Shown piece after piece: positions 1-64,000 of a stretch of 64,000 bases of DNA (position 1 is the first letter of the stretch; each line of letters opens with the position of its first letter). The translations under genes were made by a program, and so were the position numbers. Below the pieces are notes generated by a model, which did not search any database, was not told where the DNA came from, and saw only the letters and a list, made by a program, of their open reading frames with translations. Source of the stretch: Gammaproteobacteria bacterium (GTDB taxonomy: Bacteria > Pseudomonadota > Gammaproteobacteria > Enterobacterales > Alteromonadaceae); assembly GCA_018222405.1 (NCBI GenBank), contig JAAFAI010000012.1, positions 1-64,000 on the forward strand. Reading direction: 5' to 3'.

Positions 1-50
<50 letters not shown>

Positions 51-220
51 TCTGAACTGGTTTGAACCGGACCGCGTAGTTCGCTGTGCCGTTCAAGTGG
101 TGCGTATTATACATAGGGATTATAGGTTGGCAAGGCCTGTTTGGTGAATTGTTTCAATTTTTTGACCAACCGGTTAATTACCCACCACAACGCTTATTAA
201 GCATACTATTTACTACGCAT

Positions 221-526
221 TTATTTAAAATAAAGATTCATTTTTTGCGCCAGTTTAAAGTCCAGTTCGCTAAGGCCGCCCACATCATGGGTGGTTAATC
301 TGACTTCAACTTTATTATAAACATTAAACCACTCAGGGTGGTGCATGAGCTTCTCTGCCCAGATAGCAATTTGTGACATCCAGCCAAAAGCGCCAATAAA
401 CCCCTTAAAAGTAAATGTACAGGTAATAGCGTCGCCATCGCGCTGCCAGGAACTTCCCTCTACAGAGGTTGTATTTAAGGCGGCCAGTTGCTCTGCAATT
501 TCAGTATCATTTAGCTTAGTGGTCAT
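221..526 (-). CDS. phhB: Pterin-4a-carbinolamine dehydratase
   Basis: This 101-residue protein should dehydrate 4a-hydroxytetrahydropterin, recycling the cofactor of aromatic amino acid hydroxylases. The family signature is clear: [16 protein letters not shown] followed by [12 protein letters not shown], which carries the catalytic histidines. Length is normal for the family. I start at ATG 526 because AAGGAG sits five to six bases upstream; a longer reading to 562 has no such site. No phenylalanine hydroxylase gene is visible beside it; the left flank is the tRNA. Confidence 0.93.
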
Positions 527-815
527 AAGGACTCCTTGTTTGCTGATGTCGTTAACTACCATAACGAATGTCGGCTGCCCAACAAAGGCACATCTGCTTT
601 CTTTATGCTAGCAACTGTAAAGTAATCCATGCAGCAGGGTAATCCTTTCGTGTTTAGCAGGAAAATTTTACTTACGCCACGCTGCCACCTAATTCATCTC
701 AACATAAATTCAATTTTAAATCAGCCAGTTAAATATAAATAGCTGCTGGTGCGCTGCTTGCAACACCCGTTTCAGACGATTAACCCGATGACTCACAGTC
801 TGTTTGTGGAGAATT

Positions 816-1790
816 ATGAAAGCACTACAACTCGATACTTTTTGGCAACTGATAAATGAAAAGCTTGAACGTTGGGTCGAAGCAAGTATAAAACACCTGC
901 CTAATATTGCCGTGGCCATATTTATTGCCATGGCTTTTGGACTGTTAGCCAAAATTGTCGGTAATCTCGCTCACCGCGTGTTATCCCGCACCTTTGATTC
1001 CACGCAAATTGTCGGCTTGCTCACCTCCATTATTAAAGTGGCCATTGCAACCGCGGGCATTTTTATCGCGCTGGACTTTATCGGACTGCGGGGAACCGTA
1101 ACCTCATTGTTGGCCGGAGCGGGTATTGTTGGGCTGGCTATTGGTTTTGCGTTCCAGGACATTACTGAAAACCTGATAGCCGGCATTGCCATGGGGGTGC
1201 GGAAACCCTTTCAGATTGGTGATGTCATAGAAGCTGAAGGCGTATTTGGTAACGTAGAAGCAATAAACCTGCGCAACACTCATGTAATGACATTCTTTGG
1301 CCAGCGGGAAATCATTCCTAACAAGATTCTGTTTCGCAATATTCTTACCAACTACAGCGTTAACTGTCATCGTCGGGTTGAAGTGCCGGTTGGGATATCC
1401 TACGCGGACGATCCTCAGCAAGCCGCCGAAGTGCTAACAGAAGCCGTTAATGAATTTGATTTTGTGATCAGAAAAGAAGAAACCGGTGTGTGGGCTGAGT
1501 CCTTTGGCGACAGCAGCATTAACTTGCTGGTCTGGTTCTGGATAGAATATCCGGGCGAACCTGGTTTTCTGGCGGCAAGACATCAGGTAATCGTTGCCAT
1601 TCAGCGAGCATTGAGCGATGCTAATATACTCATTCCCTTTCCCATTCGCACGCTGGACTTTGGTGCTAAGGGAGGCGAGAAACTCAACGCTATGCTTAAC
1701 GATTCTGTTTTACCTGAAAACCAAACAGATGATGGTGCTTCCCAGCCATCGGCCAGTGAAGACGGCGATAGTCCTAGCGATGATAGTTAA
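816..1790 (+). CDS. MscS-family mechanosensitive channel
   Basis: This 324-residue inner-membrane protein probably opens under membrane tension to release solutes after hypo-osmotic shock. Three hydrophobic segments lie at roughly residues 20-42, 55-80 and 85-110. The third has the glycine/alanine-rich pore helix of MscS (SLLAGAGIVGLAIGFAFQD) and runs into the conserved RKPFQIGDVIE of the beta domain. The C-terminus is an acidic, serine-rich tail, unusual for a minimal MscS and likely disordered. Start ATG 816 follows GGAG. Its closest paralogue type cannot be fixed by eye. Confidence 0.9.
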   Translation: MKALQLDTFWQLINEKLERWVEASIKHLPNIAVAIFIAMAFGLLAKIVGNLAHRVLSRTFDSTQIVGLLTSIIKVAIATAGIFIALDFIGLRGTVTSLLAGAGIVGLAIGFAFQDITENLIAGIAMGVRKPFQIGDVIEAEGVFGNVEAINLRNTHVMTFFGQREIIPNKILFRNILTNYSVNCHRRVEVPVGISYADDPQQAAEVLTEAVNEFDFVIRKEETGVWAESFGDSSINLLVWFWIEYPGEPGFLAARHQVIVAIQRALSDANILIPFPIRTLDFGAKGGEKLNAMLNDSVLPENQTDDGASQPSASEDGDSPSDDS

Positions 1791-1821
1791 AAACAGTTTT
1801 AATTTTGTTTGGAGACATCCC

Positions 1822-1965
1822 ATGAAGTTTCGTAATGTACGTCTTTTTTTATTCGGATTAATTGCTGTTGCCGGTATGACAACGGGCTGTGCAACGATGG
1901 AAGGACTCGGCAAAGATATCAAAAAAGCCGGTGAACAGCTCGAAGAAGCCGCAGACAAAAACTAA
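1822..1965 (+). CDS. Entericidin-like small lipoprotein
   Basis: A 47-residue protein with an N-terminal hydrophobic segment, a lipobox-like TTGC ending at about residue 24, and a short helical tail with a GLGKDIKKAGEQLEEAA pattern as in the EcnA/EcnB family. It should be a cell-envelope lipoprotein. Entericidins act as a small toxin/antidote pair in Escherichia, but only one copy is present here, so no toxin role is inferred. GGAG precedes the ATG by about seven bases. It begins 31 bases after the MscS stop and may be cotranscribed. Confidence 0.75.
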   Translation: MKFRNVRLFLFGLIAVAGMTTGCATMEGLGKDIKKAGEQLEEAADKN

Positions 1966-2090
1966 GGGAATTAGTAACGTTCTTAGCAGTGCCCCAACTG
2001 GTCTGACAATCAACCAATGTGATAGAAATGTTGATTTTCTATTAATAATGGTAATAATGATTGCAGTTAACTGGTTGGGCCACTTCTCAC

Positions 2091-3014
2091 ATGAATTTAA
2101 ACCGAATCGATTTAAACCTGTTTGCTGTATTTGATGCCATATATACCGCAGGTAATCTTACCAAAGCTGCTGATATCCTTTGCATAACCCAACCGGCAGT
2201 GAGTAATTCGCTGGCCCGGCTTCGTGATCTGCTTAACGACCCGTTGTTTGTCAGAACCGGCCATACAATGAGCCCTACGCCGGTAGCACAGAACCTTATC
2301 GGTCCTGCCCGCCAGGCATTGGAACTGTTAAGAAACAGTGTCTTACAAAGTCGCGAATTTAATCCGGAAGTGGCTGAGAAAACTTTTCAGTTTGCCTGTC
2401 GGGACCTCATTGAGGCAAGCATCCTGCCGCGGCTGATTGCAAAAATTGAAGCCCAGGCACCCGCCATTACCATCACCAATTACGACATTGATAAAAAACA
2501 GGTGGTAAATGCCCTGGCCAGTGGACAACTCGACTTTTATGCCGACAGCGAGACGCTTACCGATCAATATCTGGCGCGTCATAAAATAGCCGAAGATCGT
2601 CTTGTAGTGGTTGGCCGGCCGGAACATCCGGCATTTTGCGAACCCATGTCTATGGAAAGTTTCCTGACTTATGGCCATATAAAGGTGTCCCAACGCCAGG
2701 AACAGGCCAATGAGGTGGATATTGAATTATCCAAGCTCGGCCACCAGCGGCGTATTGCCATGCAAAGTCATCACTTTCTTACCATCCCCAGCGTACTGGT
2801 AAAAACAGATCTCCTTGCCTGTTTACCGTCACACCTGGCCAAACATTACAACCTGGCCGTGAGTGAACTCCCCTTTGCTTTACAGCCCCTCGATTATTAT
2901 GTGTACTGGCACGTCAGTGCCAACGAAGATCCGGCCCACCGCTGGGTACGCCAGCAATTAATCGATATCGCTCAGGCGTTTCTTGCACCACCCTTAAATC
3001 AACACGCTGCCTGA
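2091..3014 (+). CDS. LysR-family transcriptional regulator
   Basis: A 307-residue LysR-type regulator. The winged helix-turn-helix is at residues 1-65 (NLFAVFDAIYTAGNLTKAA, then TQPAVSNSLARLR); the rest is a periplasmic-binding-like effector domain. The N-terminal style (RIDLNLFAVFDAIY) resembles the NodD/LeuO/DntR branch. ATG 2091 is chosen because homologues begin right before this helix; no strong ribosome site is visible. The target is unknown. Neighbouring candidates are the DUF3718 genes downstream, whose promoters carry a shared dyad, but that link is only positional. Confidence 0.88.
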   Translation: MNLNRIDLNLFAVFDAIYTAGNLTKAADILCITQPAVSNSLARLRDLLNDPLFVRTGHTMSPTPVAQNLIGPARQALELLRNSVLQSREFNPEVAEKTFQFACRDLIEASILPRLIAKIEAQAPAITITNYDIDKKQVVNALASGQLDFYADSETLTDQYLARHKIAEDRLVVVGRPEHPAFCEPMSMESFLTYGHIKVSQRQEQANEVDIELSKLGHQRRIAMQSHHFLTIPSVLVKTDLLACLPSHLAKHYNLAVSELPFALQPLDYYVYWHVSANEDPAHRWVRQQLIDIAQAFLAPPLNQHAA

Positions 3015-3030
3015 ACTAAGTAACCTTCAG

Positions 3031-3054
3031 GGCCTCGCAGCACCCTGCGAGGCC
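3031..3054 (+). terminator. Strong hairpin after the LysR gene
   Basis: GGCCTCGCAG and CTGCGAGGCC form a perfect ten-pair stem with a four-base loop, 16 bases after the LysR stop. A T-run (3066-3070) comes only later, so this is a weak intrinsic terminator at best, or an mRNA 3' stabiliser. Confidence 0.45.
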
Positions 3055-3193
3055 AGCAAAACTCATTTTTAAAGCAGTAAAACCACCGCATTTTCAACTT
3101 TCCACAGCTCCAACAAAAATAACTTATCTTATATTTTTCAAAATCTTACACAGGTAAAATCGGAAACCATCACGCTCAAAGGTATTTAACTTC

Positions 3194-3245
3194 ATAACAA
3201 TGTATCGTCCGCGCAATTTACCAATCCTGCAGACAGGGCTTTAAT
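3194..3245 (+). promoter_or_regulatory. Shared promoter, copy 1 (dyad and -10)
   Basis: ATAACAATGTAT (3194-3205) is the copy-1 form of a dyad ATAC-N4-GTAT. Exactly 34 bases later comes a -10-like TTTAAT (3240-3245). The same two elements with the same 34-base gap precede the next three genes. The -35 region is poor, so an activator at the dyad (centre near -52) is the simplest reading. Confidence 0.6.
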
Positions 3246-3315
3246 GACTGTGACAAAACAAACAACTGATTGACCACCTAACTTAACTTATAACCTATCT
3301 TTCAAGGAGCTAACC

Positions 3316-3711
3316 ATGTTGAAAATTGTTAAGTCCTCTTTGTTTGCTTTAACTGCATCACTGGCGCTTACCGGCACCGCAAATGCTAATGTTGAAGAAG
3401 CGCTGGCCAACATCTGTACTATCGTAAGTGCCGATGATAAAGGCGAGCTACGTAAAAAAATGCGGGCTGTTCAATCGGACTACCGTCTCAAGCTGCACGA
3501 CTACTACTCAGGTATTTCATGCAATGGTCAGAGCTTAATCCGCACTGCCCTGCAAAATAACGCCGTTGAAGTTGGCACGCTACTGGTAAAGAAAATGCCT
3601 AGCCGTGAACTGGGTGAACCAGAAAAAGACGGAAAAACGCTGCAAGCGTGGATCAATGAAAATGGTCTGCAGGACCATGCCATTGCCAAGGAGTTAATGG
3701 ATCGCCTGTAA
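3316..3711 (+). CDS. DUF3718 secreted protein, copy 1
   Basis: A 131-residue exported protein of unknown function. Signal peptide of about 24 residues ends at TANA; the mature part has two cysteines (NIC and ISCNG), probably a disulfide, and the DUF3718 core with SLIRTALQNNAVEVGTLLVKK. It differs from copy 2 at only four of 107 mature residues, yet many codons differ silently (10 of the first 19 mature codons). The signal peptide differs more from copies 2 and 3 than they do from each other. AAGGAG precedes the ATG. It has its own promoter and terminator, so it is monocistronic. Confidence 0.85.
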   Translation: MLKIVKSSLFALTASLALTGTANANVEEALANICTIVSADDKGELRKKMRAVQSDYRLKLHDYYSGISCNGQSLIRTALQNNAVEVGTLLVKKMPSRELGEPEKDGKTLQAWINENGLQDHAIAKELMDRL

Positions 3712-3739
3712 AGCGGCCAACGTACCCTTTTCATGATAG

Positions 3740-3817
3740 CCATGTAAACAGTTCAACATGGTTGCAGGGAATTTAGCAGTCCCCTGCATTTAGAAGGCGC
3801 CGAGAGGCGCCTTTTTT
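3740..3817 (+). terminator. Structured 3' UTR and terminator, copy 1
   Basis: Three hairpins follow each other: CCATGT/ACATGG (3740-3761), GCAGGGA/TCCCCTGC (3764-3787) and AAGGCGCC/GGCGCCTT with a T-run (3794-3817). The last is an intrinsic terminator. The same series follows the two paralogues downstream. Confidence 0.85.
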
Positions 3818-3904
3818 CTTCATTTTAACCATAAGCCCCCTGTTAAGACCACAACCCACTGATTTACTGATTCTTTACGACACTATGAAAAGGTATCAAG
3901 TCCA

Positions 3905-3956
3905 ATACCGATGTATCACCTAAGCTGTTTTACCCACCTTATACTTTAGGTTTAAT
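3905..3956 (+). promoter_or_regulatory. Shared promoter, copy 2
   Basis: Dyad ATACCGATGTAT (3905-3916), 34 bases, then TTTAAT (3951-3956) followed by AGACC. The distance from -10 to the start codon (70 bases) equals that of copy 1. Confidence 0.65.
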
Positions 3957-4026
3957 AGACCCAACAAAACAAAGCAAACAAAATTATTTCCCTTTAAGGC
4001 TGCTAAAACTAACGAGGATTACCACC

Positions 4027-4422
4027 ATGTTGAAATTTGCTAAAACTGCTGCTCTTGTATTAACTGCTTCTTTTGGTATTAACGCCACTGCTCACGCTAA
4101 CGTGGAAGAAGCTTTAGCTAACATCTGTACCATCGTAAGTGCTGACGACAAAGGTGAGCTGCGTAAAAAAATGCGTGCCGTGCAGTCAGACTACCGTTTA
4201 AAACTGCACGACTACTACTCGGGCATTAGCTGTAACGGTCAGAGCCTCATCCGCACCGCGCTGCAAAACAACGCTGTGGAAGTAGGTACCCTGCTGGTGA
4301 AAAAAATGCCCAGCCGCGACCTGAGTGAGCCGGAAAAAGACGGTAAAACACTGCAGGCCTGGATCAACGATAATGGCCTGCAGGATCACGCGATTGCTAA
4401 AGAAGTAATGGATCGTCTGTAA
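4027..4422 (+). CDS. DUF3718 secreted protein, copy 2
   Basis: Second of three tandem paralogues, 131 residues, signal peptide ending at TAHA (residue 24). The mature sequence is nearly that of copy 1; the replacements are conservative or near the C-terminus (for example Glu to Asp, Leu to Val). Function is unknown; an abundant periplasmic or secreted product is inferred from the strong ribosome site (GAGGA), strong terminator and gene amplification. Kept separate from its neighbours by a terminator on each side. Confidence 0.85.
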   Translation: MLKFAKTAALVLTASFGINATAHANVEEALANICTIVSADDKGELRKKMRAVQSDYRLKLHDYYSGISCNGQSLIRTALQNNAVEVGTLLVKKMPSRDLSEPEKDGKTLQAWINDNGLQDHAIAKEVMDRL

Positions 4423-4446
4423 GACATTCCCCCTCTTTCATGATAA

Positions 4447-4523
4447 CCATGTAAGCTGTTCAACATGGTTGCAGGGAGCATAGCAGTCCCCTGCATTGGA
4501 AAGGCGCCGCAAGGCGCCTTTTT
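4447..4523 (+). terminator. Structured 3' UTR and terminator, copy 2
   Basis: Hairpins CCATGT/ACATGG (4447-4468), GCAGGGA/TCCCCTGC (4471-4494) and AAGGCGCC/GGCGCCTT with T-run (4501-4523), in the same order as in copy 1. Confidence 0.85.
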
Positions 4524-4603
4524 CCTTTCTAGCTGACTATGAATAAATCTAACCAACTGATTTTGAATGGTAAAAACCACACAACCACAGAGTATAAGAA
4601 TAA

Positions 4604-4655
4604 ATACCAATGTATCAGCCCTGCTGTTTAAGCGAATGTTAGTTTGGGGTCTAAT
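4604..4655 (+). promoter_or_regulatory. Shared promoter, copy 3
   Basis: Dyad ATACCAATGTAT (4604-4615), 34 bases, then TCTAAT (4650-4655) preceded by GGGG and followed by AGC. Confidence 0.65.
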
Positions 4656-4707
4656 AGCTTCAACAAAACAAACTTTTAAGACTGCTAAACTTAATAGGAT
4701 TACTACC

Positions 4708-5103
4708 ATGTTGAAATTTGCTAAAACTGCTGCCCTTGTATTAACTGCTTCTTTTGGAATCAACGCTACTGCCCACGCCGACGTGGAAGAAGCACTGGCG
4801 AATATCTGCACTATCGTAAGTGCTGATGATAAAGGCGAACTGCGTAAAAAAATGCGTGATGTTCAGTCAGACTACCGGTTAAAACTCCGTGATTACTATG
4901 CTGGTATTTCTTGCAACGGCCAAAGCCTCATCCGCACAGCGCTGCAAAATAACGCTGTTGAAGTGGGCACTCTGTTGGTGAAAAAAATGCCAAGCCGTGA
5001 TTTAAGCGAGCCAGAGCAAGACGGTAAAACACTGCAAGCCTGGATCAATGACAACGGCATGCAAGACAACGCCATTGCTAAAGAAGTACTCGCCCGTCTT
5101 TAA
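4708..5103 (+). CDS. DUF3718 secreted protein, copy 3
   Basis: Third tandem paralogue, 131 residues. The signal peptide is identical to that of copy 2, but the mature protein has diverged more: about nine changes, including Ala to Asp in the helix after RKKM, His to Arg in KLRDYY, and a changed C-terminus (VLARL). Both cysteines are kept. The ATG at 4708 is chosen over a longer in-frame reading from 4567 because that would run through the promoter and lose the signal peptide; AGGA lies upstream. Function unknown. Confidence 0.85.
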   Translation: MLKFAKTAALVLTASFGINATAHADVEEALANICTIVSADDKGELRKKMRDVQSDYRLKLRDYYAGISCNGQSLIRTALQNNAVEVGTLLVKKMPSRDLSEPEQDGKTLQAWINDNGMQDNAIAKEVLARL

Positions 5104-5126
5104 GACTCATAACGAATTCATGATAG

Positions 5127-5201
5127 CCATGTAAACATTTCAACATGGTAGCAGAGCTCCGGGCTCTGCGGTGGGGCGCCTTAGGGCGCCTTTCCTTTTT
5201 T
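5127..5201 (+). terminator. Structured 3' UTR and terminator, copy 3
   Basis: Hairpins CCATGT/ACATGG (5127-5148), GCAGAGC/GCTCTGC (5151-5169) and GGCGCC/GGCGCC (5175-5190), then TTTCCTTTTTT. The middle stem has changed on both arms relative to copies 1 and 2 and still pairs. Confidence 0.85.
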
Positions 5202-5250
5202 GATAAATCACCATAAAACATACACTTACAGCTATAACGTATTAACTTAA

Positions 5251-5302
5251 ATACCAATGTATGATTCTCAATGTGTCATCACATCTTCAACTAAGGTGTA
5301 AT
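5251..5302 (+). promoter_or_regulatory. Shared promoter, copy 4
   Basis: Dyad ATACCAATGTAT (5251-5262), 34 bases, then TGTAAT (5297-5302) followed by AGACC. It precedes a gene that is not a DUF3718 paralogue, which argues for a common regulator rather than simple duplication drag. Confidence 0.62.
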
Positions 5303-5342
5303 AGACCTGTTGCTGACCGAGATCAATAAAAGCGAGCGTATT

Positions 5343-5615
5343 ATGAAAATTAAAATCGTTACCCTTAGCCTGCTGACATGCTGCTTATTCACAGGTACGA
5401 CCATGGCCAACGAGCATAATACCCAACCTGCTTCTGGCGCCAGTTCTCCACAATTGATTAAAAAATTACGTGCAGACTCTTCACGTCTGCCGGTAGATCA
5501 GTTACTCGGTAAATACATCAAAAAAAATAATCGGTCTGAAAATACCTTCACAACAGCGCCAGCGTTATCTTTGAGCGGTGCTAATCAACAGCCGGGACAA
5601 CAAGCTGGTCGGTAA
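5343..5615 (+). CDS. Small secreted protein of unknown function
   Basis: A 90-residue protein with a signal peptide of about 21 residues (cleavage after TTMA). The mature part is a basic amphipathic stretch (LIKKLRADSSRLPVDQLL, GKYIKKNN) and a low-complexity Ser/Gln/Gly tail. I do not recognise the family. ATG 5343 is used because the signal peptide starts there. It shares promoter geometry with the three DUF3718 genes but not their 3' UTR. The basic mature region could bind nucleic acid or membrane; that is a guess. Confidence 0.65.
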   Translation: MKIKIVTLSLLTCCLFTGTTMANEHNTQPASGASSPQLIKKLRADSSRLPVDQLLGKYIKKNNRSENTFTTAPALSLSGANQQPGQQAGR

Positions 5616-5743
5616 ATTACTGCCGTACTACCCCTGTACCAATTATTAGTTATCACAATTTGTTGCATTCATTGACTACCCCTCAGGCCTAATTGTCACT
5701 ACACTATGCGCCAATTACTGCCGATAAAAAGTCAGGGCTATCT

Positions 5744-8332
5744 ATGCAACCCATGCAACAACTTCAGTCTTCTCATTCTTCGTGTCTTTCACGAACGTTT
5801 GTGCCGGCAATGTCATTGCTGGCTACCGCAATTCTTTCTTCTTCAGTGTTTGCACAATCTTCTACTGTTGTACCCGAGTCCGGGCTGGAAACCATTGAAG
5901 TTACGGCGCAAAAGCGTTCGCAGAACTTACAGGAAGTACCAGTAGCCGTTACCGCACTAAGTGGTGAGCTGTTAGCAGAAAAAGCCAGTTTCGATATTTT
6001 TGATATCGAACGCAGTGTCCCTACCCTGTCAGCATTTCAAAGCCAGAGTGCAACCAATAGTGCCTTCGCCATTCGCGGGATTGGTACCTCTTCGCAAAAC
6101 TTTGGTTTTGAGTCTTCGGTGGGGTTATATGTAGATGGCGTTTATCGTGCCCGCCAGAACTCGGTGATTAACGACTTGGTCGATATCCAGTCAGTAGAAG
6201 TTCTGCGAGGTCCTCAGGGCAGCTTGTTTGGTAAAAATACGCCGTCCGGTGCAGTGGTTATTAATACCGTTAAAGCCGATTTTGATGGGCGGGGCTTTTT
6301 CCAGGTTACTGCCGGCAATTTCAATACGCTCAACGTAAGCGGTGCTAAATCGGTAACCCTGATTGACGACGTACTGGCTATGCGGGCGAGCGGCTTCAGC
6401 GCACGTCGTGATGGTTGGGTAACTGACCAGACTCACCCCGGCAAAGACCTTAACAACCGCGACCGCTCAGGCTTTCGTCTGCAAGCCTTGTATACTCCCA
6501 CGGATGCCGTGTCGGTAAGAGTGATAGCCGACTATGCAGAACTCGACGAGCGCTGTTGTGCAGCGCTCACCTGGCAGGGTAACGCCCAGGCAAACGAGAT
6601 AGCGGGTAAGTATGGTACCGATAGCCTTATTGCCTCGCCATTAATTGGCGGCCGCGTATTTACCCAGGCGCAGTATTTCGATTTCACCACGGCACTCAGT
6701 ACCTCGCCGCGTTCAGCCATGCAAGACCGGGGAGTGTCAGCAGAGATCGACTGGCAAATCAGCGACACCTTATCTCTGGTGTCTGTCAGTTCACTGAGAA
6801 AATTTGATAGCTTTGACTATATCGACTCTGACTTCTCCGACGGCGAGCTACTCTCCACCACCAATGACTCAGCCCAACGCGCGGTGACACAGGAGCTAAG
6901 GGTTCACTATGCCTCGCCCTCGTTATCTGCCATTGCCGGTGTCTTTTACTTTCATCAGCGCCTTGACCTCGATTTCAATAATATGATTGGCAGTGATTTT
7001 CCGGCCTTTTTTGCCACCAGTGCAGCCGAACTCCAGCCTCTTATTGAAGGGATTAATACGCTAAGTACATTAAGCGGTGGTCTGATAGCACCGGTGGCGC
7101 CAGCCACGCCGGGAGGCACCGACTTCCCGCACAGTGCCGATCAGACCCAGGACAGTTACGCAGTGTTTGCCCAGACAGACTGGTCGTTTCTGCCACAGTG
7201 GACCCTGACTACCGGGGTCCGCTGGACCACCGAAGATAAAACACTAAACGGTGAATTCAGCGAAGTTGGGCCAGGTATAAATGGTTTACCTACTCAACCA
7301 CAGGATATTCCTAACCCCTATGCCGCTGTGCCAGCTTTAACAGATATCGCCACGGCGCTTGCCACCATGCAGATGCCCGGTGCGGATTCGCTGGCAGCCA
7401 TCGCACCGTTTCAAAATCCGGGCTGGGGCTTTTATTTTCTTAATACGGCTTCTATCCTGCCGCGACCGTCCATGCAGGAATCCTTATCCGATGACAATGT
7501 TTCTGGTACGGTTAAAATTAGCTACCAGCCCAATGATGAGCGCCTGATTTACCTGTCCTGGGCGAATGGATTTAAGTCTGGTGGTATCAATACCGACCGC
7601 ATAGCGCCTGGATTTAACCCGGTATTTAAAGCCGAAACTTCCCGGGCCTGGGAGTTGGGTCTTAAGCAGGAGTTCCCTGAATACGATTTACGCTTTAATC
7701 TTGCCCTGCATAAAACGGATATCGACAACTTTCAGGCATCCACTTTTACCGGGACTGGCTATAATTTGCAAAATGCTGGCAGCATCGGTACCAAAGGCGT
7801 TGAATTCGATTTGGTCTGGTTACCGGTTGCTTCTACTCAGATATCGTTAAATTTCGCCCGCACACTGGCCACCTTTGACGAGTTTGACAATGGTACCTGT
7901 TGGGTTGCCTATACCTGGCACACCGGCATTGACGACCCAGGCCGTCAAAACCCTGAAGATCCCTATTGTTCACGGGCCGGCGATCGGGTCGGTTTTGAAC
8001 CAGAAACCCGTTATACACTGGGTATTGAGCATTATATTGACGTCTTTAGCTTCCCCACCACGGTCCGCGTGGATTATCTGTACACCGGTGATCTCTTCAT
8101 GGATGACACCAACGATCCGTACAAACATCTCGACAGCTTTGATCTGGTTAACGCCAGTTGGATGTGGGAAATGCCGGCATGGGACAGCCAGTTAATTGTC
8201 TGGAGTAAAAACCTGTTTGATACCGAGTACGTGGCTAAAAATGGTTTTGACGTGCCGGTTCAGGCGGGCAAGATCATGGCTTACCCGGGCATGCCGCGTA
8301 CCTGGGGTATTACCCTGAGAACCCATTTTTAA
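5744..8332 (+). CDS. TonB-dependent outer-membrane receptor
   Basis: An 862-residue outer-membrane gated channel for energy-dependent import of an unknown ligand. After a signal sequence ending near SSSVFAQ come a TonB box-like ETIEVTAQK, the plug domain (VPVAVTALSGELL, IRGIG, GLYVDGVYRAR, SVEVLRGPQGSLFGKN, GAVVI) and a 22-strand-type barrel ending in aromatic residue Phe (ITLRTHF). It belongs to the large receptor group common in Alteromonas and sphingomonads. No adjacent degradative or siderophore genes suggest the substrate. ATG 5744 is favoured over an upstream TTG (5693); the ribosome site is weak either way. Confidence 0.88.
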   Translation: MQPMQQLQSSHSSCLSRTFVPAMSLLATAILSSSVFAQSSTVVPESGLETIEVTAQKRSQNLQEVPVAVTALSGELLAEKASFDIFDIERSVPTLSAFQSQSATNSAFAIRGIGTSSQNFGFESSVGLYVDGVYRARQNSVINDLVDIQSVEVLRGPQGSLFGKNTPSGAVVINTVKADFDGRGFFQVTAGNFNTLNVSGAKSVTLIDDVLAMRASGFSARRDGWVTDQTHPGKDLNNRDRSGFRLQALYTPTDAVSVRVIADYAELDERCCAALTWQGNAQANEIAGKYGTDSLIASPLIGGRVFTQAQYFDFTTALSTSPRSAMQDRGVSAEIDWQISDTLSLVSVSSLRKFDSFDYIDSDFSDGELLSTTNDSAQRAVTQELRVHYASPSLSAIAGVFYFHQRLDLDFNNMIGSDFPAFFATSAAELQPLIEGINTLSTLSGGLIAPVAPATPGGTDFPHSADQTQDSYAVFAQTDWSFLPQWTLTTGVRWTTEDKTLNGEFSEVGPGINGLPTQPQDIPNPYAAVPALTDIATALATMQMPGADSLAAIAPFQNPGWGFYFLNTASILPRPSMQESLSDDNVSGTVKISYQPNDERLIYLSWANGFKSGGINTDRIAPGFNPVFKAETSRAWELGLKQEFPEYDLRFNLALHKTDIDNFQASTFTGTGYNLQNAGSIGTKGVEFDLVWLPVASTQISLNFARTLATFDEFDNGTCWVAYTWHTGIDDPGRQNPEDPYCSRAGDRVGFEPETRYTLGIEHYIDVFSFPTTVRVDYLYTGDLFMDDTNDPYKHLDSFDLVNASWMWEMPAWDSQLIVWSKNLFDTEYVAKNGFDVPVQAGKIMAYPGMPRTWGITLRTHF

Positions 8333-8399
8333 TTACGGCTGTTGGCTTCCCGGTGTTCCCTTTTCACCGGGTAACTAATACCAATCCTCGCCGCTTTTA

Positions 8400-8440
8400 T
8401 TGAACGAGATCAAATCGTCATTGCGCAGAGTCTGTATGCT
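8400..8440 (+). promoter_or_regulatory. FNR/Anr-like box and -10 for hemN
   Basis: TTGAACGAGATCAA (8400-8413) matches the FNR consensus TTGAT-N4-ATCAA at nine of ten positions. A -10-like TATGCT (8435-8440) puts the box centre near -41, the class II activator position. HemN genes are classic FNR/Anr targets. Confidence 0.72.
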
Positions 8441-8495
8441 ACGGCTTATCAGGAACTATCCGGTTCCCATAACGATAAACAGATGAATTCAGCCT

Positions 8496-9866
8496 ATGCA
8501 AACTATCGATTTTTTTGACCCGGCGCTACTTAATAAATACAACATCAACGGTCCGAGATACACCTCGTACCCTACCGCTTTGGAATTTAATAACGATGTA
8601 AGTGATGCTACCCTGATGACGGCGGCACAAACCAGTCCTGCGCAGGATTTATCGTTATACGTGCATATCCCGTTCTGTCATTCACTGTGCTATTACTGCG
8701 GTTGCAATAAGGTGGTTACCCGCCACGCCGATAAGGCAGACCGCTACCTGGATTATCTGAGTAAAGAAATTACCCTGCGTGCTGCCGCTTTCGGCCATTA
8801 CACCGTACAGCAATTGCACCTCGGCGGCGGTTCACCGAGCTTTCTTTCGCCTGAACAACATCAGCGTCTAATGGCACTGTTAAAAAAGGCCTTCAACTTT
8901 GCTGACGATGCTCAGTGCAGTATCGAAATAGATCCCCGCACAGTCGACACCGACTATATCAGCGCCCTTGCAAGCGGGGGCTACCGCCGCATCAGCATTG
9001 GTGTACAGGACACCGACTACAATGTACAACAAGCAATTAACCGGGTTCAGAGTACCTCCCATATTGCCGGCCTGGTAGAGCATGCCAGACAGGTTGGCTT
9101 TGAGTCAGTAAACCTCGATCTTATTTATGGCTTGCCCCATCAAACCGAGGAAACCTTTAAAACCACCCTGGCGGCCGTAAAAGCCATGGAGCCGGAACGG
9201 GTTTCTTTATTTAGCTATGCACACCTGCCGGAGCGTTTTGCAGCACAGCGTAAAATAAAAGACGAATGGCTGCCTTCTGCCGAGCTTAAACTGGCGTTAA
9301 TGAAACAGGCCATGGCTACCCTGAGTGAAGTGGGTTACGAACTCATTGGCATGGATCATTTTGCTAAAGCCGATGACGAACTTGCCATCGCCCAGCGTCA
9401 GGGTGACCTGCACCGTAACTTTCAGGGCTATACCACAAGGGGCGATCTCGACCTGCTGGGTCTGGGTGTATCGTCTATCTCTGCCGTTTACAATATGTAT
9501 GGCCAGAACCCTAAAACCCTAAACGATTATTATGCGGCGCTGGATGAACCAGCAAATCTCACCACTAAAGGTGTGTTGTTAAACCGCGATGACATGCTGC
9601 GCCGACAGGTAATTATGCAACTGATGTGCAACCTGAACCTGGCAATTTGCGATATAGAGTCAGAGTGGGATATTGATTTTAATGCCTATTTTGCCGATGC
9701 CATTGCGGCTTTGGATCCCTTTATAGACGATGGGCTGGTATCGGTCACCGCGCAGCATATCCGGGTAGCCCCAAAAGCGCGATTGCTTATCCGCATCATC
9801 AGTATGTCTTTCGACGCCTACCTGGCCAAACAGGTTCACCAGCGCCGATATTCACGGGTAATTTAG
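8496..9866 (+). CDS. hemN: Oxygen-independent coproporphyrinogen III oxidase
   Basis: A 456-residue radical-SAM enzyme that decarboxylates coproporphyrinogen III to protoporphyrinogen IX without oxygen, in the cytoplasm. The N-terminus (NGPRYTSYPTALEF) and cluster motif (HIPFCHSLCYYCGCNK, CX3CX2C plus the extra cysteine) are those of true HemN, not the shorter HemW. Length matches the enteric enzyme (about 457). The stop codon overlaps that of the convergent receiver gene by four bases. An FNR-like box lies 82 bases upstream, consistent with induction at low oxygen. Confidence 0.96.
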   Translation: MQTIDFFDPALLNKYNINGPRYTSYPTALEFNNDVSDATLMTAAQTSPAQDLSLYVHIPFCHSLCYYCGCNKVVTRHADKADRYLDYLSKEITLRAAAFGHYTVQQLHLGGGSPSFLSPEQHQRLMALLKKAFNFADDAQCSIEIDPRTVDTDYISALASGGYRRISIGVQDTDYNVQQAINRVQSTSHIAGLVEHARQVGFESVNLDLIYGLPHQTEETFKTTLAAVKAMEPERVSLFSYAHLPERFAAQRKIKDEWLPSAELKLALMKQAMATLSEVGYELIGMDHFAKADDELAIAQRQGDLHRNFQGYTTRGDLDLLGLGVSSISAVYNMYGQNPKTLNDYYAALDEPANLTTKGVLLNRDDMLRRQVIMQLMCNLNLAICDIESEWDIDFNAYFADAIAALDPFIDDGLVSVTAQHIRVAPKARLLIRIISMSFDAYLAKQVHQRRYSRVI

Positions 9867-10768
9867 CCAGCTCCGCCGGGCTTTAAATAATTGCCAACCG
9901 GATTGGCTGCCAGTGCCGTATGACACTGGCTCATTAAGGCGTCCATATCGTAGCCGGTAGTACCATCGCAGCTGGCGATGGACGATTTAAAGCGGATGTT
10001 TAACGGTAATTTTGTGCCATCGCTGAAAAGATATCTGCCCATTGCATCACTCACTTTGCCAGTAAATTCCAGGCCTTGCTGTTCACTAACATTGGGTAAA
10101 CTGATGGCAAAAGTGGCGCCACTGATCCGGCAGCACTTGCTCAGAGGCAAGGTAAGTTGTCCCTCAATTACCCGGGCGACAGCCTGAATCGCCTGATTTC
10201 CATGATGAAAGCCCTGATGCTCGTTGATAGCGTGAATACCAGCAATTTTTATTAACAGCATTGAGAAAGGCTGATTATTGGTTTGGCAGTATTGCAGATG
10301 ACCGCTGACTTCTTTCATTAAATAATGCTCGGTCTTCATACCGGTAAGCGGATCGTCATAACCTGTGTGAAACATCGAGTCAGCAACAATTTTACTCTTC
10401 AGTAAATTCTCAGCACGCTGCTTAAGGGTATTACTGATAACCGGCTTCTTTACAAAGTCATTACCACCTGCTATCCAGCAGGCTTCCTGAATATTGCGCT
10501 CAACCGAAGAGGTAATGAATAAAATGGGGATTTTAACAAAATTGTTGTTGGCACGGACTTTTTCGCAGAATTCCAGGCCCGACATATCCGGCATCTGAAT
10601 ATCCAGCACAATCAAATCAACCGGATGAACTGCCAGAAAGTTAAATGCTTCCTGAGCATTTCCTGCCGCTTCACAATGACAGATATCGCTTAATACCGCT
10701 ATTAGCATTAATCGGGTAATTTCATCGTCATCGACAACTAACACTGAACATTGATCGATGTGTTTCAC
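9863..10768 (-). CDS. Response regulator with degenerate GGDEF domain
   Basis: A 301-residue protein: receiver domain at 1-125 (acidic VVDDDE, phospho-acceptor Asp56 in LIVLDIQMP, KKP lysine) and a GGDEF-fold domain from about 150. The active-site signature is SGATF where GGDEF or GGEEF should be, so it cannot make cyclic di-GMP; the substrate-binding DPLTG remnant remains. It may act as a binding or scaffold protein. Start is GTG with GGAG eight bases before. It lies 112 bases after the hybrid kinase stop, probably in its operon, and resembles the active cyclase at 14581. Confidence 0.85.
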   Translation of the reverse strand: MKHIDQCSVLVVDDDEITRLMLIAVLSDICHCEAAGNAQEAFNFLAVHPVDLIVLDIQMPDMSGLEFCEKVRANNNFVKIPILFITSSVERNIQEACWIAGGNDFVKKPVISNTLKQRAENLLKSKIVADSMFHTGYDDPLTGMKTEHYLMKEVSGHLQYCQTNNQPFSMLLIKIAGIHAINEHQGFHHGNQAIQAVARVIEGQLTLPLSKCCRISGATFAISLPNVSEQQGLEFTGKVSDAMGRYLFSDGTKLPLNIRFKSSIASCDGTTGYDMDALMSQCHTALAANPVGNYLKPGGAG

Positions 10769-10880
10769 CTAAGTACTCCGAAACCACATTTTTGTTAAGT
10801 TATATACGTTCCTTTAACAAAGCGCCATACAACTTTAGTAGTCACTAATTTGACGCTCGACAATTTATTGACATAAGTTG

Positions 10881-13800
10881 CTAGTTGTCTTCGATAAATT
10901 GTTCAAATTGCGCTATTAGTGCTGGCAACTGCAGAACGATACGCTCGTAAATCGCCTGCATGTCGTCTTTTGTCACAGTTTTCGCCTCATATTCGAGCTC
11001 AGTCAGCATTTCTTTCAGCGCGTTAGCACCAACATCAGCCGCGTTCCCCTTAAATGCATGGGCCATGAAGCGCACTTTTTCCCTGTCTTCAGCGTTGATT
11101 GCCTGCGCGAGCGTTGCCCGTTTTTCATGGCTTTCATTAATAAACAGTGACAGCAGCTTTTTGAGTAGCGTCTTATTGTTATCCAGACGCAGCAATGCTT
11201 CGTCACATTGCCAGATAATCTCCTCAGGCTCCTCATCATCTCGTTCAGTCCCCGTAGTCACATCGGTTAAGCGTAAACTGGCAGTTACCTTTTCCATAAA
11301 CTCACCCGAATCAATGGGTTTGGTCAGATAATTATTCATGCCAGCCTCATAACACTTCTCGCTCTCACCTTTCAGCGCGTTAGCCGTCATGGCAATAATC
11401 TGAACATCACTGTGCCCTTCACCAGCCTGTCCGTCCCGTATCGCTCTGGTAGCAGCATAACCATCAAGCACCGGCATATTGCAATCCATTAAAACCAGAT
11501 TGATATTCGGGTTATTGCGTAACTGCTCAATGGCGGCTTCACCGTTAACGGCGCTGTACACTGTTGGCCCGTACGGTTCGAGGATAAATTCAGCTACCTG
11601 GCGGTTAATCTCATTGTCATCAACAATTAAAATTTGTTTTGCACTAATATCCGCGGTCGCTAAAGCATGCCCACCGGGCATGTCAGAACTGCGTCGACTA
11701 TCGACAGTATTAACCGATAAGGGCGTTCTTTTTGCTCTGCTATCGATCACATTAGAGAGGAAAACAGACCGGTAGAGTGGCTGAATCAGAGTAGTAGCCT
11801 GCGGTAAACTGTGATCGGCATCCGATGCACTTTTGGCGATCACAAACAGGACTGGAAGCGGCTGTTCTTCTGCCACCCATTGCTGCCAGTAATGGGCAAA
11901 AGCACCATAATAGCTGCAGCTTTGTTCTACAAACAGATAAGAACAGGACAGGGCTTCGGCCTGAGATAGCAACCGGTTGTACCCCATTGGCTTTGCACCG
12001 TTACACACCAATAAGTGTTGCATCACCTGCTCCAACGGTTCACTCTCAATTACCAATCCAGCATTACAGTCTGCAAGCCGTGGCGTCTCTTCTTCTCTTA
12101 CTTGCCACAACTCAAGGGGAACCTTAATGGTAAATGTCGAGCCCGACTGTTCTTCAGATTCGACTGAAATCGTACCGTTAAGCAACTCCAGGATCTCCCG
12201 GCAAATCGATAATCCTAAGCCGGTGCCGCCATATCTGGCGGCAATAGTCTCATCGGCCTGGCTAAACGCCGCGAATAGTTTATCCTGATGTTCTGGTGCT
12301 ATCCCTTTGCCGGTATCGGCTACTTCAATTTCCAGACAGGCCTTATTATGTTCAACCTCGCTTCTGGCTGTTAGTAATATGTAGCCTTCAGCGGTAAACT
12401 TAATCGCATTACTGAGCACATTATTGATTACCTGAGTAAGCCGGTGCGGATCGCTGTGTACCAGAGTGAAATTTAACTCACTGGTATCAATGTAAAAACC
12501 CAGCCCTTTTTGGCTCGCCACCACCGACATGGTACTGGTGATACCCTCAATCAGTGCTTCCGGATTAAAATTCTGAAAATCCAACTCCAGTTTTCCGGCT
12601 TCAATTTTAGACAGATCAAGGATGTCGTTGATCAGGCGCTTAAGGTTATCCACACTACCTTCTGCCATGGTCAGCAGTTGTGATTGTCTGGTTGTGAGAG
12701 TCTCGCCACGTAGAAGTGTTGTCGCGCCTACAATACCATTAAGTGGTGTACGCATTTCATGGCTGATAGTAGAAATAAAGTTTGTTTTAAGCTGACTCAG
12801 TTCTAACGCTTCGTCACGGGCCTTTCTGAGCTCTTCGGTACGCAGCTCTACCTGCTGCTCCAGCTGACGGTTGCTCTCAGCGACATTCATCAGGCTTTCT
12901 TTTTCCAGCGTAATATCACGAATAACCACTGCATAAGCAGCCTCCGCCTGCGAATTATTAATTTTATTGACTTTGCAATGATACCACTTGCTGTTACCAA
13001 CGCTGCTCTGGTGATGCCATTCCACACCGTTCACCCCTGTCCCCAGATGTAACTCAAGCGACTCTGCCACTTCTACAGCGCCTATCTGGCGTAGCAAGTC
13101 GGTAAACTTCTGCTCGCTGCCGCTATTCTCCTCGAGCAAAAACATCCGTTCAAAAGCGTGGTTATAGGTATTCACGCGCCAATCCTGACCAACCGTAATA
13201 ACCGCATCCTCAGCTACGTCCACGGCCGCCTTCGCCTCCTCAGCTACCGCGAGTAGTTTGCTTAATCGCTGGTTATTGGTGCTAAGGTACTGCAGTGCAA
13301 ACACCGCAAACACCAGCACGGCGGCGAGTCCGGCCATCGACTCCACTCGCCGGGTCATCAACTGACCAAGGTAATAATCGTCGTCTACCAGCAAGTACAC
13401 ATGCAGCAGACCGGTTTCACCCGCAGCAACAAGAATACTTTTGCTTAATCCCAAACTAGACGTCCCGATGCCGGCACTAACATAGCGGACTAAACCAGCG
13501 ATCTTTGCGGTGTTAATCTTATACTCACTACTAAACTTGCGTTCTGGCGCAAGATCACGGCTAAATTTCAGTTCAGCCTCAGGGTGTTTAATAAAGTATT
13601 GCTCGTTATCGGTCAGTACAATATTCAGATGCTCTCCAATCAGCACATCTAGGTCATCAAGAAACTCTGAGACATCGATATTGGCTACCAGCGCACCAAA
13701 AAACTGACCATCGGAAAAAATGGGTAACGCCACGCGCAAAGTGGGTTGGTGAGGAAATGCGATCCGATCAAATTCACGATTCAAATCAATGTTCGACACA

Positions 13801-14354
13801 AAGAGTTGCTCTTTAGCAAGCAACTTCGTGCTGGTGAAATAATAGCGGTCACTTTTATCCTGCAGATAGCTTTCGCTAACGGCTGCAACCCTGCCGTTTT
13901 TGCGCTCTACCCTTATGGTCTCTTTGCCCTGCTGGTCAAGCAGGCGTAATTGGTAATAGGCCCGGTTATTTTCGACAAAACCGCGAAAGATATTGGAAAG
14001 CCGGTTCTGCCATTGTGCGGTGGTAGTATTATCCAGCGGATCCAGGCCGTTGTTGTTGGCCGCGCGGGTTAAGCCGCTAATTGGCGGGGTTGAATGCAAG
14101 AATAAAATGTCATCCCGATAAGAAGCGTATTCGTTTTTAATCAACGCTTCCACTTCCCGCAGGTTTATTTGCACATCTTCGACAACAGACTTGTTATAGG
14201 AAGCGGTAATATGGTGATCGGCAATCATTGCAACGACAATAATAATAAATGTTGCAATGACCGAATACACCCGGACTGATACTTTTTTCAAACGCTGACC
14301 CCTGTAGAGAGCTGTATACCCGATCTGGTCTTCGCACTGGTTGTGCGCAGTCAT
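10881..14354 (-). CDS. Hybrid sensor histidine kinase with HPt
   Basis: A 1157-residue inner-membrane sensor of BarA/ArcB-like layout. Order: transmembrane helix near 27-50, Cache-type periplasmic sensor to about 320, second helix 335-355, PAS near 378-490, HisKA with His near 531 (ISHEMRTPLNG), ATPase domain with NAIKFT, DTGKG and GGTGLGLS boxes, a degenerate receiver without acceptor Asp (about 770-880), an intact receiver (Asp near 954, LMDCNMP), and an HPt domain (AHAFKGNA, near 1100). It can run a full His-Asp-His relay; the last phosphate may go to the receiver proteins coded on either side. Confidence 0.93.
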   Translation of the reverse strand: MTAHNQCEDQIGYTALYRGQRLKKVSVRVYSVIATFIIIVVAMIADHHITASYNKSVVEDVQINLREVEALIKNEYASYRDDILFLHSTPPISGLTRAANNNGLDPLDNTTTAQWQNRLSNIFRGFVENNRAYYQLRLLDQQGKETIRVERKNGRVAAVSESYLQDKSDRYYFTSTKLLAKEQLFVSNIDLNREFDRIAFPHQPTLRVALPIFSDGQFFGALVANIDVSEFLDDLDVLIGEHLNIVLTDNEQYFIKHPEAELKFSRDLAPERKFSSEYKINTAKIAGLVRYVSAGIGTSSLGLSKSILVAAGETGLLHVYLLVDDDYYLGQLMTRRVESMAGLAAVLVFAVFALQYLSTNNQRLSKLLAVAEEAKAAVDVAEDAVITVGQDWRVNTYNHAFERMFLLEENSGSEQKFTDLLRQIGAVEVAESLELHLGTGVNGVEWHHQSSVGNSKWYHCKVNKINNSQAEAAYAVVIRDITLEKESLMNVAESNRQLEQQVELRTEELRKARDEALELSQLKTNFISTISHEMRTPLNGIVGATTLLRGETLTTRQSQLLTMAEGSVDNLKRLINDILDLSKIEAGKLELDFQNFNPEALIEGITSTMSVVASQKGLGFYIDTSELNFTLVHSDPHRLTQVINNVLSNAIKFTAEGYILLTARSEVEHNKACLEIEVADTGKGIAPEHQDKLFAAFSQADETIAARYGGTGLGLSICREILELLNGTISVESEEQSGSTFTIKVPLELWQVREEETPRLADCNAGLVIESEPLEQVMQHLLVCNGAKPMGYNRLLSQAEALSCSYLFVEQSCSYYGAFAHYWQQWVAEEQPLPVLFVIAKSASDADHSLPQATTLIQPLYRSVFLSNVIDSRAKRTPLSVNTVDSRRSSDMPGGHALATADISAKQILIVDDNEINRQVAEFILEPYGPTVYSAVNGEAAIEQLRNNPNINLVLMDCNMPVLDGYAATRAIRDGQAGEGHSDVQIIAMTANALKGESEKCYEAGMNNYLTKPIDSGEFMEKVTASLRLTDVTTGTERDDEEPEEIIWQCDEALLRLDNNKTLLKKLLSLFINESHEKRATLAQAINAEDREKVRFMAHAFKGNAADVGANALKEMLTELEYEAKTVTKDDMQAIYERIVLQLPALIAQFEQFIEDN

Positions 14355-14580
14355 TTAATCTTAGTATAATTTCCGGCTATTACGACAAATGGAACATAAT
14401 TATTGGCTCGTTTTCCGCGCTGACGATAAATCCTGACTTTGAGCGCTATCAATTGTAAATTTTAAGTAATGATCTACACTTTTATAACTACGAGCCGACA
14501 TGGGATGTCATTAGGGGTGAAGTAACGCTTAGCGGCAAGCTTGCCATCAGAACAACTAAAAAGCAGCAAAGTACAACCCA

Positions 14581-15555
14581 ATGACACAAACAACCGCTTA
14601 CACCACGCTAGAAGCTTCTGTTTATGCCAGTAAAGGTTTAGCCGATTGTAAAGTGCTGGTGGTAGATGATGAGCAATCCAGTTGCCTGTTAATCACCACT
14701 ATTTTGAATGATATTGTGCAGTGCGAATTTCTTCATGATCCGGCCCGGGTGATTGCCTATTGCGAAAAGCAACCGCCGGATCTCATTGTTCTCGATATCA
14801 ACATGCCTGGCTTAAATGGTATAGAACTCTGCCAGCAGTTAAAGCAAAACCGCAATACATCGGCTTGCCCGGTGGTATTTATTACTGGTGACGGCAATGC
14901 TGAAACACAGAATAGGTGCTGGCAGGCAGGTGCTTCGGATTATGTCAGAAAGCCGGTTGTTGCCTCGACCCTGGTGCACCGCGTAAAAAACTTATTGCAA
15001 AGTAAATTGCGCCTGGATTTATTAACCGAACTGACCTTCAAGGATCAGTTAACCGCCCTGTATAACCGCTACTACCTGTTTACCGAAATCCCAACACAGC
15101 TCAAACGCCTGTCCCGCGACAGCAAATCCCTGGGCGTTATCATGATCGATATAGATTTCTTTAAAGGCTTCAACGATCGTTATGGGCATGTGGCTGGTGA
15201 TAAGTGTTTGTTCGACGTGGCACAAACACTGAAAGAGCAATTACCCGGCCCCCACGACAGTATAGTGCGTTTTGGTGGCGAGGAATTCAGTATATTTTTG
15301 CCCGACACCACACAGCAAGCATGTCGGGAAATTGGCCAGAAGATGGTAGACGCCATTAGCAATTTATCTATCGATAACGAAGCCAGTCCACTGGGAAAGG
15401 TCACTATCAGCGCCGGGTATGTGGTATCCCCAACGAATAATACGCCCGGCCTGGAGCAACTTCTCAGTGAGGCTGACTTGTACCTTTACGAGGCTAAACT
15501 AGCCGGCAAAGCCCGGCTTCAGGGCAGCACTGAGCAGCACAATAAGGCATGCTGA
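14581..15555 (+). CDS. Response regulator diguanylate cyclase
   Basis: A 324-residue protein with an N-terminal receiver (Asp72 in LIVLDINMP, RKP lysine) and a C-terminal GGDEF domain with intact FGGEEF near residue 228 and metal-binding IDIDFFKGFNDRYGH. It should make cyclic di-GMP when phosphorylated. It is divergent from the hybrid kinase, with 226 bases between the start codons, and is a full-length relative of the inactive protein at 9863 (shared CW-AG, KPVV/KPVI and LLKSK/LLQSK stretches). It starts at ATG 14581; no clear ribosome site is visible. Confidence 0.92.
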   Translation: MTQTTAYTTLEASVYASKGLADCKVLVVDDEQSSCLLITTILNDIVQCEFLHDPARVIAYCEKQPPDLIVLDINMPGLNGIELCQQLKQNRNTSACPVVFITGDGNAETQNRCWQAGASDYVRKPVVASTLVHRVKNLLQSKLRLDLLTELTFKDQLTALYNRYYLFTEIPTQLKRLSRDSKSLGVIMIDIDFFKGFNDRYGHVAGDKCLFDVAQTLKEQLPGPHDSIVRFGGEEFSIFLPDTTQQACREIGQKMVDAISNLSIDNEASPLGKVTISAGYVVSPTNNTPGLEQLLSEADLYLYEAKLAGKARLQGSTEQHNKAC

Positions 15556-15567
15556 TGTAACGCTGCA

Positions 15568-16590
15568 TCAGGCGAGCGTTTGCTGACCACTAAAATACCC
15601 CCATACCCACTGCCCTTCCTGCAGCGCATTAATCCGGTTGTCATAGCTATCCAGCAGCGCCACTAACTCTTGCCCCTCGCACACCATTGTTACCGCGCTT
15701 TGTGTGGCCGAATAAGAAACTACTGATTGCACAATACCCTGCAGACAATTCGTGTGTAGCACCGTGCTATTTTCAGTGGCGATCGTTACTTCACTGGCGG
15801 GAAGCAATAGCCGTACAGAGTGACCCACCGGGATAGCTGATTCATCTACCACGTTAACCGATGTCTTGCCTATGGATATCTGGCTAACCCCCTTATTTCG
15901 CGCTTTTACCTCACCGTGCAGCACGCTGATTAATGGCAGTGAAACGTGAGTATCGTGGGCGGCTGGGTTAAGCATTTCACTGAGCGGCCCACAGGCCACA
16001 CAACGACCACTTTCTATAATGCTCAGATGGTCGCAACTCACTATGATGTCATTGATATCATGGCTCACCATAATCACTTTAACGTGCGGACTCAGGTAAG
16101 CTTTGAGTTTTTGTAAAATGCCAAAGCGCAGCGCACGATCCATGGCGCTGAAGCTCTCATCCAATAACAACAGCGCTGGATTGGCCAGTAACGCCCGGGC
16201 CAGTTTTACTCGTTGTAGTTCGCCGCCTGACAGCTCATTGGTTTGCCGGGACATCAGGGCAGTGCATTCACACAGCGCCACGATGGTGTTAACACTGGCC
16301 AGTTGCTGATTATGACGGGCAACCAGCTCAAGATTGCCTGCCACATTGAGTGCCGGAAACAGTGGCGTTTGGGCACTCACCAGCACCACATTTTCGAGCT
16401 GACTGAGATCTTTATCGTGCCAGCGGCCGGTTACATTGAACCCAGCATTAAGCCCCGCCAGCGTCTGCAAAAAGGTGGATTTTCCAGCGCCGGAGTGGCC
16501 GATTATGCCAAGCCAACCTGGCTCAGCAACAGTCGATAGCGCTATATCCAGCGCAAACTGGCCGGCCTGAGCCGTTACATGACATTCCAT
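15568..16590 (-). CDS. modC: Molybdate ABC transporter ATPase
   Basis: A 340-residue ATPase powering molybdate import. Walker A GHSGAGKST, signature LSGGELQR and Walker B LLLLDESFSAMD are intact. A C-terminal TOBE/Mop-type oxyanion-binding region follows from about residue 230. It overlaps modB by 16 bases, so the two are translationally coupled. Last gene of the moaBCDE-modABC run on the minus strand. Confidence 0.95.
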   Translation of the reverse strand: MECHVTAQAGQFALDIALSTVAEPGWLGIIGHSGAGKSTFLQTLAGLNAGFNVTGRWHDKDLSQLENVVLVSAQTPLFPALNVAGNLELVARHNQQLASVNTIVALCECTALMSRQTNELSGGELQRVKLARALLANPALLLLDESFSAMDRALRFGILQKLKAYLSPHVKVIMVSHDINDIIVSCDHLSIIESGRCVACGPLSEMLNPAAHDTHVSLPLISVLHGEVKARNKGVSQISIGKTSVNVVDESAIPVGHSVRLLLPASEVTIATENSTVLHTNCLQGIVQSVVSYSATQSAVTMVCEGQELVALLDSYDNRINALQEGQWVWGYFSGQQTLA

Positions 16591-17249
16591 TTAAGCCTCC
16601 GCTGCCCCTGCAACCAGTAAAGGGCAATCAGTAAACATAGCGAAAATACCAGCAATACGGCAGCCAGTTGGTGAGCAATGCTATAGTTGAGCGACTCCAC
16701 CTGATCGAACAGCGCAATAGACACCACCCTGGTTTCTCCGGGAATGTTACCACCTATCATCAGTACCACACCAAATTCTCCTACTGTATGGGCAAAACTC
16801 AACCCGGCAGCAATCAGTAAGCTGGGCCTGACAGCCGGTAAGACAACGCGTTGCAATCGCACGTACCAGGGCAAGTTGAGCATTTTTGCGGTGTGTAAAT
16901 AATGCGGGTGTAACTGCGTGAAGCCGGCATACAATGGCTGCACCGCAAAAGGAAATGAGTAAATGACCGACCCAAATACCAGGGCCTCAAAAGTGAACGC
17001 CAGACGTTCACCAGTAACAGTTAACCACAGTTCACCAATCAGGCTGTCGGGCGCAAAAGCCAGTAGCAAATAAAACCCCAGTACAGTGGGTGGTAATACC
17101 AGCGGTAATGCCACACAGGCCTGCACTACGGCCTTAAAGCGGCTGTTCCAGCGACTTAACCACCAGCTTACCGGTATAGCAACCAGCATCAGCAGTAGCG
17201 TTGATAGCCCTGCCAGTTTGAGGGTAAGCCAGATTGCCGAAAATTCCAC
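16575..17249 (-). CDS. modB: Molybdate ABC transporter permease
   Basis: A 224-residue inner-membrane permease with about five hydrophobic segments and the EAA-type loop that contacts the ATPase (HTVGEFGVVLMIGGNIPGETR, conserved in ModB/CysT). It starts two bases after the modA stop. Size and position between modA and modC fit a standard molybdate transporter. Confidence 0.95.
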   Translation of the reverse strand: MEFSAIWLTLKLAGLSTLLLMLVAIPVSWWLSRWNSRFKAVVQACVALPLVLPPTVLGFYLLLAFAPDSLIGELWLTVTGERLAFTFEALVFGSVIYSFPFAVQPLYAGFTQLHPHYLHTAKMLNLPWYVRLQRVVLPAVRPSLLIAAGLSFAHTVGEFGVVLMIGGNIPGETRVVSIALFDQVESLNYSIAHQLAAVLLVFSLCLLIALYWLQGQRRLKWNVM

Positions 17250-17251
17250 GC

Positions 17252-18013
17252 TTAACGACTTCCCTCAGACGGGCCTGACGCGAGCGGCGCATACCCTGCT
17301 TCAGCCAGCTGAGACTGTACTTGTGGACTGCGCAGGAATGCGGCTAGTTGTTTAGCAGCTTCAGCGGATTCGCCCTGACCGGTGACCGCCAGTTGCTGAA
17401 TAATCGGCGCATAGTTGTCAGGCAGTCTCTGGCAAGTCAGTTGATAAATAACACATTGAGAAGCAGCAATAAACGCTACATCCACATTGCCGGTTTGCCA
17501 GAATTGCAGTGTCTGTTGAATGTTAGTGCCGCGAATAAGCCTCGATGCAAGTGTTTCCCACAGTCTAAGCTGTTCCAGTAACTGTTTAGCTGCTCGTCCG
17601 TATGGGGCTATGTCTGGTTCGGCGATGGCGACTCTGGTACCCACCGCCGTTAACCGTGGATCGCTGAGACCATCAATGTTGCCCACCAGCGCCAGATGGC
17701 CAACCGCGTAGGTCTGCACTGCAGACCTTTGCACTCTGCCAGATGCGACGAGCGCCTGAGGGCGTTTACTGTCGGCGGATAAAAATAAATCATAGGGCGC
17801 GCCATGTTGGATCTGCGCAAATAGTGCGCCGCTCGAGCCAACGCTTACCCGCACCGTAATACCGGAAGCCGCCTCAAATTCGGGCAGCAGCTTTTGCAGT
17901 GGTGCCGCAAAATTTGCTGCTACTGCTACATTGATGGATGGCGCAGCGTGGGCCACCTGAGTTGCGCATACAGTCACAATAATTGCCCACAAACACCGCA
18001 TAATCTGGTTCAT
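17252..18013 (-). CDS. modA: Molybdate-binding periplasmic protein
   Basis: A 253-residue solute-binding protein with signal peptide (cleavage after AHAA). Conserved features are NVAVAANFAAPLQKL, VGSSGALFAQI and the YDLFLSAD element that forms the oxyanion pocket. It captures molybdate or tungstate for ModBC. It follows moaE by six bases, so cofactor synthesis and metal uptake are one operon here. Confidence 0.94.
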   Translation of the reverse strand: MNQIMRCLWAIIVTVCATQVAHAAPSINVAVAANFAAPLQKLLPEFEAASGITVRVSVGSSGALFAQIQHGAPYDLFLSADSKRPQALVASGRVQRSAVQTYAVGHLALVGNIDGLSDPRLTAVGTRVAIAEPDIAPYGRAAKQLLEQLRLWETLASRLIRGTNIQQTLQFWQTGNVDVAFIAASQCVIYQLTCQRLPDNYAPIIQQLAVTGQGESAEAAKQLAAFLRSPQVQSQLAEAGYAPLASGPSEGSR

Positions 18014-18019
18014 GGCCGG

Positions 18020-18493
18020 TTAGTCGTCCTTATCTTCAGTCAGCCAGCGCATTGCCGCCTCACTGTCGGTACCTTTGGCGGCCACCCAATTTGCGGTGTC
18101 TCCCGCCCACTCTTTTTTCCAGATAGGCACCGATTGTTTGAGCATATCCATAATGTACGACGCTCCGTTAAAAGCATCCTGGCGATGCGCTGCACAAGTG
18201 CCGACCCAAACAATTTGTGCCTGATTCGGCAACCGCCCCACCCGGTGTACGATGCCAGCATTGGTAAGCTCAAATCGCGCTGTTGCCTGCTCAAGTAATT
18301 GCTGCAGGGCGGACTCGGTCATCCCCGGATAGTATTCCAGTTCAATTCCATCGATGGCACCTTCGGCATTATAATCTCTCACCCGGCCGGTAAAGGTGAC
18401 CACGGCGCCAGACTGACTGGCCAGGCTATGTGCGCAAAGCTCATCGTACAATGCTTGTTGGCTAAAATCGGCTTCACTGACCCGTGCAAACAT
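18020..18493 (-). CDS. moaE: Molybdopterin synthase catalytic subunit
   Basis: A 157-residue large subunit of molybdopterin synthase, which puts two sulfurs from MoaD onto precursor Z (cPMP). Seen: GAVVTFTGRVRD, HRVGRLPNQAQIVWVGTCAAHR and the catalytic-lysine region VPIWKKEW. Start ATG 18493 is set by GGAGGATAGA directly upstream; a longer frame to 18559 lacks support. The start follows the moaD stop by one base. Confidence 0.95.
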   Translation of the reverse strand: MFARVSEADFSQQALYDELCAHSLASQSGAVVTFTGRVRDYNAEGAIDGIELEYYPGMTESALQQLLEQATARFELTNAGIVHRVGRLPNQAQIVWVGTCAAHRQDAFNGASYIMDMLKQSVPIWKKEWAGDTANWVAAKGTDSEAAMRWLTEDKDD

Positions 18494-18494
18494 T

Positions 18495-18737
18495 CTATCC
18501 TCCGGTAACCGGTGGAAAGAACGCCACTTCATCCTGGTCAGACACGGCCCTGGTGCCATCGCAAAGTGTCTGATTGCAGGCGCACAGCACGTTGGCCGAG
18601 AGCGCTTCGTGCCACGTTGAGCCTTTAGCCATTAACGCCTGACGCACACCTTCGATGGTGGCATCAGCCGGTACCACCATTTCCAGCGACTCGGTGCCGG
18701 TGATTTCCCGGATCTGAGCAAAAAACTTAACCTTCAT
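18495..18737 (-). CDS. moaD: Molybdopterin synthase sulfur carrier
   Basis: An 80-residue ubiquitin-fold sulfur carrier. It begins MKVKFFAQIREITG and ends FFPPVTGG, the Gly-Gly tail that MoeB adenylates and that becomes a thiocarboxylate. ATG 18737 (GGAG upstream) overlaps the 3' end of moaC by 11 bases, indicating coupling. Confidence 0.95.
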   Translation of the reverse strand: MKVKFFAQIREITGTESLEMVVPADATIEGVRQALMAKGSTWHEALSANVLCACNQTLCDGTRAVSDQDEVAFFPPVTGG

Positions 18738-19206
18738 CACGACTCCACTCACCACTCTTACCGCCCTGCTTGTGCAGCACCCGGACATTGGTCATTATCA
18801 TAGCCGGGTCCACCGCCTTGCACATATCGAACAGGGTCAATAGCGCCACATTAACGCCCGTCAGCGCTTCCATTTCCACGCCGGTCTGACCATTAAGTTT
18901 ACAGCGGCAACGGGTAATTATGCGGTTATTCTGCTCATCGAGAGTAAACTCGACATCCACTTTACTCAGCGCCAAAGGATGACATAAGGGGATCAGGCTG
19001 GCACATTGTTTTGCTCCCTGAATACCGGCAATTCTGGCCACTGCCAGCACGTCGCCCTTGGCGGCACTGTTATTTTTAACCTGCGCCAGCGCCTCAGCAC
19101 TTAAGTGTAACTCGCCTTCGGCAATAGCTTCACGGGTAGTCACCGCTTTACCGCTGACGTCCACCATGTTGGCTTCGCCCTGTTGGTTCACATGAGACAA
19201 CTGCAT
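18727..19206 (-). CDS. moaC: Cyclic pyranopterin monophosphate synthase
   Basis: A 159-residue enzyme acting after MoaA in the first step of molybdenum-cofactor synthesis. Conserved features: MVDVSGK near the N-terminus, AAKGDVLAVARIAGIQGAK, LIPLCHPLAL and GVEMEALTGV, then DMCKAVDP. MoaA itself is not in this window. The start lies two bases after the moaB stop. Confidence 0.96.
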   Translation of the reverse strand: MQLSHVNQQGEANMVDVSGKAVTTREAIAEGELHLSAEALAQVKNNSAAKGDVLAVARIAGIQGAKQCASLIPLCHPLALSKVDVEFTLDEQNNRIITRCRCKLNGQTGVEMEALTGVNVALLTLFDMCKAVDPAMIMTNVRVLHKQGGKSGEWSRDEG

Positions 19207-19208
19207 AG

Positions 19209-19718
19209 CTAGTGATTGCCCTTTAAATGGCCAACAAAGTTACATGGCTTAAAGCTGGCATCTAATTGTGAACGAATAATACCTTGCCATGCTGTTTTAC
19301 AGGCGCCGGTAGAGCCAGGCAGACAAAAGATAACGGTACGATTAGCAAAGCCGGCCAGCGCCCGCGACTGAATGGTGGAGGTACCAATTTCCTGAAAACT
19401 CAGGTAGCGGAACAATTCGCCAAAACCGTCGACGGTTTTATCAAACAGTACGCTAAGCGCCTCGGGCGTTGAATCCCGGCCGGTAAAACCGGTACCACCG
19501 GTCACCAGAATGGCTTCCACCGCGGGATCAGCAATCCACGCCGAAACGATGGCCCGTTGCTGATAAATATCATCAATCACCAGTTGGCGGTCGGCCACAG
19601 AATGGCCGGCTTCAGTAACGGCCTCAACCAGGTACTGACCTGATGTGTCGGTATCCAGGGTACGGGTATCTGATACGGTTAATATGGCAATAGCCAGTGA
19701 TTCGGAAGCGGTAGTCAT
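19209..19718 (-). CDS. moaB: MoaB-type molybdopterin protein
   Basis: A 169-residue MogA/MoaB-fold protein, related to the enzymes that adenylate molybdopterin before metal insertion. The [15 protein letters not shown] loop and [13 protein letters not shown] are conserved. Length is that of MoaB rather than MogA. ATG 19718 follows AAGGA; the frame runs further upstream without support. First gene of the minus-strand moaBCDE-modABC operon, 82 bases from the divergent moeB. Confidence 0.92.
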
Positions 19719-19800
19719 GATGGTCCTTAAAAATCTGCTGCGACAGGACTGTCGAATTGGTACATTATGCGTTGAAATATAACAGGATAAAAGTCTAACC

Positions 19801-20568
19801 ATGGCAGATACGCTCAGCTATCCCCAGGCAGTCACTTATAATCGCCATATTGTGCTGCCCCAGATTGACCTGGAAGGCCAGGAAGCATTGCTCAATGCCC
19901 GGGTGCTGATCATCGGGATCGGCGGGCTTGGATGTCCGGCTGCCCAGCTGTTATGCAGCAGTGGCACAGGCCAGCTTACCTTAGTCGACGATGATAAGGT
20001 AGAAGTGTCCAACCTGCCCCGGCAGATACTATTTAGCCGCGCTCAGGTTGGCCAGTTTAAAGTACACGCCGCCCGCGACAGATTACACGAACTCAACCCC
20101 GACTGTCGTATCAGGACTGTTCCCACACGGCTCAACGATAAGGCATTGCGACAGGCCATTAGCGAGCATGACTTGGTCCTGGACTGCACCGACAATCCAG
20201 CCAGTCGACAGCAAATTAATGCCTTGTGTTACGCGCAGCAACGGCCACTGGTTAGTGGTGCGGCCATTCGTTTTGAAGGTCAGTTGCTAATGGTTGATCC
20301 GCTTAATCACAGCCCCTGTTATCAGTGCATTACCCGCTTGTTCAGCGAACAGGAGCTGTCCTGCGTGGAAGCCGGTATCTTTACCCCTGTGGTCGCCACC
20401 ATCGGCACTCAACAGGCGCACATTGCCTTGCTCTGGCTAATGGGCAAACAGGTACTGCCCGCTGGTCAGTTACTCACTTACGATGGCCTGTCGCTTAGCT
20501 GGCAACAATTTACGGTGCCGGTCGATCCGCAGTGCCCGGTTTGCCAACCCACCAAAACAAGTAAATAA
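19801..20568 (+). CDS. moeB: Molybdopterin-synthase adenylyltransferase
   Basis: A 255-residue E1-like enzyme that adenylates the MoaD C-terminus so it can take up sulfur. Seen: nucleotide loop IGIGGLGCPAAQLL, NLPRQ, the DCTDN motif, and zinc cysteine pairs CYQC and CPVC. A rhodanese extension (as in MOCS3-type proteins) is absent, so sulfur must come from elsewhere. Divergent from the moaB operon; followed nine bases later by a zinc hydrolase gene. Confidence 0.94.
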   Translation: MADTLSYPQAVTYNRHIVLPQIDLEGQEALLNARVLIIGIGGLGCPAAQLLCSSGTGQLTLVDDDKVEVSNLPRQILFSRAQVGQFKVHAARDRLHELNPDCRIRTVPTRLNDKALRQAISEHDLVLDCTDNPASRQQINALCYAQQRPLVSGAAIRFEGQLLMVDPLNHSPCYQCITRLFSEQELSCVEAGIFTPVVATIGTQQAHIALLWLMGKQVLPAGQLLTYDGLSLSWQQFTVPVDPQCPVCQPTKTSK

Positions 20569-20577
20569 AGAATCGTT

Positions 20578-21714
20578 ATGCTCAATCAGGTAAATAAACA
20601 ACATATCCGTGTCGCTCAGAACGCGTCAGGCCGCAGTATGAATGTCCCGGTGTATCACATTAAAGGACAGCGGCCAGGGCCGAAAGTATATATTCAAAGC
20701 TCTATTCACGGCGCCGAAGTTCAGGGTAACGTGGTGATTTACCACCTTATTCAGTGGCTGCAGGCAATGCCTATTTGCGGCGAAATTGTGCTGGTGCCAA
20801 ACTGTAATCCGGTGGGCACTAACATCAAGGCCGGAGAATATACCCTCGGTCGGTTTGACCCGGTAAACGGTACCAACTGGAACCGCGGATATTATTACGA
20901 CCCAGAACAGATAGCCGCCTTTGTTAATACAGTCACAGCGGAAGAATCGGTGACCTCAATCAAACAGCGCTTTCGTGACCATTTACGCACTGCCATCGCC
21001 AGTAAGCTGGCCAGCCCCTGGGGGCTGGGTCTGGCTCAGCAACTTAACCTGCGGTTGCAACAGTTGGCGCTGGACGCCGATTTTGTGCTGGATTTACATA
21101 ACGGGCCGGTGTCAACCCGCCACATTTATATTCCGGAATATGCGCGCGAGAGCGCAAAGGCCTTTAACTTCCCCCATTGTATATTTATCCCTAATGTGTT
21201 TGCCGGCGCTCTGGATGAAGCCACTTTTTGCCCCTGGTGGACACTTACCGATAGCCTTAATCAAAGGGATAACCGCGACATTGATTTTGGCATCGAGGCG
21301 TTTACGCTGGAAATGGGCAGTCAGGAAGTGATTGATTTTGCCGAAGGGGAAATCGATGCCCGCAGCATTATCAGTTATCTGACCGTAAAGGGCTTATTGC
21401 CCGAAAGTCAGGTTAGTCCGGCAGTTATGGACCGCATAGGCGTGGCGCTTAAAGACTATAAAACCTTGTTCACCCGTTGGGGAGGCATGGTGGAATATTG
21501 TGCACAGCCCGGTCAGCACGTTAAACAGGGCGAGCTACTGGCGCGCGTACTTAACATCGACGAGCTGGACAATGACAAAGGCAGCCACGATATTCATGCG
21601 CCATGCGATCTGATCCCTATGCTGCATTTTCCTTCAGCCTCAGTGCTCAGCGGTACCCAGCTGTACAAATGCTTCACCGAGTACTTTTACCTCACCCGGC
21701 AGCAGGACACATAA
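20578..21714 (+). CDS. AstE/AspA-like zinc carboxypeptidase, type 1
   Basis: A 378-residue member of the succinylglutamate desuccinylase/aspartoacylase group, fold of M14 peptidases. Zinc ligands are in SIHGAEVQG (His44, Glu47) and a later His in VLDLHNG near residue 173; EAFTLEMGSQEV may hold the catalytic Glu. The C-terminal part (GGMVEYCAQPGQHVKQGELLARV) is a barrel-like lid. It should hydrolyse an N-acyl or amide bond; the substrate is unknown. Probably cotranscribed with moeB, though no link to molybdenum is known. Confidence 0.8.
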   Translation: MLNQVNKQHIRVAQNASGRSMNVPVYHIKGQRPGPKVYIQSSIHGAEVQGNVVIYHLIQWLQAMPICGEIVLVPNCNPVGTNIKAGEYTLGRFDPVNGTNWNRGYYYDPEQIAAFVNTVTAEESVTSIKQRFRDHLRTAIASKLASPWGLGLAQQLNLRLQQLALDADFVLDLHNGPVSTRHIYIPEYARESAKAFNFPHCIFIPNVFAGALDEATFCPWWTLTDSLNQRDNRDIDFGIEAFTLEMGSQEVIDFAEGEIDARSIISYLTVKGLLPESQVSPAVMDRIGVALKDYKTLFTRWGGMVEYCAQPGQHVKQGELLARVLNIDELDNDKGSHDIHAPCDLIPMLHFPSASVLSGTQLYKCFTEYFYLTRQQDT

Positions 21715-21768
21715 TAACTTACCGGTGAAGGTGGTTTGCGCTTCCCACAAAAAAATGGGCGCTCTGTT

Positions 21769-22020
21769 TAAATCGAAGAGAGAACAACACTTGTGCCCTT
21801 CTTCAGTGTTGTCTTCGTCACTGGCATACACGACAAACTAGAAGAATCATCATGGATGAGGATTCAGTCGATGCGGCACAGGGATGTGCCGTCATTGACG
21901 GTCTAGTTTGTTCTGCCAGGGACGATGACGCTTTTCACTGATAAGGGCTGCGGGGAGTCCAGAGGGTGTCGCACAACACCCTCTGGTCGCGGTCGGCGAC
22001 TCCGACAAAAACTATAAACA
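21769..22020. repeat. Dispersed structured repeat, copy 1
   Basis: About 250 bases that recur at 61362-61629 with long identical runs. Contains ACAACACT/AGTGTTGT, a long-range ACAAACTAG/CTAGTTTGT pairing that encloses GGCACA-GGGA-TGTGCC (21875-21890), and CCAGAGGGTGT/ACACCCTCTGG. No reading frame is shared. Both copies sit between the 3' ends of convergent genes, 54 and 61 bases after a plus-strand stop. Could be a REP/MITE-type repeat or a structured RNA. Confidence 0.8.
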
Positions 22021-22100
22021 TCTTCCTTGGCCAACTCCCGGCAACCATCGCAATGCAATACCAAAATTGCTGACGCCTACTCAAGTAGGCGGCATAAGAT

Positions 22101-22128
22101 TAAAAAAGAGGGCTAAAAAGCCCTCTTT
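22101..22128 (-). terminator. Terminator of the metalloprotease gene
   Basis: AAAGAGGGCT/AGCCCTCTTT stem with a T-run on the minus strand, 21 bases past the stop of the gene at 22150. Confidence 0.8.
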
Positions 22129-22149
22129 CGATTTAAAGACATCGCCGGA

Positions 22150-24534
22150 TTAGATTGGCGAGCCCGGTGGCAAAGGCTTCACTTTGAAGTCCATCTGCCA
22201 GTCGCCGGTCTCAAGATAATGATCCAGATAATGCTCCAGCGCCCGGTAACCCGGCACTTTCTCTTCATCTTCCAGCCATTCCGTCAGCGTCATCAGTTCG
22301 GCGGTGATCGCCAGTTTCACTTCTGGTGACGTGGCATCATTTTGCAGTGAGCTCATCACACTCTGAAGTGCCACCATTTGCAGGCGGGCCACCAGATTAT
22401 CGCTGGGTTCAGGCTGACGATAAAAATGCACGGAGAAAATCTTGCGGATCAAATCATCCACACCCGGAATACTGGACTGACGGCTGTGCTGATACGCCAG
22501 GCGATTTAATCGCTCAGGGTGTAGCAACAGTTCCAGGCTGAAAGCCGCAGCACTTTCGGCGGCAGAAATCGGATCGAACACCCGTCCTAACCGGCCATTA
22601 AACTGCTCGCGGGTTTCAGCCTCTGCAAAAGTCGGCGGCGTTATCAGGGATAACAGACGCTGAGGCATGTGAAGCACCTCGGCGCTCGATGCATCAATTA
22701 AACGCATCATCGCCTCAACCTGAGTTTCTGATGGCACCAGCTTAACCCCCATGGGTTTATCCAGGTCGCCCTTATTCTCATAGAAATAGTGCACACCACC
22801 TACCTGCTTAGCCACCGCTTCGAGCTGATAGCGATGTAACAGATAAACTGGCACCAGCGCATTTTCCAGTGACGACAGGCTGCTGCCCGAAGCAATAGTG
22901 TTCAGCCCCATATTTGCCAGTGCGATATCACGCACCTTTAATAAGTGATCGTATTCGGCCAGCGGGTTCGCCCCGTTATCCCACATATGACCATCGGATG
23001 AGCCATGACGGGATGCTCTGGCATCGGCGTCTGACTTGTATTTCAATCCCGCCTCGCGAGCTTCAACCACCATAGCCTGCAGCGCTTCAGCACTATCTGT
23101 TGCCTCGGTAAAGTCCTGGTAACCGTAGGCAATAACATAATTATCCCACTCTCCCATGCCGGTATCATAGGCATTGGCTAAAGAGAGCTGATTGCCTTTA
23201 ATCTCGATTTTCGGGTGCGGATAATCCATCACCGATTCGCGGCCATTTTCGCTGGCAGCAAAGTTATGAGCAATACCCAGCGTGTGGCCTACCTCATGAG
23301 CCGATAACTGACGAATGCGTGCCAGCGCCATTTCTGTTTGCTCTTCGGCTGCCTCACTGTCACCGGTAAACGGGCTGGTTAACCCGAGTGCTATCAGGTA
23401 ATCCTGACGCACCCGAAGCGAGCCAAGGGTAACGTGTCCTTTAATGATTTCACCGGTACGCGGATCCACCACAGACGAGCCATATGACCAGCCCCGGGTG
23501 GCTCTGTGAACCCAGTTGATCACGTTGTAACGCACGTCCATGGGGTCGGCGCCTTCGGGTAATACTTTTACCTGAAACGCATTTTTATAGCCGGCCGCGG
23601 CAAACGCCTGATCCCACCAGCTTGCACCATCGCGTAAGGCGCTCATTACAGGCTCCGGGATGCCAGGATCGAGGTAGTAAACAATCGGCTCAACCGCTTC
23701 ACTGACCGGAGCTGAAGGGTCTTTTTTGGCCAGTCGGTGACGACGTATGTAGGCCTGTTCCAAAGGTTCGGTAATCGGCGCCGAGTAATCCTGCCAGCTG
23801 TGTTTCCAGTAACCGGAAAACGGGTGGAATTCACGTGGCTCATAGCCATCGTCGGGTAAGGCAATAAAAGAATGATGCATGTGTACACTGACACTATCAG
23901 CATCCGGTGTAACCTGACGTAAATACGCGCCGGTGCCGTTGCCACCAAAGGTAACCAGTGCCTCCAGTTCCGTATTTAAAGGAAACGCTTTGGTCCGCGG
24001 CAGATAAACGCCGCTGCGGTGCGGATCGGCTTTAAAACTGCCTTGCTGACGGCCTTTCAAACGTTCGGCAACACCGTGAATATCGCTTAGTAACTGACTG
24101 GTATAGTCAATTAACACGCTGTCATCATCACTGGCCACAATGGTGAAGCCGGCAATGACCGAATCGGCAAACGCCTCATCGATACTGGCTCGCTCAGCCG
24201 GATTATCGGCACTTGCCCGGTACTCGGTATTAAGTTGCTTGAGCAGCAGCTTATTGCCGTAGCGCTCAAACTGTACCAAACGCGTGGCGCCCAATTGACC
24301 GCGATCCAGGCCAATATCATTGGAGCCTACACCATGGGGCAGACTGGACTGGAATAACAGCGGGTCATCCAGCGCTTCAATTTGCAGATAAACCTTATCG
24401 TCTTCACTGCTGTAATACACGGGAATAAACCCCGCTTGCTTTTGCATATCTTTGGTAAAGGATGCGATGGTCTCCGCCCATACAGGCGATACGGCCATCA
24501 GCGCCAGGCTGGCTAGCAGAACATAAACGCGCAA
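22150..24534 (-). CDS. Secreted zinc metalloprotease, DUF4953/DUF5117 type
   Basis: A 794-residue exported protein. Signal peptide ends at PVWA (residue 20). The N-terminal half is a beta-rich DUF5117-like region; near residue 412 lies HEVGHTLGIAH, an HExxHxxGxxH metzincin zinc motif. The C-terminal 250 residues are mostly helical. It probably acts in the periplasm or outside the cell; substrate unknown. The start codon is 265 bases from the divergent GCS2 gene, with an FNR-like box between. Confidence 0.85.
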   Translation of the reverse strand: MRVYVLLASLALMAVSPVWAETIASFTKDMQKQAGFIPVYYSSEDDKVYLQIEALDDPLLFQSSLPHGVGSNDIGLDRGQLGATRLVQFERYGNKLLLKQLNTEYRASADNPAERASIDEAFADSVIAGFTIVASDDDSVLIDYTSQLLSDIHGVAERLKGRQQGSFKADPHRSGVYLPRTKAFPLNTELEALVTFGGNGTGAYLRQVTPDADSVSVHMHHSFIALPDDGYEPREFHPFSGYWKHSWQDYSAPITEPLEQAYIRRHRLAKKDPSAPVSEAVEPIVYYLDPGIPEPVMSALRDGASWWDQAFAAAGYKNAFQVKVLPEGADPMDVRYNVINWVHRATRGWSYGSSVVDPRTGEIIKGHVTLGSLRVRQDYLIALGLTSPFTGDSEAAEEQTEMALARIRQLSAHEVGHTLGIAHNFAASENGRESVMDYPHPKIEIKGNQLSLANAYDTGMGEWDNYVIAYGYQDFTEATDSAEALQAMVVEAREAGLKYKSDADARASRHGSSDGHMWDNGANPLAEYDHLLKVRDIALANMGLNTIASGSSLSSLENALVPVYLLHRYQLEAVAKQVGGVHYFYENKGDLDKPMGVKLVPSETQVEAMMRLIDASSAEVLHMPQRLLSLITPPTFAEAETREQFNGRLGRVFDPISAAESAAAFSLELLLHPERLNRLAYQHSRQSSIPGVDDLIRKIFSVHFYRQPEPSDNLVARLQMVALQSVMSSLQNDATSPEVKLAITAELMTLTEWLEDEEKVPGYRALEHYLDHYLETGDWQMDFKVKPLPPGSPI

Positions 24535-24709
24535 CGGAATTCCCTCCGGTTTTTAAACATTATTATAGGTAGCCAGTTTACGCTACCCAAAGCGAGCGCA
24601 TAAATCCAGTCACGACTGACCAAACCGCTATTACCGCCGACCAATTGCGCATGGCGATTGTTGATTTATCGCAAACAAAAATATGCCGGTCAGCCAGTTG
24701 TGATCTGGC

Positions 24710-24723
24710 TTGATCTGTATCAA
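24710..24723. promoter_or_regulatory. Perfect FNR/Anr-like box
   Basis: TTGATCTGTATCAA matches TTGAT-N4-ATCAA at all ten specific positions. It lies 76 bases before the GCS2 gene and 175 bases from the divergent metalloprotease start. A weaker half-matching sequence (TTGATTTATCGCAA) starts at about 24660. No convincing -10 at the class II distance is visible, so which gene is controlled is open. Confidence 0.55.
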
Positions 24724-24799
24724 GGAGCATTTTGCCACCTGTCGTTACTCTGCTCAGCGATAGGCTACACTTAGTATTGTTAACTGACACAGAGAAAGC

Positions 24800-26260
24800 A
24801 TGGGTCTTAATTTTCAACAACATGATTTTACAGACGCTCAACGTGCACTGTTCGACCAACGGGTGCAGGCACAACTGTGCGAGGTCAAACATGAACTCAA
24901 TCGCGACTGCTACAACCGCGACGAAGTCAGTCTCGGTGCCGAGTTAGAGTTTTATCTGGTTAATCGCCAGTTTAACCCGGCGCCCATCAATGAAGCCATT
25001 CTCGAGAGAGCCCGTATCGATGGCCTTCAGGAAGAATTAAATCAATACAATCTGGAGTTCAACCTTGAGCCGGTTAACGCCGCCGGTACGCCCTTCTCGC
25101 AGCTTCAGCAACAGTTAGACAAGGCCAGTCGGGTGGTCGACCAAACCGCCAGCCTGTTCGATGGACACGCAATGGCCATTGGCATACTCCCCACACTAGC
25201 AGGTAGTCATTTAACCGAAGACTACCTTACCAACCGGCCCCGTTATAAAGCGCTCACCCAGGAACTCAGTGAGCAGCGTGGCGCGCCATTCGACATTGAT
25301 ATTCATGGCCAGGATGTGGTGCGCACAACCTGTGATGATGTCACGCTGGAGGGCGCTAACACCTCTTTTCAACTGCATCATCGCATTGCACACAGCCGGT
25401 TTACGGATTGCTACAACACCGCGCAGCTTATCTCACCGTTGGTGCTGGCTCTGGCCGGAAACTCGCCGTTCTTCATGGGTAAACGGCTGTGGCAGGAAAC
25501 GCGTATTGCGCTGTTCAAACAGGCAATCGATTATCGCGACACCAATGCCACCCAGTGGCGTCAGCCAGCCAGGGTAAGTTATGGTCACGGCTGGCTACGC
25601 AACGGTATAACCGACTGCCTGACCGAGAGCGTTGCCCTGTACCCGGCGGTCTTGCCAGTGACTGCAGAGAGATTAAACGGCGCCAGCAAACCTTTCGCTG
25701 AGCTCAACTTACATCACGGTACGGTATGGAGCTGGAACCGCGCGGTATTCGAACCGGGTGAAAACGGTCACGTACGCATTGAATACCGCAGTCTGCCAGC
25801 CGGTCCCACCAATCAGGATATGCTGGCCAATGCTGCCTTACAGATTGGCCTCGTTGAGGCATTGTCAGATCACATTGAAGAGTATTTACAGCGCCTGCCT
25901 TTTCGCTATACCGAATACAACTTTTACCGCTGTGCTCAGTCCGGTCTGAATGCACAAATCCTGTGGCCACAAAAACACCAGCATCAGTTAAAGGAATATA
26001 AGGTCACGGCAATTCTGTCTGATCTAATCGGTAAGGCAGACGATGGACTGGCAAAAATCGGCGTGAGTCGCGAGGAGCGGGATCATTACCTGGGTATTAT
26101 CGAGCATCGCCTGGCCGCACGGCAGACCGGCGCCATGTGGCAGTTAAACACCTATAAAACCTTAATGGGCCAATATCCTGAATCAAAAGTACTGGGCGAA
26201 CTTTGTCGCCGGTACTATCAACTGAGCCACGGTGGTGAACCAGTGGCCTACTGGGAGTAG
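24800..26260 (+). CDS. GCS2-type glutamate-cysteine ligase homologue
   Basis: A 486-residue member of the GCS2/YbdK carboxylate-amine ligase family, which joins glutamate to an amine by ATP. Seen: LGAELEFYLV with the metal-binding glutamates, a central NTSFQLHHRI stretch and RIEYRSLPAGPTNQD near the C-terminal third. YbdK-type enzymes are weak or non-specific glutamate-cysteine ligases, so the true amine is unknown. Two bases separate it from the next gene, an AstE/AspA-like hydrolase, suggesting the two act on the same gamma-linked compound. Confidence 0.8.
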   Translation: MGLNFQQHDFTDAQRALFDQRVQAQLCEVKHELNRDCYNRDEVSLGAELEFYLVNRQFNPAPINEAILERARIDGLQEELNQYNLEFNLEPVNAAGTPFSQLQQQLDKASRVVDQTASLFDGHAMAIGILPTLAGSHLTEDYLTNRPRYKALTQELSEQRGAPFDIDIHGQDVVRTTCDDVTLEGANTSFQLHHRIAHSRFTDCYNTAQLISPLVLALAGNSPFFMGKRLWQETRIALFKQAIDYRDTNATQWRQPARVSYGHGWLRNGITDCLTESVALYPAVLPVTAERLNGASKPFAELNLHHGTVWSWNRAVFEPGENGHVRIEYRSLPAGPTNQDMLANAALQIGLVEALSDHIEEYLQRLPFRYTEYNFYRCAQSGLNAQILWPQKHQHQLKEYKVTAILSDLIGKADDGLAKIGVSREERDHYLGIIEHRLAARQTGAMWQLNTYKTLMGQYPESKVLGELCRRYYQLSHGGEPVAYWE

Positions 26261-26262
26261 CA

Positions 26263-27351
26263 ATGGGAACCGCCAGATTAGCCACACCTGCTGTGCCCGG
26301 CTTTAAAATACTGCATGCGCCGGTTCCACAGCAAATCCCTGATTCCAGCGTGAGTTTTCTACAGATGCTGGGTGGACCGGCAATTATCTGTATGCCCGGT
26401 AAAACCCGCCGTAAAAGAGCTGTCACGACGTTGTTACACGGTAACGAACCGTCTGGTTTTCAGGCTTTACACCGCCTGTTAAAAGAAGGCTTTAAGCCCT
26501 ATGCCGACACTACCTTTATGGTGGTTTCGGTCGATGCCGCCCGGCACGAGCCTCTGTATACCCATCGGGCGTTGCCGGATCACCGGGACATTAACCGTTG
26601 TTTCAAACCGCCTTATACCGATGCACCGGGTATGCTGGCCAAGCAGGTACTGGATTACCTGGTGGATTTAGCGCCTGAAGCCATTGTTGATGTACATAAT
26701 ACCTCCGGCAGCGGCCCGGCTTTCAGCGTCTCCACCCGGTTAGGCACCCAGTATACAGCGCTGGCGTCGCACTTTACCCGCTGGTTTATTCATACCGATA
26801 TTGAGCTGGGCTCGCTGATGGAAGTGCCTTTTTGCTGCCCCATCGTTACCATCGAATCCGGTGGTGCCATGGATGAGCTGGCCACCTTAAATGCCTATAA
26901 CGGCTTACGCTCCTATCTGACAGCTGAGGATGTTTTTGCCCCGCGTCAGGATATTGAGTTGCTGGAACAGCCCAAACGTCTGGAGATTCATCGCCATGCC
27001 ACGCTGGCTTATGCAGAGCGGCCCGTGTTTGGCGCCAATGTCACCATCCGCCAGGATATCGAACAACGTAACTTTGGTATAACCCGCCCCGGTGAGGTAT
27101 TAGGCTGGCTGGATCATGCCCGGCTGGAACATTTCAGGCTGGCCGGCCAGCAACCCCAGGAGTTCCTGAGCGACTATTTCTGTGCGGATAACAGTGAGCT
27201 CACGGTCACCCGGCCGCTGAAATTTTTTATGGTGACCACGCGCAGTGACATCGCCAAATCAGATTGTTTACTGTATTTCGTGGATATTAACAATCAGCTT
27301 ACCACTTCCAAAAGGCAGCAGCACCTCAATGAGGTGCCACTCAGCGATTAA
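26263..27351 (+). CDS. AstE/AspA-like zinc carboxypeptidase, type 2
   Basis: A 362-residue zinc hydrolase of the desuccinylase/aspartoacylase group. Zinc ligands are seen in LLHGNEPSG (His59, Glu62) and IVDVHNTSGSG (near 144); IVTIESGGA near residue 200 carries the likely catalytic Glu. Only distantly similar to the protein at 20578. GGGAG overlaps the end of the ligase gene and serves as its ribosome site, so the pair is coupled. The 3' end overlaps convergent recD by 11 bases. Substrate unknown. Confidence 0.8.
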   Translation: MGTARLATPAVPGFKILHAPVPQQIPDSSVSFLQMLGGPAIICMPGKTRRKRAVTTLLHGNEPSGFQALHRLLKEGFKPYADTTFMVVSVDAARHEPLYTHRALPDHRDINRCFKPPYTDAPGMLAKQVLDYLVDLAPEAIVDVHNTSGSGPAFSVSTRLGTQYTALASHFTRWFIHTDIELGSLMEVPFCCPIVTIESGGAMDELATLNAYNGLRSYLTAEDVFAPRQDIELLEQPKRLEIHRHATLAYAERPVFGANVTIRQDIEQRNFGITRPGEVLGWLDHARLEHFRLAGQQPQEFLSDYFCADNSELTVTRPLKFFMVTTRSDIAKSDCLLYFVDINNQLTTSKRQQHLNEVPLSD

Positions 27352-29209
27352 CGCCAATAGCCTCGGCGAGGAGTTGCGGCAAGCCTGTTTTGCGCTGCTG
27401 GCGGCGAGTCACAACGTCCTGCAAAATCGTCTGGGTAGTGACCAGCACTGCTCCGGTTTTAGCCCGGGTCAGGCCGGTATACACCAGTTCACGACTATAC
27501 AGGCCGGCAGCCTGACGCGAAGGCGCTTCCGGCACCAATAATAATAACCGGTCAAATTCGGAGCCCTGGGATTTATGGATGGTCATCACATACACGGTTT
27601 CGTGCTGAGGCAGGCGCATAACCGGTATCGCCCGAAATGAGCCGTCTTGTCCGGCAAACCAGGCTTTAAGCACGCCCCGCTCATCTGGCCAGATTAAACC
27701 AATATCACCATTGTACAGGCGCTGACCATGATGGTTCTCGGTGATCATGACTGGCCGGCCTTTATAGAAGCCGCGGCTACTGCCCGGCGACAATAAGCGT
27801 TCTATGCGCTGATTAAGCGCCAGCGCGCCCCAGTCTCCCTGCCTGAATGGTGTTAACCAGCGCCCGGCCTGCAAATGGCCCATGGCTTCAGGCAGTGAAG
27901 CAGCCTGGCTAATTGCGCCAAACCAGTTTGCTGCCAGTTGCTCAAAGTGGTTTTCCAGCGCACTGAAATTACTGGTAGCCACACCTTCAACCCTGTGCAA
28001 CTGGCCGCCCTCAAGCACTCTTAACTCATTCCAGATGCCATCAATCTGGCCGTTATTCATAGCACTGGCCACTTCAGCCAACTGACCGCTGAAGCGCTGG
28101 GCCCGGCGCAGGGCAAAGTGCATGGCCACCGGCTGGTTGTCGGTGCTCACAGATAATGGCGGTAAATGCGGGCACAGGCGGGCAAACTGCTCGGCAGATG
28201 CTTTATCAACACTGTCCGTTAATTCAGCGCCCAGCGCGGCAATAATATCGCCCAGCACATTCCCTGCCTCGACCGATGGTAATTGCTTTGGATCGCCCAC
28301 CAGGATCACGCGGGTTTGCGGTGCCAACGCCCTGAACAGGCGGGTCATAAGAGCCAGGTCAATCATTGAACTCTCATCAACAATGATCACATCCGCAGGC
28401 ACCGGGTTATGCTGATTAAACCGGCTTTGAATCCCCCAGCGCGGCATGCCCAGTAACCGGTGCAAGGTCATAGCTGGCTGTTGCATGGCACTGCTGTACG
28501 CAGCCAGCGTTGGGTGACCGGCAAATTGCGCCAGCGCTGCATCCACCGATTCAGTGAGTCGCTGGGCAGCTTTGCCGGTAGGCGCTGTAAGCACCACGTT
28601 TAATGTGCCCTGCCAGGCTACCTGCAGCGCCATCAGTAAGCGGGCCACGGTATAGGTTTTACCGGTACCGGGGCCACCCGATAACATGGCAAAGGAACGG
28701 TTGACGCACAATGCAGTAGCCACCTGTTGCCAGTCCTGCTGTTCGCATTGCTGCACCGGAAACAAGCTTGGCCAGGCTTGTAATAATGACGCCGTCTGCT
28801 CGTCTGTCAGGGGTTTTGGATTGCTCCGCTCAGCAATGCTGGCAACCAGTTGCTGCTCAAATTGCCAGTAGCGCGCGGTGTACAGACGCCCGTTATACCA
28901 ATGCAACCGACCGCCCATGCCCGGGTGTTTAACCATTGCTTCGGCACGCGATAGCAACTCATCCTGCTGAGCAAATATAATTCCGCTGTCGGGTTCATCG
29001 CTATGGGCAAAAAAGTGTTCACCGGCCAGTTCGCTTACGATCAGACAGCTGTTACCCATTCGCTGGGCCCGACTTAGCGCCAGCAATAAACAAAAGTCGG
29101 TCTCGTTGCTGCTGTCCACCAGGCCGGTAAGTTCCCGGGCAAAGAAATAATCAATCGCTTCAATATCCGCCAGGCGCGCGGTGCATTGGGAATAACTGGC
29201 AAACATCAC
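27341..29209 (-). CDS. recD: Exodeoxyribonuclease V subunit alpha
   Basis: A 622-residue superfamily 1B helicase, the fast 5'-3' motor of RecBCD. Walker A is LSGGPGTGKT; also seen are IIVDESSMIDL (motif II), LVGDPKQLPSVEAG (motif III) and MTIHKSQGSEFD (motif V). Last of three genes; its ATG overlaps the recB stop by four bases. Confidence 0.96.
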   Translation of the reverse strand: MMFASYSQCTARLADIEAIDYFFARELTGLVDSSNETDFCLLLALSRAQRMGNSCLIVSELAGEHFFAHSDEPDSGIIFAQQDELLSRAEAMVKHPGMGGRLHWYNGRLYTARYWQFEQQLVASIAERSNPKPLTDEQTASLLQAWPSLFPVQQCEQQDWQQVATALCVNRSFAMLSGGPGTGKTYTVARLLMALQVAWQGTLNVVLTAPTGKAAQRLTESVDAALAQFAGHPTLAAYSSAMQQPAMTLHRLLGMPRWGIQSRFNQHNPVPADVIIVDESSMIDLALMTRLFRALAPQTRVILVGDPKQLPSVEAGNVLGDIIAALGAELTDSVDKASAEQFARLCPHLPPLSVSTDNQPVAMHFALRRAQRFSGQLAEVASAMNNGQIDGIWNELRVLEGGQLHRVEGVATSNFSALENHFEQLAANWFGAISQAASLPEAMGHLQAGRWLTPFRQGDWGALALNQRIERLLSPGSSRGFYKGRPVMITENHHGQRLYNGDIGLIWPDERGVLKAWFAGQDGSFRAIPVMRLPQHETVYVMTIHKSQGSEFDRLLLLVPEAPSRQAAGLYSRELVYTGLTRAKTGAVLVTTQTILQDVVTRRQQRKTGLPQLLAEAIGVNR

Positions 29210-32200
29210 AGTGCCTCCTGCATAACTTTACCGGTTAGCGCCAGTTCCATCTCAGCAATCAAATCGGCCGATAAAGGATGGGAAAACACGCCGCTTCCGG
29301 GCGGAAAAGTGCCAGACATGCCACGCAGGTAAAAGTAGGCCACACCACCAAAATGGATATCCGGATCATAATCTTCAATGCGCTGGGCTAAAAAGCGGTG
29401 CAAGGCCACACTGTAAATCAGATACTGCAGGTCGTAATAATGCTGCTGGTTATTCTGATTCAGTTTATGCGGCTGATAGTCTTCGGGGCTGTCGCCCAGC
29501 ATAGTGGACTTATAATCAGCCACAAAATAGCGGCCGTCGACGCAAAAAATCAAATCGATAAAACCATGCATCATGCCCTCCAGCCTGACCCCTTCGAGCA
29601 CGGCGGGTAAGGCTTCACCACCCTGAGACTGGCGATGCTGCTGTAAAATCCGCCCTACGGCGCGGCGATCTGCCTGATGCAGAGGGAAATAAAACTCCGC
29701 TTCACGCAGTGTATCGGCCATGGCCAAATCGGCCAGTTTTACCGGCCCTGCCCCGGTCAATTCAAGGGGGGTTGTCAGTACCTCGTCGAGCCATCTAAAC
29801 AGTGCCTCATGCTCTGCCTCGTCTATGCCATAACGGCGGGCAACCGCCACCCCGGTTTCCGCCCAGTCCGGCGCACTGAAGTCAGTCACTTCCAGGATGT
29901 CATGTAACAAATTACCGCTTTGGGCGCCGGCTTTAAGCTGAAAACGCAGTGCTTCACTTTTTGCGATCATCGTCAAAGTATTAGTCTCTGTCGCTGCGGC
30001 TTCTGCCTCTCGATGGCGGAAAGTGGTGTGTACCGCCTGCCGGGTTAGTGCCGAGAACGAATAAAGCCGCCAGTTATCCTCAAGCGCTCGCTCAAAGGTT
30101 GCGCACCTGAGCTTAACCGCATCAATTTGCGCCGCCGGCAAGATCTCTTCCGCTACTTCACTTATCAGTGCAGTATGACCGTCGCCTTCCTGTATCAGCG
30201 CCTCAATAGCACAACGCCAGTCATCAAACTCCGCGCGGCGCATAATTTGTCCTAACGCCGACTGTTCGCTGAGCTTATCTTCCCCCACGCCCAGATAACA
30301 GCGGTGAGAAGCCCGGGTGATAGCCACATACAATAATCGCATGGATTCGGCTTCGCCCTCCCGGCGTACCCGCGCCAACACATCCGGGGCTGCGCCAAGG
30401 GCCATTTGCTGGCTGGCACTGTGCGGATCGTAATAGCGCAACACCTCGGACTGACTGTTACCAAACTTCACCGGGTCGCGGTATTCACTGGCAAAAGGCA
30501 CAAACACAATGGGGTATTCAAGGCCCTTCGAGCCGTGCTGGGTTACAATCTGAATTAGCCTGGCATCACTTTCGAGGCGTTGAATGTGTTCCTGGGCCTG
30601 CTCAGGTTGACGCACCTGACGGTGTAACCAGTTAAGTAAATGGCCTGGCTGATTATAGGTCCTGGCGGTCTCCTCGAGCACCTCGGCAAGATGCTGATAA
30701 TTGGTCAGACTCCGCTCGGCCTCCTGCTGGTGCGGATGATAGCTGTTTTGTAACATCGCCAGCAGCAGCGCCATAACGCCGCGCCGTGCCCAGATCTCCC
30801 GCCACTGCGCAATCTGTAGTAACAGTGCATCCCAGTCACTGGCGTATTCGTCGGTGAGCAGCGTCTGGATCTGCTGGCGATCGAGGCCCAGTAACGGGCT
30901 GGCGATAATGCCGTTGACCAGGCGCAAATCATGGGCATGCCAGATAGCATTCAGGACCATTAGCGTATCGGCGGCTTCGGCACTGGCAAACAGGCTGTTA
31001 CGGTTAGACAGGTATACTGAGGGTAAGCCCACCGCCTTTAGCGCACTCTGAACAATGGTGGCCTCTTTACCGGTTTGTACCAGAATCGCGATGTCAGCAG
31101 GCTGTACATTACGATCCCCGAGTTGGGCCTGAGCCAGCAAACGCACAATTTCTCTGGTGAGTAACTCAGCCAGACGCTGGCGCGTTGCGCCTTTACTGTT
31201 ACTGGCGTCTTCGTCAGGCTCGTCGGCAATAAATGTCAGTGCACTTCGGTCTGATGCAGCATCTTTAAGCGGCGTCTTAGCGGCTTTAGCGCCGCTGCTG
31301 GCATTAACCGGCTCATAAGTGATCCCAAAGTTAAACAGGTCACGGCGCCCCTGACTCAGCGCTGTGCCCCAGAACAACCGGTTATAAGCATCCACCATGG
31401 GCTTTACCGACCGCCAGTTGGTATCCATCACCCAGCGATATTCCGCCTGCTCTGCGGCCTGTAAATAGGTAAAGATATCACCGCCACGAAAACCATAAAT
31501 GGCCTGCTTAGGATCGCCTATCATTAACAGGGTGGTCGACACCTGAGACTCGCTATCCTGCCCGGGATAAACGTTAGCCAGAATGTGATACTGATCGGCA
31601 TCAGTATCCTGAAATTCATCCACCAGCGCCACCGGATAGCGCTGGCGCAGTTGCACACACAACGGCGAATCCGGGGTATCTATTTGCGCGGCCAGCAAGC
31701 GAATGAGATCGTTAAAATCCACCGTACTTAAGCGCTGCTTTTGCTTGCTGACATAATCCCGTACAAACGCCACCGCCTCACAAACCACCGCATAGACCGG
31801 CGCTTTATCAAGCAGCGCCTGACGCGACTTAGCCAGTTTATCCACGGCTTTGGTTAAGTCTGTACGCAAGACTTTAGCCGGTTCGATCAGGGCTTTCGCT
31901 TCAGTAATGCCCTCGCGCTTGGCGCGATAGCGATTGCCATTGATAAACTTACCTAACTCTTCTGGGATCTCCATTAACGGGCCGTTTTGCAGCCAGTCGA
32001 GGATCACCTGCCATTCTCTGGCCCGCTCTTCATCCTTATTAATGACGGTGGTTAAAAACAACGTTTCGTTATCCACCAATGCGCTATACAACGCTTTTAC
32101 CTGCGGCTGATATTGCTCGGCCAGATTATCCATCGCCGCATCGAACTGTTCATTAATTTGTTGTTCTGAAGCTATGTGCGGCGGGTTAGCAAACTCCATT

Positions 32201-32778
32201 AACGGCAGAAAATCACTCAACAGCTGTTCGGGAGTATGCCAGCCATGACTGGCCAGCTGCGCAAAGGCTTCCTCATCGCGGCTGACTTTACGGATAAAGT
32301 CCTCACAGCCCTGCAAATACATTGCCCGGGTATCGGTTGCCAGCGCCAGCTCGAGCGGCGCTGCAGAAGTAAACGCCATATCGGATAACACATTATTGCA
32401 GAAACTATGGATGGTAAATACGGCCGCATCATCCAGCTCCAGCAGTGCCGCCTGCAGTAAGGCTAACGCTTCCTCGGCGGCAACTCGCTGATAAAGTTCG
32501 TCGAGTACCGGGTCTGAGTCGAAAGGCTTATCAAGGGTGCGCGCCTGCCAGTAAGCCAGGGCGTCCCGCAGCGTGGCAGCAATACGACCGCGAATTTCCT
32601 CGGTGGCCGCTTTGGTGAAGGTCATTACCAGTATTTGTTGCACGGTGAGGCGTTGCTCAAGCAGGCAACGTAAATAAATCCGCGTGATATTAAAGGTTTT
32701 ACCGGTACCGGCGGAGGCCTCAATCAGGTGGCGTCCGCACAGGGGCAGATTAATGACATCCAGATGTTGTGCGGTCAT
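29206..32778 (-). CDS. recB: Exodeoxyribonuclease V subunit beta
   Basis: An 1190-residue helicase-nuclease. Helicase part: EASAGTGKT (Walker A), VALVDEFQDTDADQY (motif II), LMIGDPKQAIYGFRGGD (motif III) and TQHGSKGLEYPIVF (motif V). The C-terminal nuclease has GFIDLIF and VADYKST, the Asp and Lys of the RecB nuclease site. The complex unwinds double-strand ends and loads RecA at Chi. ATGA overlaps join it to recC and recD. Confidence 0.97.
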   Translation of the reverse strand: MTAQHLDVINLPLCGRHLIEASAGTGKTFNITRIYLRCLLEQRLTVQQILVMTFTKAATEEIRGRIAATLRDALAYWQARTLDKPFDSDPVLDELYQRVAAEEALALLQAALLELDDAAVFTIHSFCNNVLSDMAFTSAAPLELALATDTRAMYLQGCEDFIRKVSRDEEAFAQLASHGWHTPEQLLSDFLPLMEFANPPHIASEQQINEQFDAAMDNLAEQYQPQVKALYSALVDNETLFLTTVINKDEERAREWQVILDWLQNGPLMEIPEELGKFINGNRYRAKREGITEAKALIEPAKVLRTDLTKAVDKLAKSRQALLDKAPVYAVVCEAVAFVRDYVSKQKQRLSTVDFNDLIRLLAAQIDTPDSPLCVQLRQRYPVALVDEFQDTDADQYHILANVYPGQDSESQVSTTLLMIGDPKQAIYGFRGGDIFTYLQAAEQAEYRWVMDTNWRSVKPMVDAYNRLFWGTALSQGRRDLFNFGITYEPVNASSGAKAAKTPLKDAASDRSALTFIADEPDEDASNSKGATRQRLAELLTREIVRLLAQAQLGDRNVQPADIAILVQTGKEATIVQSALKAVGLPSVYLSNRNSLFASAEAADTLMVLNAIWHAHDLRLVNGIIASPLLGLDRQQIQTLLTDEYASDWDALLLQIAQWREIWARRGVMALLLAMLQNSYHPHQQEAERSLTNYQHLAEVLEETARTYNQPGHLLNWLHRQVRQPEQAQEHIQRLESDARLIQIVTQHGSKGLEYPIVFVPFASEYRDPVKFGNSQSEVLRYYDPHSASQQMALGAAPDVLARVRREGEAESMRLLYVAITRASHRCYLGVGEDKLSEQSALGQIMRRAEFDDWRCAIEALIQEGDGHTALISEVAEEILPAAQIDAVKLRCATFERALEDNWRLYSFSALTRQAVHTTFRHREAEAAATETNTLTMIAKSEALRFQLKAGAQSGNLLHDILEVTDFSAPDWAETGVAVARRYGIDEAEHEALFRWLDEVLTTPLELTGAGPVKLADLAMADTLREAEFYFPLHQADRRAVGRILQQHRQSQGGEALPAVLEGVRLEGMMHGFIDLIFCVDGRYFVADYKSTMLGDSPEDYQPHKLNQNNQQHYYDLQYLIYSVALHRFLAQRIEDYDPDIHFGGVAYFYLRGMSGTFPPGSGVFSHPLSADLIAEMELALTGKVMQEAL

Positions 32779-35700
32779 TTTCTTCCCCTTTTGAAGTTAC
32801 TCAGAAAAGCGCAGTAGAGTTCGGCCAGTTGCTCAAGAGGCAGCTGCGAAGCAGACGGAATATAGTTGTAAAACCAGTTAAAGTATCCGTTACTGCCAAG
32901 CTTGCTGTAGGGATTATTGCTGTCGGTGATATCCTCCCAGCGTTTAGCAATTTCTTTACTCTCGTGCCAGTCGTCACTGTCGGTGTTCATACCGGCAAAC
33001 TTATAAAACGCTTCGGCCACCGCCAGATAAAGTAAACTGGGCCCCGCTTCTATTTGCTTTATCGCCTCAATAAACCTGTGCAACTGCGCAGTGGCCTCAT
33101 CAGCCGTTAAAGGTTGATAGGTTTCTGATTTCAGTGCCAGTGGCTGTTTTTTCCAGTCAATATAATGCAGGGTCAGCGGTAGCGATACGCCCTGGCTATT
33201 GGCAATCAGCATGGTCAGCCAGGCCGTTAAGCTACGCCTTATCTGATGTTGCCCCACATGATAAGCCACCAGGGTCTCGTCCTGTTGATAACAGGTAGCA
33301 TACAATTGCCAGCCACTTAAACTCACCCGACACGCTAACAGGTTCTCGTCACCACCGGGCACTGCCTGATTAAGCAGCGTTGCAGCCTCCTGCCAGCTGG
33401 CCAGCTCAGCGCGGGTAATGGGGGTATCAGGCAGTTCACCGCTCAACAAAAACTCTGCAGAGAGCTGGTCGGCACTGGTATTTGCCGGATTATCAACCAG
33501 TTCATTCACATACTGATAACGGCTAAGCTTATTGGTTTCAAATGGCTCACTGTCTTCTAACAGGCGGTTATCGAGTTCCAGCCTGAGGCCCAGTTGCCGG
33601 GCCAGCCAGGCCAGTGGATCATCAAAACAACGTGCCATGTCGGTAGCGCTGAGCTGGCGGGTCTGATGACTGGTTGCCGACACCTCAATAACGCTGTCGG
33701 TTTCCTCATTCTGTAGTCCGGCAATGGACTGTGCCAGCCGGTACCAGCCCTGACTGTATGCGGGCCGAGGGCTGTTAAACACTGCCGGACTAAACGGGTG
33801 CAGTGGCAATTGTCGCACCGCGTCTTGCTCCCAGCCGTAGGCCTGGCCGAGAAAGTCCATTAACTCCTGTAGCACCAGACTGGGCTGGCGCTCAGCATTA
33901 TTTAACGCACTGCGCCCCTGAAAACTCAGATAAAGTGCCTGTCGGGCTGATATTAATGCTTCCAGAAACAGGTAGCGGTCTTCCTGACGGCGGGACCGGT
34001 CGCCAAGGCGCCCCGGGTGACGAGCCATCATATTAATACTGCCCGGCGGGTTACTGCGCGGGAAATCCCCATCATTGAGGCCAAGAATGCCAATTACGCT
34101 AAAGGGAATGCTCCGCATAGGCAGCATGGAGCAGAAGGTAACCTGGCCGGTCATAAAATGGTTACCGGCATCCGGCGTGGCAAAGCGTTTAGTCAACACA
34201 TCGCGCACTTCGGCCAGGCTCAGCTCCCCGCTAAAACCAGCTTGCTGGCACTGTAAGGCCAGGTCAGCAATGCTTTTCCCTATGCTTTCCCAACTGTCGA
34301 TATCGTCATTGCCCGGGATAAAACAGTCTTCCCGCAAGGTATTTAAATACACCTGCCAGTCATCGGCGGTTCGCGGACGGGCAAGCTCACGATTATGAAT
34401 TTGCAGTTGCTCTACAATCAGCATCAGCCTGCCCAGTTCAACACTTTCCTGCCCTTCTACGTCTGGCACCGTTACGCAGTTATCCAGCAAGAGCGTGGCA
34501 TCTTCGCTAATCATTCCCAGTAATAAGCGTTGCAAGCCCCAGTGCCAGCTGTACATGTCACTGTCGGCGGCAGATTCCGTTACCTGTGCTTTATGACTGC
34601 CGTCCAGTCCCCAGTGGATATTCGCCCGCTCCAGCCAGTACTCGATGACCGTGAGACTTTCATCCGTGAGGCTGAATTTACGTTGTAACGGCGGCAGACT
34701 CAGGTATTCAAGAATTTGCGTGACACTGAAACGGCTGTCGGGTAAGGATAATAGCGACAAAAATGCCGCCACCAGCGGATCGGCATCCAGTGGCGAACGG
34801 TCAGCAATGGTACAGGGCAGTCGCGGCGAGGCATCATCGTCACTATTTACCGTACCGACTCTGGCAAACACCGCTTCGATAGCCGGTGCATATTCCTCTA
34901 TAGCCGGGCACATGACCAGAATATCCCGCGGTTGCAGCGCCGGGTTCTCAGATAATTGGTGCAGTAAATAATCGTGTAGTGACTGCACCTCTCGCAGCGT
35001 GCTGTGAGCAGAATTGATCAGGATGCTGTCATCACCGGGTGTCCAGCGAAAGTCGCTACTGCCACTACTCGCTTCAAGAATATCATGTTGCACCTGACTC
35101 AACATCGATGTCTGCGCTGACTTTTCTTCCGGCGCAGGCATATCGAATGCGCTGATCTCATAGCTTTGCAGTTCGGTAAGCTGATTAAACAGATCCCGGC
35201 CCTGTCGGCCCAGATTCGCCAACAGCGGGTTTTCCTGTGCCTGTTCGAGCCAGGCCGTAATCCCCTGTTCACGAAGCATTCGGGCCTGCTCACCACGGCT
35301 GGCGAGATTGCCCCAGTAATTCACACAGGGATTTAAGTGAAACAGGTGTACATCCACCCATTGCGCCAGAGCATCCAAAAACGCCACGAACTGCGGCGCC
35401 ATGGTATTAATGGCAAACAAAATAATACGGTTCGGTAGCGCTTTAATCACCGCCTCGGATGGCTGTTGCAGAGCCGTTACCATTTGCTCATGTAAACGCG
35501 CTGGATGCGCAGGCGTGTCGCTCACCAGCAGTCGCCAGATATGCGCCTGCCAGACTTCATCGGCGTCTTCTGCCACTACCTGCTGATGTTGCTCCCAGGC
35601 CAGCAGCCAGTCAGGCCGGTATAACAGATATTGCTCGAGCAAGTCAGCCAGCGCCACGGCTAATTGCAGGGTTTGTAAATGGCCGCTGCCATTGGCCTGG

Positions 35701-36062
35701 CTTTTATCCAGAAACCGTAACACCCGCGACATCGCCGGATGAGCCAGTTGCTCTGGCTGGGTCAGCAAGTCGTAGATCCGCCAGCGCAAAGTTTCCCGTC
35801 GGAATGGTGACTCCCGGGGAACCGCGTCGGGCCCGAGTACCGCTCTGGCGGTATCCCACATAAAGCGGACCGGTAGCGGGTAGTCAATATTCATGGCGAT
35901 ACCACGGCTGGCGGCCAGTTCCATACTCAGCCAGTGTTGCATACCGGGGCTTTCTACCAGAATCACGTCCGGACTGAGACCTGCTGCGGGTTGGCGGTCG
36001 AGTAAAGTAGCCAGCAAAAAGCTTAGATGTTCGAGTTTATTTGACGGATAAAGAGTGAGCAA
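32775..36062 (-). CDS. recC: Exodeoxyribonuclease V subunit gamma
   Basis: RecC holds the complex together and reads Chi; it has a dead helicase fold. The protein aligns by eye with enteric RecC from its first residues (LYPSNKLEHL, ILVESPGMQHWL, GIAMNIDYPLPVRFMWD). I place the start at TTG 36062, which gives 1095 residues, because homologues begin there and AGGA lies upstream. An in-frame GTG at 36104, and further codons up to 36179, are also open. First gene of recC-recB-recD, an order typical of gammaproteobacteria although ptrA is missing. Confidence 0.93.
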   Translation of the reverse strand: MLTLYPSNKLEHLSFLLATLLDRQPAAGLSPDVILVESPGMQHWLSMELAASRGIAMNIDYPLPVRFMWDTARAVLGPDAVPRESPFRRETLRWRIYDLLTQPEQLAHPAMSRVLRFLDKSQANGSGHLQTLQLAVALADLLEQYLLYRPDWLLAWEQHQQVVAEDADEVWQAHIWRLLVSDTPAHPARLHEQMVTALQQPSEAVIKALPNRIILFAINTMAPQFVAFLDALAQWVDVHLFHLNPCVNYWGNLASRGEQARMLREQGITAWLEQAQENPLLANLGRQGRDLFNQLTELQSYEISAFDMPAPEEKSAQTSMLSQVQHDILEASSGSSDFRWTPGDDSILINSAHSTLREVQSLHDYLLHQLSENPALQPRDILVMCPAIEEYAPAIEAVFARVGTVNSDDDASPRLPCTIADRSPLDADPLVAAFLSLLSLPDSRFSVTQILEYLSLPPLQRKFSLTDESLTVIEYWLERANIHWGLDGSHKAQVTESAADSDMYSWHWGLQRLLLGMISEDATLLLDNCVTVPDVEGQESVELGRLMLIVEQLQIHNRELARPRTADDWQVYLNTLREDCFIPGNDDIDSWESIGKSIADLALQCQQAGFSGELSLAEVRDVLTKRFATPDAGNHFMTGQVTFCSMLPMRSIPFSVIGILGLNDGDFPRSNPPGSINMMARHPGRLGDRSRRQEDRYLFLEALISARQALYLSFQGRSALNNAERQPSLVLQELMDFLGQAYGWEQDAVRQLPLHPFSPAVFNSPRPAYSQGWYRLAQSIAGLQNEETDSVIEVSATSHQTRQLSATDMARCFDDPLAWLARQLGLRLELDNRLLEDSEPFETNKLSRYQYVNELVDNPANTSADQLSAEFLLSGELPDTPITRAELASWQEAATLLNQAVPGGDENLLACRVSLSGWQLYATCYQQDETLVAYHVGQHQIRRSLTAWLTMLIANSQGVSLPLTLHYIDWKKQPLALKSETYQPLTADEATAQLHRFIEAIKQIEAGPSLLYLAVAEAFYKFAGMNTDSDDWHESKEIAKRWEDITDSNNPYSKLGSNGYFNWFYNYIPSASQLPLEQLAELYCAFLSNFKRGRK

Positions 36063-36193
36063 AGCGTCGGTGTTCCTGTTACCGAATGAACACCTAGTAT
36101 GCACCTTAAGGATGAATTTAGAAATATGCGGGAAAATTAACTGGCCAAAATATGCGCAGTGGGCTATATTATTGCGCAACAGAATTTGGACAT

Positions 36194-36237
36194 AAAAAAA
36201 CCCATACAGACCTCAGGACACGAAAAATCTGTATGGG
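36194..36237 (-). terminator. Intrinsic terminator upstream of recC
   Basis: CCCATACAGA (36201-36210) and TCTGTATGGG (36228-36237) pair perfectly, followed on the minus strand by seven T. It lies before, not after, recC, which starts at about 36062. Confidence 0.85.
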
Positions 36238-36318
36238 GAAGGTTACGGGCCATATTCTGACAACTTTGAGCCGGCGTTGCCTGGCACCGGCCAAAGTTAG
36301 CGCCAGAATCCAGCGCAG
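36194..36318 (-). ncRNA. Candidate small RNA or leader ahead of recC
   Basis: A predicted minus-strand transcript of about 125 bases. It has a large hairpin at 36255-36308 (outer TTCTG/CAGAA, inner AACTTTG/CAAAGTT and CCGG/CCGG) and ends in a strong intrinsic terminator at 36194-36237. Promoter-like elements lie just upstream at 36325-36351. No coding frame with a ribosome site is seen in it. It could be a free sRNA or an attenuated recC leader. Confidence 0.5.
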
Positions 36319-36324
36319 TTAACA

Positions 36325-36351
36325 ATTATGGCATTGCAGAATAAATGCCAA
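36325..36351 (-). promoter_or_regulatory. Promoter with overlapping palindrome
   Basis: On the minus strand, TTGGCA (36351-36346) and CATAAT (36330-36325) stand 15 bases apart. A palindrome TGGCATT/AATGCCA (36329-36350) spans both, so a repressor bound there would block the promoter. Confidence 0.4.
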
Positions 36352-36610
36352 CATTTAAAACATTAAAAATCAAGCATTTACAAAAATAGCGCAAATCGTA
36401 TAAATTCTAATGCTTCCTCATATTGGTGCACGCGCTCATTAAAAGTGCATCTACATTGCTCCTCTGTTACCCAAAATAATGATTTTGCCTAAACCAGCGT
36501 TCATCCCGCTATTCCACCGTGGTAGACTAGCCGCCTATGAATCAGGACAGCAAGCCATGCCTCACGCTGCGCATTGCCGCTCCGTCAGCAAACCCAAAAT
36601 TAGGTAATTT
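36352..36610. other. AT-rich gap before dUTPase gene
   Basis: About 260 bases between the sRNA candidate and the next gene. I see no credible small gene here; it must contain the dUTPase promoter. Confidence 0.5.
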
Positions 36611-37267
36611 ATGCTTACTCAACAACAATTAAACACCATGTTGTCGCTGCAGAATAAAATGAACTGCAAAGTAAACCCACAATGGTTAACCGCCGGATAT
36701 GGTTATTTACGCGCCGCGATGGTGGAGTCAGTGGAGGCAATCGAACACCACGGCTGGAAATGGTGGAAAGCACAGCACAAAGACCTGCCACAACTGCAAA
36801 TGGAACTGGTGGATATCTGGCACTTTGCCCTGTCGGCCAGCATTATTGATTATAATGGCGATGTTGAAGCAACGGCTCATGCGCTGGCGGCACAACTGGC
36901 TCAGCAAGCCGAGCCCATGGTGACCTTTGACGGTAAAGACTATGCCATCGAGAAGCAGGCATTACTGGATAATCTGGAATTAATGGCGGGTCTGTGTGCC
37001 GCTAAACGATTCAGCGTGCCATTGTTTATGCATATTGTTGAACAGTGCGAGATGTCCGGTGACGAACTCTACCGTCAGTATGTCGGTAAAAACGTGCTGA
37101 ACTTTTTCCGTCAGGATAATGGTTACAAAGCCGGCACCTATCAAAAAACCTGGCAGGGTCGCGAAGACAATGAGCATCTGGTGGATGTGCTGGATGCACT
37201 GGATATTAACAACCCTGACTATGCCGATGAGGTTTATCAGGGCTTACAACAGCGTTACCCTTCATGA
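36611..37267 (+). CDS. Dimeric all-alpha dUTP diphosphatase
   Basis: A 218-residue protein of the dimeric dUTPase/MazG-like superfamily, which hydrolyses dUTP to dUMP and keeps uracil out of DNA. Metal-binding acidic helices are visible: MVESVEAIEHHGWKWWK and QMELVDIWHFALS, plus NVLNFFRQDNGYKAGTY. This is the dimeric type found in phages, Campylobacter and some marine gammaproteobacteria, unrelated to trimeric Dut. It stands alone on the plus strand. Confidence 0.85.
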   Translation: MLTQQQLNTMLSLQNKMNCKVNPQWLTAGYGYLRAAMVESVEAIEHHGWKWWKAQHKDLPQLQMELVDIWHFALSASIIDYNGDVEATAHALAAQLAQQAEPMVTFDGKDYAIEKQALLDNLELMAGLCAAKRFSVPLFMHIVEQCEMSGDELYRQYVGKNVLNFFRQDNGYKAGTYQKTWQGREDNEHLVDVLDALDINNPDYADEVYQGLQQRYPS

Positions 37268-37294
37268 GTAGCTGCACCCTATCCGTAGCAGCGG

Positions 37295-37690
37295 CTAGGG
37301 TGCACTCCCCCTTGAGTACTGGCGGTAGTTTTCGGCCACGCTTTCGTAGCGCTGACAGGCTGCGGTTGTTTCTTCACCGTTTAACAGCTCATCACAGCTT
37401 TTATTTGCCATAGAATTCAGGCACGCCGTTGCCGGCTCAATGATTTCGTGATTTTCGCCCACCGTTGCAATAGACATGTACTGCTTGCACAACTCGCCCA
37501 TCATGTTATCAAGCATGGCAGCCATACCCGGTGGTAAATCGTCCTCAGCGGCCATTTCCTGCTGCAGGCAAACCTTACTTTTGTTGCAAAGCTTTTTGGC
37601 GGCGTCATTTAACGCCGCAAGGTCGGCCAGAGCGCCGGCCGAAAAGCCCATCAGCATGCAGCCTAATAACAATCCTTTGCCAGGTTTCAT
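37295..37690 (-). CDS. Cysteine-rich secreted protein, unknown
   Basis: A 131-residue protein with a signal peptide ending at GALA (residue 22). The mature part has six cysteines (KLC, KVC, ELC, TAC, KSC, AAC), likely three disulfides, and is acidic with methionine-rich middle (GMAAMLDNMM). I do not recognise a family. AGGAGATATT precedes the start. It follows the acyl-CoA synthetase gene by 16 bases and may be cotranscribed. Confidence 0.65.
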   Translation of the reverse strand: MKPGKGLLLGCMLMGFSAGALADLAALNDAAKKLCNKSKVCLQQEMAAEDDLPPGMAAMLDNMMGELCKQYMSIATVGENHEIIEPATACLNSMANKSCDELLNGEETTAACQRYESVAENYRQYSRGSAP

Positions 37691-37706
37691 AATATCTCCT
37701 TAGTCC

Positions 37707-39386
37707 TTAGTTTGAATGATGTTGCCAGACGACTTTGTCATGATAGGCCTGATGGATCACTTCTGGAAAGCGCTCCTCAAGAACATGACGCTTTACCTTA
37801 AGCGTTGGTGTCAGCAAATCATTTTCAATGGTCCAGGGCTGGGCCATCACCACCAGGTGATCGAGTCGCTGATGGCTCTCCAGCCCACCGTTGATCTTAC
37901 TCAACGTTTGTTGCAGGGAAGCCGTAATCTGATTTTTTGACTGTTCCTGGGCTTCTTCGGATAACACCAGTAACGCAATGGGCTGAGGTAAGCTCGCCCC
38001 CGTTACGCAAACCTGCTCAATCACACTGTTTTCCATCAGTTTGGCTTCAATGGGCGCCGGTGTGACGTACTTACCTTTAGCGGTTTTAAAGATGTCTTTT
38101 ATACGACCGGTAATAGAATAATAACCATCACCGTCGGCGATAGCCTTATCTCCGGTACGCAGATAGCCGTCGTCGGTAAAGGCTTCGGCCGTCCGCTCCG
38201 GGTCGAGGTAATAGCCCATCATGTTGCCCGGCGACTTACTCAACAACTCCTGTTGTTCAGATAGCTTGAGCGATACACCTCCCCAGGGACGGCCTATACA
38301 ACCAATCTTATCCTTGCGAAACGGCAGACATGCCGTGCCCAGTGCGGCATTTTCTGTCATGCCCCACCCTTCACAAATTTCGATGCCAAGCTTTTCAAAC
38401 CAGGCAGTGATCACCGGTGGTAACGGCGCAGATCCGCTAGCGCACAGCTTGGTTTGAGATAACCCCAGACCATTGCGAATTTTGTTTTTAATCAGGCCAC
38501 TAACTACCGGTATGCGCAGCAAAATATTGAGTTTGGTTTGTGATAGTTTGTGCAAAATACCGTGCTGAAACTTAGTCCATAACCGCGGTACTGACACAAA
38601 TAAGGTTGGCTGACATTCCTGCACATCACGCTGGAAGGTATCCAGTGACTCGATAAAATAGAGCGTCATGCCCGATTGTAACGCCGCCATTTCAATTAAT
38701 ACCCGTTCGGTAATATGCGCCAAAGGCAGATAACTCAGGAGACGGTCATCCACCCCCAGTGACAGATCGGTTTTCGCCTGGGCACCCGCCCAGGCCATGG
38801 CACTGTAAGAATGCATAACGCCCTTAGGACTGCCGGTACTGCCCGATGTGTAGATAATTGTCATTAGCTCATCAGGGCCCGGTGTCGGACTGTCGGTAAA
38901 GCTGTCACAATGGCTGAACTCTGCCCAGCTATAAGTGGTTTTCACGCCCGGGTAAGGAAAGGAAACCGTGGTAATTTCATCATCTATGGCCGCCGCCTGC
39001 TTCGGGCCATCATCCAGTTTGCCAACAAAAACGACTTTCACATCGGCATGTCGGAGCACGTAACGAATGGTATCTTCACCCGCGGTGGCAAAAATCGGCA
39101 CAGACACATGTCCGGCCAGCATGATCGCCAAATCAGCCATCAGCCATTCGGCACAGTTCTTAGACAAAATAGCTACACGACTGCCCTTATCCAGGCCCAT
39201 ATTGCTCAGCCGCCAGGCAAGCTTGCGCACCTGAGAAGCAACCTCTGCCCAGGAATAGGTGTGATAGCTCCCTTCTACCGGTTGCACCAGGCAAGGATGA
39301 TCCGGGCTATGTTGTTCGCGGTAATAAAAGCATTCGAGAGGCGACATTACTTGAGAAGTTGTGTGGTCTGCAGACGCATGTGACAT
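37707..39386 (-). CDS. Long-chain acyl-CoA synthetase family protein
   Basis: A 559-residue AMP-forming ligase that should activate a fatty acid to acyl-CoA. Core motifs: TIIYTSGSTGSPKGVMHS (P-loop), GWGMTEN, and YLRTGDKAIADGDGYYSITGRIKDIFK. The C-terminal lysine region follows. Fatty acid specificity cannot be read. ATG 39386 is preferred to the GTG at 39398 because AAGGTGG stands eight bases ahead of it. Its start is 245 bases from the divergent molybdenum hydroxylase. Confidence 0.9.
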   Translation of the reverse strand: MSHASADHTTSQVMSPLECFYYREQHSPDHPCLVQPVEGSYHTYSWAEVASQVRKLAWRLSNMGLDKGSRVAILSKNCAEWLMADLAIMLAGHVSVPIFATAGEDTIRYVLRHADVKVVFVGKLDDGPKQAAAIDDEITTVSFPYPGVKTTYSWAEFSHCDSFTDSPTPGPDELMTIIYTSGSTGSPKGVMHSYSAMAWAGAQAKTDLSLGVDDRLLSYLPLAHITERVLIEMAALQSGMTLYFIESLDTFQRDVQECQPTLFVSVPRLWTKFQHGILHKLSQTKLNILLRIPVVSGLIKNKIRNGLGLSQTKLCASGSAPLPPVITAWFEKLGIEICEGWGMTENAALGTACLPFRKDKIGCIGRPWGGVSLKLSEQQELLSKSPGNMMGYYLDPERTAEAFTDDGYLRTGDKAIADGDGYYSITGRIKDIFKTAKGKYVTPAPIEAKLMENSVIEQVCVTGASLPQPIALLVLSEEAQEQSKNQITASLQQTLSKINGGLESHQRLDHLVVMAQPWTIENDLLTPTLKVKRHVLEERFPEVIHQAYHDKVVWQHHSN

Positions 39387-39631
39387 TGTCGTTTCCACCT
39401 TTTATATCTATTGGTTATTATTATTTGTAGAATACTTAACAAAGACTTTACAAAAACAAGGGCAATAAAGCTAACGAATTGTGGTTAAATGGGTTAAAAC
39501 AGTTGTTTTAATCGGCCGAGCTTAGTCGTGGTGTGCCGTCGATTCACCCGTTTTTATTGAATCATCAACGTGAACATGTTGATCTAATCCCACTTAACGA
39601 GGCTATCGTCAGGGATAAAAAGAGGAACGTT

Positions 39632-40099
39632 ATGAAAATCACTATTAATCAACAGGAGTTTGACTACCAGGGGGATCCCAGTATGCCGTTACTTTGGTTC
39701 ATCCGTGATGAACTGAAGATGACCGGTACCAAGTATTCCTGTGGTATGGCTCTTTGCGGAGCCTGCACGGTACACCTCGACGGCGAACCTACCCGCTCCT
39801 GCCAGCTTCCTATGGCAGCAATTGGTGATAAAGCTGTCACTACTATCGAAGGCCTTTCTGAAGATGGCTCACACCCGGTACAACAAGCCTGGCGTGAACA
39901 TAACGTGCCGCAGTGTGGCTACTGCCAGAGTGGTCAGATGATGCAGGCGGCTTCACTGGTCGATAAACAACAGCCGGTGACTGACGAACAAATCGAGTCC
40001 CACATGTCGGGCAATATTTGCCGCTGTGGTACCTATCCACGTATTCGCGCTGCGGTTAAGTCAGCGGCGGAATCAATCGCTGTGAAGGTGACCAAATGA
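39632..40099 (+). CDS. Molybdenum hydroxylase 2Fe-2S subunit
   Basis: A 155-residue iron-sulfur subunit of the xanthine dehydrogenase family, IorA type. First cluster: YSCGMALCGACTVHLDG with the later C of RSC; second: QCGYCQSG and NICRCG. It passes electrons from the molybdenum centre to an outside acceptor. ATG 39632 follows AGAGGA; the frame continues upstream without support. Overlaps the large subunit gene by four bases. Confidence 0.92.
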   Translation: MKITINQQEFDYQGDPSMPLLWFIRDELKMTGTKYSCGMALCGACTVHLDGEPTRSCQLPMAAIGDKAVTTIEGLSEDGSHPVQQAWREHNVPQCGYCQSGQMMQAASLVDKQQPVTDEQIESHMSGNICRCGTYPRIRAAVKSAAESIAVKVTK

Positions 40100-42354
40100 G
40101 TGATTCAACCGTTTCCCAATCCCGCCGAACGTTTCTAAAACGCAGCGCTACAGCCTCAGGCTTTACTCTTGGTCTGGCCCTGTTGCCGGCCACCCGTGGG
40201 CACGCAATGTTTGCCAATGCGCCGGAGTCAGACAGTTTTGCCCCCAATGTTTTCATTAGCTTTGCCGAAGATGGAAAAGTCGAAATTACCTGCCACCGTT
40301 CAGAAATGGGTCAACAGGTGCGTACCAGCATCCCGCAAATCATGATGGAAGAACTGGGTGCCGACTGGCAGCAGGTTACCATTAAACAGGCAACCGGCGA
40401 TGCCAGGTATGGCGATCAGAACACTGATGGTTCCCGCAGTGTACGTCGCAACTTCCAGCGTTTACGCGAAGCCGGCGCAACCGCCGCTCTGATGCTGTGT
40501 ACGGCAGCAGCCAAAGGCTGGCAGGTCGATCCCTATGAATGCGAGACCCAGGCGCACTTTGTCGTGCACAAACCCACAGGCCGTAAAGTGGCTTTTGCCG
40601 ATGTGGTCGCCGTAGCAGCTAAGTTACCGGTACCCAAGCCAAGTGATTTAAAGCTGAAATCCCGCGATCAGTGGACACAAATTGGCAAGGCCGTGCCCAG
40701 CGTTGATTTGACCGGCATGACCACTGGTACGGCCGTTTATGGTCAGGACGTGGTGATGGACAATATGCTCTACGCGGTTATTCAACGCCCGCCGGTATTA
40801 TTCAGCAGTATAAAATCCTCTAATCAGGCTGAAGTGAAAAAAATGGCCGGTGTGGTCGATGTTATCGACATGCCATCGGCTTCTGCTCCGGCACTGTTTA
40901 ATCCTTTGGGGGGTATCGCGGTACTGGCCACCAATACCTGGCTTGCCTGGCAGGCCTGTAACGCGCTGAAAACCGAATGGCAAACCAGCGATCATGCCAG
41001 CTACAATTCCGACGACTACCAACAGGCCTTGTTAGATAACGCTGCCAAACCAGGCGAAGTGATGCGTAAGCTGGGTGATTTTGAACAGGCCAAGGCCGAC
41101 GCCGCGAAAGTGGTTGACGCCAGTTATTATGCGCCGCACCTGGCCCAGGCCCCAATGGAACCGCCGGCTGCAACCGCTGTGGTAACCGATGATAGCGCTG
41201 AAGTCTGGGCTTGTGTGCAATCGCCACAAACGGCTCGTCAGCAAGTTGCCGGGGCATTAAAAATACCGGTCGAAAACGTCACCATTAACGTTACCTTACT
41301 CGGCGGTGGCTTTGGCCGAAAAGCGAAGCCAGACTTTGCGGTAGAGGCTGCCCTGCTTGCCAAACAAGCCGGTCGTCCGGTTAAGGTTGTATGGCGTCGT
41401 GAAGACGATATTAAATACGGTTATTACCACTCAGTCAGTGGCCAGCGCTTAAGCGCAACGCTGGATGATAATAATCACGTTACCGGTTGGTATCATAAAA
41501 CGGTCTTCCCGCCAATTTCATCAACCTTTAATCCGGCAGCCAATAAGCCCAGCGATGGCGAACTGGATTTGGGTCATCTGGATACACCGTTTGATGTCCC
41601 TAACCTGCAACTGGAGCGTGGTGAAGCCAATGCTCACGTGCGTATCGGCTGGATGCGCAGTGTGGCCAATGTCTACCATGCGTTTGCCAAAGAGTCATTT
41701 GTGGCAGAGCTGGCTCATCAAACCGAAGTTGACCACAAGGACTTCCTACTGCAACTGATTGGGAAAGACAGGCACATTGATTTTGCCGCCAGTAATGCCA
41801 AATATGGTAACTATGGCGACGATCTCAACGACTACCCGGTGGATACCGCCAGACTCAAGAATGTCATTAATAAAGTCACTGCCATGGCAGACTGGGACAA
41901 GCGCGAACAACAGGGCCGATATCTGGGTCTGGCCGCGCACCGGTCATTTTTAAGCTATTCAGCTGCCGTTATTGAGGTAAAGGTTAATAGTCGTGGTGAA
42001 TGGACTATTCCTAAAGCCTATATCGCTATTGATGCGGGCACCGTAGTCAACCCCGATCATGTTAAGGCGCAATGCGAAGGCGGTCTGATCTACGGTATCA
42101 GCTGTGCTATCGGTCAGATCACCGCACTTAATGGTGAAATCACGCAGAGCAATTTCCACGACTACCTGGTTGCGCGCATGCCGCAAACCCCGGTGAGTAT
42201 CGACGTGGAAATCATCGACACCGAAGCCCTGCCAGGAGGCGTGGGTGAACCGCCAACACCGCCTGCGGCCCCTGCGCTGGCAAACGCGCTGTTTGCGGCG
42301 ACCGGCCAACGATTCCGCAACTTGCCTATTCCATTGAATATTAAAACTGCCTGA
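40096..42354 (+). CDS. Molybdenum hydroxylase large subunit (IorB-like)
   Basis: A 752-residue molybdopterin-binding subunit resembling isoquinoline 1-oxidoreductase beta, hydroxylating an aromatic heterocycle or aldehyde. A Tat signal (SQSRRTFLKRSA) sends it to the periplasm, probably carrying the small subunit along. Cofactor loops GGGFGRKAKPDF and the C-terminal GGVGEPPTPP with the catalytic Glu are present. No FAD subunit, cytochrome or maturation protein is encoded beside it. It depends on molybdenum cofactor, for which genes lie at 15.6-20.6 kb. Substrate unknown. Confidence 0.9.
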   Translation: MSDSTVSQSRRTFLKRSATASGFTLGLALLPATRGHAMFANAPESDSFAPNVFISFAEDGKVEITCHRSEMGQQVRTSIPQIMMEELGADWQQVTIKQATGDARYGDQNTDGSRSVRRNFQRLREAGATAALMLCTAAAKGWQVDPYECETQAHFVVHKPTGRKVAFADVVAVAAKLPVPKPSDLKLKSRDQWTQIGKAVPSVDLTGMTTGTAVYGQDVVMDNMLYAVIQRPPVLFSSIKSSNQAEVKKMAGVVDVIDMPSASAPALFNPLGGIAVLATNTWLAWQACNALKTEWQTSDHASYNSDDYQQALLDNAAKPGEVMRKLGDFEQAKADAAKVVDASYYAPHLAQAPMEPPAATAVVTDDSAEVWACVQSPQTARQQVAGALKIPVENVTINVTLLGGGFGRKAKPDFAVEAALLAKQAGRPVKVVWRREDDIKYGYYHSVSGQRLSATLDDNNHVTGWYHKTVFPPISSTFNPAANKPSDGELDLGHLDTPFDVPNLQLERGEANAHVRIGWMRSVANVYHAFAKESFVAELAHQTEVDHKDFLLQLIGKDRHIDFAASNAKYGNYGDDLNDYPVDTARLKNVINKVTAMADWDKREQQGRYLGLAAHRSFLSYSAAVIEVKVNSRGEWTIPKAYIAIDAGTVVNPDHVKAQCEGGLIYGISCAIGQITALNGEITQSNFHDYLVARMPQTPVSIDVEIIDTEALPGGVGEPPTPPAAPALANALFAATGQRFRNLPIPLNIKTA

Positions 42355-42366
42355 TGGCGAAGCACT

Positions 42367-42406
42367 AAAAAGCCCGGCCTCTTTACAAAAGAACCGGGCT
42401 TTTTTT
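42367..42406. terminator. Bidirectional terminator
   Basis: AAAAAGCCCGG and CCGGGCTTTTTTT pair around a 16-base loop, between the convergent hydroxylase and GGDEF/EAL genes. The flanking A and T runs let it stop both. Confidence 0.88.
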
Positions 42407-42421
42407 GACCAGAATGACTAG

Positions 42422-45400
42422 TTAATCTGGCGCCGACCAGGTTTTACACAGACATGGCCTGATAGCCTCGGCATTCACCGGTCGCGAGAAGAAATAGCCC
42501 TGCATTCGATAACAACCGTGATTGAGCAGATACTGAACCTGTTCAGTGTGTTCGATACCTTCTGCAATACAGTCCATTTTTAAACTTAACGCCAGATTAA
42601 TCGTTGTTTGTACCAGCGCGTTTTCTTCCACACTCTCCTTCACGTCATCGATAAAGCTTTTATCGATTTTTAACACATCCAGCGGGAAGCGGCGCAGATA
42701 ACTCAACGACGAATAACCGGTACCAAAGTCGTCCAGTGCCAGCTTGAAGCCGGCATCGCGGATGCGTTTCAGCTCAAGCAGCACCTCGTCTGATTTATCA
42801 ATCAGTACCCCTTCGGTAATTTCAAAGCGTAAGGCTGTACGAGGCAATCCAGCCTCGGTTAAGCGCTCTTCGATGTACTCAAGATCAAAATGGGTTTTAA
42901 AGTGCAGTGCCGACAGGTTGATGGATACGTAGCCGGTATAGCCTTCTGCGTACCACTGCTGTAAATCAGTAATGGCGGTATCGGTTGCTTTACGGGTTAG
43001 TTCGATAATATGGCGTAGTTCCTCTAGTACCGGAATAAACGCGGCGGGTGAAATCCATTCATTGTTAAAATGACAACGCAATAACAGCTCAACCCCTTCG
43101 GTTTTGCCAGTAGTCAGATTCACAATGGGCTGATAATAGTTTTCAAATACCTGTTCTTCGTAAGCCGACTTCACCCGGTTTTCCAATGCCAGGCGCTCAA
43201 TTGCCCGCTCGTTCATTTCCTTGGTGTAATAAATAAACGCGCTCAGGGTATTCTTTTTGGCGGTATACATGGCCACATCGGCCTGTTTAAGCAATTCTGC
43301 CGGATCGGTCGCATCATCAGGGAAAAATGAAATCCCCACCGAGCAGGACACCCGCAGGACTTCCTTACCCAGTGAAATGGGAGTTTCAATCGATTCGATA
43401 AGCTGTGATACGAAACTTGATACCGCTGACTCGCTCTCGACCTCTTCCATAACAATAACAAACTCATCACCGCCCAAGCGGGCAACCGTATCACTCTTTG
43501 AAGCCTGATTAAGCATACGATTAGCAATTACTCTGAGCAGCTTGTCACCATAATCATGACCAAGGGAATCGTTGATCCCTTTAAAGCGGTCAAGATCAAC
43601 GAATAATACCGCAACGGTGTGATTATGCGCTGCCGCCGAATCAATAGCATGCTCCAGGCGGTCTAGCAGCAAACTGCGATTCACCAGACCGGTGAGGTTG
43701 TCAAAGTTGGCTATCTTTACCAGCTTACGTTCGGCATTTTTCTGCTCGGTAATATTAGAAATTACCACCAGATAGTGAGTATCGTCCCCGCCCTTTTCGC
43801 CTGTCATACGATTAATGTCTATAAGTACATCATACTGGCGTCCGTCAGGCGTCTGAATGCGTTCCTCGCCTTTCCAAACCGCATCATCGCTGAGCAATTT
43901 AAGGTGGCCTGATAGCTGCGCTTCCAGCTTGGGTACCTGCTGATATACCCGGTAAAGCTGGCGATCGAGACGTTCTTTATCGCTGATACCGAAGGCCTTC
44001 TCGAAGGCCGGATTCGCCGCCACTGGCAAGTGAGATTCATCAAAAATAACCACCCAGTCACTGGTATGGCGAAAAGCATTACCGAATAACTTGACCTGCT
44101 GCTGAGCCTGTTTTAAGCGCAGCAGCTGCAGGTGACGACTTACCAGATAAGCACCCAGTAAGCCTACAACCACCAGAGCATAAAGGGTATAGGCCAAAGG
44201 CGAGCCGAACGGTGGATATGCCATATGGATGCTCAGGCTGGCGGGCAACAAGGTCCGCTCCCGGGCCTGTGAAACCGGCATCACCTCAAAGCGGTAATCA
44301 CCCGCTGCCAACGAGGGCAGGATGACCCGGGTGTCCTTGGTAACATCTTCACTAAGAATTTGCTTGCCCTTGCTTAGCACATACTTATATTGCGCATCCC
44401 TGTCCTGATGATACAGCAAGGACGAAAACTCAATGGTTAAACCATAGTCATCATGGGACAATTTCAGGTGAGTGTTAGCCAGGTTTTGTTTAGGCAGGTT
44501 CAGGTCGCGGGAGGATAACTGAATACCGGTGATCACCATTTGTCGGGATTCCTCCGATAACAACTGGGACCGTTTAATCTGATTTAATGTGTGCGGATCA
44601 AAAAACACCAATCCTTTTGGCGAGCCGAATACTATGCGGCCATCTTGTAATTTTGCGTTCGCTCCCTGGTTAAACTCGGCGATACTGAGTTCCCGGCCAT
44701 ATTCATACTGAGTAAAGGTAAGTTCGGTAGACGAAAAACGGTGGATGCCATTGAGCGAGCTAAACCAAAAATAGCCGTCATCATCTTCCAGCAAATCAAA
44801 TAATACCACCGCCTGGCCCAGCGCATCACGACCAAAATGATAACGTTCTTCATAGGTAGTAGCATCAAGGCCTACCAGGCCGTATCCAGGGTAACCCACC
44901 CACAAGACGTGCCCGTCCAGATTGACTACATCGGGCCACAATTCGGTATTGACCAGTCGCTCTGGTAACCGATGCAGTTGCCGGGCTTGCTGGGTGATAA
45001 CATTGAAGGTCCACAGGCCATCGTACGTGGCCATCAACATTTCTTCGGGGTTAAGGGGGTTTATCCCGATAAAGTTCATTACCTGATTTAATGCTATCTG
45101 GTCTTCCAGAATATCCAGTCTGGTCAGCGTCTCGCTCTCAAAATTGTAGCGGTATAAATGATTGGCATAATAGTACAATTCGCCGTCAGGCCCGAATGAA
45201 GCCCCCGCTACGTAGTCAGCCTCTTCTGAACTGAGGCCAAAGTTCAATCGTTTGTAATCGCCGCTCGCCTTGTCGAAAAGCACCATGCCATTGTAAGTTG
45301 AAAGCAATAATTTACCCGGTTCGCTGGCCGGCATAATTTTAACGATGGAGTGAATACTGTAAGGCTCTGGAATGCCATCGGCGACCATATAAAACTGGCT

Positions 45401-46642
45401 GTCTCCACTGACGGGGTCGTAGTGCGTCAGGCCATTATCTGAACCTATCCATAATGTCTGGTCACTGTCTTCAAAAATTGACCAAATCACATTATCACTA
45501 AGCGGCTTTTTGTTGCCCTGATTTTGCACGGTTTTAAAATTGAAACTGCTCGGCGACCAGAATAATGCCCCGTTAAAGTAGGAGCCAATCCACAGGTTGT
45601 TATCAGAAGTCAGCGTAATTGACCGAACGTCAGAACGGGAAAGGGCCACATCACCGGTTGACGGTTCTAATACGTAAGAGGCCTGCCATACATTGTCTTT
45701 TCGTGCCAATTGCAATAAACCAATATCAGAACCAATCCACACTAAATTATTGTTATTTGCTTGCAACTCCCAAATGTTACGATCCGGAATAATCAGCTTA
45801 CTGTCCTTCACCACACCATCGCCCCGGTGTGCCCGTTTTAACGACTCCCAGGGTAGGCTATACAGGCCGGAAACCGTGCCGACCAAAAGCGCGCCGGAAT
45901 CGTCCAGTAACAACCTTTTGGTATTACCATTATCGAAATTAAAGTCTTCATCGACGCGGTGTTCAATGTCTTTAAAAGTAAGCTGTTGCGCCGAATAGTC
46001 AGCGATCATCAAGCCTTCTGAAGACGCGATTAATAGCATGTTATCAACCAGCAACATGTCTCTGAAATAGGGTGCGCGGTCTTTATCCTGTAAATTTACC
46101 TGGTATAACACTTCATGGGAGTCATTGCTGGTGTCGTAAAACACCAGCGATTGATCGAACAATACCAGCATATCGCCGTTGGCCATCTCGATAAACTGCA
46201 CGGCCGTCTGGTTATACTCAGTAATTTCCAGTTGTGGCAGTTCCATCACCAGGCGAAGCTTGTTGGTTGCCAAATCCAGTTGATAAAGGCCACGATAGAA
46301 GGTGCTTATCCATAAACGGTTTTTACTGTCCAGGAAAAGGTTTTGAATCGGTGTAGAAGCAAGCAGTCCGTCTTCGCCAGCAATATGCTCTACGCGGTGT
46401 CCGTCAAACCTGTCCAGGCCCCCTTCGGTAGCGATCCACAAAAAACTGTCATTATCGATTAGCAGGTCCTGGATGCTGTCCTGTTTGAGGCCTTGCTGCG
46501 TTGATAACACCGTACCCAGTGGATTACTTACCAACGGTTCGCTGTTAAGCGAAACCGCCAGGGTCACTTGCGGGATACTGAGCAACAGGCAGCAAAATAG
46601 CAGACAGCGAGACATTGTGGAGAACAACCAACTACTAACCAT
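42422..46642 (-). CDS. Reg-prop sensor with GGDEF and EAL domains
   Basis: A 1406-residue inner-membrane protein. Signal sequence, then two-component regulator propeller repeats (LLIDNDSFLWIATEGGLDRF, LWIGSD and similar) to about residue 740, a Y_Y_Y domain, one transmembrane helix near 825, PAS (about 850-960), GGDEF with intact RLGGDEF near 1055, and EAL with ELLLR, DDFGTGYSS near 1302 and a late Glu (AEGIE). Both cyclic di-GMP domains look competent. The propeller likely senses a periplasmic, perhaps carbohydrate, ligand. ATG 46642 is used rather than TTG 46654. Overall type is frequent in Alteromonas relatives. Confidence 0.93.
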   Translation of the reverse strand: MVSSWLFSTMSRCLLFCCLLLSIPQVTLAVSLNSEPLVSNPLGTVLSTQQGLKQDSIQDLLIDNDSFLWIATEGGLDRFDGHRVEHIAGEDGLLASTPIQNLFLDSKNRLWISTFYRGLYQLDLATNKLRLVMELPQLEITEYNQTAVQFIEMANGDMLVLFDQSLVFYDTSNDSHEVLYQVNLQDKDRAPYFRDMLLVDNMLLIASSEGLMIADYSAQQLTFKDIEHRVDEDFNFDNGNTKRLLLDDSGALLVGTVSGLYSLPWESLKRAHRGDGVVKDSKLIIPDRNIWELQANNNNLVWIGSDIGLLQLARKDNVWQASYVLEPSTGDVALSRSDVRSITLTSDNNLWIGSYFNGALFWSPSSFNFKTVQNQGNKKPLSDNVIWSIFEDSDQTLWIGSDNGLTHYDPVSGDSQFYMVADGIPEPYSIHSIVKIMPASEPGKLLLSTYNGMVLFDKASGDYKRLNFGLSSEEADYVAGASFGPDGELYYYANHLYRYNFESETLTRLDILEDQIALNQVMNFIGINPLNPEEMLMATYDGLWTFNVITQQARQLHRLPERLVNTELWPDVVNLDGHVLWVGYPGYGLVGLDATTYEERYHFGRDALGQAVVLFDLLEDDDGYFWFSSLNGIHRFSSTELTFTQYEYGRELSIAEFNQGANAKLQDGRIVFGSPKGLVFFDPHTLNQIKRSQLLSEESRQMVITGIQLSSRDLNLPKQNLANTHLKLSHDDYGLTIEFSSLLYHQDRDAQYKYVLSKGKQILSEDVTKDTRVILPSLAAGDYRFEVMPVSQARERTLLPASLSIHMAYPPFGSPLAYTLYALVVVGLLGAYLVSRHLQLLRLKQAQQQVKLFGNAFRHTSDWVVIFDESHLPVAANPAFEKAFGISDKERLDRQLYRVYQQVPKLEAQLSGHLKLLSDDAVWKGEERIQTPDGRQYDVLIDINRMTGEKGGDDTHYLVVISNITEQKNAERKLVKIANFDNLTGLVNRSLLLDRLEHAIDSAAAHNHTVAVLFVDLDRFKGINDSLGHDYGDKLLRVIANRMLNQASKSDTVARLGGDEFVIVMEEVESESAVSSFVSQLIESIETPISLGKEVLRVSCSVGISFFPDDATDPAELLKQADVAMYTAKKNTLSAFIYYTKEMNERAIERLALENRVKSAYEEQVFENYYQPIVNLTTGKTEGVELLLRCHFNNEWISPAAFIPVLEELRHIIELTRKATDTAITDLQQWYAEGYTGYVSINLSALHFKTHFDLEYIEERLTEAGLPRTALRFEITEGVLIDKSDEVLLELKRIRDAGFKLALDDFGTGYSSLSYLRRFPLDVLKIDKSFIDDVKESVEENALVQTTINLALSLKMDCIAEGIEHTEQVQYLLNHGCYRMQGYFFSRPVNAEAIRPCLCKTWSAPD

Positions 46643-46932
46643 TAAAATATTCAACCTTCCCCGTTTGTGCGGAGTATTATTATCTGTTTATGGAATTATG
46701 GAAGCTATGCAATCCGGGGCGTATAAGCCGCACCAGACTTATTATTCATAGCATAGAAACGCTATTAATTGTATTCGTAAGCTCTATAAAACACAGCTTA
46801 AGCGCAAATTTTATACTTTTATAGAGAAAAACACGATAGTGCGGACAGAAGTTGGGGCAGGAATCTCACCACAAGGTATTTATTCCGGTATGTCTTCAGG
46901 CATAGCTCAAATGACATGTTGCATAGAATTAA

Positions 46933-48312
46933 TCAGGACTGATCAATTGCAATTCTGCCTGCTTTGACCCTGGCACGACGGATCCCCGGTTGCGGTGCGA
47001 GCAGATATAAATCGCCATTACGACCCACATAAGTGCGCTTTACGCCCATCTCACGAGCCACCGCGGCATGAGCTTCAAGGTGCTCCGGCTCGCCGTGCAC
47101 CGGGATGGCAATCTGCGGTTTTGTCCACTGATACATCAGCTTCAACTCCTCAACACAAGGGTGACCACTGGCATGTATAGGTACCTCGCTGTCTTCGGAT
47201 AACACCACCTCAACGCCTTTTTTACGCAGCTTTTCAAGCAGTCGCTCCACCGCTTTTTCATTACCGGGAATAACAATACTGGAAAAAATCACCGTATCAC
47301 CGGCCTCCAGTTCAAAATAAGGGGAAGCATCTATGGCCATTCTGTTTAGCGCTGCGCGCGGCTCTCCCTGACTACCAGTGGCAACCACCAGCACCTCATC
47401 CGGGGGCAGGTAGCCAATATGTGCCTTTTCCAACACGTCCAGTTCGTCAGGCCAATAACCGGTTTTCCTGGCAACACCATGCATGTTTTCCAAGGATCGT
47501 CCTAACAACGCCATATACCGCCCGGTTTGCTGAGCAATACGCGCCAGTGACATCAGGCGGGCAATATTACTGCCAAAGCAGCTCACAACCACCCTGCCGG
47601 TGCAGCGTTTGATAACGGTATTCAGGCCCTCGGCACAAATCCGCTCGGAAATGGAAAAGCCAGGCTTTAGCGCATTGGTGGAATCTCCAACCAATGCCAG
47701 TAATTCAGTTTCACCCAATTGCCGGTAAAGACTGGCGTTAAATGGCTTGCCGCTGATTGGCTGCGCGTCAATTTTCCAGTCAGCAGTATGAAAAACGCTG
47801 CCTGCAGAGGTGCTAATCAACAGCGCCTGAGGTTCCGGGATCGAATGGGTAATTGCCAGCCAGGACAGCACAAAAGGCCCGACGGAGAGGGTGGCATCAG
47901 GACTGACTATTTGAACCGGGACTTTCCCAGCCAGGCCTACCTGGCCCAGTTTGCGATGTAAAATTTCCGCCGTAAACGGGGTTGCAAACACCGGACAGCG
48001 TAAACGTGGCCACAATGCCGCCACGGCACCGACATGATCTTCATGACCGTGGGTTATAACCAGACCAGCCAGCTGCTCTCGCTGCTCAACGATAAACGAT
48101 GGATCCGGTGCCACGATATGGTGCCTGGAGTTGGCGGTCTGATTTAGATATGGCGCCACCAGAGGTTCATCAAACGTGACCCCGCAATCCACCATCAACC
48201 ACTGACCGTCATGGCCGTACAAATTGAGGTTCATGCCAATCTCACCCGTTCCGCCCAGGGGTAAAAACCATAAATCATTTGCACCGGGTGTTAAGGTTGA
48301 AAAGCTTGAAAT
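46933..48312 (-). CDS. RNase J-like metallo-beta-lactamase, ATT start
   Basis: A 459-residue member of the beta-CASP metallo-beta-lactamase family related to RNase J. Metal motif THGHEDH near residue 85, then HTADWKID, GDSTN and, further on, VHASGH-like IHASGH and IPVHGEPEHL. The first ATG (48234) would cut off the family-conserved LPLGGTGEIG, which is encoded upstream in frame. No ATG, GTG or TTG exists there; AGGAGGAG stands ahead of ATT at 48312. I therefore start at ATT. A sequence error is the alternative. Likely an RNA nuclease; not essential-looking RNase J proper. Confidence 0.8.
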   Translation of the reverse strand: MSSFSTLTPGANDLWFLPLGGTGEIGMNLNLYGHDGQWLMVDCGVTFDEPLVAPYLNQTANSRHHIVAPDPSFIVEQREQLAGLVITHGHEDHVGAVAALWPRLRCPVFATPFTAEILHRKLGQVGLAGKVPVQIVSPDATLSVGPFVLSWLAITHSIPEPQALLISTSAGSVFHTADWKIDAQPISGKPFNASLYRQLGETELLALVGDSTNALKPGFSISERICAEGLNTVIKRCTGRVVVSCFGSNIARLMSLARIAQQTGRYMALLGRSLENMHGVARKTGYWPDELDVLEKAHIGYLPPDEVLVVATGSQGEPRAALNRMAIDASPYFELEAGDTVIFSSIVIPGNEKAVERLLEKLRKKGVEVVLSEDSEVPIHASGHPCVEELKLMYQWTKPQIAIPVHGEPEHLEAHAAVAREMGVKRTYVGRNGDLYLLAPQPGIRRARVKAGRIAIDQS

Positions 48313-48323
48313 AGTCTCCTCCT
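48310..48323 (-). promoter_or_regulatory. Strong ribosome site before an ATT codon
   Basis: On the minus strand AGGAGGAG is followed by ACT and then ATT. The five-base gap from AGGAGG to ATT is ideal. It fixes the translation start of the RNase J-like gene at a non-standard codon. Confidence 0.65.
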
Positions 48324-48514
48324 GAGCGATTTGCTGCCTGAAAGTTGTGATCTGCGAAATGGGTTTATTACAGCACAGCCGTCGATGCAGACAGGCACTA
48401 AAGCTATAACAAAGACGCGATTATGATGGTCTTTATCAAGGATGTTATTGACCTTAATCAGCAAAGCCAACACACCCCGGTAATTATTACGTTTATTGCG
48501 GATTATGGTTCAGC

Positions 48515-48868
48515 TCAGGCCAGCTTATCGGCAAAATCTTCCGGGGCCATTAGCTCACTTTCCTCGGCTGGCATGGGGGCAATAATGACGTTGAGAAAGT
48601 CCTTGGACAAACCAGAAGTCCAGCGAGATAGCCAGACATCGAGAGTAATCGCTTTGGGTTCACAGTGAGCCCATTCCTGATCGGCCCACATACTGGCCAG
48701 GCTGGCCGTTGGCCACACCGGGACGCCTTCCTCATCATCTGAGGTCAGCATTACGCAACCATCATCATCATTAAGGATAAACAATTCACCCTGCTCTTTT
48801 ACCGTTGCAAAAAAGCTCGCCAGACGTTGTTCCGGATTCTGGCTAATAAATTCGTCGTCTTTCAGCAT
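48515..48868 (-). CDS. DUF2750 domain protein
   Basis: A 117-residue cytoplasmic, acidic protein of the DUF2750 family, whose function is not known. Visible are the FFATVKEQGELFIL start, VPVWPTASLASMWA and a C-terminal WTSGLSKDFLNVIIAP. No signal peptide, membrane helix or catalytic motif is seen. It is flanked by two minus-strand genes at distances that allow separate promoters. Confidence 0.8.
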   Translation of the reverse strand: MLKDDEFISQNPEQRLASFFATVKEQGELFILNDDDGCVMLTSDDEEGVPVWPTASLASMWADQEWAHCEPKAITLDVWLSRWTSGLSKDFLNVIIAPMPAEESELMAPEDFADKLA

Positions 48869-48914
48869 TATAATTCTCTTTGTTTCAATTCAGGCTGAGC
48901 ATGTTGCTCTGTTA

Positions 48915-49757
48915 TTATACGTCCTGGGTAAAGTGTTGACTCACCACACTCACCACATCAGGCACAATGGAACGTCTGACAGACTTCATATAATACATAT
49001 ACAGTTTACACTGCGCATGAGTGAAATGATCAATACAGCGCACATTTTCCAGCCCCCACTGTGACCAGTCCAGGCCAACCGGTAACACTGCTACGCCACC
49101 CTCCTGCTGCAATGTAGCCAGGGCCAGACGCAGGGAGTTAGTAGTAAACTTAGCATCCCGGTATTCAGTAAAGCGGGTCAGGAGCTCGTCACGGGCCTTA
49201 CTGCCCCAGTCTATCGACACAAACTGCTCCGGTCCGGTGTCCACTTCGGCCTGATTTATACTGAACAAGCCCAACGGTATCGCCTTTAACAGTTGCCCGG
49301 TAAACTCTTCCGATTTCAGCGGCTCACTGGAAAATGCAATATCGATACTGCGGTCATGCAATTGCCGGGAAATCTGTTCCGAAGGCAGTACCTCTGCCTT
49401 AATCGCCCATTCGGGAAACGCCCCATGAATTTGCCGCAGCAACTCAGGCATCCAGATTTCGTTATTTAACTGGCCAGCCCCGCACACCAGATACTCACCG
49501 GCCTCGCGCTGTAGCTCTTGTTTAGCTTGTTGCAAGGTAGCACTAAGCTGCTCGGCATAAGGCAGCAGCCGTTCGCCGGCTGGCGTGAGCTGGATGCTAT
49601 TACGGTGACGCACAAATAAGGTTGTGTGGAAGTATTCTTCCAACTGCTTAATTCTGGCGCTAACTGCCGATTGGGTTAAATAAAGGTTCTCGGCTGCTTT
49701 GCCGAAATGACGTGTTTTTACTACTTCTACAAATGTGGTCAGAAAACGAATGTCCAT
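48915..49757 (-). CDS. hdfR: HdfR-like LysR regulator
   Basis: A 280-residue LysR-type regulator whose helix-turn-helix (FVEVVKTRHFGKAAENLYLTQSAVSARIKQLE) and following RHRNSIQLTPAGERLLPYA closely follow enteric HdfR, also in length (about 279). HdfR represses flhDC in Escherichia and affects other genes; here the targets are unknown. A divergent MaoP gene and this regulator form the same neighbourhood as in Escherichia coli, with one small gene between. Confidence 0.8.
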   Translation of the reverse strand: MDIRFLTTFVEVVKTRHFGKAAENLYLTQSAVSARIKQLEEYFHTTLFVRHRNSIQLTPAGERLLPYAEQLSATLQQAKQELQREAGEYLVCGAGQLNNEIWMPELLRQIHGAFPEWAIKAEVLPSEQISRQLHDRSIDIAFSSEPLKSEEFTGQLLKAIPLGLFSINQAEVDTGPEQFVSIDWGSKARDELLTRFTEYRDAKFTTNSLRLALATLQQEGGVAVLPVGLDWSQWGLENVRCIDHFTHAQCKLYMYYMKSVRRSIVPDVVSVVSQHFTQDV

Positions 49758-49818
49758 GCTTATACGTACTATGACTCTCGTCCATACGCATAAGCTGGCA
49801 CAAGTTTTTAGTAAAGTA

Positions 49819-49850
49819 AAATAAAACGTGCCGGGCGGCCCGTTTTATTT
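49819..49850. terminator. Bidirectional-type terminator
   Basis: AAATAAAACG and CGTTTTATTT pair perfectly around a G+C-rich 12-base loop. It lies just past the stop of the 55-residue gene on the minus strand and before the HdfR start. Confidence 0.75.
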
Positions 49851-49855
49851 GGCGT

Positions 49856-50023
49856 TCACTCGAAGCTATCGTGCTGAGCACGTCGCTGCTTATCGCGTCG
49901 GTGCATCGCCTTCTTCTTGTCTTTCATAGATTGCTGACGTTTATGGTCTTTGCGGAAATCGCCACCATCTTCGTCATCTACCGAGTCCCATTCTTCCCGC
50001 TGGTAACGATAGTCTTTGCTCAT
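49856..50023 (-). CDS. Small charged protein, 55 residues, unknown
   Basis: A frame of 55 codons beginning MSKDYRYQREEWDSVDDEDG and ending in a strongly basic stretch (KDKKKAMHRRDKQRRAQHDSFE). GAGAAG lies before the ATG and a terminator follows the stop, which supports a real gene. The mix of an acidic N-terminal half and basic C-terminal half suggests a cytoplasmic nucleic-acid- or ribosome-associated protein; I do not recognise the family. It lies between hdfR and maoP. Confidence 0.65.
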   Translation of the reverse strand: MSKDYRYQREEWDSVDDEDGGDFRKDHKRQQSMKDKKKAMHRRDKQRRAQHDSFE

Positions 50024-50370
50024 TGTCTTCTCTGGGTTGGTTGAACACTAACACCTTTATTATTCCTCGCTGTTAAAAAATAGGAAATGAATAGTTTTTA
50101 TCGTCACGACAAACTTTATTTCTGATCGTTTTTTAACCAATTTATATTTTTCTGTGCTCATAAAGCATCGCTCACGAGACCTCATCCCAGCGCTGTAGGG
50201 GGCTATAAAGCCCTTAGTATGACTGGTTTTTATCGCTCATTTTGTGAGTCAAAAGATGGCAGTTTTGTGAAACAATTTTTTTTATTGTGAAGGTAAAAAT
50301 TTTTTGTTTTTCATTTGCGGTTTTATAAATTAAAAGTGCACGAAATTACTCAACCAAGAGAATTCGTATC
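50024..50370. other. AT-rich region upstream of maoP
   Basis: About 350 bases without a gene, very AT-rich toward maoP, with a GGGCTATAAAGCCC palindrome near 50198. In Escherichia coli the MaoP target site maoS lies in this interval between hdfR and maoP. I cannot point to the site here. Confidence 0.4.
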
Positions 50371-50727
50371 ATGAAGACGACAGATATACGTGTACCCGCT
50401 AAGCAATTTATCGATCGCCAACACTTTCCTTACGGTTTCCGTAAGTCAGGTGACTTTAGTATTCCCGAAGCCGACGTGCTGAGCGCCTATGGTAAAACCC
50501 TGGCCGGTCTGGAGTCTGGTGAACTGAGTCCGGAGAACGCCGAAGAGCAACGCTTTATCGCGGTGCTTAAAGGTGAGCAGCAAGCCAGCAGTCTGCTGGA
50601 AAAAGCCTGGTTGAAATACATCAGGCTGGCGCGCAACCGCAAACAATTTTATACCCTGCATAGTTCAGCCAGTAATCAGTCTGACTATGACGAGGATTAC
50701 TCTGACGACGAGTTTGATGTAGCTTAA
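50371..50727 (+). CDS. maoP: MaoP (DUF413) macrodomain Ori protein
   Basis: A 118-residue DUF413 protein like Escherichia coli MaoP (formerly YifE), which with the site maoS organises the Ori macrodomain of the chromosome. Recognised by FPYGFRKSGDFSIPEADVL, SGELSPENAEEQRF and WLKYIRLARNRKQFYTL. The C-terminus is acidic (DYDEDYSDDEFD). The hdfR-maoP divergent order supports the assignment. Confidence 0.85.
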   Translation: MKTTDIRVPAKQFIDRQHFPYGFRKSGDFSIPEADVLSAYGKTLAGLESGELSPENAEEQRFIAVLKGEQQASSLLEKAWLKYIRLARNRKQFYTLHSSASNQSDYDEDYSDDEFDVA

Positions 50728-50762
50728 CTGTTACCGCCGTATACCCGTCATTCAGCATACAC

Positions 50763-50797
50763 CCGTCGGCAGTCTCCCGACTGCCGGCTGTCTTTTT
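50763..50797 (+). terminator. Terminator of maoP
   Basis: CGGCAGTC/GACTGCCG stem (50767-50786) with a four-base loop, followed by GCTGTCTTTTTT. Confidence 0.85.
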
Positions 50798-50930
50798 TCT
50801 TTTCTCCTGTCTACACTCAATATAAAAATGTGATCAACCCGGCTCATGGGCATTTGTGTGATCCGTCCTACGCACCACACCTTATAAATTAGTGCCCGGT
50901 CATTCCGGTCAGTAAAGCAAGGAGGTTATT

Positions 50931-51605
50931 ATGGAAACACGTTTCTCGCAGTTAAGTCATTATTCCATTCACGCCACAGATGGCGATATTGGTGGCTGTC
51001 AGGATGTGTTGATTGACGATGCCCAATGGATCGTCAGATATATCGTTGCCGATACCAACACCTGGCTACCCTTGAGTCGCAAGGTGGTTATCACCCCGGT
51101 CTCCATTGAAAGTTTACAGGCAGATGAAGAAATTCTGGCCGTTTCTCTTACCAAAGAGGCGCTTAAGAGCAGCCCATCTCTTGAAGAACACCAGCCTGTT
51201 TCCCGTGAGTACGAGTCGTTATTGTACAAATATTTTGGCTACGGCTACTACTGGACAGGCCCGGGTGCCTGGGGCGAATATGCCCACCCTCTGGAACTGG
51301 TTGATAATTTTGCCCAGGAGCATGCCGAGGTTGAGGAAGATAATTCGCACCTGCGCTCCTGTGACGAACTCACCGGTTACACCATCGCACTAAGTGACGG
51401 CCAGGCGGGCCATGTGGAGGACTTTGTGATCCGGCTACCGCAATGGTCAGTGACGCACTTAATCATTAATCTTAACGACTGGCTGCCCGGCGGTAAGCGG
51501 GTCAAAGTTGACTGTCGTCATATTTTACAAATTGACTGGGCAGGCCACGTCATTGAGCTGGATATCAGCAAGAAAGAGCTGGAAGGTGCGGTAAGTGCGG
51601 ACTAA
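50931..51605 (+). CDS. PRC-barrel domain protein
   Basis: A 224-residue protein with two PRC-barrel repeats, one at about 8-75 (DGDIGGCQDVLIDDAQW) and one at about 145-215 (LSDGQAGHVEDFVIRLPQW), joined by a Tyr/Gly-rich linker (YKYFGYGYYWTGPGAWG). Such proteins are stress-linked in many bacteria, but their biochemical role is unclear. AAGGAGG precedes the start. The 3' end overlaps the convergent ArsR gene by four bases. Confidence 0.85.
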   Translation: METRFSQLSHYSIHATDGDIGGCQDVLIDDAQWIVRYIVADTNTWLPLSRKVVITPVSIESLQADEEILAVSLTKEALKSSPSLEEHQPVSREYESLLYKYFGYGYYWTGPGAWGEYAHPLELVDNFAQEHAEVEEDNSHLRSCDELTGYTIALSDGQAGHVEDFVIRLPQWSVTHLIINLNDWLPGGKRVKVDCRHILQIDWAGHVIELDISKKELEGAVSAD

Positions 51606-51901
51606 TTGTCCGCACAGAAAAAACCGTACAACAGATTCATGATTTGAATAATGCGGTTGTCCGCCAGACGATAATAAATGGTTTGGCCGCTGCGGCGAGT
51701 GGCAACAAACTCAGCTTCGCGGAGTAATGCCAAATGCTGCGAAAGCACAGGTTGGGTTACCGGCACGTCGTCAAGCAACTCAGTCACCGAGCGCTCTCCC
51801 TCTAACAGAGAGCAAAGCACCATCAACCGGGTTTTATTCGATAGTTGTTTTAGAAATTGCTCAGCTTCTTCAGAGCGGCTCAGCATTTGCGATGGATCCA
51901 T
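51602..51901 (-). CDS. ArsR-family repressor, BigR/SqrR type
   Basis: A 99-residue winged-helix repressor. DNA-reading helix VTQPVLSQHLALLREA; cysteines at 30 (VLC) and 96 (GFFC), 66 residues apart. That spacing equals the Cys pair of the persulfide sensors BigR (42/108) and SqrR (41/107), so a polysulfide bridge that releases DNA is likely. The divergent gene codes a rhodanese, in keeping with sulfide detoxification. ATG 51901 follows AAGG; an ATG at 51958 without ribosome site is less likely. Confidence 0.85.
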   Translation of the reverse strand: MDPSQMLSRSEEAEQFLKQLSNKTRLMVLCSLLEGERSVTELLDDVPVTQPVLSQHLALLREAEFVATRRSGQTIYYRLADNRIIQIMNLLYGFFCADN

Positions 51902-52053
51902 AGCTTTTACCTTGTCTTGTTCAGGCTCACTGCACGCTATGGGCATATTGAACTGCAAACTGGTCGCCTAAGCAAGTAATGGTTATCATTTAATATCACA
52001 AAATTGAACGTACTTATCTCATCAACGATTGCTGTTGACAAGAGCAACCCTCA

Positions 52054-52076
52054 ATATTAGCTTTAACTAATATAAT
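52054..52076. promoter_or_regulatory. Candidate ArsR operator over a -10
   Basis: ATATTAG-CTTTAA-CTAATAT is an AT-rich inverted repeat that runs into TATAAT (52071-52076) ahead of the rhodanese gene. BigR-type repressors bind AT-rich dyads over the promoter. Confidence 0.6.
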
Positions 52077-52098
52077 TTATTTTGTACAAGAGGTCATC

Positions 52099-52446
52099 AT
52101 GCTATTAACTATCCCTGAACGTTTAGCGGCCATTGATCCGGCCCCCAGAAAAGTCACCGCGGCAGAAGCTGCCAAAGAACGAGCGGAACTCAATGGCTTT
52201 GTGATTGATGTCAGAGAACCTGCGGAGCATGCTAACTCCCCAGCCAAGGGCGCAATTAATATTCCCCGCGGCGTACTTGAAATGAAAATGCTGGAACTGG
52301 TTAAGGATCCCGGCACACCAATTTTCCTGCACTGCGCCTCAGGTGCAAGGGCCATGCTCGCCGCCGAGCAGCTGGCAAAAATGGGCTATCAGCATATAGC
52401 CGTAATGACCTGCGACGTGCCAACCATTCAAAAGGCGTTTAACTAA
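52099..52446 (+). CDS. Single-domain rhodanese sulfurtransferase
   Basis: A 115-residue rhodanese. Active loop HCASGARA with the catalytic Cys, and VIDVREPAEHA and AINIPRG of the fold. It would move sulfane sulfur to a thiol or cyanide. Controlled presumably by the divergent two-cysteine ArsR repressor. No persulfide dioxygenase or SQR gene lies alongside. GAGGT precedes the start. Confidence 0.92.
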   Translation: MLLTIPERLAAIDPAPRKVTAAEAAKERAELNGFVIDVREPAEHANSPAKGAINIPRGVLEMKMLELVKDPGTPIFLHCASGARAMLAAEQLAKMGYQHIAVMTCDVPTIQKAFN

Positions 52447-52521
52447 TTGACTAACCGGTGTAAGCTCGCAAAAAACAATAAGCGGGCCATTTAAGGCAGT
52501 TTTTCGTGGAGTTTACCCGGT

Positions 52522-53433
52522 ATGTTAAAAGCAACCCTTGAACAGTGGCGCATGTTTAAGGCCGTCGTGGAAGCCGGCGGATTTAATCAGGCTGCTGAAC
52601 AGGTCCATAAAAGTCAGTCCAGCATTCACCATGCGGTGCAGAAACTCGAACACGCCCTGGATCTCACTCTGTTCCTCAATGAAGGGCGTCGTGTCACCCT
52701 GACCGAAGCCGGCGAGTTAATGTACCGCCGGGCCTGCTTTCTACTGGAAGAGGCCCACAAAGTCGAAAGTGTCGCCAGCAGCCTTACATCGGGCATTGAA
52801 ACCTATTTACGAGTGGCGGCAGATATTATTTTTCCGCCACAAATGCTCTATCACGCGCTAAATAAAGTGTCTCAGGAGTACCCGTTGCTGCGTATTGAAC
52901 TGATGGAAACGGTGTTGAACGGCGCCAACACCCTGCTCAAGGATGGTGACGTGGATATCGGTATTTCACCGTTTCCTTATCCCAATGGCTTCAGTGAAGA
53001 CCTTTGCGATATTGAGTTTATCGCCGTTGCCCATCCTAACCATCCATTACACAAGTTAAACCGCACGCTGAGCCTGGATGACCTTAAAAGTTACCGTCAG
53101 ATTGTGGTACGCGACTCTTCCACTGAGCGCAAGGCCGAGTCCGGCTGGCTCGGTGCGGAACAGCGCTGGACCGTGAGTCATGTGCGCACTTCTATCGATA
53201 TAATCAGTCAGGGCTTAGGGTTTGCCTGGTTACCCCTTGCAATTATTAGCGATAAACTTGAAGATGGCACTCTAAAGCCCTTACCCATGGAGCAGGGCGG
53301 ATTACGCAAAGCTATGCTCCACTTGTGCTTTGCCGACGGCGATCGGCTCGGTCCGGCTGCCCGGGCTTTCATTGGTGAGTTACGTTATCAAACCATGCTG
53401 CTACCCAGCGCCGACTCACTGGATAACAACTAA
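52522..53433 (+). CDS. LysR-family regulator
   Basis: A 303-residue LysR-type regulator with HTH MFKAVVEAGGFNQAAEQVHKSQSSIHHAVQKLE and an effector domain containing DVDIGISPFPYP and QGLGFAWLPLAII. It ends 92 bases before the phosphorelay operon on the same strand. It might be expressed with that operon, but the gap leaves room for a separate promoter. Target unknown. Confidence 0.9.
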   Translation: MLKATLEQWRMFKAVVEAGGFNQAAEQVHKSQSSIHHAVQKLEHALDLTLFLNEGRRVTLTEAGELMYRRACFLLEEAHKVESVASSLTSGIETYLRVAADIIFPPQMLYHALNKVSQEYPLLRIELMETVLNGANTLLKDGDVDIGISPFPYPNGFSEDLCDIEFIAVAHPNHPLHKLNRTLSLDDLKSYRQIVVRDSSTERKAESGWLGAEQRWTVSHVRTSIDIISQGLGFAWLPLAIISDKLEDGTLKPLPMEQGGLRKAMLHLCFADGDRLGPAARAFIGELRYQTMLLPSADSLDNN

Positions 53434-53525
53434 CCCTGTAATTAAACTAAAAGCTGATGATCTTAATGTAACCCATTGTCGTATCAGCTAAATCGACCAA
53501 ATAATCAACATACAAGGATGCGATA

Positions 53526-54860
53526 ATGTTAACCGTATTATTAGTGGATGATGACGCGGAGTTTACTGACGTTGCCTGCACAATCATCGAATTTCTTGGT
53601 CATGAAGTATTAACCGCGTCTACCCTCGCCGAAGCTCGCGAGTGGCTCTCTAAAGAATCATTTGACCATATCCTGTTGGATTTCATGTTACCCGACGGCT
53701 CAGGTCTGCACCTGATGGAATCGCTGCAGCCCGAGCGGAATACCCGCGTCACCCTGATCACCGGTCATCCTTCGGTAAAAGGGATCATCAAGGACATGTG
53801 TGGTCCGAACATTGATTATCTGGTAAAGCCCATTCAACGGGAAGATTTAGAGTCGGTACTGCAGGGCAAGAAGCAAGCTGTTAGTAAACGTTCAACCACT
53901 GCCATTACCAGGCATTTTGGTCAGCTTATAGGTGAATCAGCACCTATGCAGGAGCTTTACAAGCTAATTGGCCGGGTAAGTAAAACCAAAGCCAATGTGA
54001 TGCTGCTGGGTGAAAGTGGTGTGGGCAAGGAAGTGGTCGCTGCCGCGATTCATGAGGCGTCTGATTGTGAAGGTACGTATGTGGCCACCAACTGCGGCGC
54101 TTTTTCAAAAGAACTTATCGGCAGTGAACTTTTTGGCCACGAAAAAGGCGCGTTTACCGGTGCTGTAGGCCGCAAGGAAGGCGTTTTTGAGCAAGCAGAA
54201 AACGGCACTCTCTTCCTCGACGAAATTACCGAGATGCCCATCGACATGCAGCCCAACCTGTTGCGGGTACTGGAAAATAAAGTCGTGATCCGGGTTGGCG
54301 GCACCAAGGCAATGCCGGTAAATTGCCGGGTTGTTTCGGCAACAAACCGCAGCATGGAAGAAATCGCTGAAAGCAAAGTACTGCGTGAAGACATTTATTT
54401 CCGTCTAGCCGTCTTCCCCATTACCATCCCGCCGCTACGGGAACGCAAGGAAGATATTCCGCTCCTGGCAGAACACTTTATTAACCAGCTAAACGAAGAA
54501 AATGGCAGTCAGTTTCGCTGGCAGCCAGTGCAGCTGGAAAAACTGCAGACCTACGACTGGCCGGGTAACGTTCGCGAGCTGCGCCACTTTGTGCACCGCG
54601 CTGCCATTATGAGCGACCCGGAAGGCACCGATATCGAACTACCCAAAACCATTGAGTCACCGTTTGCCAAAAAGCAAACGCTGTCGACGGGGCTGAAGGC
54701 GGGCAGAACCATTGAAGAGGTCGAAAAAGAGTTAATTTACGCGACCTTAGAAAAAGTAGAAGGCAATAAAACCACTGCCGCAGAAATGCTTGGGATCAGT
54801 ACCAAAACCCTGTATAACCGGTTACATGCCTACGGCGACCTTAACAGTGATTCGGAATAA
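53526..54860 (+). CDS. NtrC-type sigma-54 response regulator
   Basis: A 444-residue regulator: receiver (LLVDDDAEF; acceptor Asp near 51 in ILLDFMLPDGSG; VKP lysine), AAA+ domain with Walker A GESGVGKE, the GAFTGA loop that contacts sigma-54, Walker B TLFLDEITEMP, arginine-finger region, and a Fis-type HTH (NKTTAAEMLGISTKTLYNRL). It activates sigma-54 promoters on phosphorylation. First gene of the tightly spaced signalling operon and its only DNA-binding output. Confidence 0.94.
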   Translation: MLTVLLVDDDAEFTDVACTIIEFLGHEVLTASTLAEAREWLSKESFDHILLDFMLPDGSGLHLMESLQPERNTRVTLITGHPSVKGIIKDMCGPNIDYLVKPIQREDLESVLQGKKQAVSKRSTTAITRHFGQLIGESAPMQELYKLIGRVSKTKANVMLLGESGVGKEVVAAAIHEASDCEGTYVATNCGAFSKELIGSELFGHEKGAFTGAVGRKEGVFEQAENGTLFLDEITEMPIDMQPNLLRVLENKVVIRVGGTKAMPVNCRVVSATNRSMEEIAESKVLREDIYFRLAVFPITIPPLRERKEDIPLLAEHFINQLNEENGSQFRWQPVQLEKLQTYDWPGNVRELRHFVHRAAIMSDPEGTDIELPKTIESPFAKKQTLSTGLKAGRTIEEVEKELIYATLEKVEGNKTTAAEMLGISTKTLYNRLHAYGDLNSDSE

Positions 54861-54866
54861 TACAAT

Positions 54867-55109
54867 ATGGATGAAGGGGAATTTGCACGATTACAACAGG
54901 CGGTGCACGACGCGCGCCGGCCATTAAATCGCATAACCATGCAGTCGGAATTGATTAAACTGGCTCTTGAAGGCGCCGTGCCAAAAGATAAAGCCATGGT
55001 GGCGCTGGATAAAATTATTGCCGGCAGCAAAGACTGCAGCGATAGCCTGAGTGATCTGGTAGCGCAGTTTTCTCCTCAGGCAAACGGTGAAGGCAGTCCG
55101 ATAGAATGA
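54867..55109 (+). CDS. Free-standing DHp (HisKA-like) protein
   Basis: An 80-residue protein that looks like a histidine kinase dimerization/phosphoacceptor hairpin on its own. Helix 1 carries an H-box QAVHDARRPLNRITMQ with His14; helix 2 is ALDKIIAGSKDCSDSLSDLV. No ATPase domain follows: the stop overlaps the next start by four bases. By analogy to Spo0B-like or HPt proteins it may shuttle phosphate between the receivers encoded around it. It may also be a regulatory decoy for kinase dimers. Confidence 0.7.
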   Translation: MDEGEFARLQQAVHDARRPLNRITMQSELIKLALEGAVPKDKAMVALDKIIAGSKDCSDSLSDLVAQFSPQANGEGSPIE

Positions 55110-56620
55110 AGACCATTATCCGCAATACAGCTTCTTCGATATTGCTGGTTACCCTGGTTATCATTGTTATTGCCGCCAACTCCACCTACACCATCCACAC
55201 CATGGATGAGCTGGCCTCTCTGGAACGGCGGTTATTTACTACCAACCAGGTTATTAACTCTATTAACACCCTGCACCTGGCCGTACTCAGAACAGAGTCT
55301 GGTCAGCGCGGTTTTTTACTCGCCGAGCGGGAGCGCTATTTAGTTGACTACGAAAAAACGCTCAACAAAGTCAACAACATCATAGAACAGGTAGAAGCCA
55401 ACGCCATTCGTTCGGACTTTTCTGAACAGGAAGTGCGACTGCAACAATTGGTAGCTCTCTCTAAAGCCAAGCTGTCAGAGCTTATCGAAACGGTCGAACT
55501 GGCGCGTCAGGGCCGCAAAGATGAAGCCATTGCCATTTTTGAGTCTGACGTTGGACTGGAATTCTACAACGAGTTTGAAGATGTGTTTGAACAAATTGCC
55601 GAAGAAGAATACAAAGTACAGGCACAGCACATTGATTCACTACTCACATTGCGTTCAGACTCAGTCACTAACCTGATTATCTCCTCACTGACCACCGGGC
55701 TGCTGGTGATCAGTATTTTCATGTTACTACGTATGAACATCCGCGAAACCATCCGCCACAGACGAGAATTGCAGCAACATAACCTGGTGCTTGAATCACG
55801 GGTAAAAGAACGTACCGTGGAGTTACAGGTTTACGCAGAAGAATTGTCACGCAGCAATCGCGAACTGGAAGATTTTGCCTTTGTTGCCTCCCATGATCTG
55901 CAGGAGCCCTTGCGCAAAATCCGCGCCTTTGGCAATCGCATCAGCACTGGCTACGAAGATGTACTGGATGAGCGTGGTCAGGACTTTCTGCGCCGCATGC
56001 TCAATGCCGCCGAGCGCATGTCCATGCTGATCAGTGATTTATTGTCATTCTCCCGGGTAACTACCCGCGGCAAAGACTTTGAGGATACCGATTTAAATAC
56101 GGTCGTTGCCTCGGTGTTGGAAGATCTCGAAATCACTATAGAAGAAAAGCAGGCAGAAATTCATTCCGACTCATTGCCGGTGATGAAAGCCGACGCTTCA
56201 CAAATGAGTCAGCTGTTCCTGAATTTGCTGTCTAATGCACTCAAATTTACCCAACCAGACCAGCCACCGGTTATTACTTTGCGCTATGAAGCTATCGATG
56301 CAGAGGAGGCAGAAAACCTTCATCTGTTGCCAGGCCTGAGCTGGTTTAAACTAACCTTACAAGACAATGGTATAGGCTTTGAACAAAGCTTTGCCGAAAA
56401 AATATTTGCGCCGTTCCAACGCTTACACGGGCGCTCAGAGTATAAAGGTACCGGAATCGGCCTGGCAGTATGCCGCCGCATCGTAGAGCGTCATAACGGC
56501 ACCATCGAAGCCTTTAGTGAGCCCGGCCAGGGCGCCAGGTTCGAACTGTATCTGCCAGAAGACGGCCAGCCGTTTACCAATTTGCAACAACAGGGAGTGA
56601 TAAGTCATGCCGAACAGTAG
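55106..56620 (+). CDS. CHASE3 sensor histidine kinase
   Basis: A 504-residue membrane kinase. Helix at 8-25, CHASE3 sensor (about 35-180, with RTESGQRGFLL), second helix near 190-208, coiled coil, HisKA with His near 263 (VASHDLQEPLRKI) and ATPase domain with NALKFT, DNGIGF and GTGIGLAVC. The HDLQEPLRKI style is that of bacteriophytochrome-type kinases, which pair with Rcp1-like single receivers, such as the one coded next. The two genes overlap by 14 bases. Confidence 0.93.
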   Translation: MKTIIRNTASSILLVTLVIIVIAANSTYTIHTMDELASLERRLFTTNQVINSINTLHLAVLRTESGQRGFLLAERERYLVDYEKTLNKVNNIIEQVEANAIRSDFSEQEVRLQQLVALSKAKLSELIETVELARQGRKDEAIAIFESDVGLEFYNEFEDVFEQIAEEEYKVQAQHIDSLLTLRSDSVTNLIISSLTTGLLVISIFMLLRMNIRETIRHRRELQQHNLVLESRVKERTVELQVYAEELSRSNRELEDFAFVASHDLQEPLRKIRAFGNRISTGYEDVLDERGQDFLRRMLNAAERMSMLISDLLSFSRVTTRGKDFEDTDLNTVVASVLEDLEITIEEKQAEIHSDSLPVMKADASQMSQLFLNLLSNALKFTQPDQPPVITLRYEAIDAEEAENLHLLPGLSWFKLTLQDNGIGFEQSFAEKIFAPFQRLHGRSEYKGTGIGLAVCRRIVERHNGTIEAFSEPGQGARFELYLPEDGQPFTNLQQQGVISHAEQ

Positions 56621-57059
56621 CTTACCCGTCACCATATTAATGGCCGATGACGATGAAGACGACAGATTGCTGGCGCTTGATGCGTTAAAAGAAGGCCGGG
56701 TACTTAACAATTTACACTGCGTTGAGGATGGTGTTGAACTGCTGGAGTATCTGCGCCGGGAGGGTAAATTTGCCGATCCTGCCACATCTCCCCGACCGAG
56801 TTTGATTTTGCTGGATTTGAACATGCCGCGCATGGATGGCCGGGAAGCCTTGCAGCACATCAAAGCCGACCCCAACTTACGCAGTATTCCGGTGGTTATC
56901 CTGACGACTTCGAAAGAAGAAGAAGATATGATCCGCGGTTATGATCTCGGCGCAGCCTCTTACATTACTAAACCGGTTAACTTTGAAGGACTGGTAGATC
57001 TGATGCGCGCTATCGGTCGCTACTGGATAGAATTTGTTGAACTCCCCCACAATGAATAG
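56607..57059 (+). CDS. Rcp1-like single-domain response regulator
   Basis: A 150-residue receiver without output domain. Acidic pocket ADDDEDDR, acceptor Asp70 in LILLDLNMPRMDG, TKPV lysine. The long loop before the Asp (REGKFADPATSPRPS) is typical for the Rcp1 group. Partner of the upstream CHASE3 kinase by overlap and family; phosphate could pass on through the DHp protein. Confidence 0.92.
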   Translation: MPNSSLPVTILMADDDEDDRLLALDALKEGRVLNNLHCVEDGVELLEYLRREGKFADPATSPRPSLILLDLNMPRMDGREALQHIKADPNLRSIPVVILTTSKEEEDMIRGYDLGAASYITKPVNFEGLVDLMRAIGRYWIEFVELPHNE

Positions 57060-57072
57060 GCATTGGTAACCC

Positions 57073-59031
57073 ATGACTGACCATGTTCGCATACTGCTGG
57101 TTGAAGATGACGAAGACGATTATTTTCTGACCGCCGACTCACTCTCGCAGTGTAAGTCGCCAGTATTCGAGCTGGTATGGGCCAAAACGGGTGAAGAGGC
57201 CATTGAGCACTTGCAAACGGATGCATTCGATTTATGCCTGCTCGATTACCTGCTGGGTCAGGAAAATGCCATGGACGTGCTGGAAAAACTCAAAGGTCTG
57301 TCCGTAACCATTCCGGTGGTAGTGCTCACTGGTCAGGCCGACAGTATTGTTGACGATAGGGTAATGCGCGCCGGTGCCGAAGACTTTTTAACCAAAGCCG
57401 AAATCGACACACCGCGTTTTATGCGGACTATTCGCTACGCGCTGGTACGTCGGGAAATTGAAACCGAGCGATTGGAGCGCAATCGCATCGAACAGCAAAA
57501 CAAAGCCAAGGATAAATTTCTCGCCCACCTTGGTCACGAACTCAGAACCCCGCTGGCCTCCATACTCGGTTATACCGAGCTGTTACTGGACAGTCCCGGT
57601 AATGAGCGAATTAACGCAGAACTCTCAACCATTTTTAATAACAGCAAACATTTGCTTAGCCTGCTCAACGATTTGCTGGATATGTCGCGGATCATGGCCA
57701 ACAAGTTAGAGCTGGTGCCACAAACGCTTAATCTGAACGGCTTTTTAACCGACCTTTATAGCCTGATGGTTATGCAGGCAAGTGAAAAAGGTCTGGTTTT
57801 AACCGTTAGCGCCAGTTCCCTAATCCCCGAATACATCAAGGTAGACCCTACCCGACTGCGGCAAATTCTGATCAATCTGGTTAATAACGCGATTAAATTT
57901 ACCGACACTGGCGAAGTGGCAATCAATGTTGAATTCGATAAAGACAGTGAGCGGGTTTGTTTTGCGGTAAAAGATACCGGTATTGGCATGCCGGCAGACA
58001 AGCTTGAAACCATTTTTAAACCTTTCGAGCAAATTGAGGATCTGATCCACGCTAACCATGGTGGCGCGGGTCTCGGACTGGCGATTTCCAATGAGTTAGT
58101 CAGCCGTATGGGTGGTCGAATTAATGTGGAATCGACCCAGGGCGAAGGCAGTCGCTTTTGGTTTTGTATCAATGCTATGGGCAGCACCGAACAGAATCTT
58201 ATCCGCCTGAACCTGGAAGCGCCGGAAAGCCCTCCCGCCCAATTTAAAATTAATCAACATCTCGACGGCCGGGTGCTGATAGTTGACGACTTACGAGAAA
58301 TTCGCCGCCTCACAGGCCGTTTAGTTAGCATGAGTCACGCTCAGGTAACCTATGCACAGAATGGTGCCGACGCACTGGAAAAAATACGCAGTGCAGAGCA
58401 TAACGGTGAGCCCTTTCACCTGGTGTTAATGGACATACATATGCCGGTGATGAATGGCATTGATTGTTTAAAGGCCATGCGCTCCTCCGGCATTCAAACA
58501 CCGGTAGTAGCCGTTACGGCAGCCAGTCGAAAGGGGCTCAGAGAATCTTTACTGGCCGAGGGTTTTGACAACGTGATAGCCAAACCTATCGATCGTAAAG
58601 ATTTAAGTGAAGTGCTCAGTACCTTTTTGTTACCAGCCACACAGCCATCTGCCCCGAAAGAAATTAGCACTGCTGAGCAGAAGTCGTCTTTACTGGTGGT
58701 GGAAGATGATGAAGACGCGGCCGAATTAATGTGCCTGCTGCTGAATTCATTAGGTTACGAAGCAGATATTGCACTCAATGGTCAACAGGCACTGAAAAAA
58801 GTGGCTAATGCCCCGGCACATTATACCCATGTGCTAATGGATCTGCATTTGCCCGATACCGACGGCTATGAGCTGACCGCAGCAATCGCTGAAGTTGCCC
58901 CCACCCTGAAAGTAACCATAATCAGTGGCGCCGAGCCGGATAAGGCCCGACTAGAGGGTTTACCCATTGCACAGGTTTTACTTAAGCCTGTAAGTAAAGC
59001 TGATCTGGCAGTGTTGAACTTTTGCAGCTAA
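57073..59031 (+). CDS. Hybrid kinase REC-HisKA-ATPase-REC-REC
   Basis: A 652-residue soluble hybrid kinase. First receiver 1-125 (Asp58 in LLDYLLG), HisKA with His155 (LGHELRTPLAS), ATPase domain about 260-375 (NAIKFT, DTGIGM, GGAGLGLAIS), then two receivers at about 395-510 (LMDIHMP) and 535-652 (LMDLHLPDTDG). It has no membrane segment and no known input domain besides its first receiver, so it may be switched by another kinase. Last gene of the operon. Confidence 0.93.
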   Translation: MTDHVRILLVEDDEDDYFLTADSLSQCKSPVFELVWAKTGEEAIEHLQTDAFDLCLLDYLLGQENAMDVLEKLKGLSVTIPVVVLTGQADSIVDDRVMRAGAEDFLTKAEIDTPRFMRTIRYALVRREIETERLERNRIEQQNKAKDKFLAHLGHELRTPLASILGYTELLLDSPGNERINAELSTIFNNSKHLLSLLNDLLDMSRIMANKLELVPQTLNLNGFLTDLYSLMVMQASEKGLVLTVSASSLIPEYIKVDPTRLRQILINLVNNAIKFTDTGEVAINVEFDKDSERVCFAVKDTGIGMPADKLETIFKPFEQIEDLIHANHGGAGLGLAISNELVSRMGGRINVESTQGEGSRFWFCINAMGSTEQNLIRLNLEAPESPPAQFKINQHLDGRVLIVDDLREIRRLTGRLVSMSHAQVTYAQNGADALEKIRSAEHNGEPFHLVLMDIHMPVMNGIDCLKAMRSSGIQTPVVAVTAASRKGLRESLLAEGFDNVIAKPIDRKDLSEVLSTFLLPATQPSAPKEISTAEQKSSLLVVEDDEDAAELMCLLLNSLGYEADIALNGQQALKKVANAPAHYTHVLMDLHLPDTDGYELTAAIAEVAPTLKVTIISGAEPDKARLEGLPIAQVLLKPVSKADLAVLNFCS

Positions 59032-59248
59032 CCCCTTGCAAGTTTTACACTGCCATTTTCTATAACTGTTAATCCTCACTTGCAGAAACCATAGTAAAAT
59101 CATAAATATCAAAAACTTATAATTTTCTATATTGATGGCATAAGCGTTGCACTCCTTCCTGTAAGCATTGGTTAAATTCGCTCGGTAACGGTCTCAACAA
59201 ACCTTTTCAACACCCGCTTACTGACGAAGACGCAAACAGGAAAACAAC

Positions 59249-59824
59249 ATGGACATACAACTATTAATCAGACTATTCAGCGATGCAGCGTTGATCAGAG
59301 CTTTGGTATTCGCTGTGGTAACCACTTGTATGCTAACCGGTTGCGCAGGTTCCGGATTAACAGCAACGCCCTATCAGGCGGCAGAGTCGGCCCGCGATGT
59401 AGGCTATTCATCACATCGACTGTCTGAGGGAAAATTTAAAATTCTTTACAAAGCTAATAGCGCAACCAGTGACGAAACCCTGGAACAATACAGCCAGCAA
59501 CGAGCAGAAGAGATTGGCCTGGAACGTGATTACAACTGGTATCGCATTGTATCAAGCGAGGCAGTAACTATGCCTTCAATGACCGATCAACAGGTGATAA
59601 CTGCCGCCCCTCAGTCTCAAACGGTTGATGGCGCAGTGACCGGCGATGTCACCGCTTCCAGTTTACCCTCTAATCAGCAGTGCACGGTATCCGGCTGTGA
59701 GCAGGTATCGACGCCTAATCCCGTTTCAGGCGATACGTCTGAAGCTGGCATGCAATACTATGCCATGACCATCCAGTATGGTCGCTTCGAACCGATCCCC
59801 GAAGACGCTATCGTACTGAGATAA
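59249..59824 (+). CDS. CC0125/CC1285-type lipoprotein
   Basis: A 191-residue lipoprotein with lipobox MLTGC near residue 32 after an unusually long N-region. The family part reads YSSHRLSEGKFKILYKANS, LEQYSQQRAEEIGLERDYNWYRIV. The C-terminal half is variable and holds two cysteines (QQCTVSGC). Function unknown; envelope location inferred from the lipobox. Confidence 0.8.
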   Translation: MDIQLLIRLFSDAALIRALVFAVVTTCMLTGCAGSGLTATPYQAAESARDVGYSSHRLSEGKFKILYKANSATSDETLEQYSQQRAEEIGLERDYNWYRIVSSEAVTMPSMTDQQVITAAPQSQTVDGAVTGDVTASSLPSNQQCTVSGCEQVSTPNPVSGDTSEAGMQYYAMTIQYGRFEPIPEDAIVLR

Positions 59825-59864
59825 GCGTTTTCAAAGGTCAAACAAATGGGGTGTAACTGTGGTT

Positions 59865-60287
59865 ATGTCGAACACCGGAAAATGTGCCATCAAAATGTTT
59901 AAAGACCTTTTTAATCAAGGCGCTGAGCTTTACCAAACCGCTCAGCAGAGCAATCAGCAGCCGCAACAGCGCGCGTGTTTACGGGTACTGAGAGCCGAGA
60001 AGCTTCGCGCCCTGCGACTAATGGAGGCAGAGAGCAATAGCGGATATGATTATGCGCTGACGGAACAGGTGAAAGAGCAGTTTCAGTCAATGCTTGAGCA
60101 CTACCCTTCAATTCGTCATGTTCGCGATTTCATTGAAATAGAACAACGATTGTTGGCGAGTCTCAAAGAAAACCTGACTTCGCTGACTCCGTCCCCGTTG
60201 TCTTTAAACCTGCGCACGATTACCACCCGTCATCAGCAATGCCTGGAAAAGCTCAGTCGCGAGCTTGCCGGCCAGCCGGAGAAGTAG
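59865..60287 (+). CDS. Hypothetical helical protein
   Basis: A 140-residue cytoplasmic protein rich in Gln, Leu and charged residues, predicted as mainly helical (AEKLRALRLMEAESNSGYDY, FIEIEQRLLASLKENL). No family recognised. GTG 59859 or ATG 59895 are possible starts; none has a strong ribosome site. It follows the lipoprotein by 40 bases. Confidence 0.5.
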   Translation: MSNTGKCAIKMFKDLFNQGAELYQTAQQSNQQPQQRACLRVLRAEKLRALRLMEAESNSGYDYALTEQVKEQFQSMLEHYPSIRHVRDFIEIEQRLLASLKENLTSLTPSPLSLNLRTITTRHQQCLEKLSRELAGQPEK

Positions 60288-60400
60288 TCCGGCACAGCCC
60301 TATCTATAAACAAAATTACCGCCCGGACCAGTGACAACATCCCCTGCTCCGGCGTCATAAATTTAACGCGACAGCTGTAATAATATGGCGTAAGCTACTG

Positions 60401-60691
60401 ATACCAATCGGCGTAGAAGTTTACCCTCTCAGAGTGATCCCTGAGGGCTAGTCGAAAACGACTTAGATCACGACGCGTTCACTGAGGCATAGTCAATCTA
60501 TGTCCAGGGGACGCAACACAGATGTAAGTCGTTTTGGCCACGCCCTTTGGGCAATTCCCTTAGGGCGAGCTGTCAGGCTTTCTGGCGTTGTTACGCTTGC
60601 TTGATTTGGAACCACCAAACCTGTGCAACCAAGCCTAGCCAAAAAGCCTGACAGTCTTGCTGAGTGGGCAAACCTCTATGCCGATTGGTAT
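60401..60691. mobile_element. MITE-like palindromic element, 291 bp
   Basis: Ends are imperfect inverted repeats beginning ATACCAATCGGC and closing with GGATTGGTAT-like GCCGATTGGTAT; 26 bases pair with three mismatches. Inside are further nested inverted repeats: AAAACGACTTA (60455-60465) with TAAGTCGTTTT (60525-60535), CGCCCT/AGGGCG (60541-60567), and CTGTCAGGCTTT (60570-60581) with AAAGCCTGACAG (60643-60654). It has no reading frame of its own and no clear target duplication. Confidence 0.75.
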
Positions 60692-60763
60692 GGAACGTAG
60701 TTGGTCCTGCATGCTCTTATTATGAGTAATTCAGGGCTATGAGTAGCAAAGGAAAACAGTAAC

Positions 60764-61300
60764 ATGGACGCAAAAAACGACGCCCCGTCAACGCAGAAAA
60801 AGCGCCTCGGTGGCTGGTTAATTTTAGTTGGTATAGGAGTCGTACTGGCGCCTTTTCGGCTGCTAATAAATACCTTCCCCGCTTATGAGCCGCTGCTACA
60901 GAGTGACATATGGGGCGCACTAACCAATCCGGACTCCGCGGCCTATCATCCTTTATGGGGGCCATTACTGATTGGTGAAATTACCTTTAATGTGGGGCTT
61001 TTCCTGGCTTCGCTTTATTTAATTTATCTGTTTTTCACCCACCACTGGCTGTTTCCCTCATTTTACATTGGTATTGTGCTTTCCTCTCTGGTCTTTATTC
61101 CGGCTGATGCCTGGTTAGTATCCATTGTGTTACCGCAAGAGCCCATGTTTGATCCTGACACGACCAAAGAATTCGTACGAACACTGATTGGTGCTCTCAT
61201 CTGGATCCCATACATGCTGATGTCACAGCGCGTAAAAGAAACCTTTGTTAAAGACCAGCAAGACCTGTCACCCGCTTTACCGATAGCTGAATCCAATTGA
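60764..61300 (+). CDS. DUF2569 membrane protein
   Basis: A 178-residue inner-membrane protein of the DUF2569 family with four hydrophobic segments: LGGWLILVGIGVVLAPF, a second near GEITFNVGLFLASLYLIYLF, then WLFPSFYIGIVLSSLVFI and TLIGALIWIPYMLMS with the family's SxRV ending (SQRVKETF). Role unknown. AAGGA precedes the start. The MITE-like element ends 72 bases upstream and may carry or alter its promoter. Confidence 0.8.
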   Translation: MDAKNDAPSTQKKRLGGWLILVGIGVVLAPFRLLINTFPAYEPLLQSDIWGALTNPDSAAYHPLWGPLLIGEITFNVGLFLASLYLIYLFFTHHWLFPSFYIGIVLSSLVFIPADAWLVSIVLPQEPMFDPDTTKEFVRTLIGALIWIPYMLMSQRVKETFVKDQQDLSPALPIAESN

Positions 61301-61361
61301 TGAAATTAGTTCTATTCACAAGTTATGTGGTTCTGCTTTGAATCTAAAACTCTGCAGTATC

Positions 61362-61629
61362 TAAATCGAAGAAAGAAAAATCATTGTGCCCTTCTTCAGT
61401 ATTGTCATCGTCTCTGGCATACATAACAAACTGGAAGAATCATCATGGATGAGGATTCAGTCGATGCGGCACAGTGATGTGCCTTCATTGACGGTCTAAT
61501 TTGTTCTGCCAGGGACGATGACGCTTTTCACTGATAAGGGCTGCGGGGAGTCCAGAGTGGTTCACGGTCACCGGGTCGCACTACACCCTCTGGTCAGCGT
61601 CGGCGACTCCGACAAAAAATATATAAACA
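61362..61629. repeat. Dispersed structured repeat, copy 2
   Basis: Second copy of the repeat at 21769, same orientation relative to a plus-strand gene end. Long identical runs include the stretch after CATCATGGATGAGG and the one after GCCAGGGACGATGACG. The hairpin loop GGGA of copy 1 is GTGA here (61468-61483), and the CCAGAG/CTCTGG hairpin holds extra sequence. It fills most of the 400-base gap before the YfbR-like gene. Confidence 0.8.
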
Positions 61630-61700
61630 ACTAACGTAGCTGAACGCTGCGAGCGGGCAAATAAATCACACCTGCGTTCAATAAAAACCTAACTCAGCCA

Positions 61701-62351
61701 CTAATCGGCTGCTTTTAAATTTGCCTGATTGGCATTTTCCACCCAGTCCAAATCCTTGGTTTGTTCATCCAGTGTACCTTTGGCATCTTCCAAGAAGACT
61801 TTGCAGAAATAATCCACACAAGGGTGCATTTCGCGGTAACGCTCCAGCTGTATCTCCATTTCTTCCATGGCATTGGAGAACTCGTGATTCGATTTAGCCA
61901 GCTCATAATCACACTTGAGATAGGCACACAAGACATCGGCCGCTTTGGCCAGGCGCACATGCACGTCATTTTTATCCTGCAGTATCAGTGGCTCATAACA
62001 GGCCTGCAGCGGCTCTGGCAGCGTTTTAATCAGCATTTGCTCAAACCGTCGTTCGAGTTTTTTAATTGCCTGTGTCGTTTCCGGGTCGTGATATTTCACC
62101 GGGCTTGGAATGTCGCTCATACCGGCAATTTCGCTGCCTTCATGAAAGATTGCCATGGCAGCTACCCGGTCGGGCTCAATATCTTCCCCATAGACTTCCC
62201 TGGCGATTACGCCAAGCATATGGGCAATGACCGACGCTTCATAAATGTGGGTAGATAGCATTTCAGACTGAAACTGCGCCATCAGCGGCCAGCGTTTTAC
62301 ATTACGGGCGCGCTGCATAAGACCAATAAAGGCGGAATGACTGTTGGCCAT
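61701..62351 (-). CDS. YfbR-like 5'-nucleotidase, HD variant
   Basis: A 216-residue HD-fold protein close to 5'-deoxynucleotidase YfbR: RWPLM near the N-terminus, a first His in STHIYEASVIAHML, DIPSPVKYHDPE, and KAADVLCAYLKCDYELA with the last metal Asp. The HD pair itself reads HE (AIFHEGSEIAG). YfbR cleaves dNMPs; whether the Glu form keeps this activity is unclear, though HE variants seem to occur in other branches. Confidence 0.82.
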   Translation of the reverse strand: MANSHSAFIGLMQRARNVKRWPLMAQFQSEMLSTHIYEASVIAHMLGVIAREVYGEDIEPDRVAAMAIFHEGSEIAGMSDIPSPVKYHDPETTQAIKKLERRFEQMLIKTLPEPLQACYEPLILQDKNDVHVRLAKAADVLCAYLKCDYELAKSNHEFSNAMEEMEIQLERYREMHPCVDYFCKVFLEDAKGTLDEQTKDLDWVENANQANLKAAD

Positions 62352-62587
62352 GGGTTCTCCGGGTGAAATTTAGCAATATTAACCGATCCTAAAGCTTATC
62401 GGCAGTGATGTCAGCCTAACACAGCGTCGTAGTCTGTAAAATATGCACTAACTCCTGTAACGAATTATCAAAGATTTACTAAGCAATGCAAAAAACCTTC
62501 ACTTTAATAATAAATATCAACAACTTAATCATTGGCACAAGATAAGCATATATCACTGTGACATTAGATGAAATTAAAGGAGACATC

Positions 62588-62764
62588 ATGTTAGGTTGGG
62601 CAATTACATTTTTTATCATTGCCATTATCGCAGCAGTTTTCGGTTTTGGTGGAATCGCCGGTGCAGCAACTGGTATCGCACAGTTTCTGTTCTTCTTATT
62701 TGTAGTATTACTGGTTATCTCTTTGGTTGCTGGCGCGCTTCGCGGCAAAGCCCCAAGAGCGTAG
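62588..62764 (+). CDS. DUF1328 small membrane protein
   Basis: A 58-residue protein with two hydrophobic helices ([21 protein letters not shown] and [19 protein letters not shown]), as in YtjA/DUF1328 proteins. Function unknown. AAAGGAG is at ideal distance from ATG 62588. Followed after 37 bases by a small acidic lipoprotein gene, probably in the same transcript. Confidence 0.88.
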
Positions 62765-62801
62765 TCAATCACAAACTCAATAACCAATCAGGGAGATTAT
62801 T

Positions 62802-63002
62802 ATGAAAACGTTGAAATTACTTGATGTACTTAAAATGACTGTTATCGCTGCTTTTGCTTGTTCAGTTATCGCATGTGGCGATGGTGAAGCCGAAGATGCC
62901 GGTGAAGCTATCGATGAAGCGGTAACCGATGCGGGTAATGCTGTGGAAGATGCCTGTGAAGATGTTAAAGAAGGCATGGAAGCAGAAGACGACGACTGCT
63001 AA
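62802..63002 (+). CDS. Small acidic lipoprotein
   Basis: A 66-residue protein with a lipobox (VIAC, Cys near residue 25) and a strongly acidic helical tail built of EDAGEAIDEAV, DAGNAVEDACEDV and EAEDDDC-like units with two further cysteines. Not assigned to a family. The tail may bind cations at the envelope. GGGAG precedes the start; a terminator follows. Confidence 0.7.
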   Translation: MKTLKLLDVLKMTVIAAFACSVIACGDGEAEDAGEAIDEAVTDAGNAVEDACEDVKEGMEAEDDDC

Positions 63003-63018
63003 TCTGCACTCATAACAG

Positions 63019-63063
63019 AAGGGCAATGTGTCGCTACAAACGTGGTAGCACATTGCCCTTTTT
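63019..63063 (+). terminator. Terminator after acidic lipoprotein
   Basis: AAGGGCAATGTG/CACATTGCCCTT with an inner GCTAC/GTAGC pairing and a T-run (63059-63063), between convergent genes. Confidence 0.85.
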
Positions 63064-63067
63064 GCGT

Positions 63068-63559
63068 TTAATGTTTTTTGCTTTTCTTATCCAGCACGCC
63101 CATGGCAAACGCTGAAATCACAAAGGTTAAGTGGATAAGCACATACCACATGAGCTTTTCGTTCTCAATATTCTTTGCATTCATAAAAATTTTCAGTAAG
63201 TGAATCGATGATATTGCCACTATCGATGCTGCCACCTTACTTTTAAGCGTGCCGGTATCCAACGTACCCAGCCAGGCCAGTTTTTCTGTCCCTTCTTTTA
63301 AATCAATACTGGAAACAAAGTTCTCATAGCTGGTAAACATCACCATAATGATCAGGCCGGATACCAGAGCAATATCAATCAGCGACAATACTACCAGTAC
63401 AATATCGGCTTCACTGATTTCCAGCACGTGGGGTAAGAGATGAAATATTTCCTGAAAAAACTTAATCCCAAGGGCAATAAGTGCCAGCGATAAACCAAAA
63501 TAAATCGGCGCCAGTAACCACCGGGATGCGTACATCATACGCTCAATTAACACTTCCAA
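63068..63559 (-). CDS. YqhA family membrane protein
   Basis: A 163-residue inner-membrane protein of the UPF0114/YqhA family with about four helices; [20 protein letters not shown] and [19 protein letters not shown] are near identical to the enteric protein. Function unknown. The start is set at TTG 63559 because GGAGG stands six bases ahead and the length then equals that of enteric YqhA (about 164). Confidence 0.88.
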
Positions 63560-63764
63560 ACCAGGCCTCCTGCGTTGGAAAAACTTACTTGTCAGAGAAG
63601 AAAAAGGAAATGCCCGCAGCACTTATTGCCGATGTAAAATAATCTACCTGAAACTCAGCTGCGCTGGTCATTCCTGAGGCCGGTGATTTTATCAGAGCCG
63701 TTAATGTTGAGGTATCATTTCTTACAACTTTTAACGCCCCTGACGTAATCGATAAGGCGCAGTT

Positions 63765-64000
63765 TCAATCCTCGTCGATAACAATGTCCATCCACACCAA
63801 ACGATGATCGGAACTGCTCTGACGGTCTTTCACCAGCCGGTATAAAGGCGATGCTTTTACAGGCCAGAACACACCACCGCCCTGCACTGTCAGCCCATGT
63901 TTAGAGGGCAGCACATAATCGGCACGTGCCCCCCAGTAAGCGGTAAAACGGCTGCTGTAAGACTCCTCTGCCGACTCGCTGCCGCCTTCACTTTGCGGGA
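63765..64000 (-). CDS. Endonuclease/exonuclease/phosphatase family, C-terminal end
   Basis: The last 77 or so codons of a gene that runs past the right edge. The frame reads YWGARADYVLPSK, GGGVFWPVKASPLYRLV and ends SSDHRLVWMDIVIDED. The SSDH with catalytic His near the end is that of the DNase I-like endonuclease/exonuclease/phosphatase fold. The VLPS and GVFWP pattern recalls secreted members of this fold. Confidence 0.75.
   Translation of the reverse strand, partial: PQSEGGSESAEESYSSRFTAYWGARADYVLPSKHGLTVQGGGVFWPVKASPLYRLVKDRQSSSDHRLVWMDIVIDED

What the first reader, a model, noticed from the sequence alone, without database searches (positions are those of the whole stretch)
53526..59031. 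Five-gene phosphorelay operon with a DHp-only protein
Five signalling genes lie with gaps of 13 bases or less, or overlaps: NtrC-type regulator, DHp-only protein, CHASE3 kinase, Rcp1-like receiver, and a REC-HisKA-ATPase-REC-REC hybrid. Together they code five receivers and three phospho-acceptor histidine sites, with one DNA-binding output. The layout suggests two kinases feeding a single sigma-54 activator through a small carrier. I know no described system with this gene set.
Basis: partly seen in the sequence, partly recalled or inferred. Interest (0 to 1): 0.75.

Follow-up and report, generated by a model that had tools for sequence, protein, structure and literature searches.

The report
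Stress phosphorelay using a bare DHp
Marine bacteria of the Alteromonas group share a five-gene signalling relay in which a tiny two-helix protein probably hands phosphate from a kinase to a gene activator that appears to switch on envelope and stress genes.

Summary
In detail: five complete signalling genes in one tight run. The order recurs in 80 of 80 named loci read (the best 80 of 119) and in all 22 other order genomes with a stand-alone B among 394 searched. B is a real gene (median dN/dS 0.08) with an invariant histidine and no ATPase domain; in 79 of 80 operon copies the residue HisKA phosphatases need is gone. Seven B paralogues keep it, and all follow other receiver-output genes. Best reading: B is a minimal histidine phosphotransferase linking hybrid kinase E to sigma-54 activator A, like Spo0B or ChpT without the C-terminal domain. 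I also found a likely output: paired TGYAA-N3-TTACA sites mostly 80-130 bp before sigma-54-type promoters, beside the operon and elsewhere before CsbD and DUF1328 genes, suggesting an envelope/general-stress regulon. In the window itself this signal is weaker (one strong site). Phosphotransfer is inferred, not shown. Nine paper searches turned up no description.

The parts
53526..54860 (+). A: NtrC-type sigma-54 activator (REC, AAA+ with GAFTGA, Fis-type HTH)
   Evidence: Asp52, Lys101, GAFTGA Thr and Walker Lys invariant in 81 of 81
54867..55109 (+). B: 80-aa stand-alone DHp protein, phospho-His 14, no ATPase domain
   Evidence: HisKA E 0.0013, below cut-off; H invariant in 26 of 26 and 80 of 80; two-helix model pLDDT 88.4; dN/dS 0.076
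55106..56620 (+). C: CHASE3 sensor histidine kinase
   Evidence: His, N-box, G1 Asp invariant in 81 of 81
56607..57059 (+).
   Evidence: Asp, Lys, Thr invariant in 81 of 81
57073..59031 (+). E: REC-HisKA-HATPase-REC-REC hybrid kinase
   Evidence: three receiver Asp/Lys pairs, His, Thr at +4, N-box, G1 invariant in 81 of 81
59037..59049 (.). putative enhancer (UAS) TGCAAGTTTTACA; only one strong copy in the window, where many relatives have two
   Evidence: no pair scoring 15 or more in the window
59136..59151 (+). putative sigma-54 -24/-12 promoter TGGCATAAGCGTTGCA
   Evidence: only match in the window, but 35 of 100 shuffles also have one or more (mean 0.42), so the weight lies in comparison: such a site lies in this position in 29 of 30 loci of the Alteromonas group
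59249..59824 (+). predicted target: CC0125/CC1285-family lipoprotein
   Evidence: NF047637 E 1.7e-18; a homologue occurs in 29 of 29 group loci tested

Best explanation
A multistep phosphorelay. CHASE3 kinase C signals to hybrid kinase E through E's N-terminal receiver, with receiver D as a carrier or sink (inferred). E autophosphorylates and passes phosphate to one or both of its C-terminal receivers (inferred from domains). B, a dimer of bare DHp hairpins, takes it on His14 and gives it to Asp52 of A (inferred). A~P binds paired TGYAA-N3-TTACA enhancers and opens sigma-54 promoters of envelope and general-stress genes beside the operon and elsewhere (sites and spacing shown by comparison; binding inferred). 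B thus replaces the HPt or pseudo-kinase of other relays.
For: E carries two C-terminal receivers and none of the five genes has an Hpt match. B's histidine is invariant while the phosphatase residue at +4 is K 37, A 26, G 13, S 3, N 1 of 80 (R in the window); Thr/Asn there is required for HisKA phosphatase activity (PMC3510030, passages). Conservation is highest in helix 1 from the histidine on (0.89, against 0.40 before it and 0.66-0.67 after), the helix used to dock receivers (PMC3433190 and PMC9981736, passages). B paralogues directly follow other REC-output genes: a second NtrC type (L041, L217) and REC-GGDEF (L054, L055, L219); in L041, L054 and L055 hybrid kinases lie nearby, in L041 a phytochrome. 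All 33 family genomes with a C match below 1e-100 hold a stand-alone B (not adjacent in G775); of the 20 genomes listed without C, 17 were searched for B and one has it (G769, the three-gene variant). Tandem-site pairs scoring >=20: 51 at spacing 18-24 in 81 loci, against 6, 2, 4, 1 at control spacings and 2, 0, 2 in shuffles. Pseudoalteromonas, absent from the motif's training set, has site pair plus promoter before the same aldehyde dehydrogenase gene in 25 of 30 loci. A promoter-like site lies between A and divergent exoD in 18 of 20 loci with exoD and 1 of 9 without. CsbD is a predicted target in the window's genome and in Colwellia polaris.
Against: No biochemistry. The genome has nine Hpt matches elsewhere, so E could use one of those. 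Sequence alone gives no partner assignment. The seven B paralogues all have Asn at +4, the phosphatase-type residue, so loss of that residue is not a family trait; and in four of the seven (L217, L219-L221) no C- or E-like kinase lies within the 15 kb read. B's fold matches are weak (best E 0.25, to a designed protein). C-D-E also occurs without A-B beside it (L218). The window has one strong enhancer site and its best pair scores only 12.1; no pair of 15 or more was found in the window, L083, L087 or L133. Rheinheimera loci have tandem sites (5 of 6) but no promoter above threshold. Site pair plus promoter was found in 50 of 81 loci, not all. Exact single sites in the window's genome are hardly above control (26 against 20), nor are promoter-like matches (21 against 16).
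Confidence: 0.56

Rival explanations
1. B is a brake: its DHp hairpin binds A's receiver (or pulls phosphate off it) and keeps the activator silent, while C or E phosphorylates A directly.
For: B is coded directly after A; DHp domains bind receivers; reversible transfer back to E would drain A~P; the seven paralogues keep Asn at +4, which could support phosphatase activity there.
Against: In the operon's own B the phosphatase residue at +4 is lost in 79 of 80 while the phospho-histidine is kept in all, which fits transfer better than dephosphorylation.
Confidence: 0.23
2. B pairs with the DHp domain of C or E as a mixed dimer, changing kinase activity or specificity, and need not carry phosphate.
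For: B lies just before C, with a 4-base overlap; DHp domains dimerise (established knowledge).
Against: B paralogues sit directly behind receiver-output genes rather than kinase genes; the invariant His would be unnecessary.
Confidence: 0.12
3. B is a decaying remnant of a histidine kinase without function.
For: Below the Pfam cut-off.
Against: dN/dS median 0.076; 80 of 80 synteny; invariant motif.
Confidence: 0.03

Closest known systems
Spo0B (Bacillus) and ChpT (Caulobacter): pseudo-histidine-kinase phosphotransferases
   Same: DHp hairpin with a phospho-His that takes phosphate from a receiver and gives it to another; dimeric four-helix bundle (PMC3433190, PMC9981736; passages).
   Different: ChpT has a C-terminal ATPase-like domain and Spo0B a degenerate one (recalled); B ends after the hairpin. 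B is coded beside its presumed output receiver.
HPt proteins (PF01627), e.g. LuxU or the HPt of RcsD (examples recalled)
   Same: Same predicted place in the relay.
   Different: B matches HisKA, not Hpt.
PhyP/PhyT of the alphaproteobacterial general stress response
   Same: Relay through a degenerate kinase to a general-stress output (PMC5898713, passages).
   Different: That protein has the HRxxN motif of HWE/HisKA_2 kinases, a predicted membrane anchor and a degenerate ATPase domain; its output is EcfG, not sigma-54.
Census class 'phosphotransfer protein (HisKA or Hpt, no REC or HATPase)' as used with P2CS
   Same: B fits this class; one HisKA phosphotransfer protein is counted in Azospirillum brasilense CBG497 (PMC4618731, passages).
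   Different: A counting category; no function is described in the passages seen.
NtrC/AtoC/ZraR-type sigma-54 activators
   Same: A has every domain; they are among its top NCBIfam models.
   Different: A misses the curated cut-off of all 25 models shown of 98 (top three: 337-340 bits against 559-795); no dedicated NtrB-type kinase in the operon.

Membership tests
Pseudo-HK histidine phosphotransferase (Spo0B/ChpT kind) | DHp helical hairpin with conserved phospho-His | tested here: met
   fold match to HK853 DHp TM 0.71 over the query, but E only 0.29, and HisKA below its cut-off
Pseudo-HK histidine phosphotransferase (Spo0B/ChpT kind) | C-terminal degenerate ATPase-like domain | tested here: not met
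   80-aa ORF ends after the hairpin; gene C starts within its last codons
Pseudo-HK histidine phosphotransferase (Spo0B/ChpT kind) | carries phosphate between receivers | not testable with these tools
   needs purified proteins
HPt domain (PF01627) | Hpt profile match | tested here: not met
   one search lists only HisKA for B at E up to 1
HisKA sensor kinase | catalytic ATPase domain in the same protein | tested here: not met
   B
NtrC-type sigma-54 activator (A) | receiver, AAA+ with GAFTGA, Fis-type HTH | tested here: met
NtrC-type sigma-54 activator (A) | enhancers upstream of -24/-12 promoters of its targets | tested here: inconclusive
   motif pairs strongly enriched near the operon; binding by A not shown; weak in the window itself
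Hybrid-kinase multistep phosphorelay (C-D-E-B-A) | His-Asp-His-Asp flow | not testable with these tools
   acceptor residues conserved, flow not shown

The most novel reading that the evidence does not exclude
Bare DHp hairpins form a third class of histidine phosphotransferase beside HPt domains and pseudo-kinases: small portable adaptors, each coded next to the output receiver it serves (sigma-54 activators, diguanylate cyclases), which let hybrid kinases, a phytochrome among them, be wired to new outputs. In Alteromonadales one of them runs a sigma-54-driven envelope/general-stress response.
Probability: 0.46. Interest if true: 0.75.

Novelty: new variant of a known kind. Interest (0 to 1): 0.62.

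Why it matters
It would show that the DHp hairpin alone can serve as a phosphotransferase, where the examples I know carry a C-terminal domain, and would give a natural minimal part for studying and engineering phosphorelay specificity. It also predicts the control circuit and DNA code of a stress regulon in marine bacteria, with concrete sites and targets to test.

Tried and rejected
A strict full sigma-54 consensus (12 of 13) found 6 matches in 81 loci, as many as in shuffled DNA; the shorter core -24/-12 pattern was informative. An exact 5-mer dyad search for the enhancer was nearly uninformative (top count 4 of 54 against 2-3 in shuffles); the motif was seen by eye in the listed sequences and then modelled from a typed seed. 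Its matrix was trained on 54 upstream regions, mostly of the Alteromonas group, so those loci are not independent tests; no Pseudoalteromonas region was in the training set. Pair counts count registers, so one place can count more than once. Rosetta-stone fusions of B: class hits outside the window's genus lie in ORFs of 173 aa or more; I could place 8 of those 16, and they show ordinary HisKA-type H-boxes (their domains were not scanned). Sequence search of solved structures gave no DHp match for B. A search for close A homologues gave only two genomes of the window's genus among 369 of the class at 1e-125. C matches of 1e-62 to 1e-70 covering only the kinase part (G772, G789, G807, G829) were left out of the 33-genome count; none of the four has a stand-alone B. 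G773, G774 and G776, listed without C, were not searched for B.

Papers: searches found no description of this operon or of a working bare DHp protein; the library lacks most subscription journals, so this is weak evidence of novelty. Six papers were seen as passages, the rest as search listings.
Full report
WHAT IS THERE. Domain scans give an NtrC-type activator (A), a HisKA-only 80-aa protein (B; E 0.0013, below Pfam's cut-off), a CHASE3 kinase (C), a single receiver (D) and a REC-HisKA-HATPase-REC-REC hybrid (E).

CONSERVATION. B matches in 26 of 394 order genomes; three of those (G092, G198, G238) match only inside longer ORFs, leaving the window's genome and 22 others with a stand-alone B. 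All 22 have A-B-C-D-E in order (A and E split into two ORFs in L047, E in L050). A scan of named genomes gave 119 confirmed places; the best 80 were returned and all 80 show A-B-C-D-E. Median gaps there, with ORFs taken from the first start codon, are 15, 20, -1 and 16 bases, with maxima of 213, 78, 53 and 233. The named genera are Alteromonas, Salinimonas, Aestuariibacter, Pseudoalteromonas, Rheinheimera, Arsukibacterium, Paraglaciecola, Aliiglaciecola, Colwellia, Cognaticolwellia and Thalassotalea. In 369 class genomes, hits apart from the window's own genus lie in ORFs of 173 aa or more.

B AS A PROTEIN. The H-box reads HD-x-R-x-PLN in most operon copies; the histidine is kept in 26 of 26 and 80 of 80. 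Position +4, Thr/Asn in HisKA phosphatases (PMC3510030, passages), is K 37, A 26, G 13, S 3, N 1; it is R in the window. The acidic residue at +1, needed for kinase activity in that paper, is kept in 78 of 80. The AlphaFold2 model has two helices, 3-34 and 40-68 (pLDDT 88.4); after a designed protein, its lowest E-value match is the DHp of HK853 bound to RR468 (TM 0.71 of query, 1.6 A, 25% identity, but E 0.29). Selection is purifying.

B PARALOGUES AND VARIANTS. A second stand-alone DHp follows a different NtrC-type gene in L041, with a phytochrome hybrid kinase (PAS_2-GAF-PHY-HisKA-HATPase-REC) and a heme oxygenase beside it. Others follow an NtrC-type gene in L217 and REC-GGDEF genes in L054, L055 and L219; L220 and L221 look the same by length and by receiver similarity to D, but were not scanned. 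Hybrid kinases lie within 4 kb of B in L054 and L055, but none with likeness to C or E lies in the 15 kb read around L217, L219, L220 and L221. All seven paralogues have Asn at +4; the five linked to REC-GGDEF (L054, L055, L219) or REC-GGDEF-like genes (L220, L221) have Asn or Ser instead of the acid at +1. In L216 the set is A-B plus one CHASE3-HisKA-HATPase-REC-REC protein, without C, D or the N-terminal receiver: a fusion that removes the C-D-REC1 steps and keeps the kinase, two receivers, B and A. In G775 C-D-E stands behind an MscS-type channel gene, and A'-B lies on another contig. All 33 family genomes with a C match below 1e-100 also have a stand-alone B.

OUTPUT. Downstream of E, a -24/-12 match (at least 10 of 11) lies in 29 of 30 loci of the Alteromonas group (window, L058-L085, L113), against about 0.04 expected per locus from the overall density; over all 81 loci there are 35 such + strand hits in 33 loci. 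The one miss, L064, is also the only one of 29 group loci tested that lacks the three small genes found in the other 28. The window lacks those genes too but keeps promoter and lipoprotein. The first small protein has a weak DUF883 C-terminal match in L033 (below cut-off) and none in L058; likeness to the YqjD/YqjE/YqjK set of E. coli is my recollection. Before these promoters lies a palindromic site TGYAA-N3-TTACA, often doubled at 18-24 bp (or about 32 bp in some Alteromonas). Pairs scoring 20 or more: 51 against 1-6 at control spacings and 0-2 in shuffles. Site pair plus promoter (looser thresholds) was found in 50 of 81 loci.

TARGETS. Near the operon: small-protein/lipoprotein operon (Alteromonas group); aldehyde dehydrogenase in 25 of 30 Pseudoalteromonas loci; hemerythrin (L098, L105, L136), BON and DUF2383 proteins (L092), PagL (L099); OmpA-like porin in Rheinheimera, with sites but no promoter above threshold. 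A protein like the first small protein of Alteromonas is again the target in L115 (Paraglaciecola). Divergent exoD: a promoter-like match facing it in 18 of 20 loci that have it, 1 of 9 that do not. Genome-wide, tandem sites with up to 3 mismatches: 27 against 10 controls in 12 genomes, 11 against 5 in 11 genomes (the window's genome gave 0). Of 18 loci read, 8 have a promoter-like match 40-180 bp away: four of these sites lie in operon loci already held (L263, L264, L272, L273; the last three before BON genes), and four do not (L260 BON, L261 CsbD, L268 DUF1328, L270 small lipoprotein-like ORF without Pfam match). From, L281 is a beta-barrel porin of the kind seen in Rheinheimera. In the window's own genome a single site plus promoter at 91 bp precedes a CsbD gene on another contig (G000:C19); that was 1 of 15 loci read out of 26 sites, another (L294) having only a poor candidate. 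BON, CsbD and DUF883 proteins are stress or stationary-phase genes elsewhere (recalled).

MECHANISM. Shown: gene set, order, residues, B family, motif pairs. Inferred: C to E (REC1/D), E to B, B to A, A at the enhancers. Phosphotransferases of multistep relays are described as HPt or pseudo-kinase (PMC9981736, passages); B would be a bare-DHp third form. Rivals (brake, mixed dimer, relic) are set out above.

VERDICT. Real, conserved, and not described in the papers searched. New variant of a known kind; interest 0.62.

Noticed in passing
L041:266-5337: Phytochrome hybrid kinase and heme oxygenase genes beside an NtrC-type gene followed by its own 63-aa stand-alone DHp: a likely light-to-sigma-54 relay.
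   Followed up: partly
L054:6650-7903, L055:4667-5920, L219:7304-8560: REC-GGDEF gene directly followed by a 72-73-aa stand-alone DHp gene: bare DHp linked to c-di-GMP output; these copies lack the acid at +1 and have Asn at +4 of the H-box.
   Followed up: partly
L216:5187-8839: Three-gene version: NtrC, DHp, and a CHASE3-HisKA-HATPase-REC-REC fusion.
   Followed up: partly
L218:4727-12902: C-D-E module behind genes for an MscS-type channel, an MMPL protein and MlaA, without A-B.
   Followed up: no
window 52099-53433: Rhodanese-like and LysR genes before the operon are conserved with it in most Alteromonas-group loci.
   Followed up: no
L047, L050: A and/or E split into two ORFs in two genomes; real breaks or draft-sequence errors.
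   Followed up: no
L134:5952-6971 and L041:13711-14748: REC proteins with a weak Hpt match (below cut-off) near the operon or its paralogue; the one in L134 lies behind a tandem enhancer-like site.
   Followed up: no
window 10881-14354: 1157-aa ORF with an Hpt domain match: a possible alternative HPt source in the same window.
   Followed up: no
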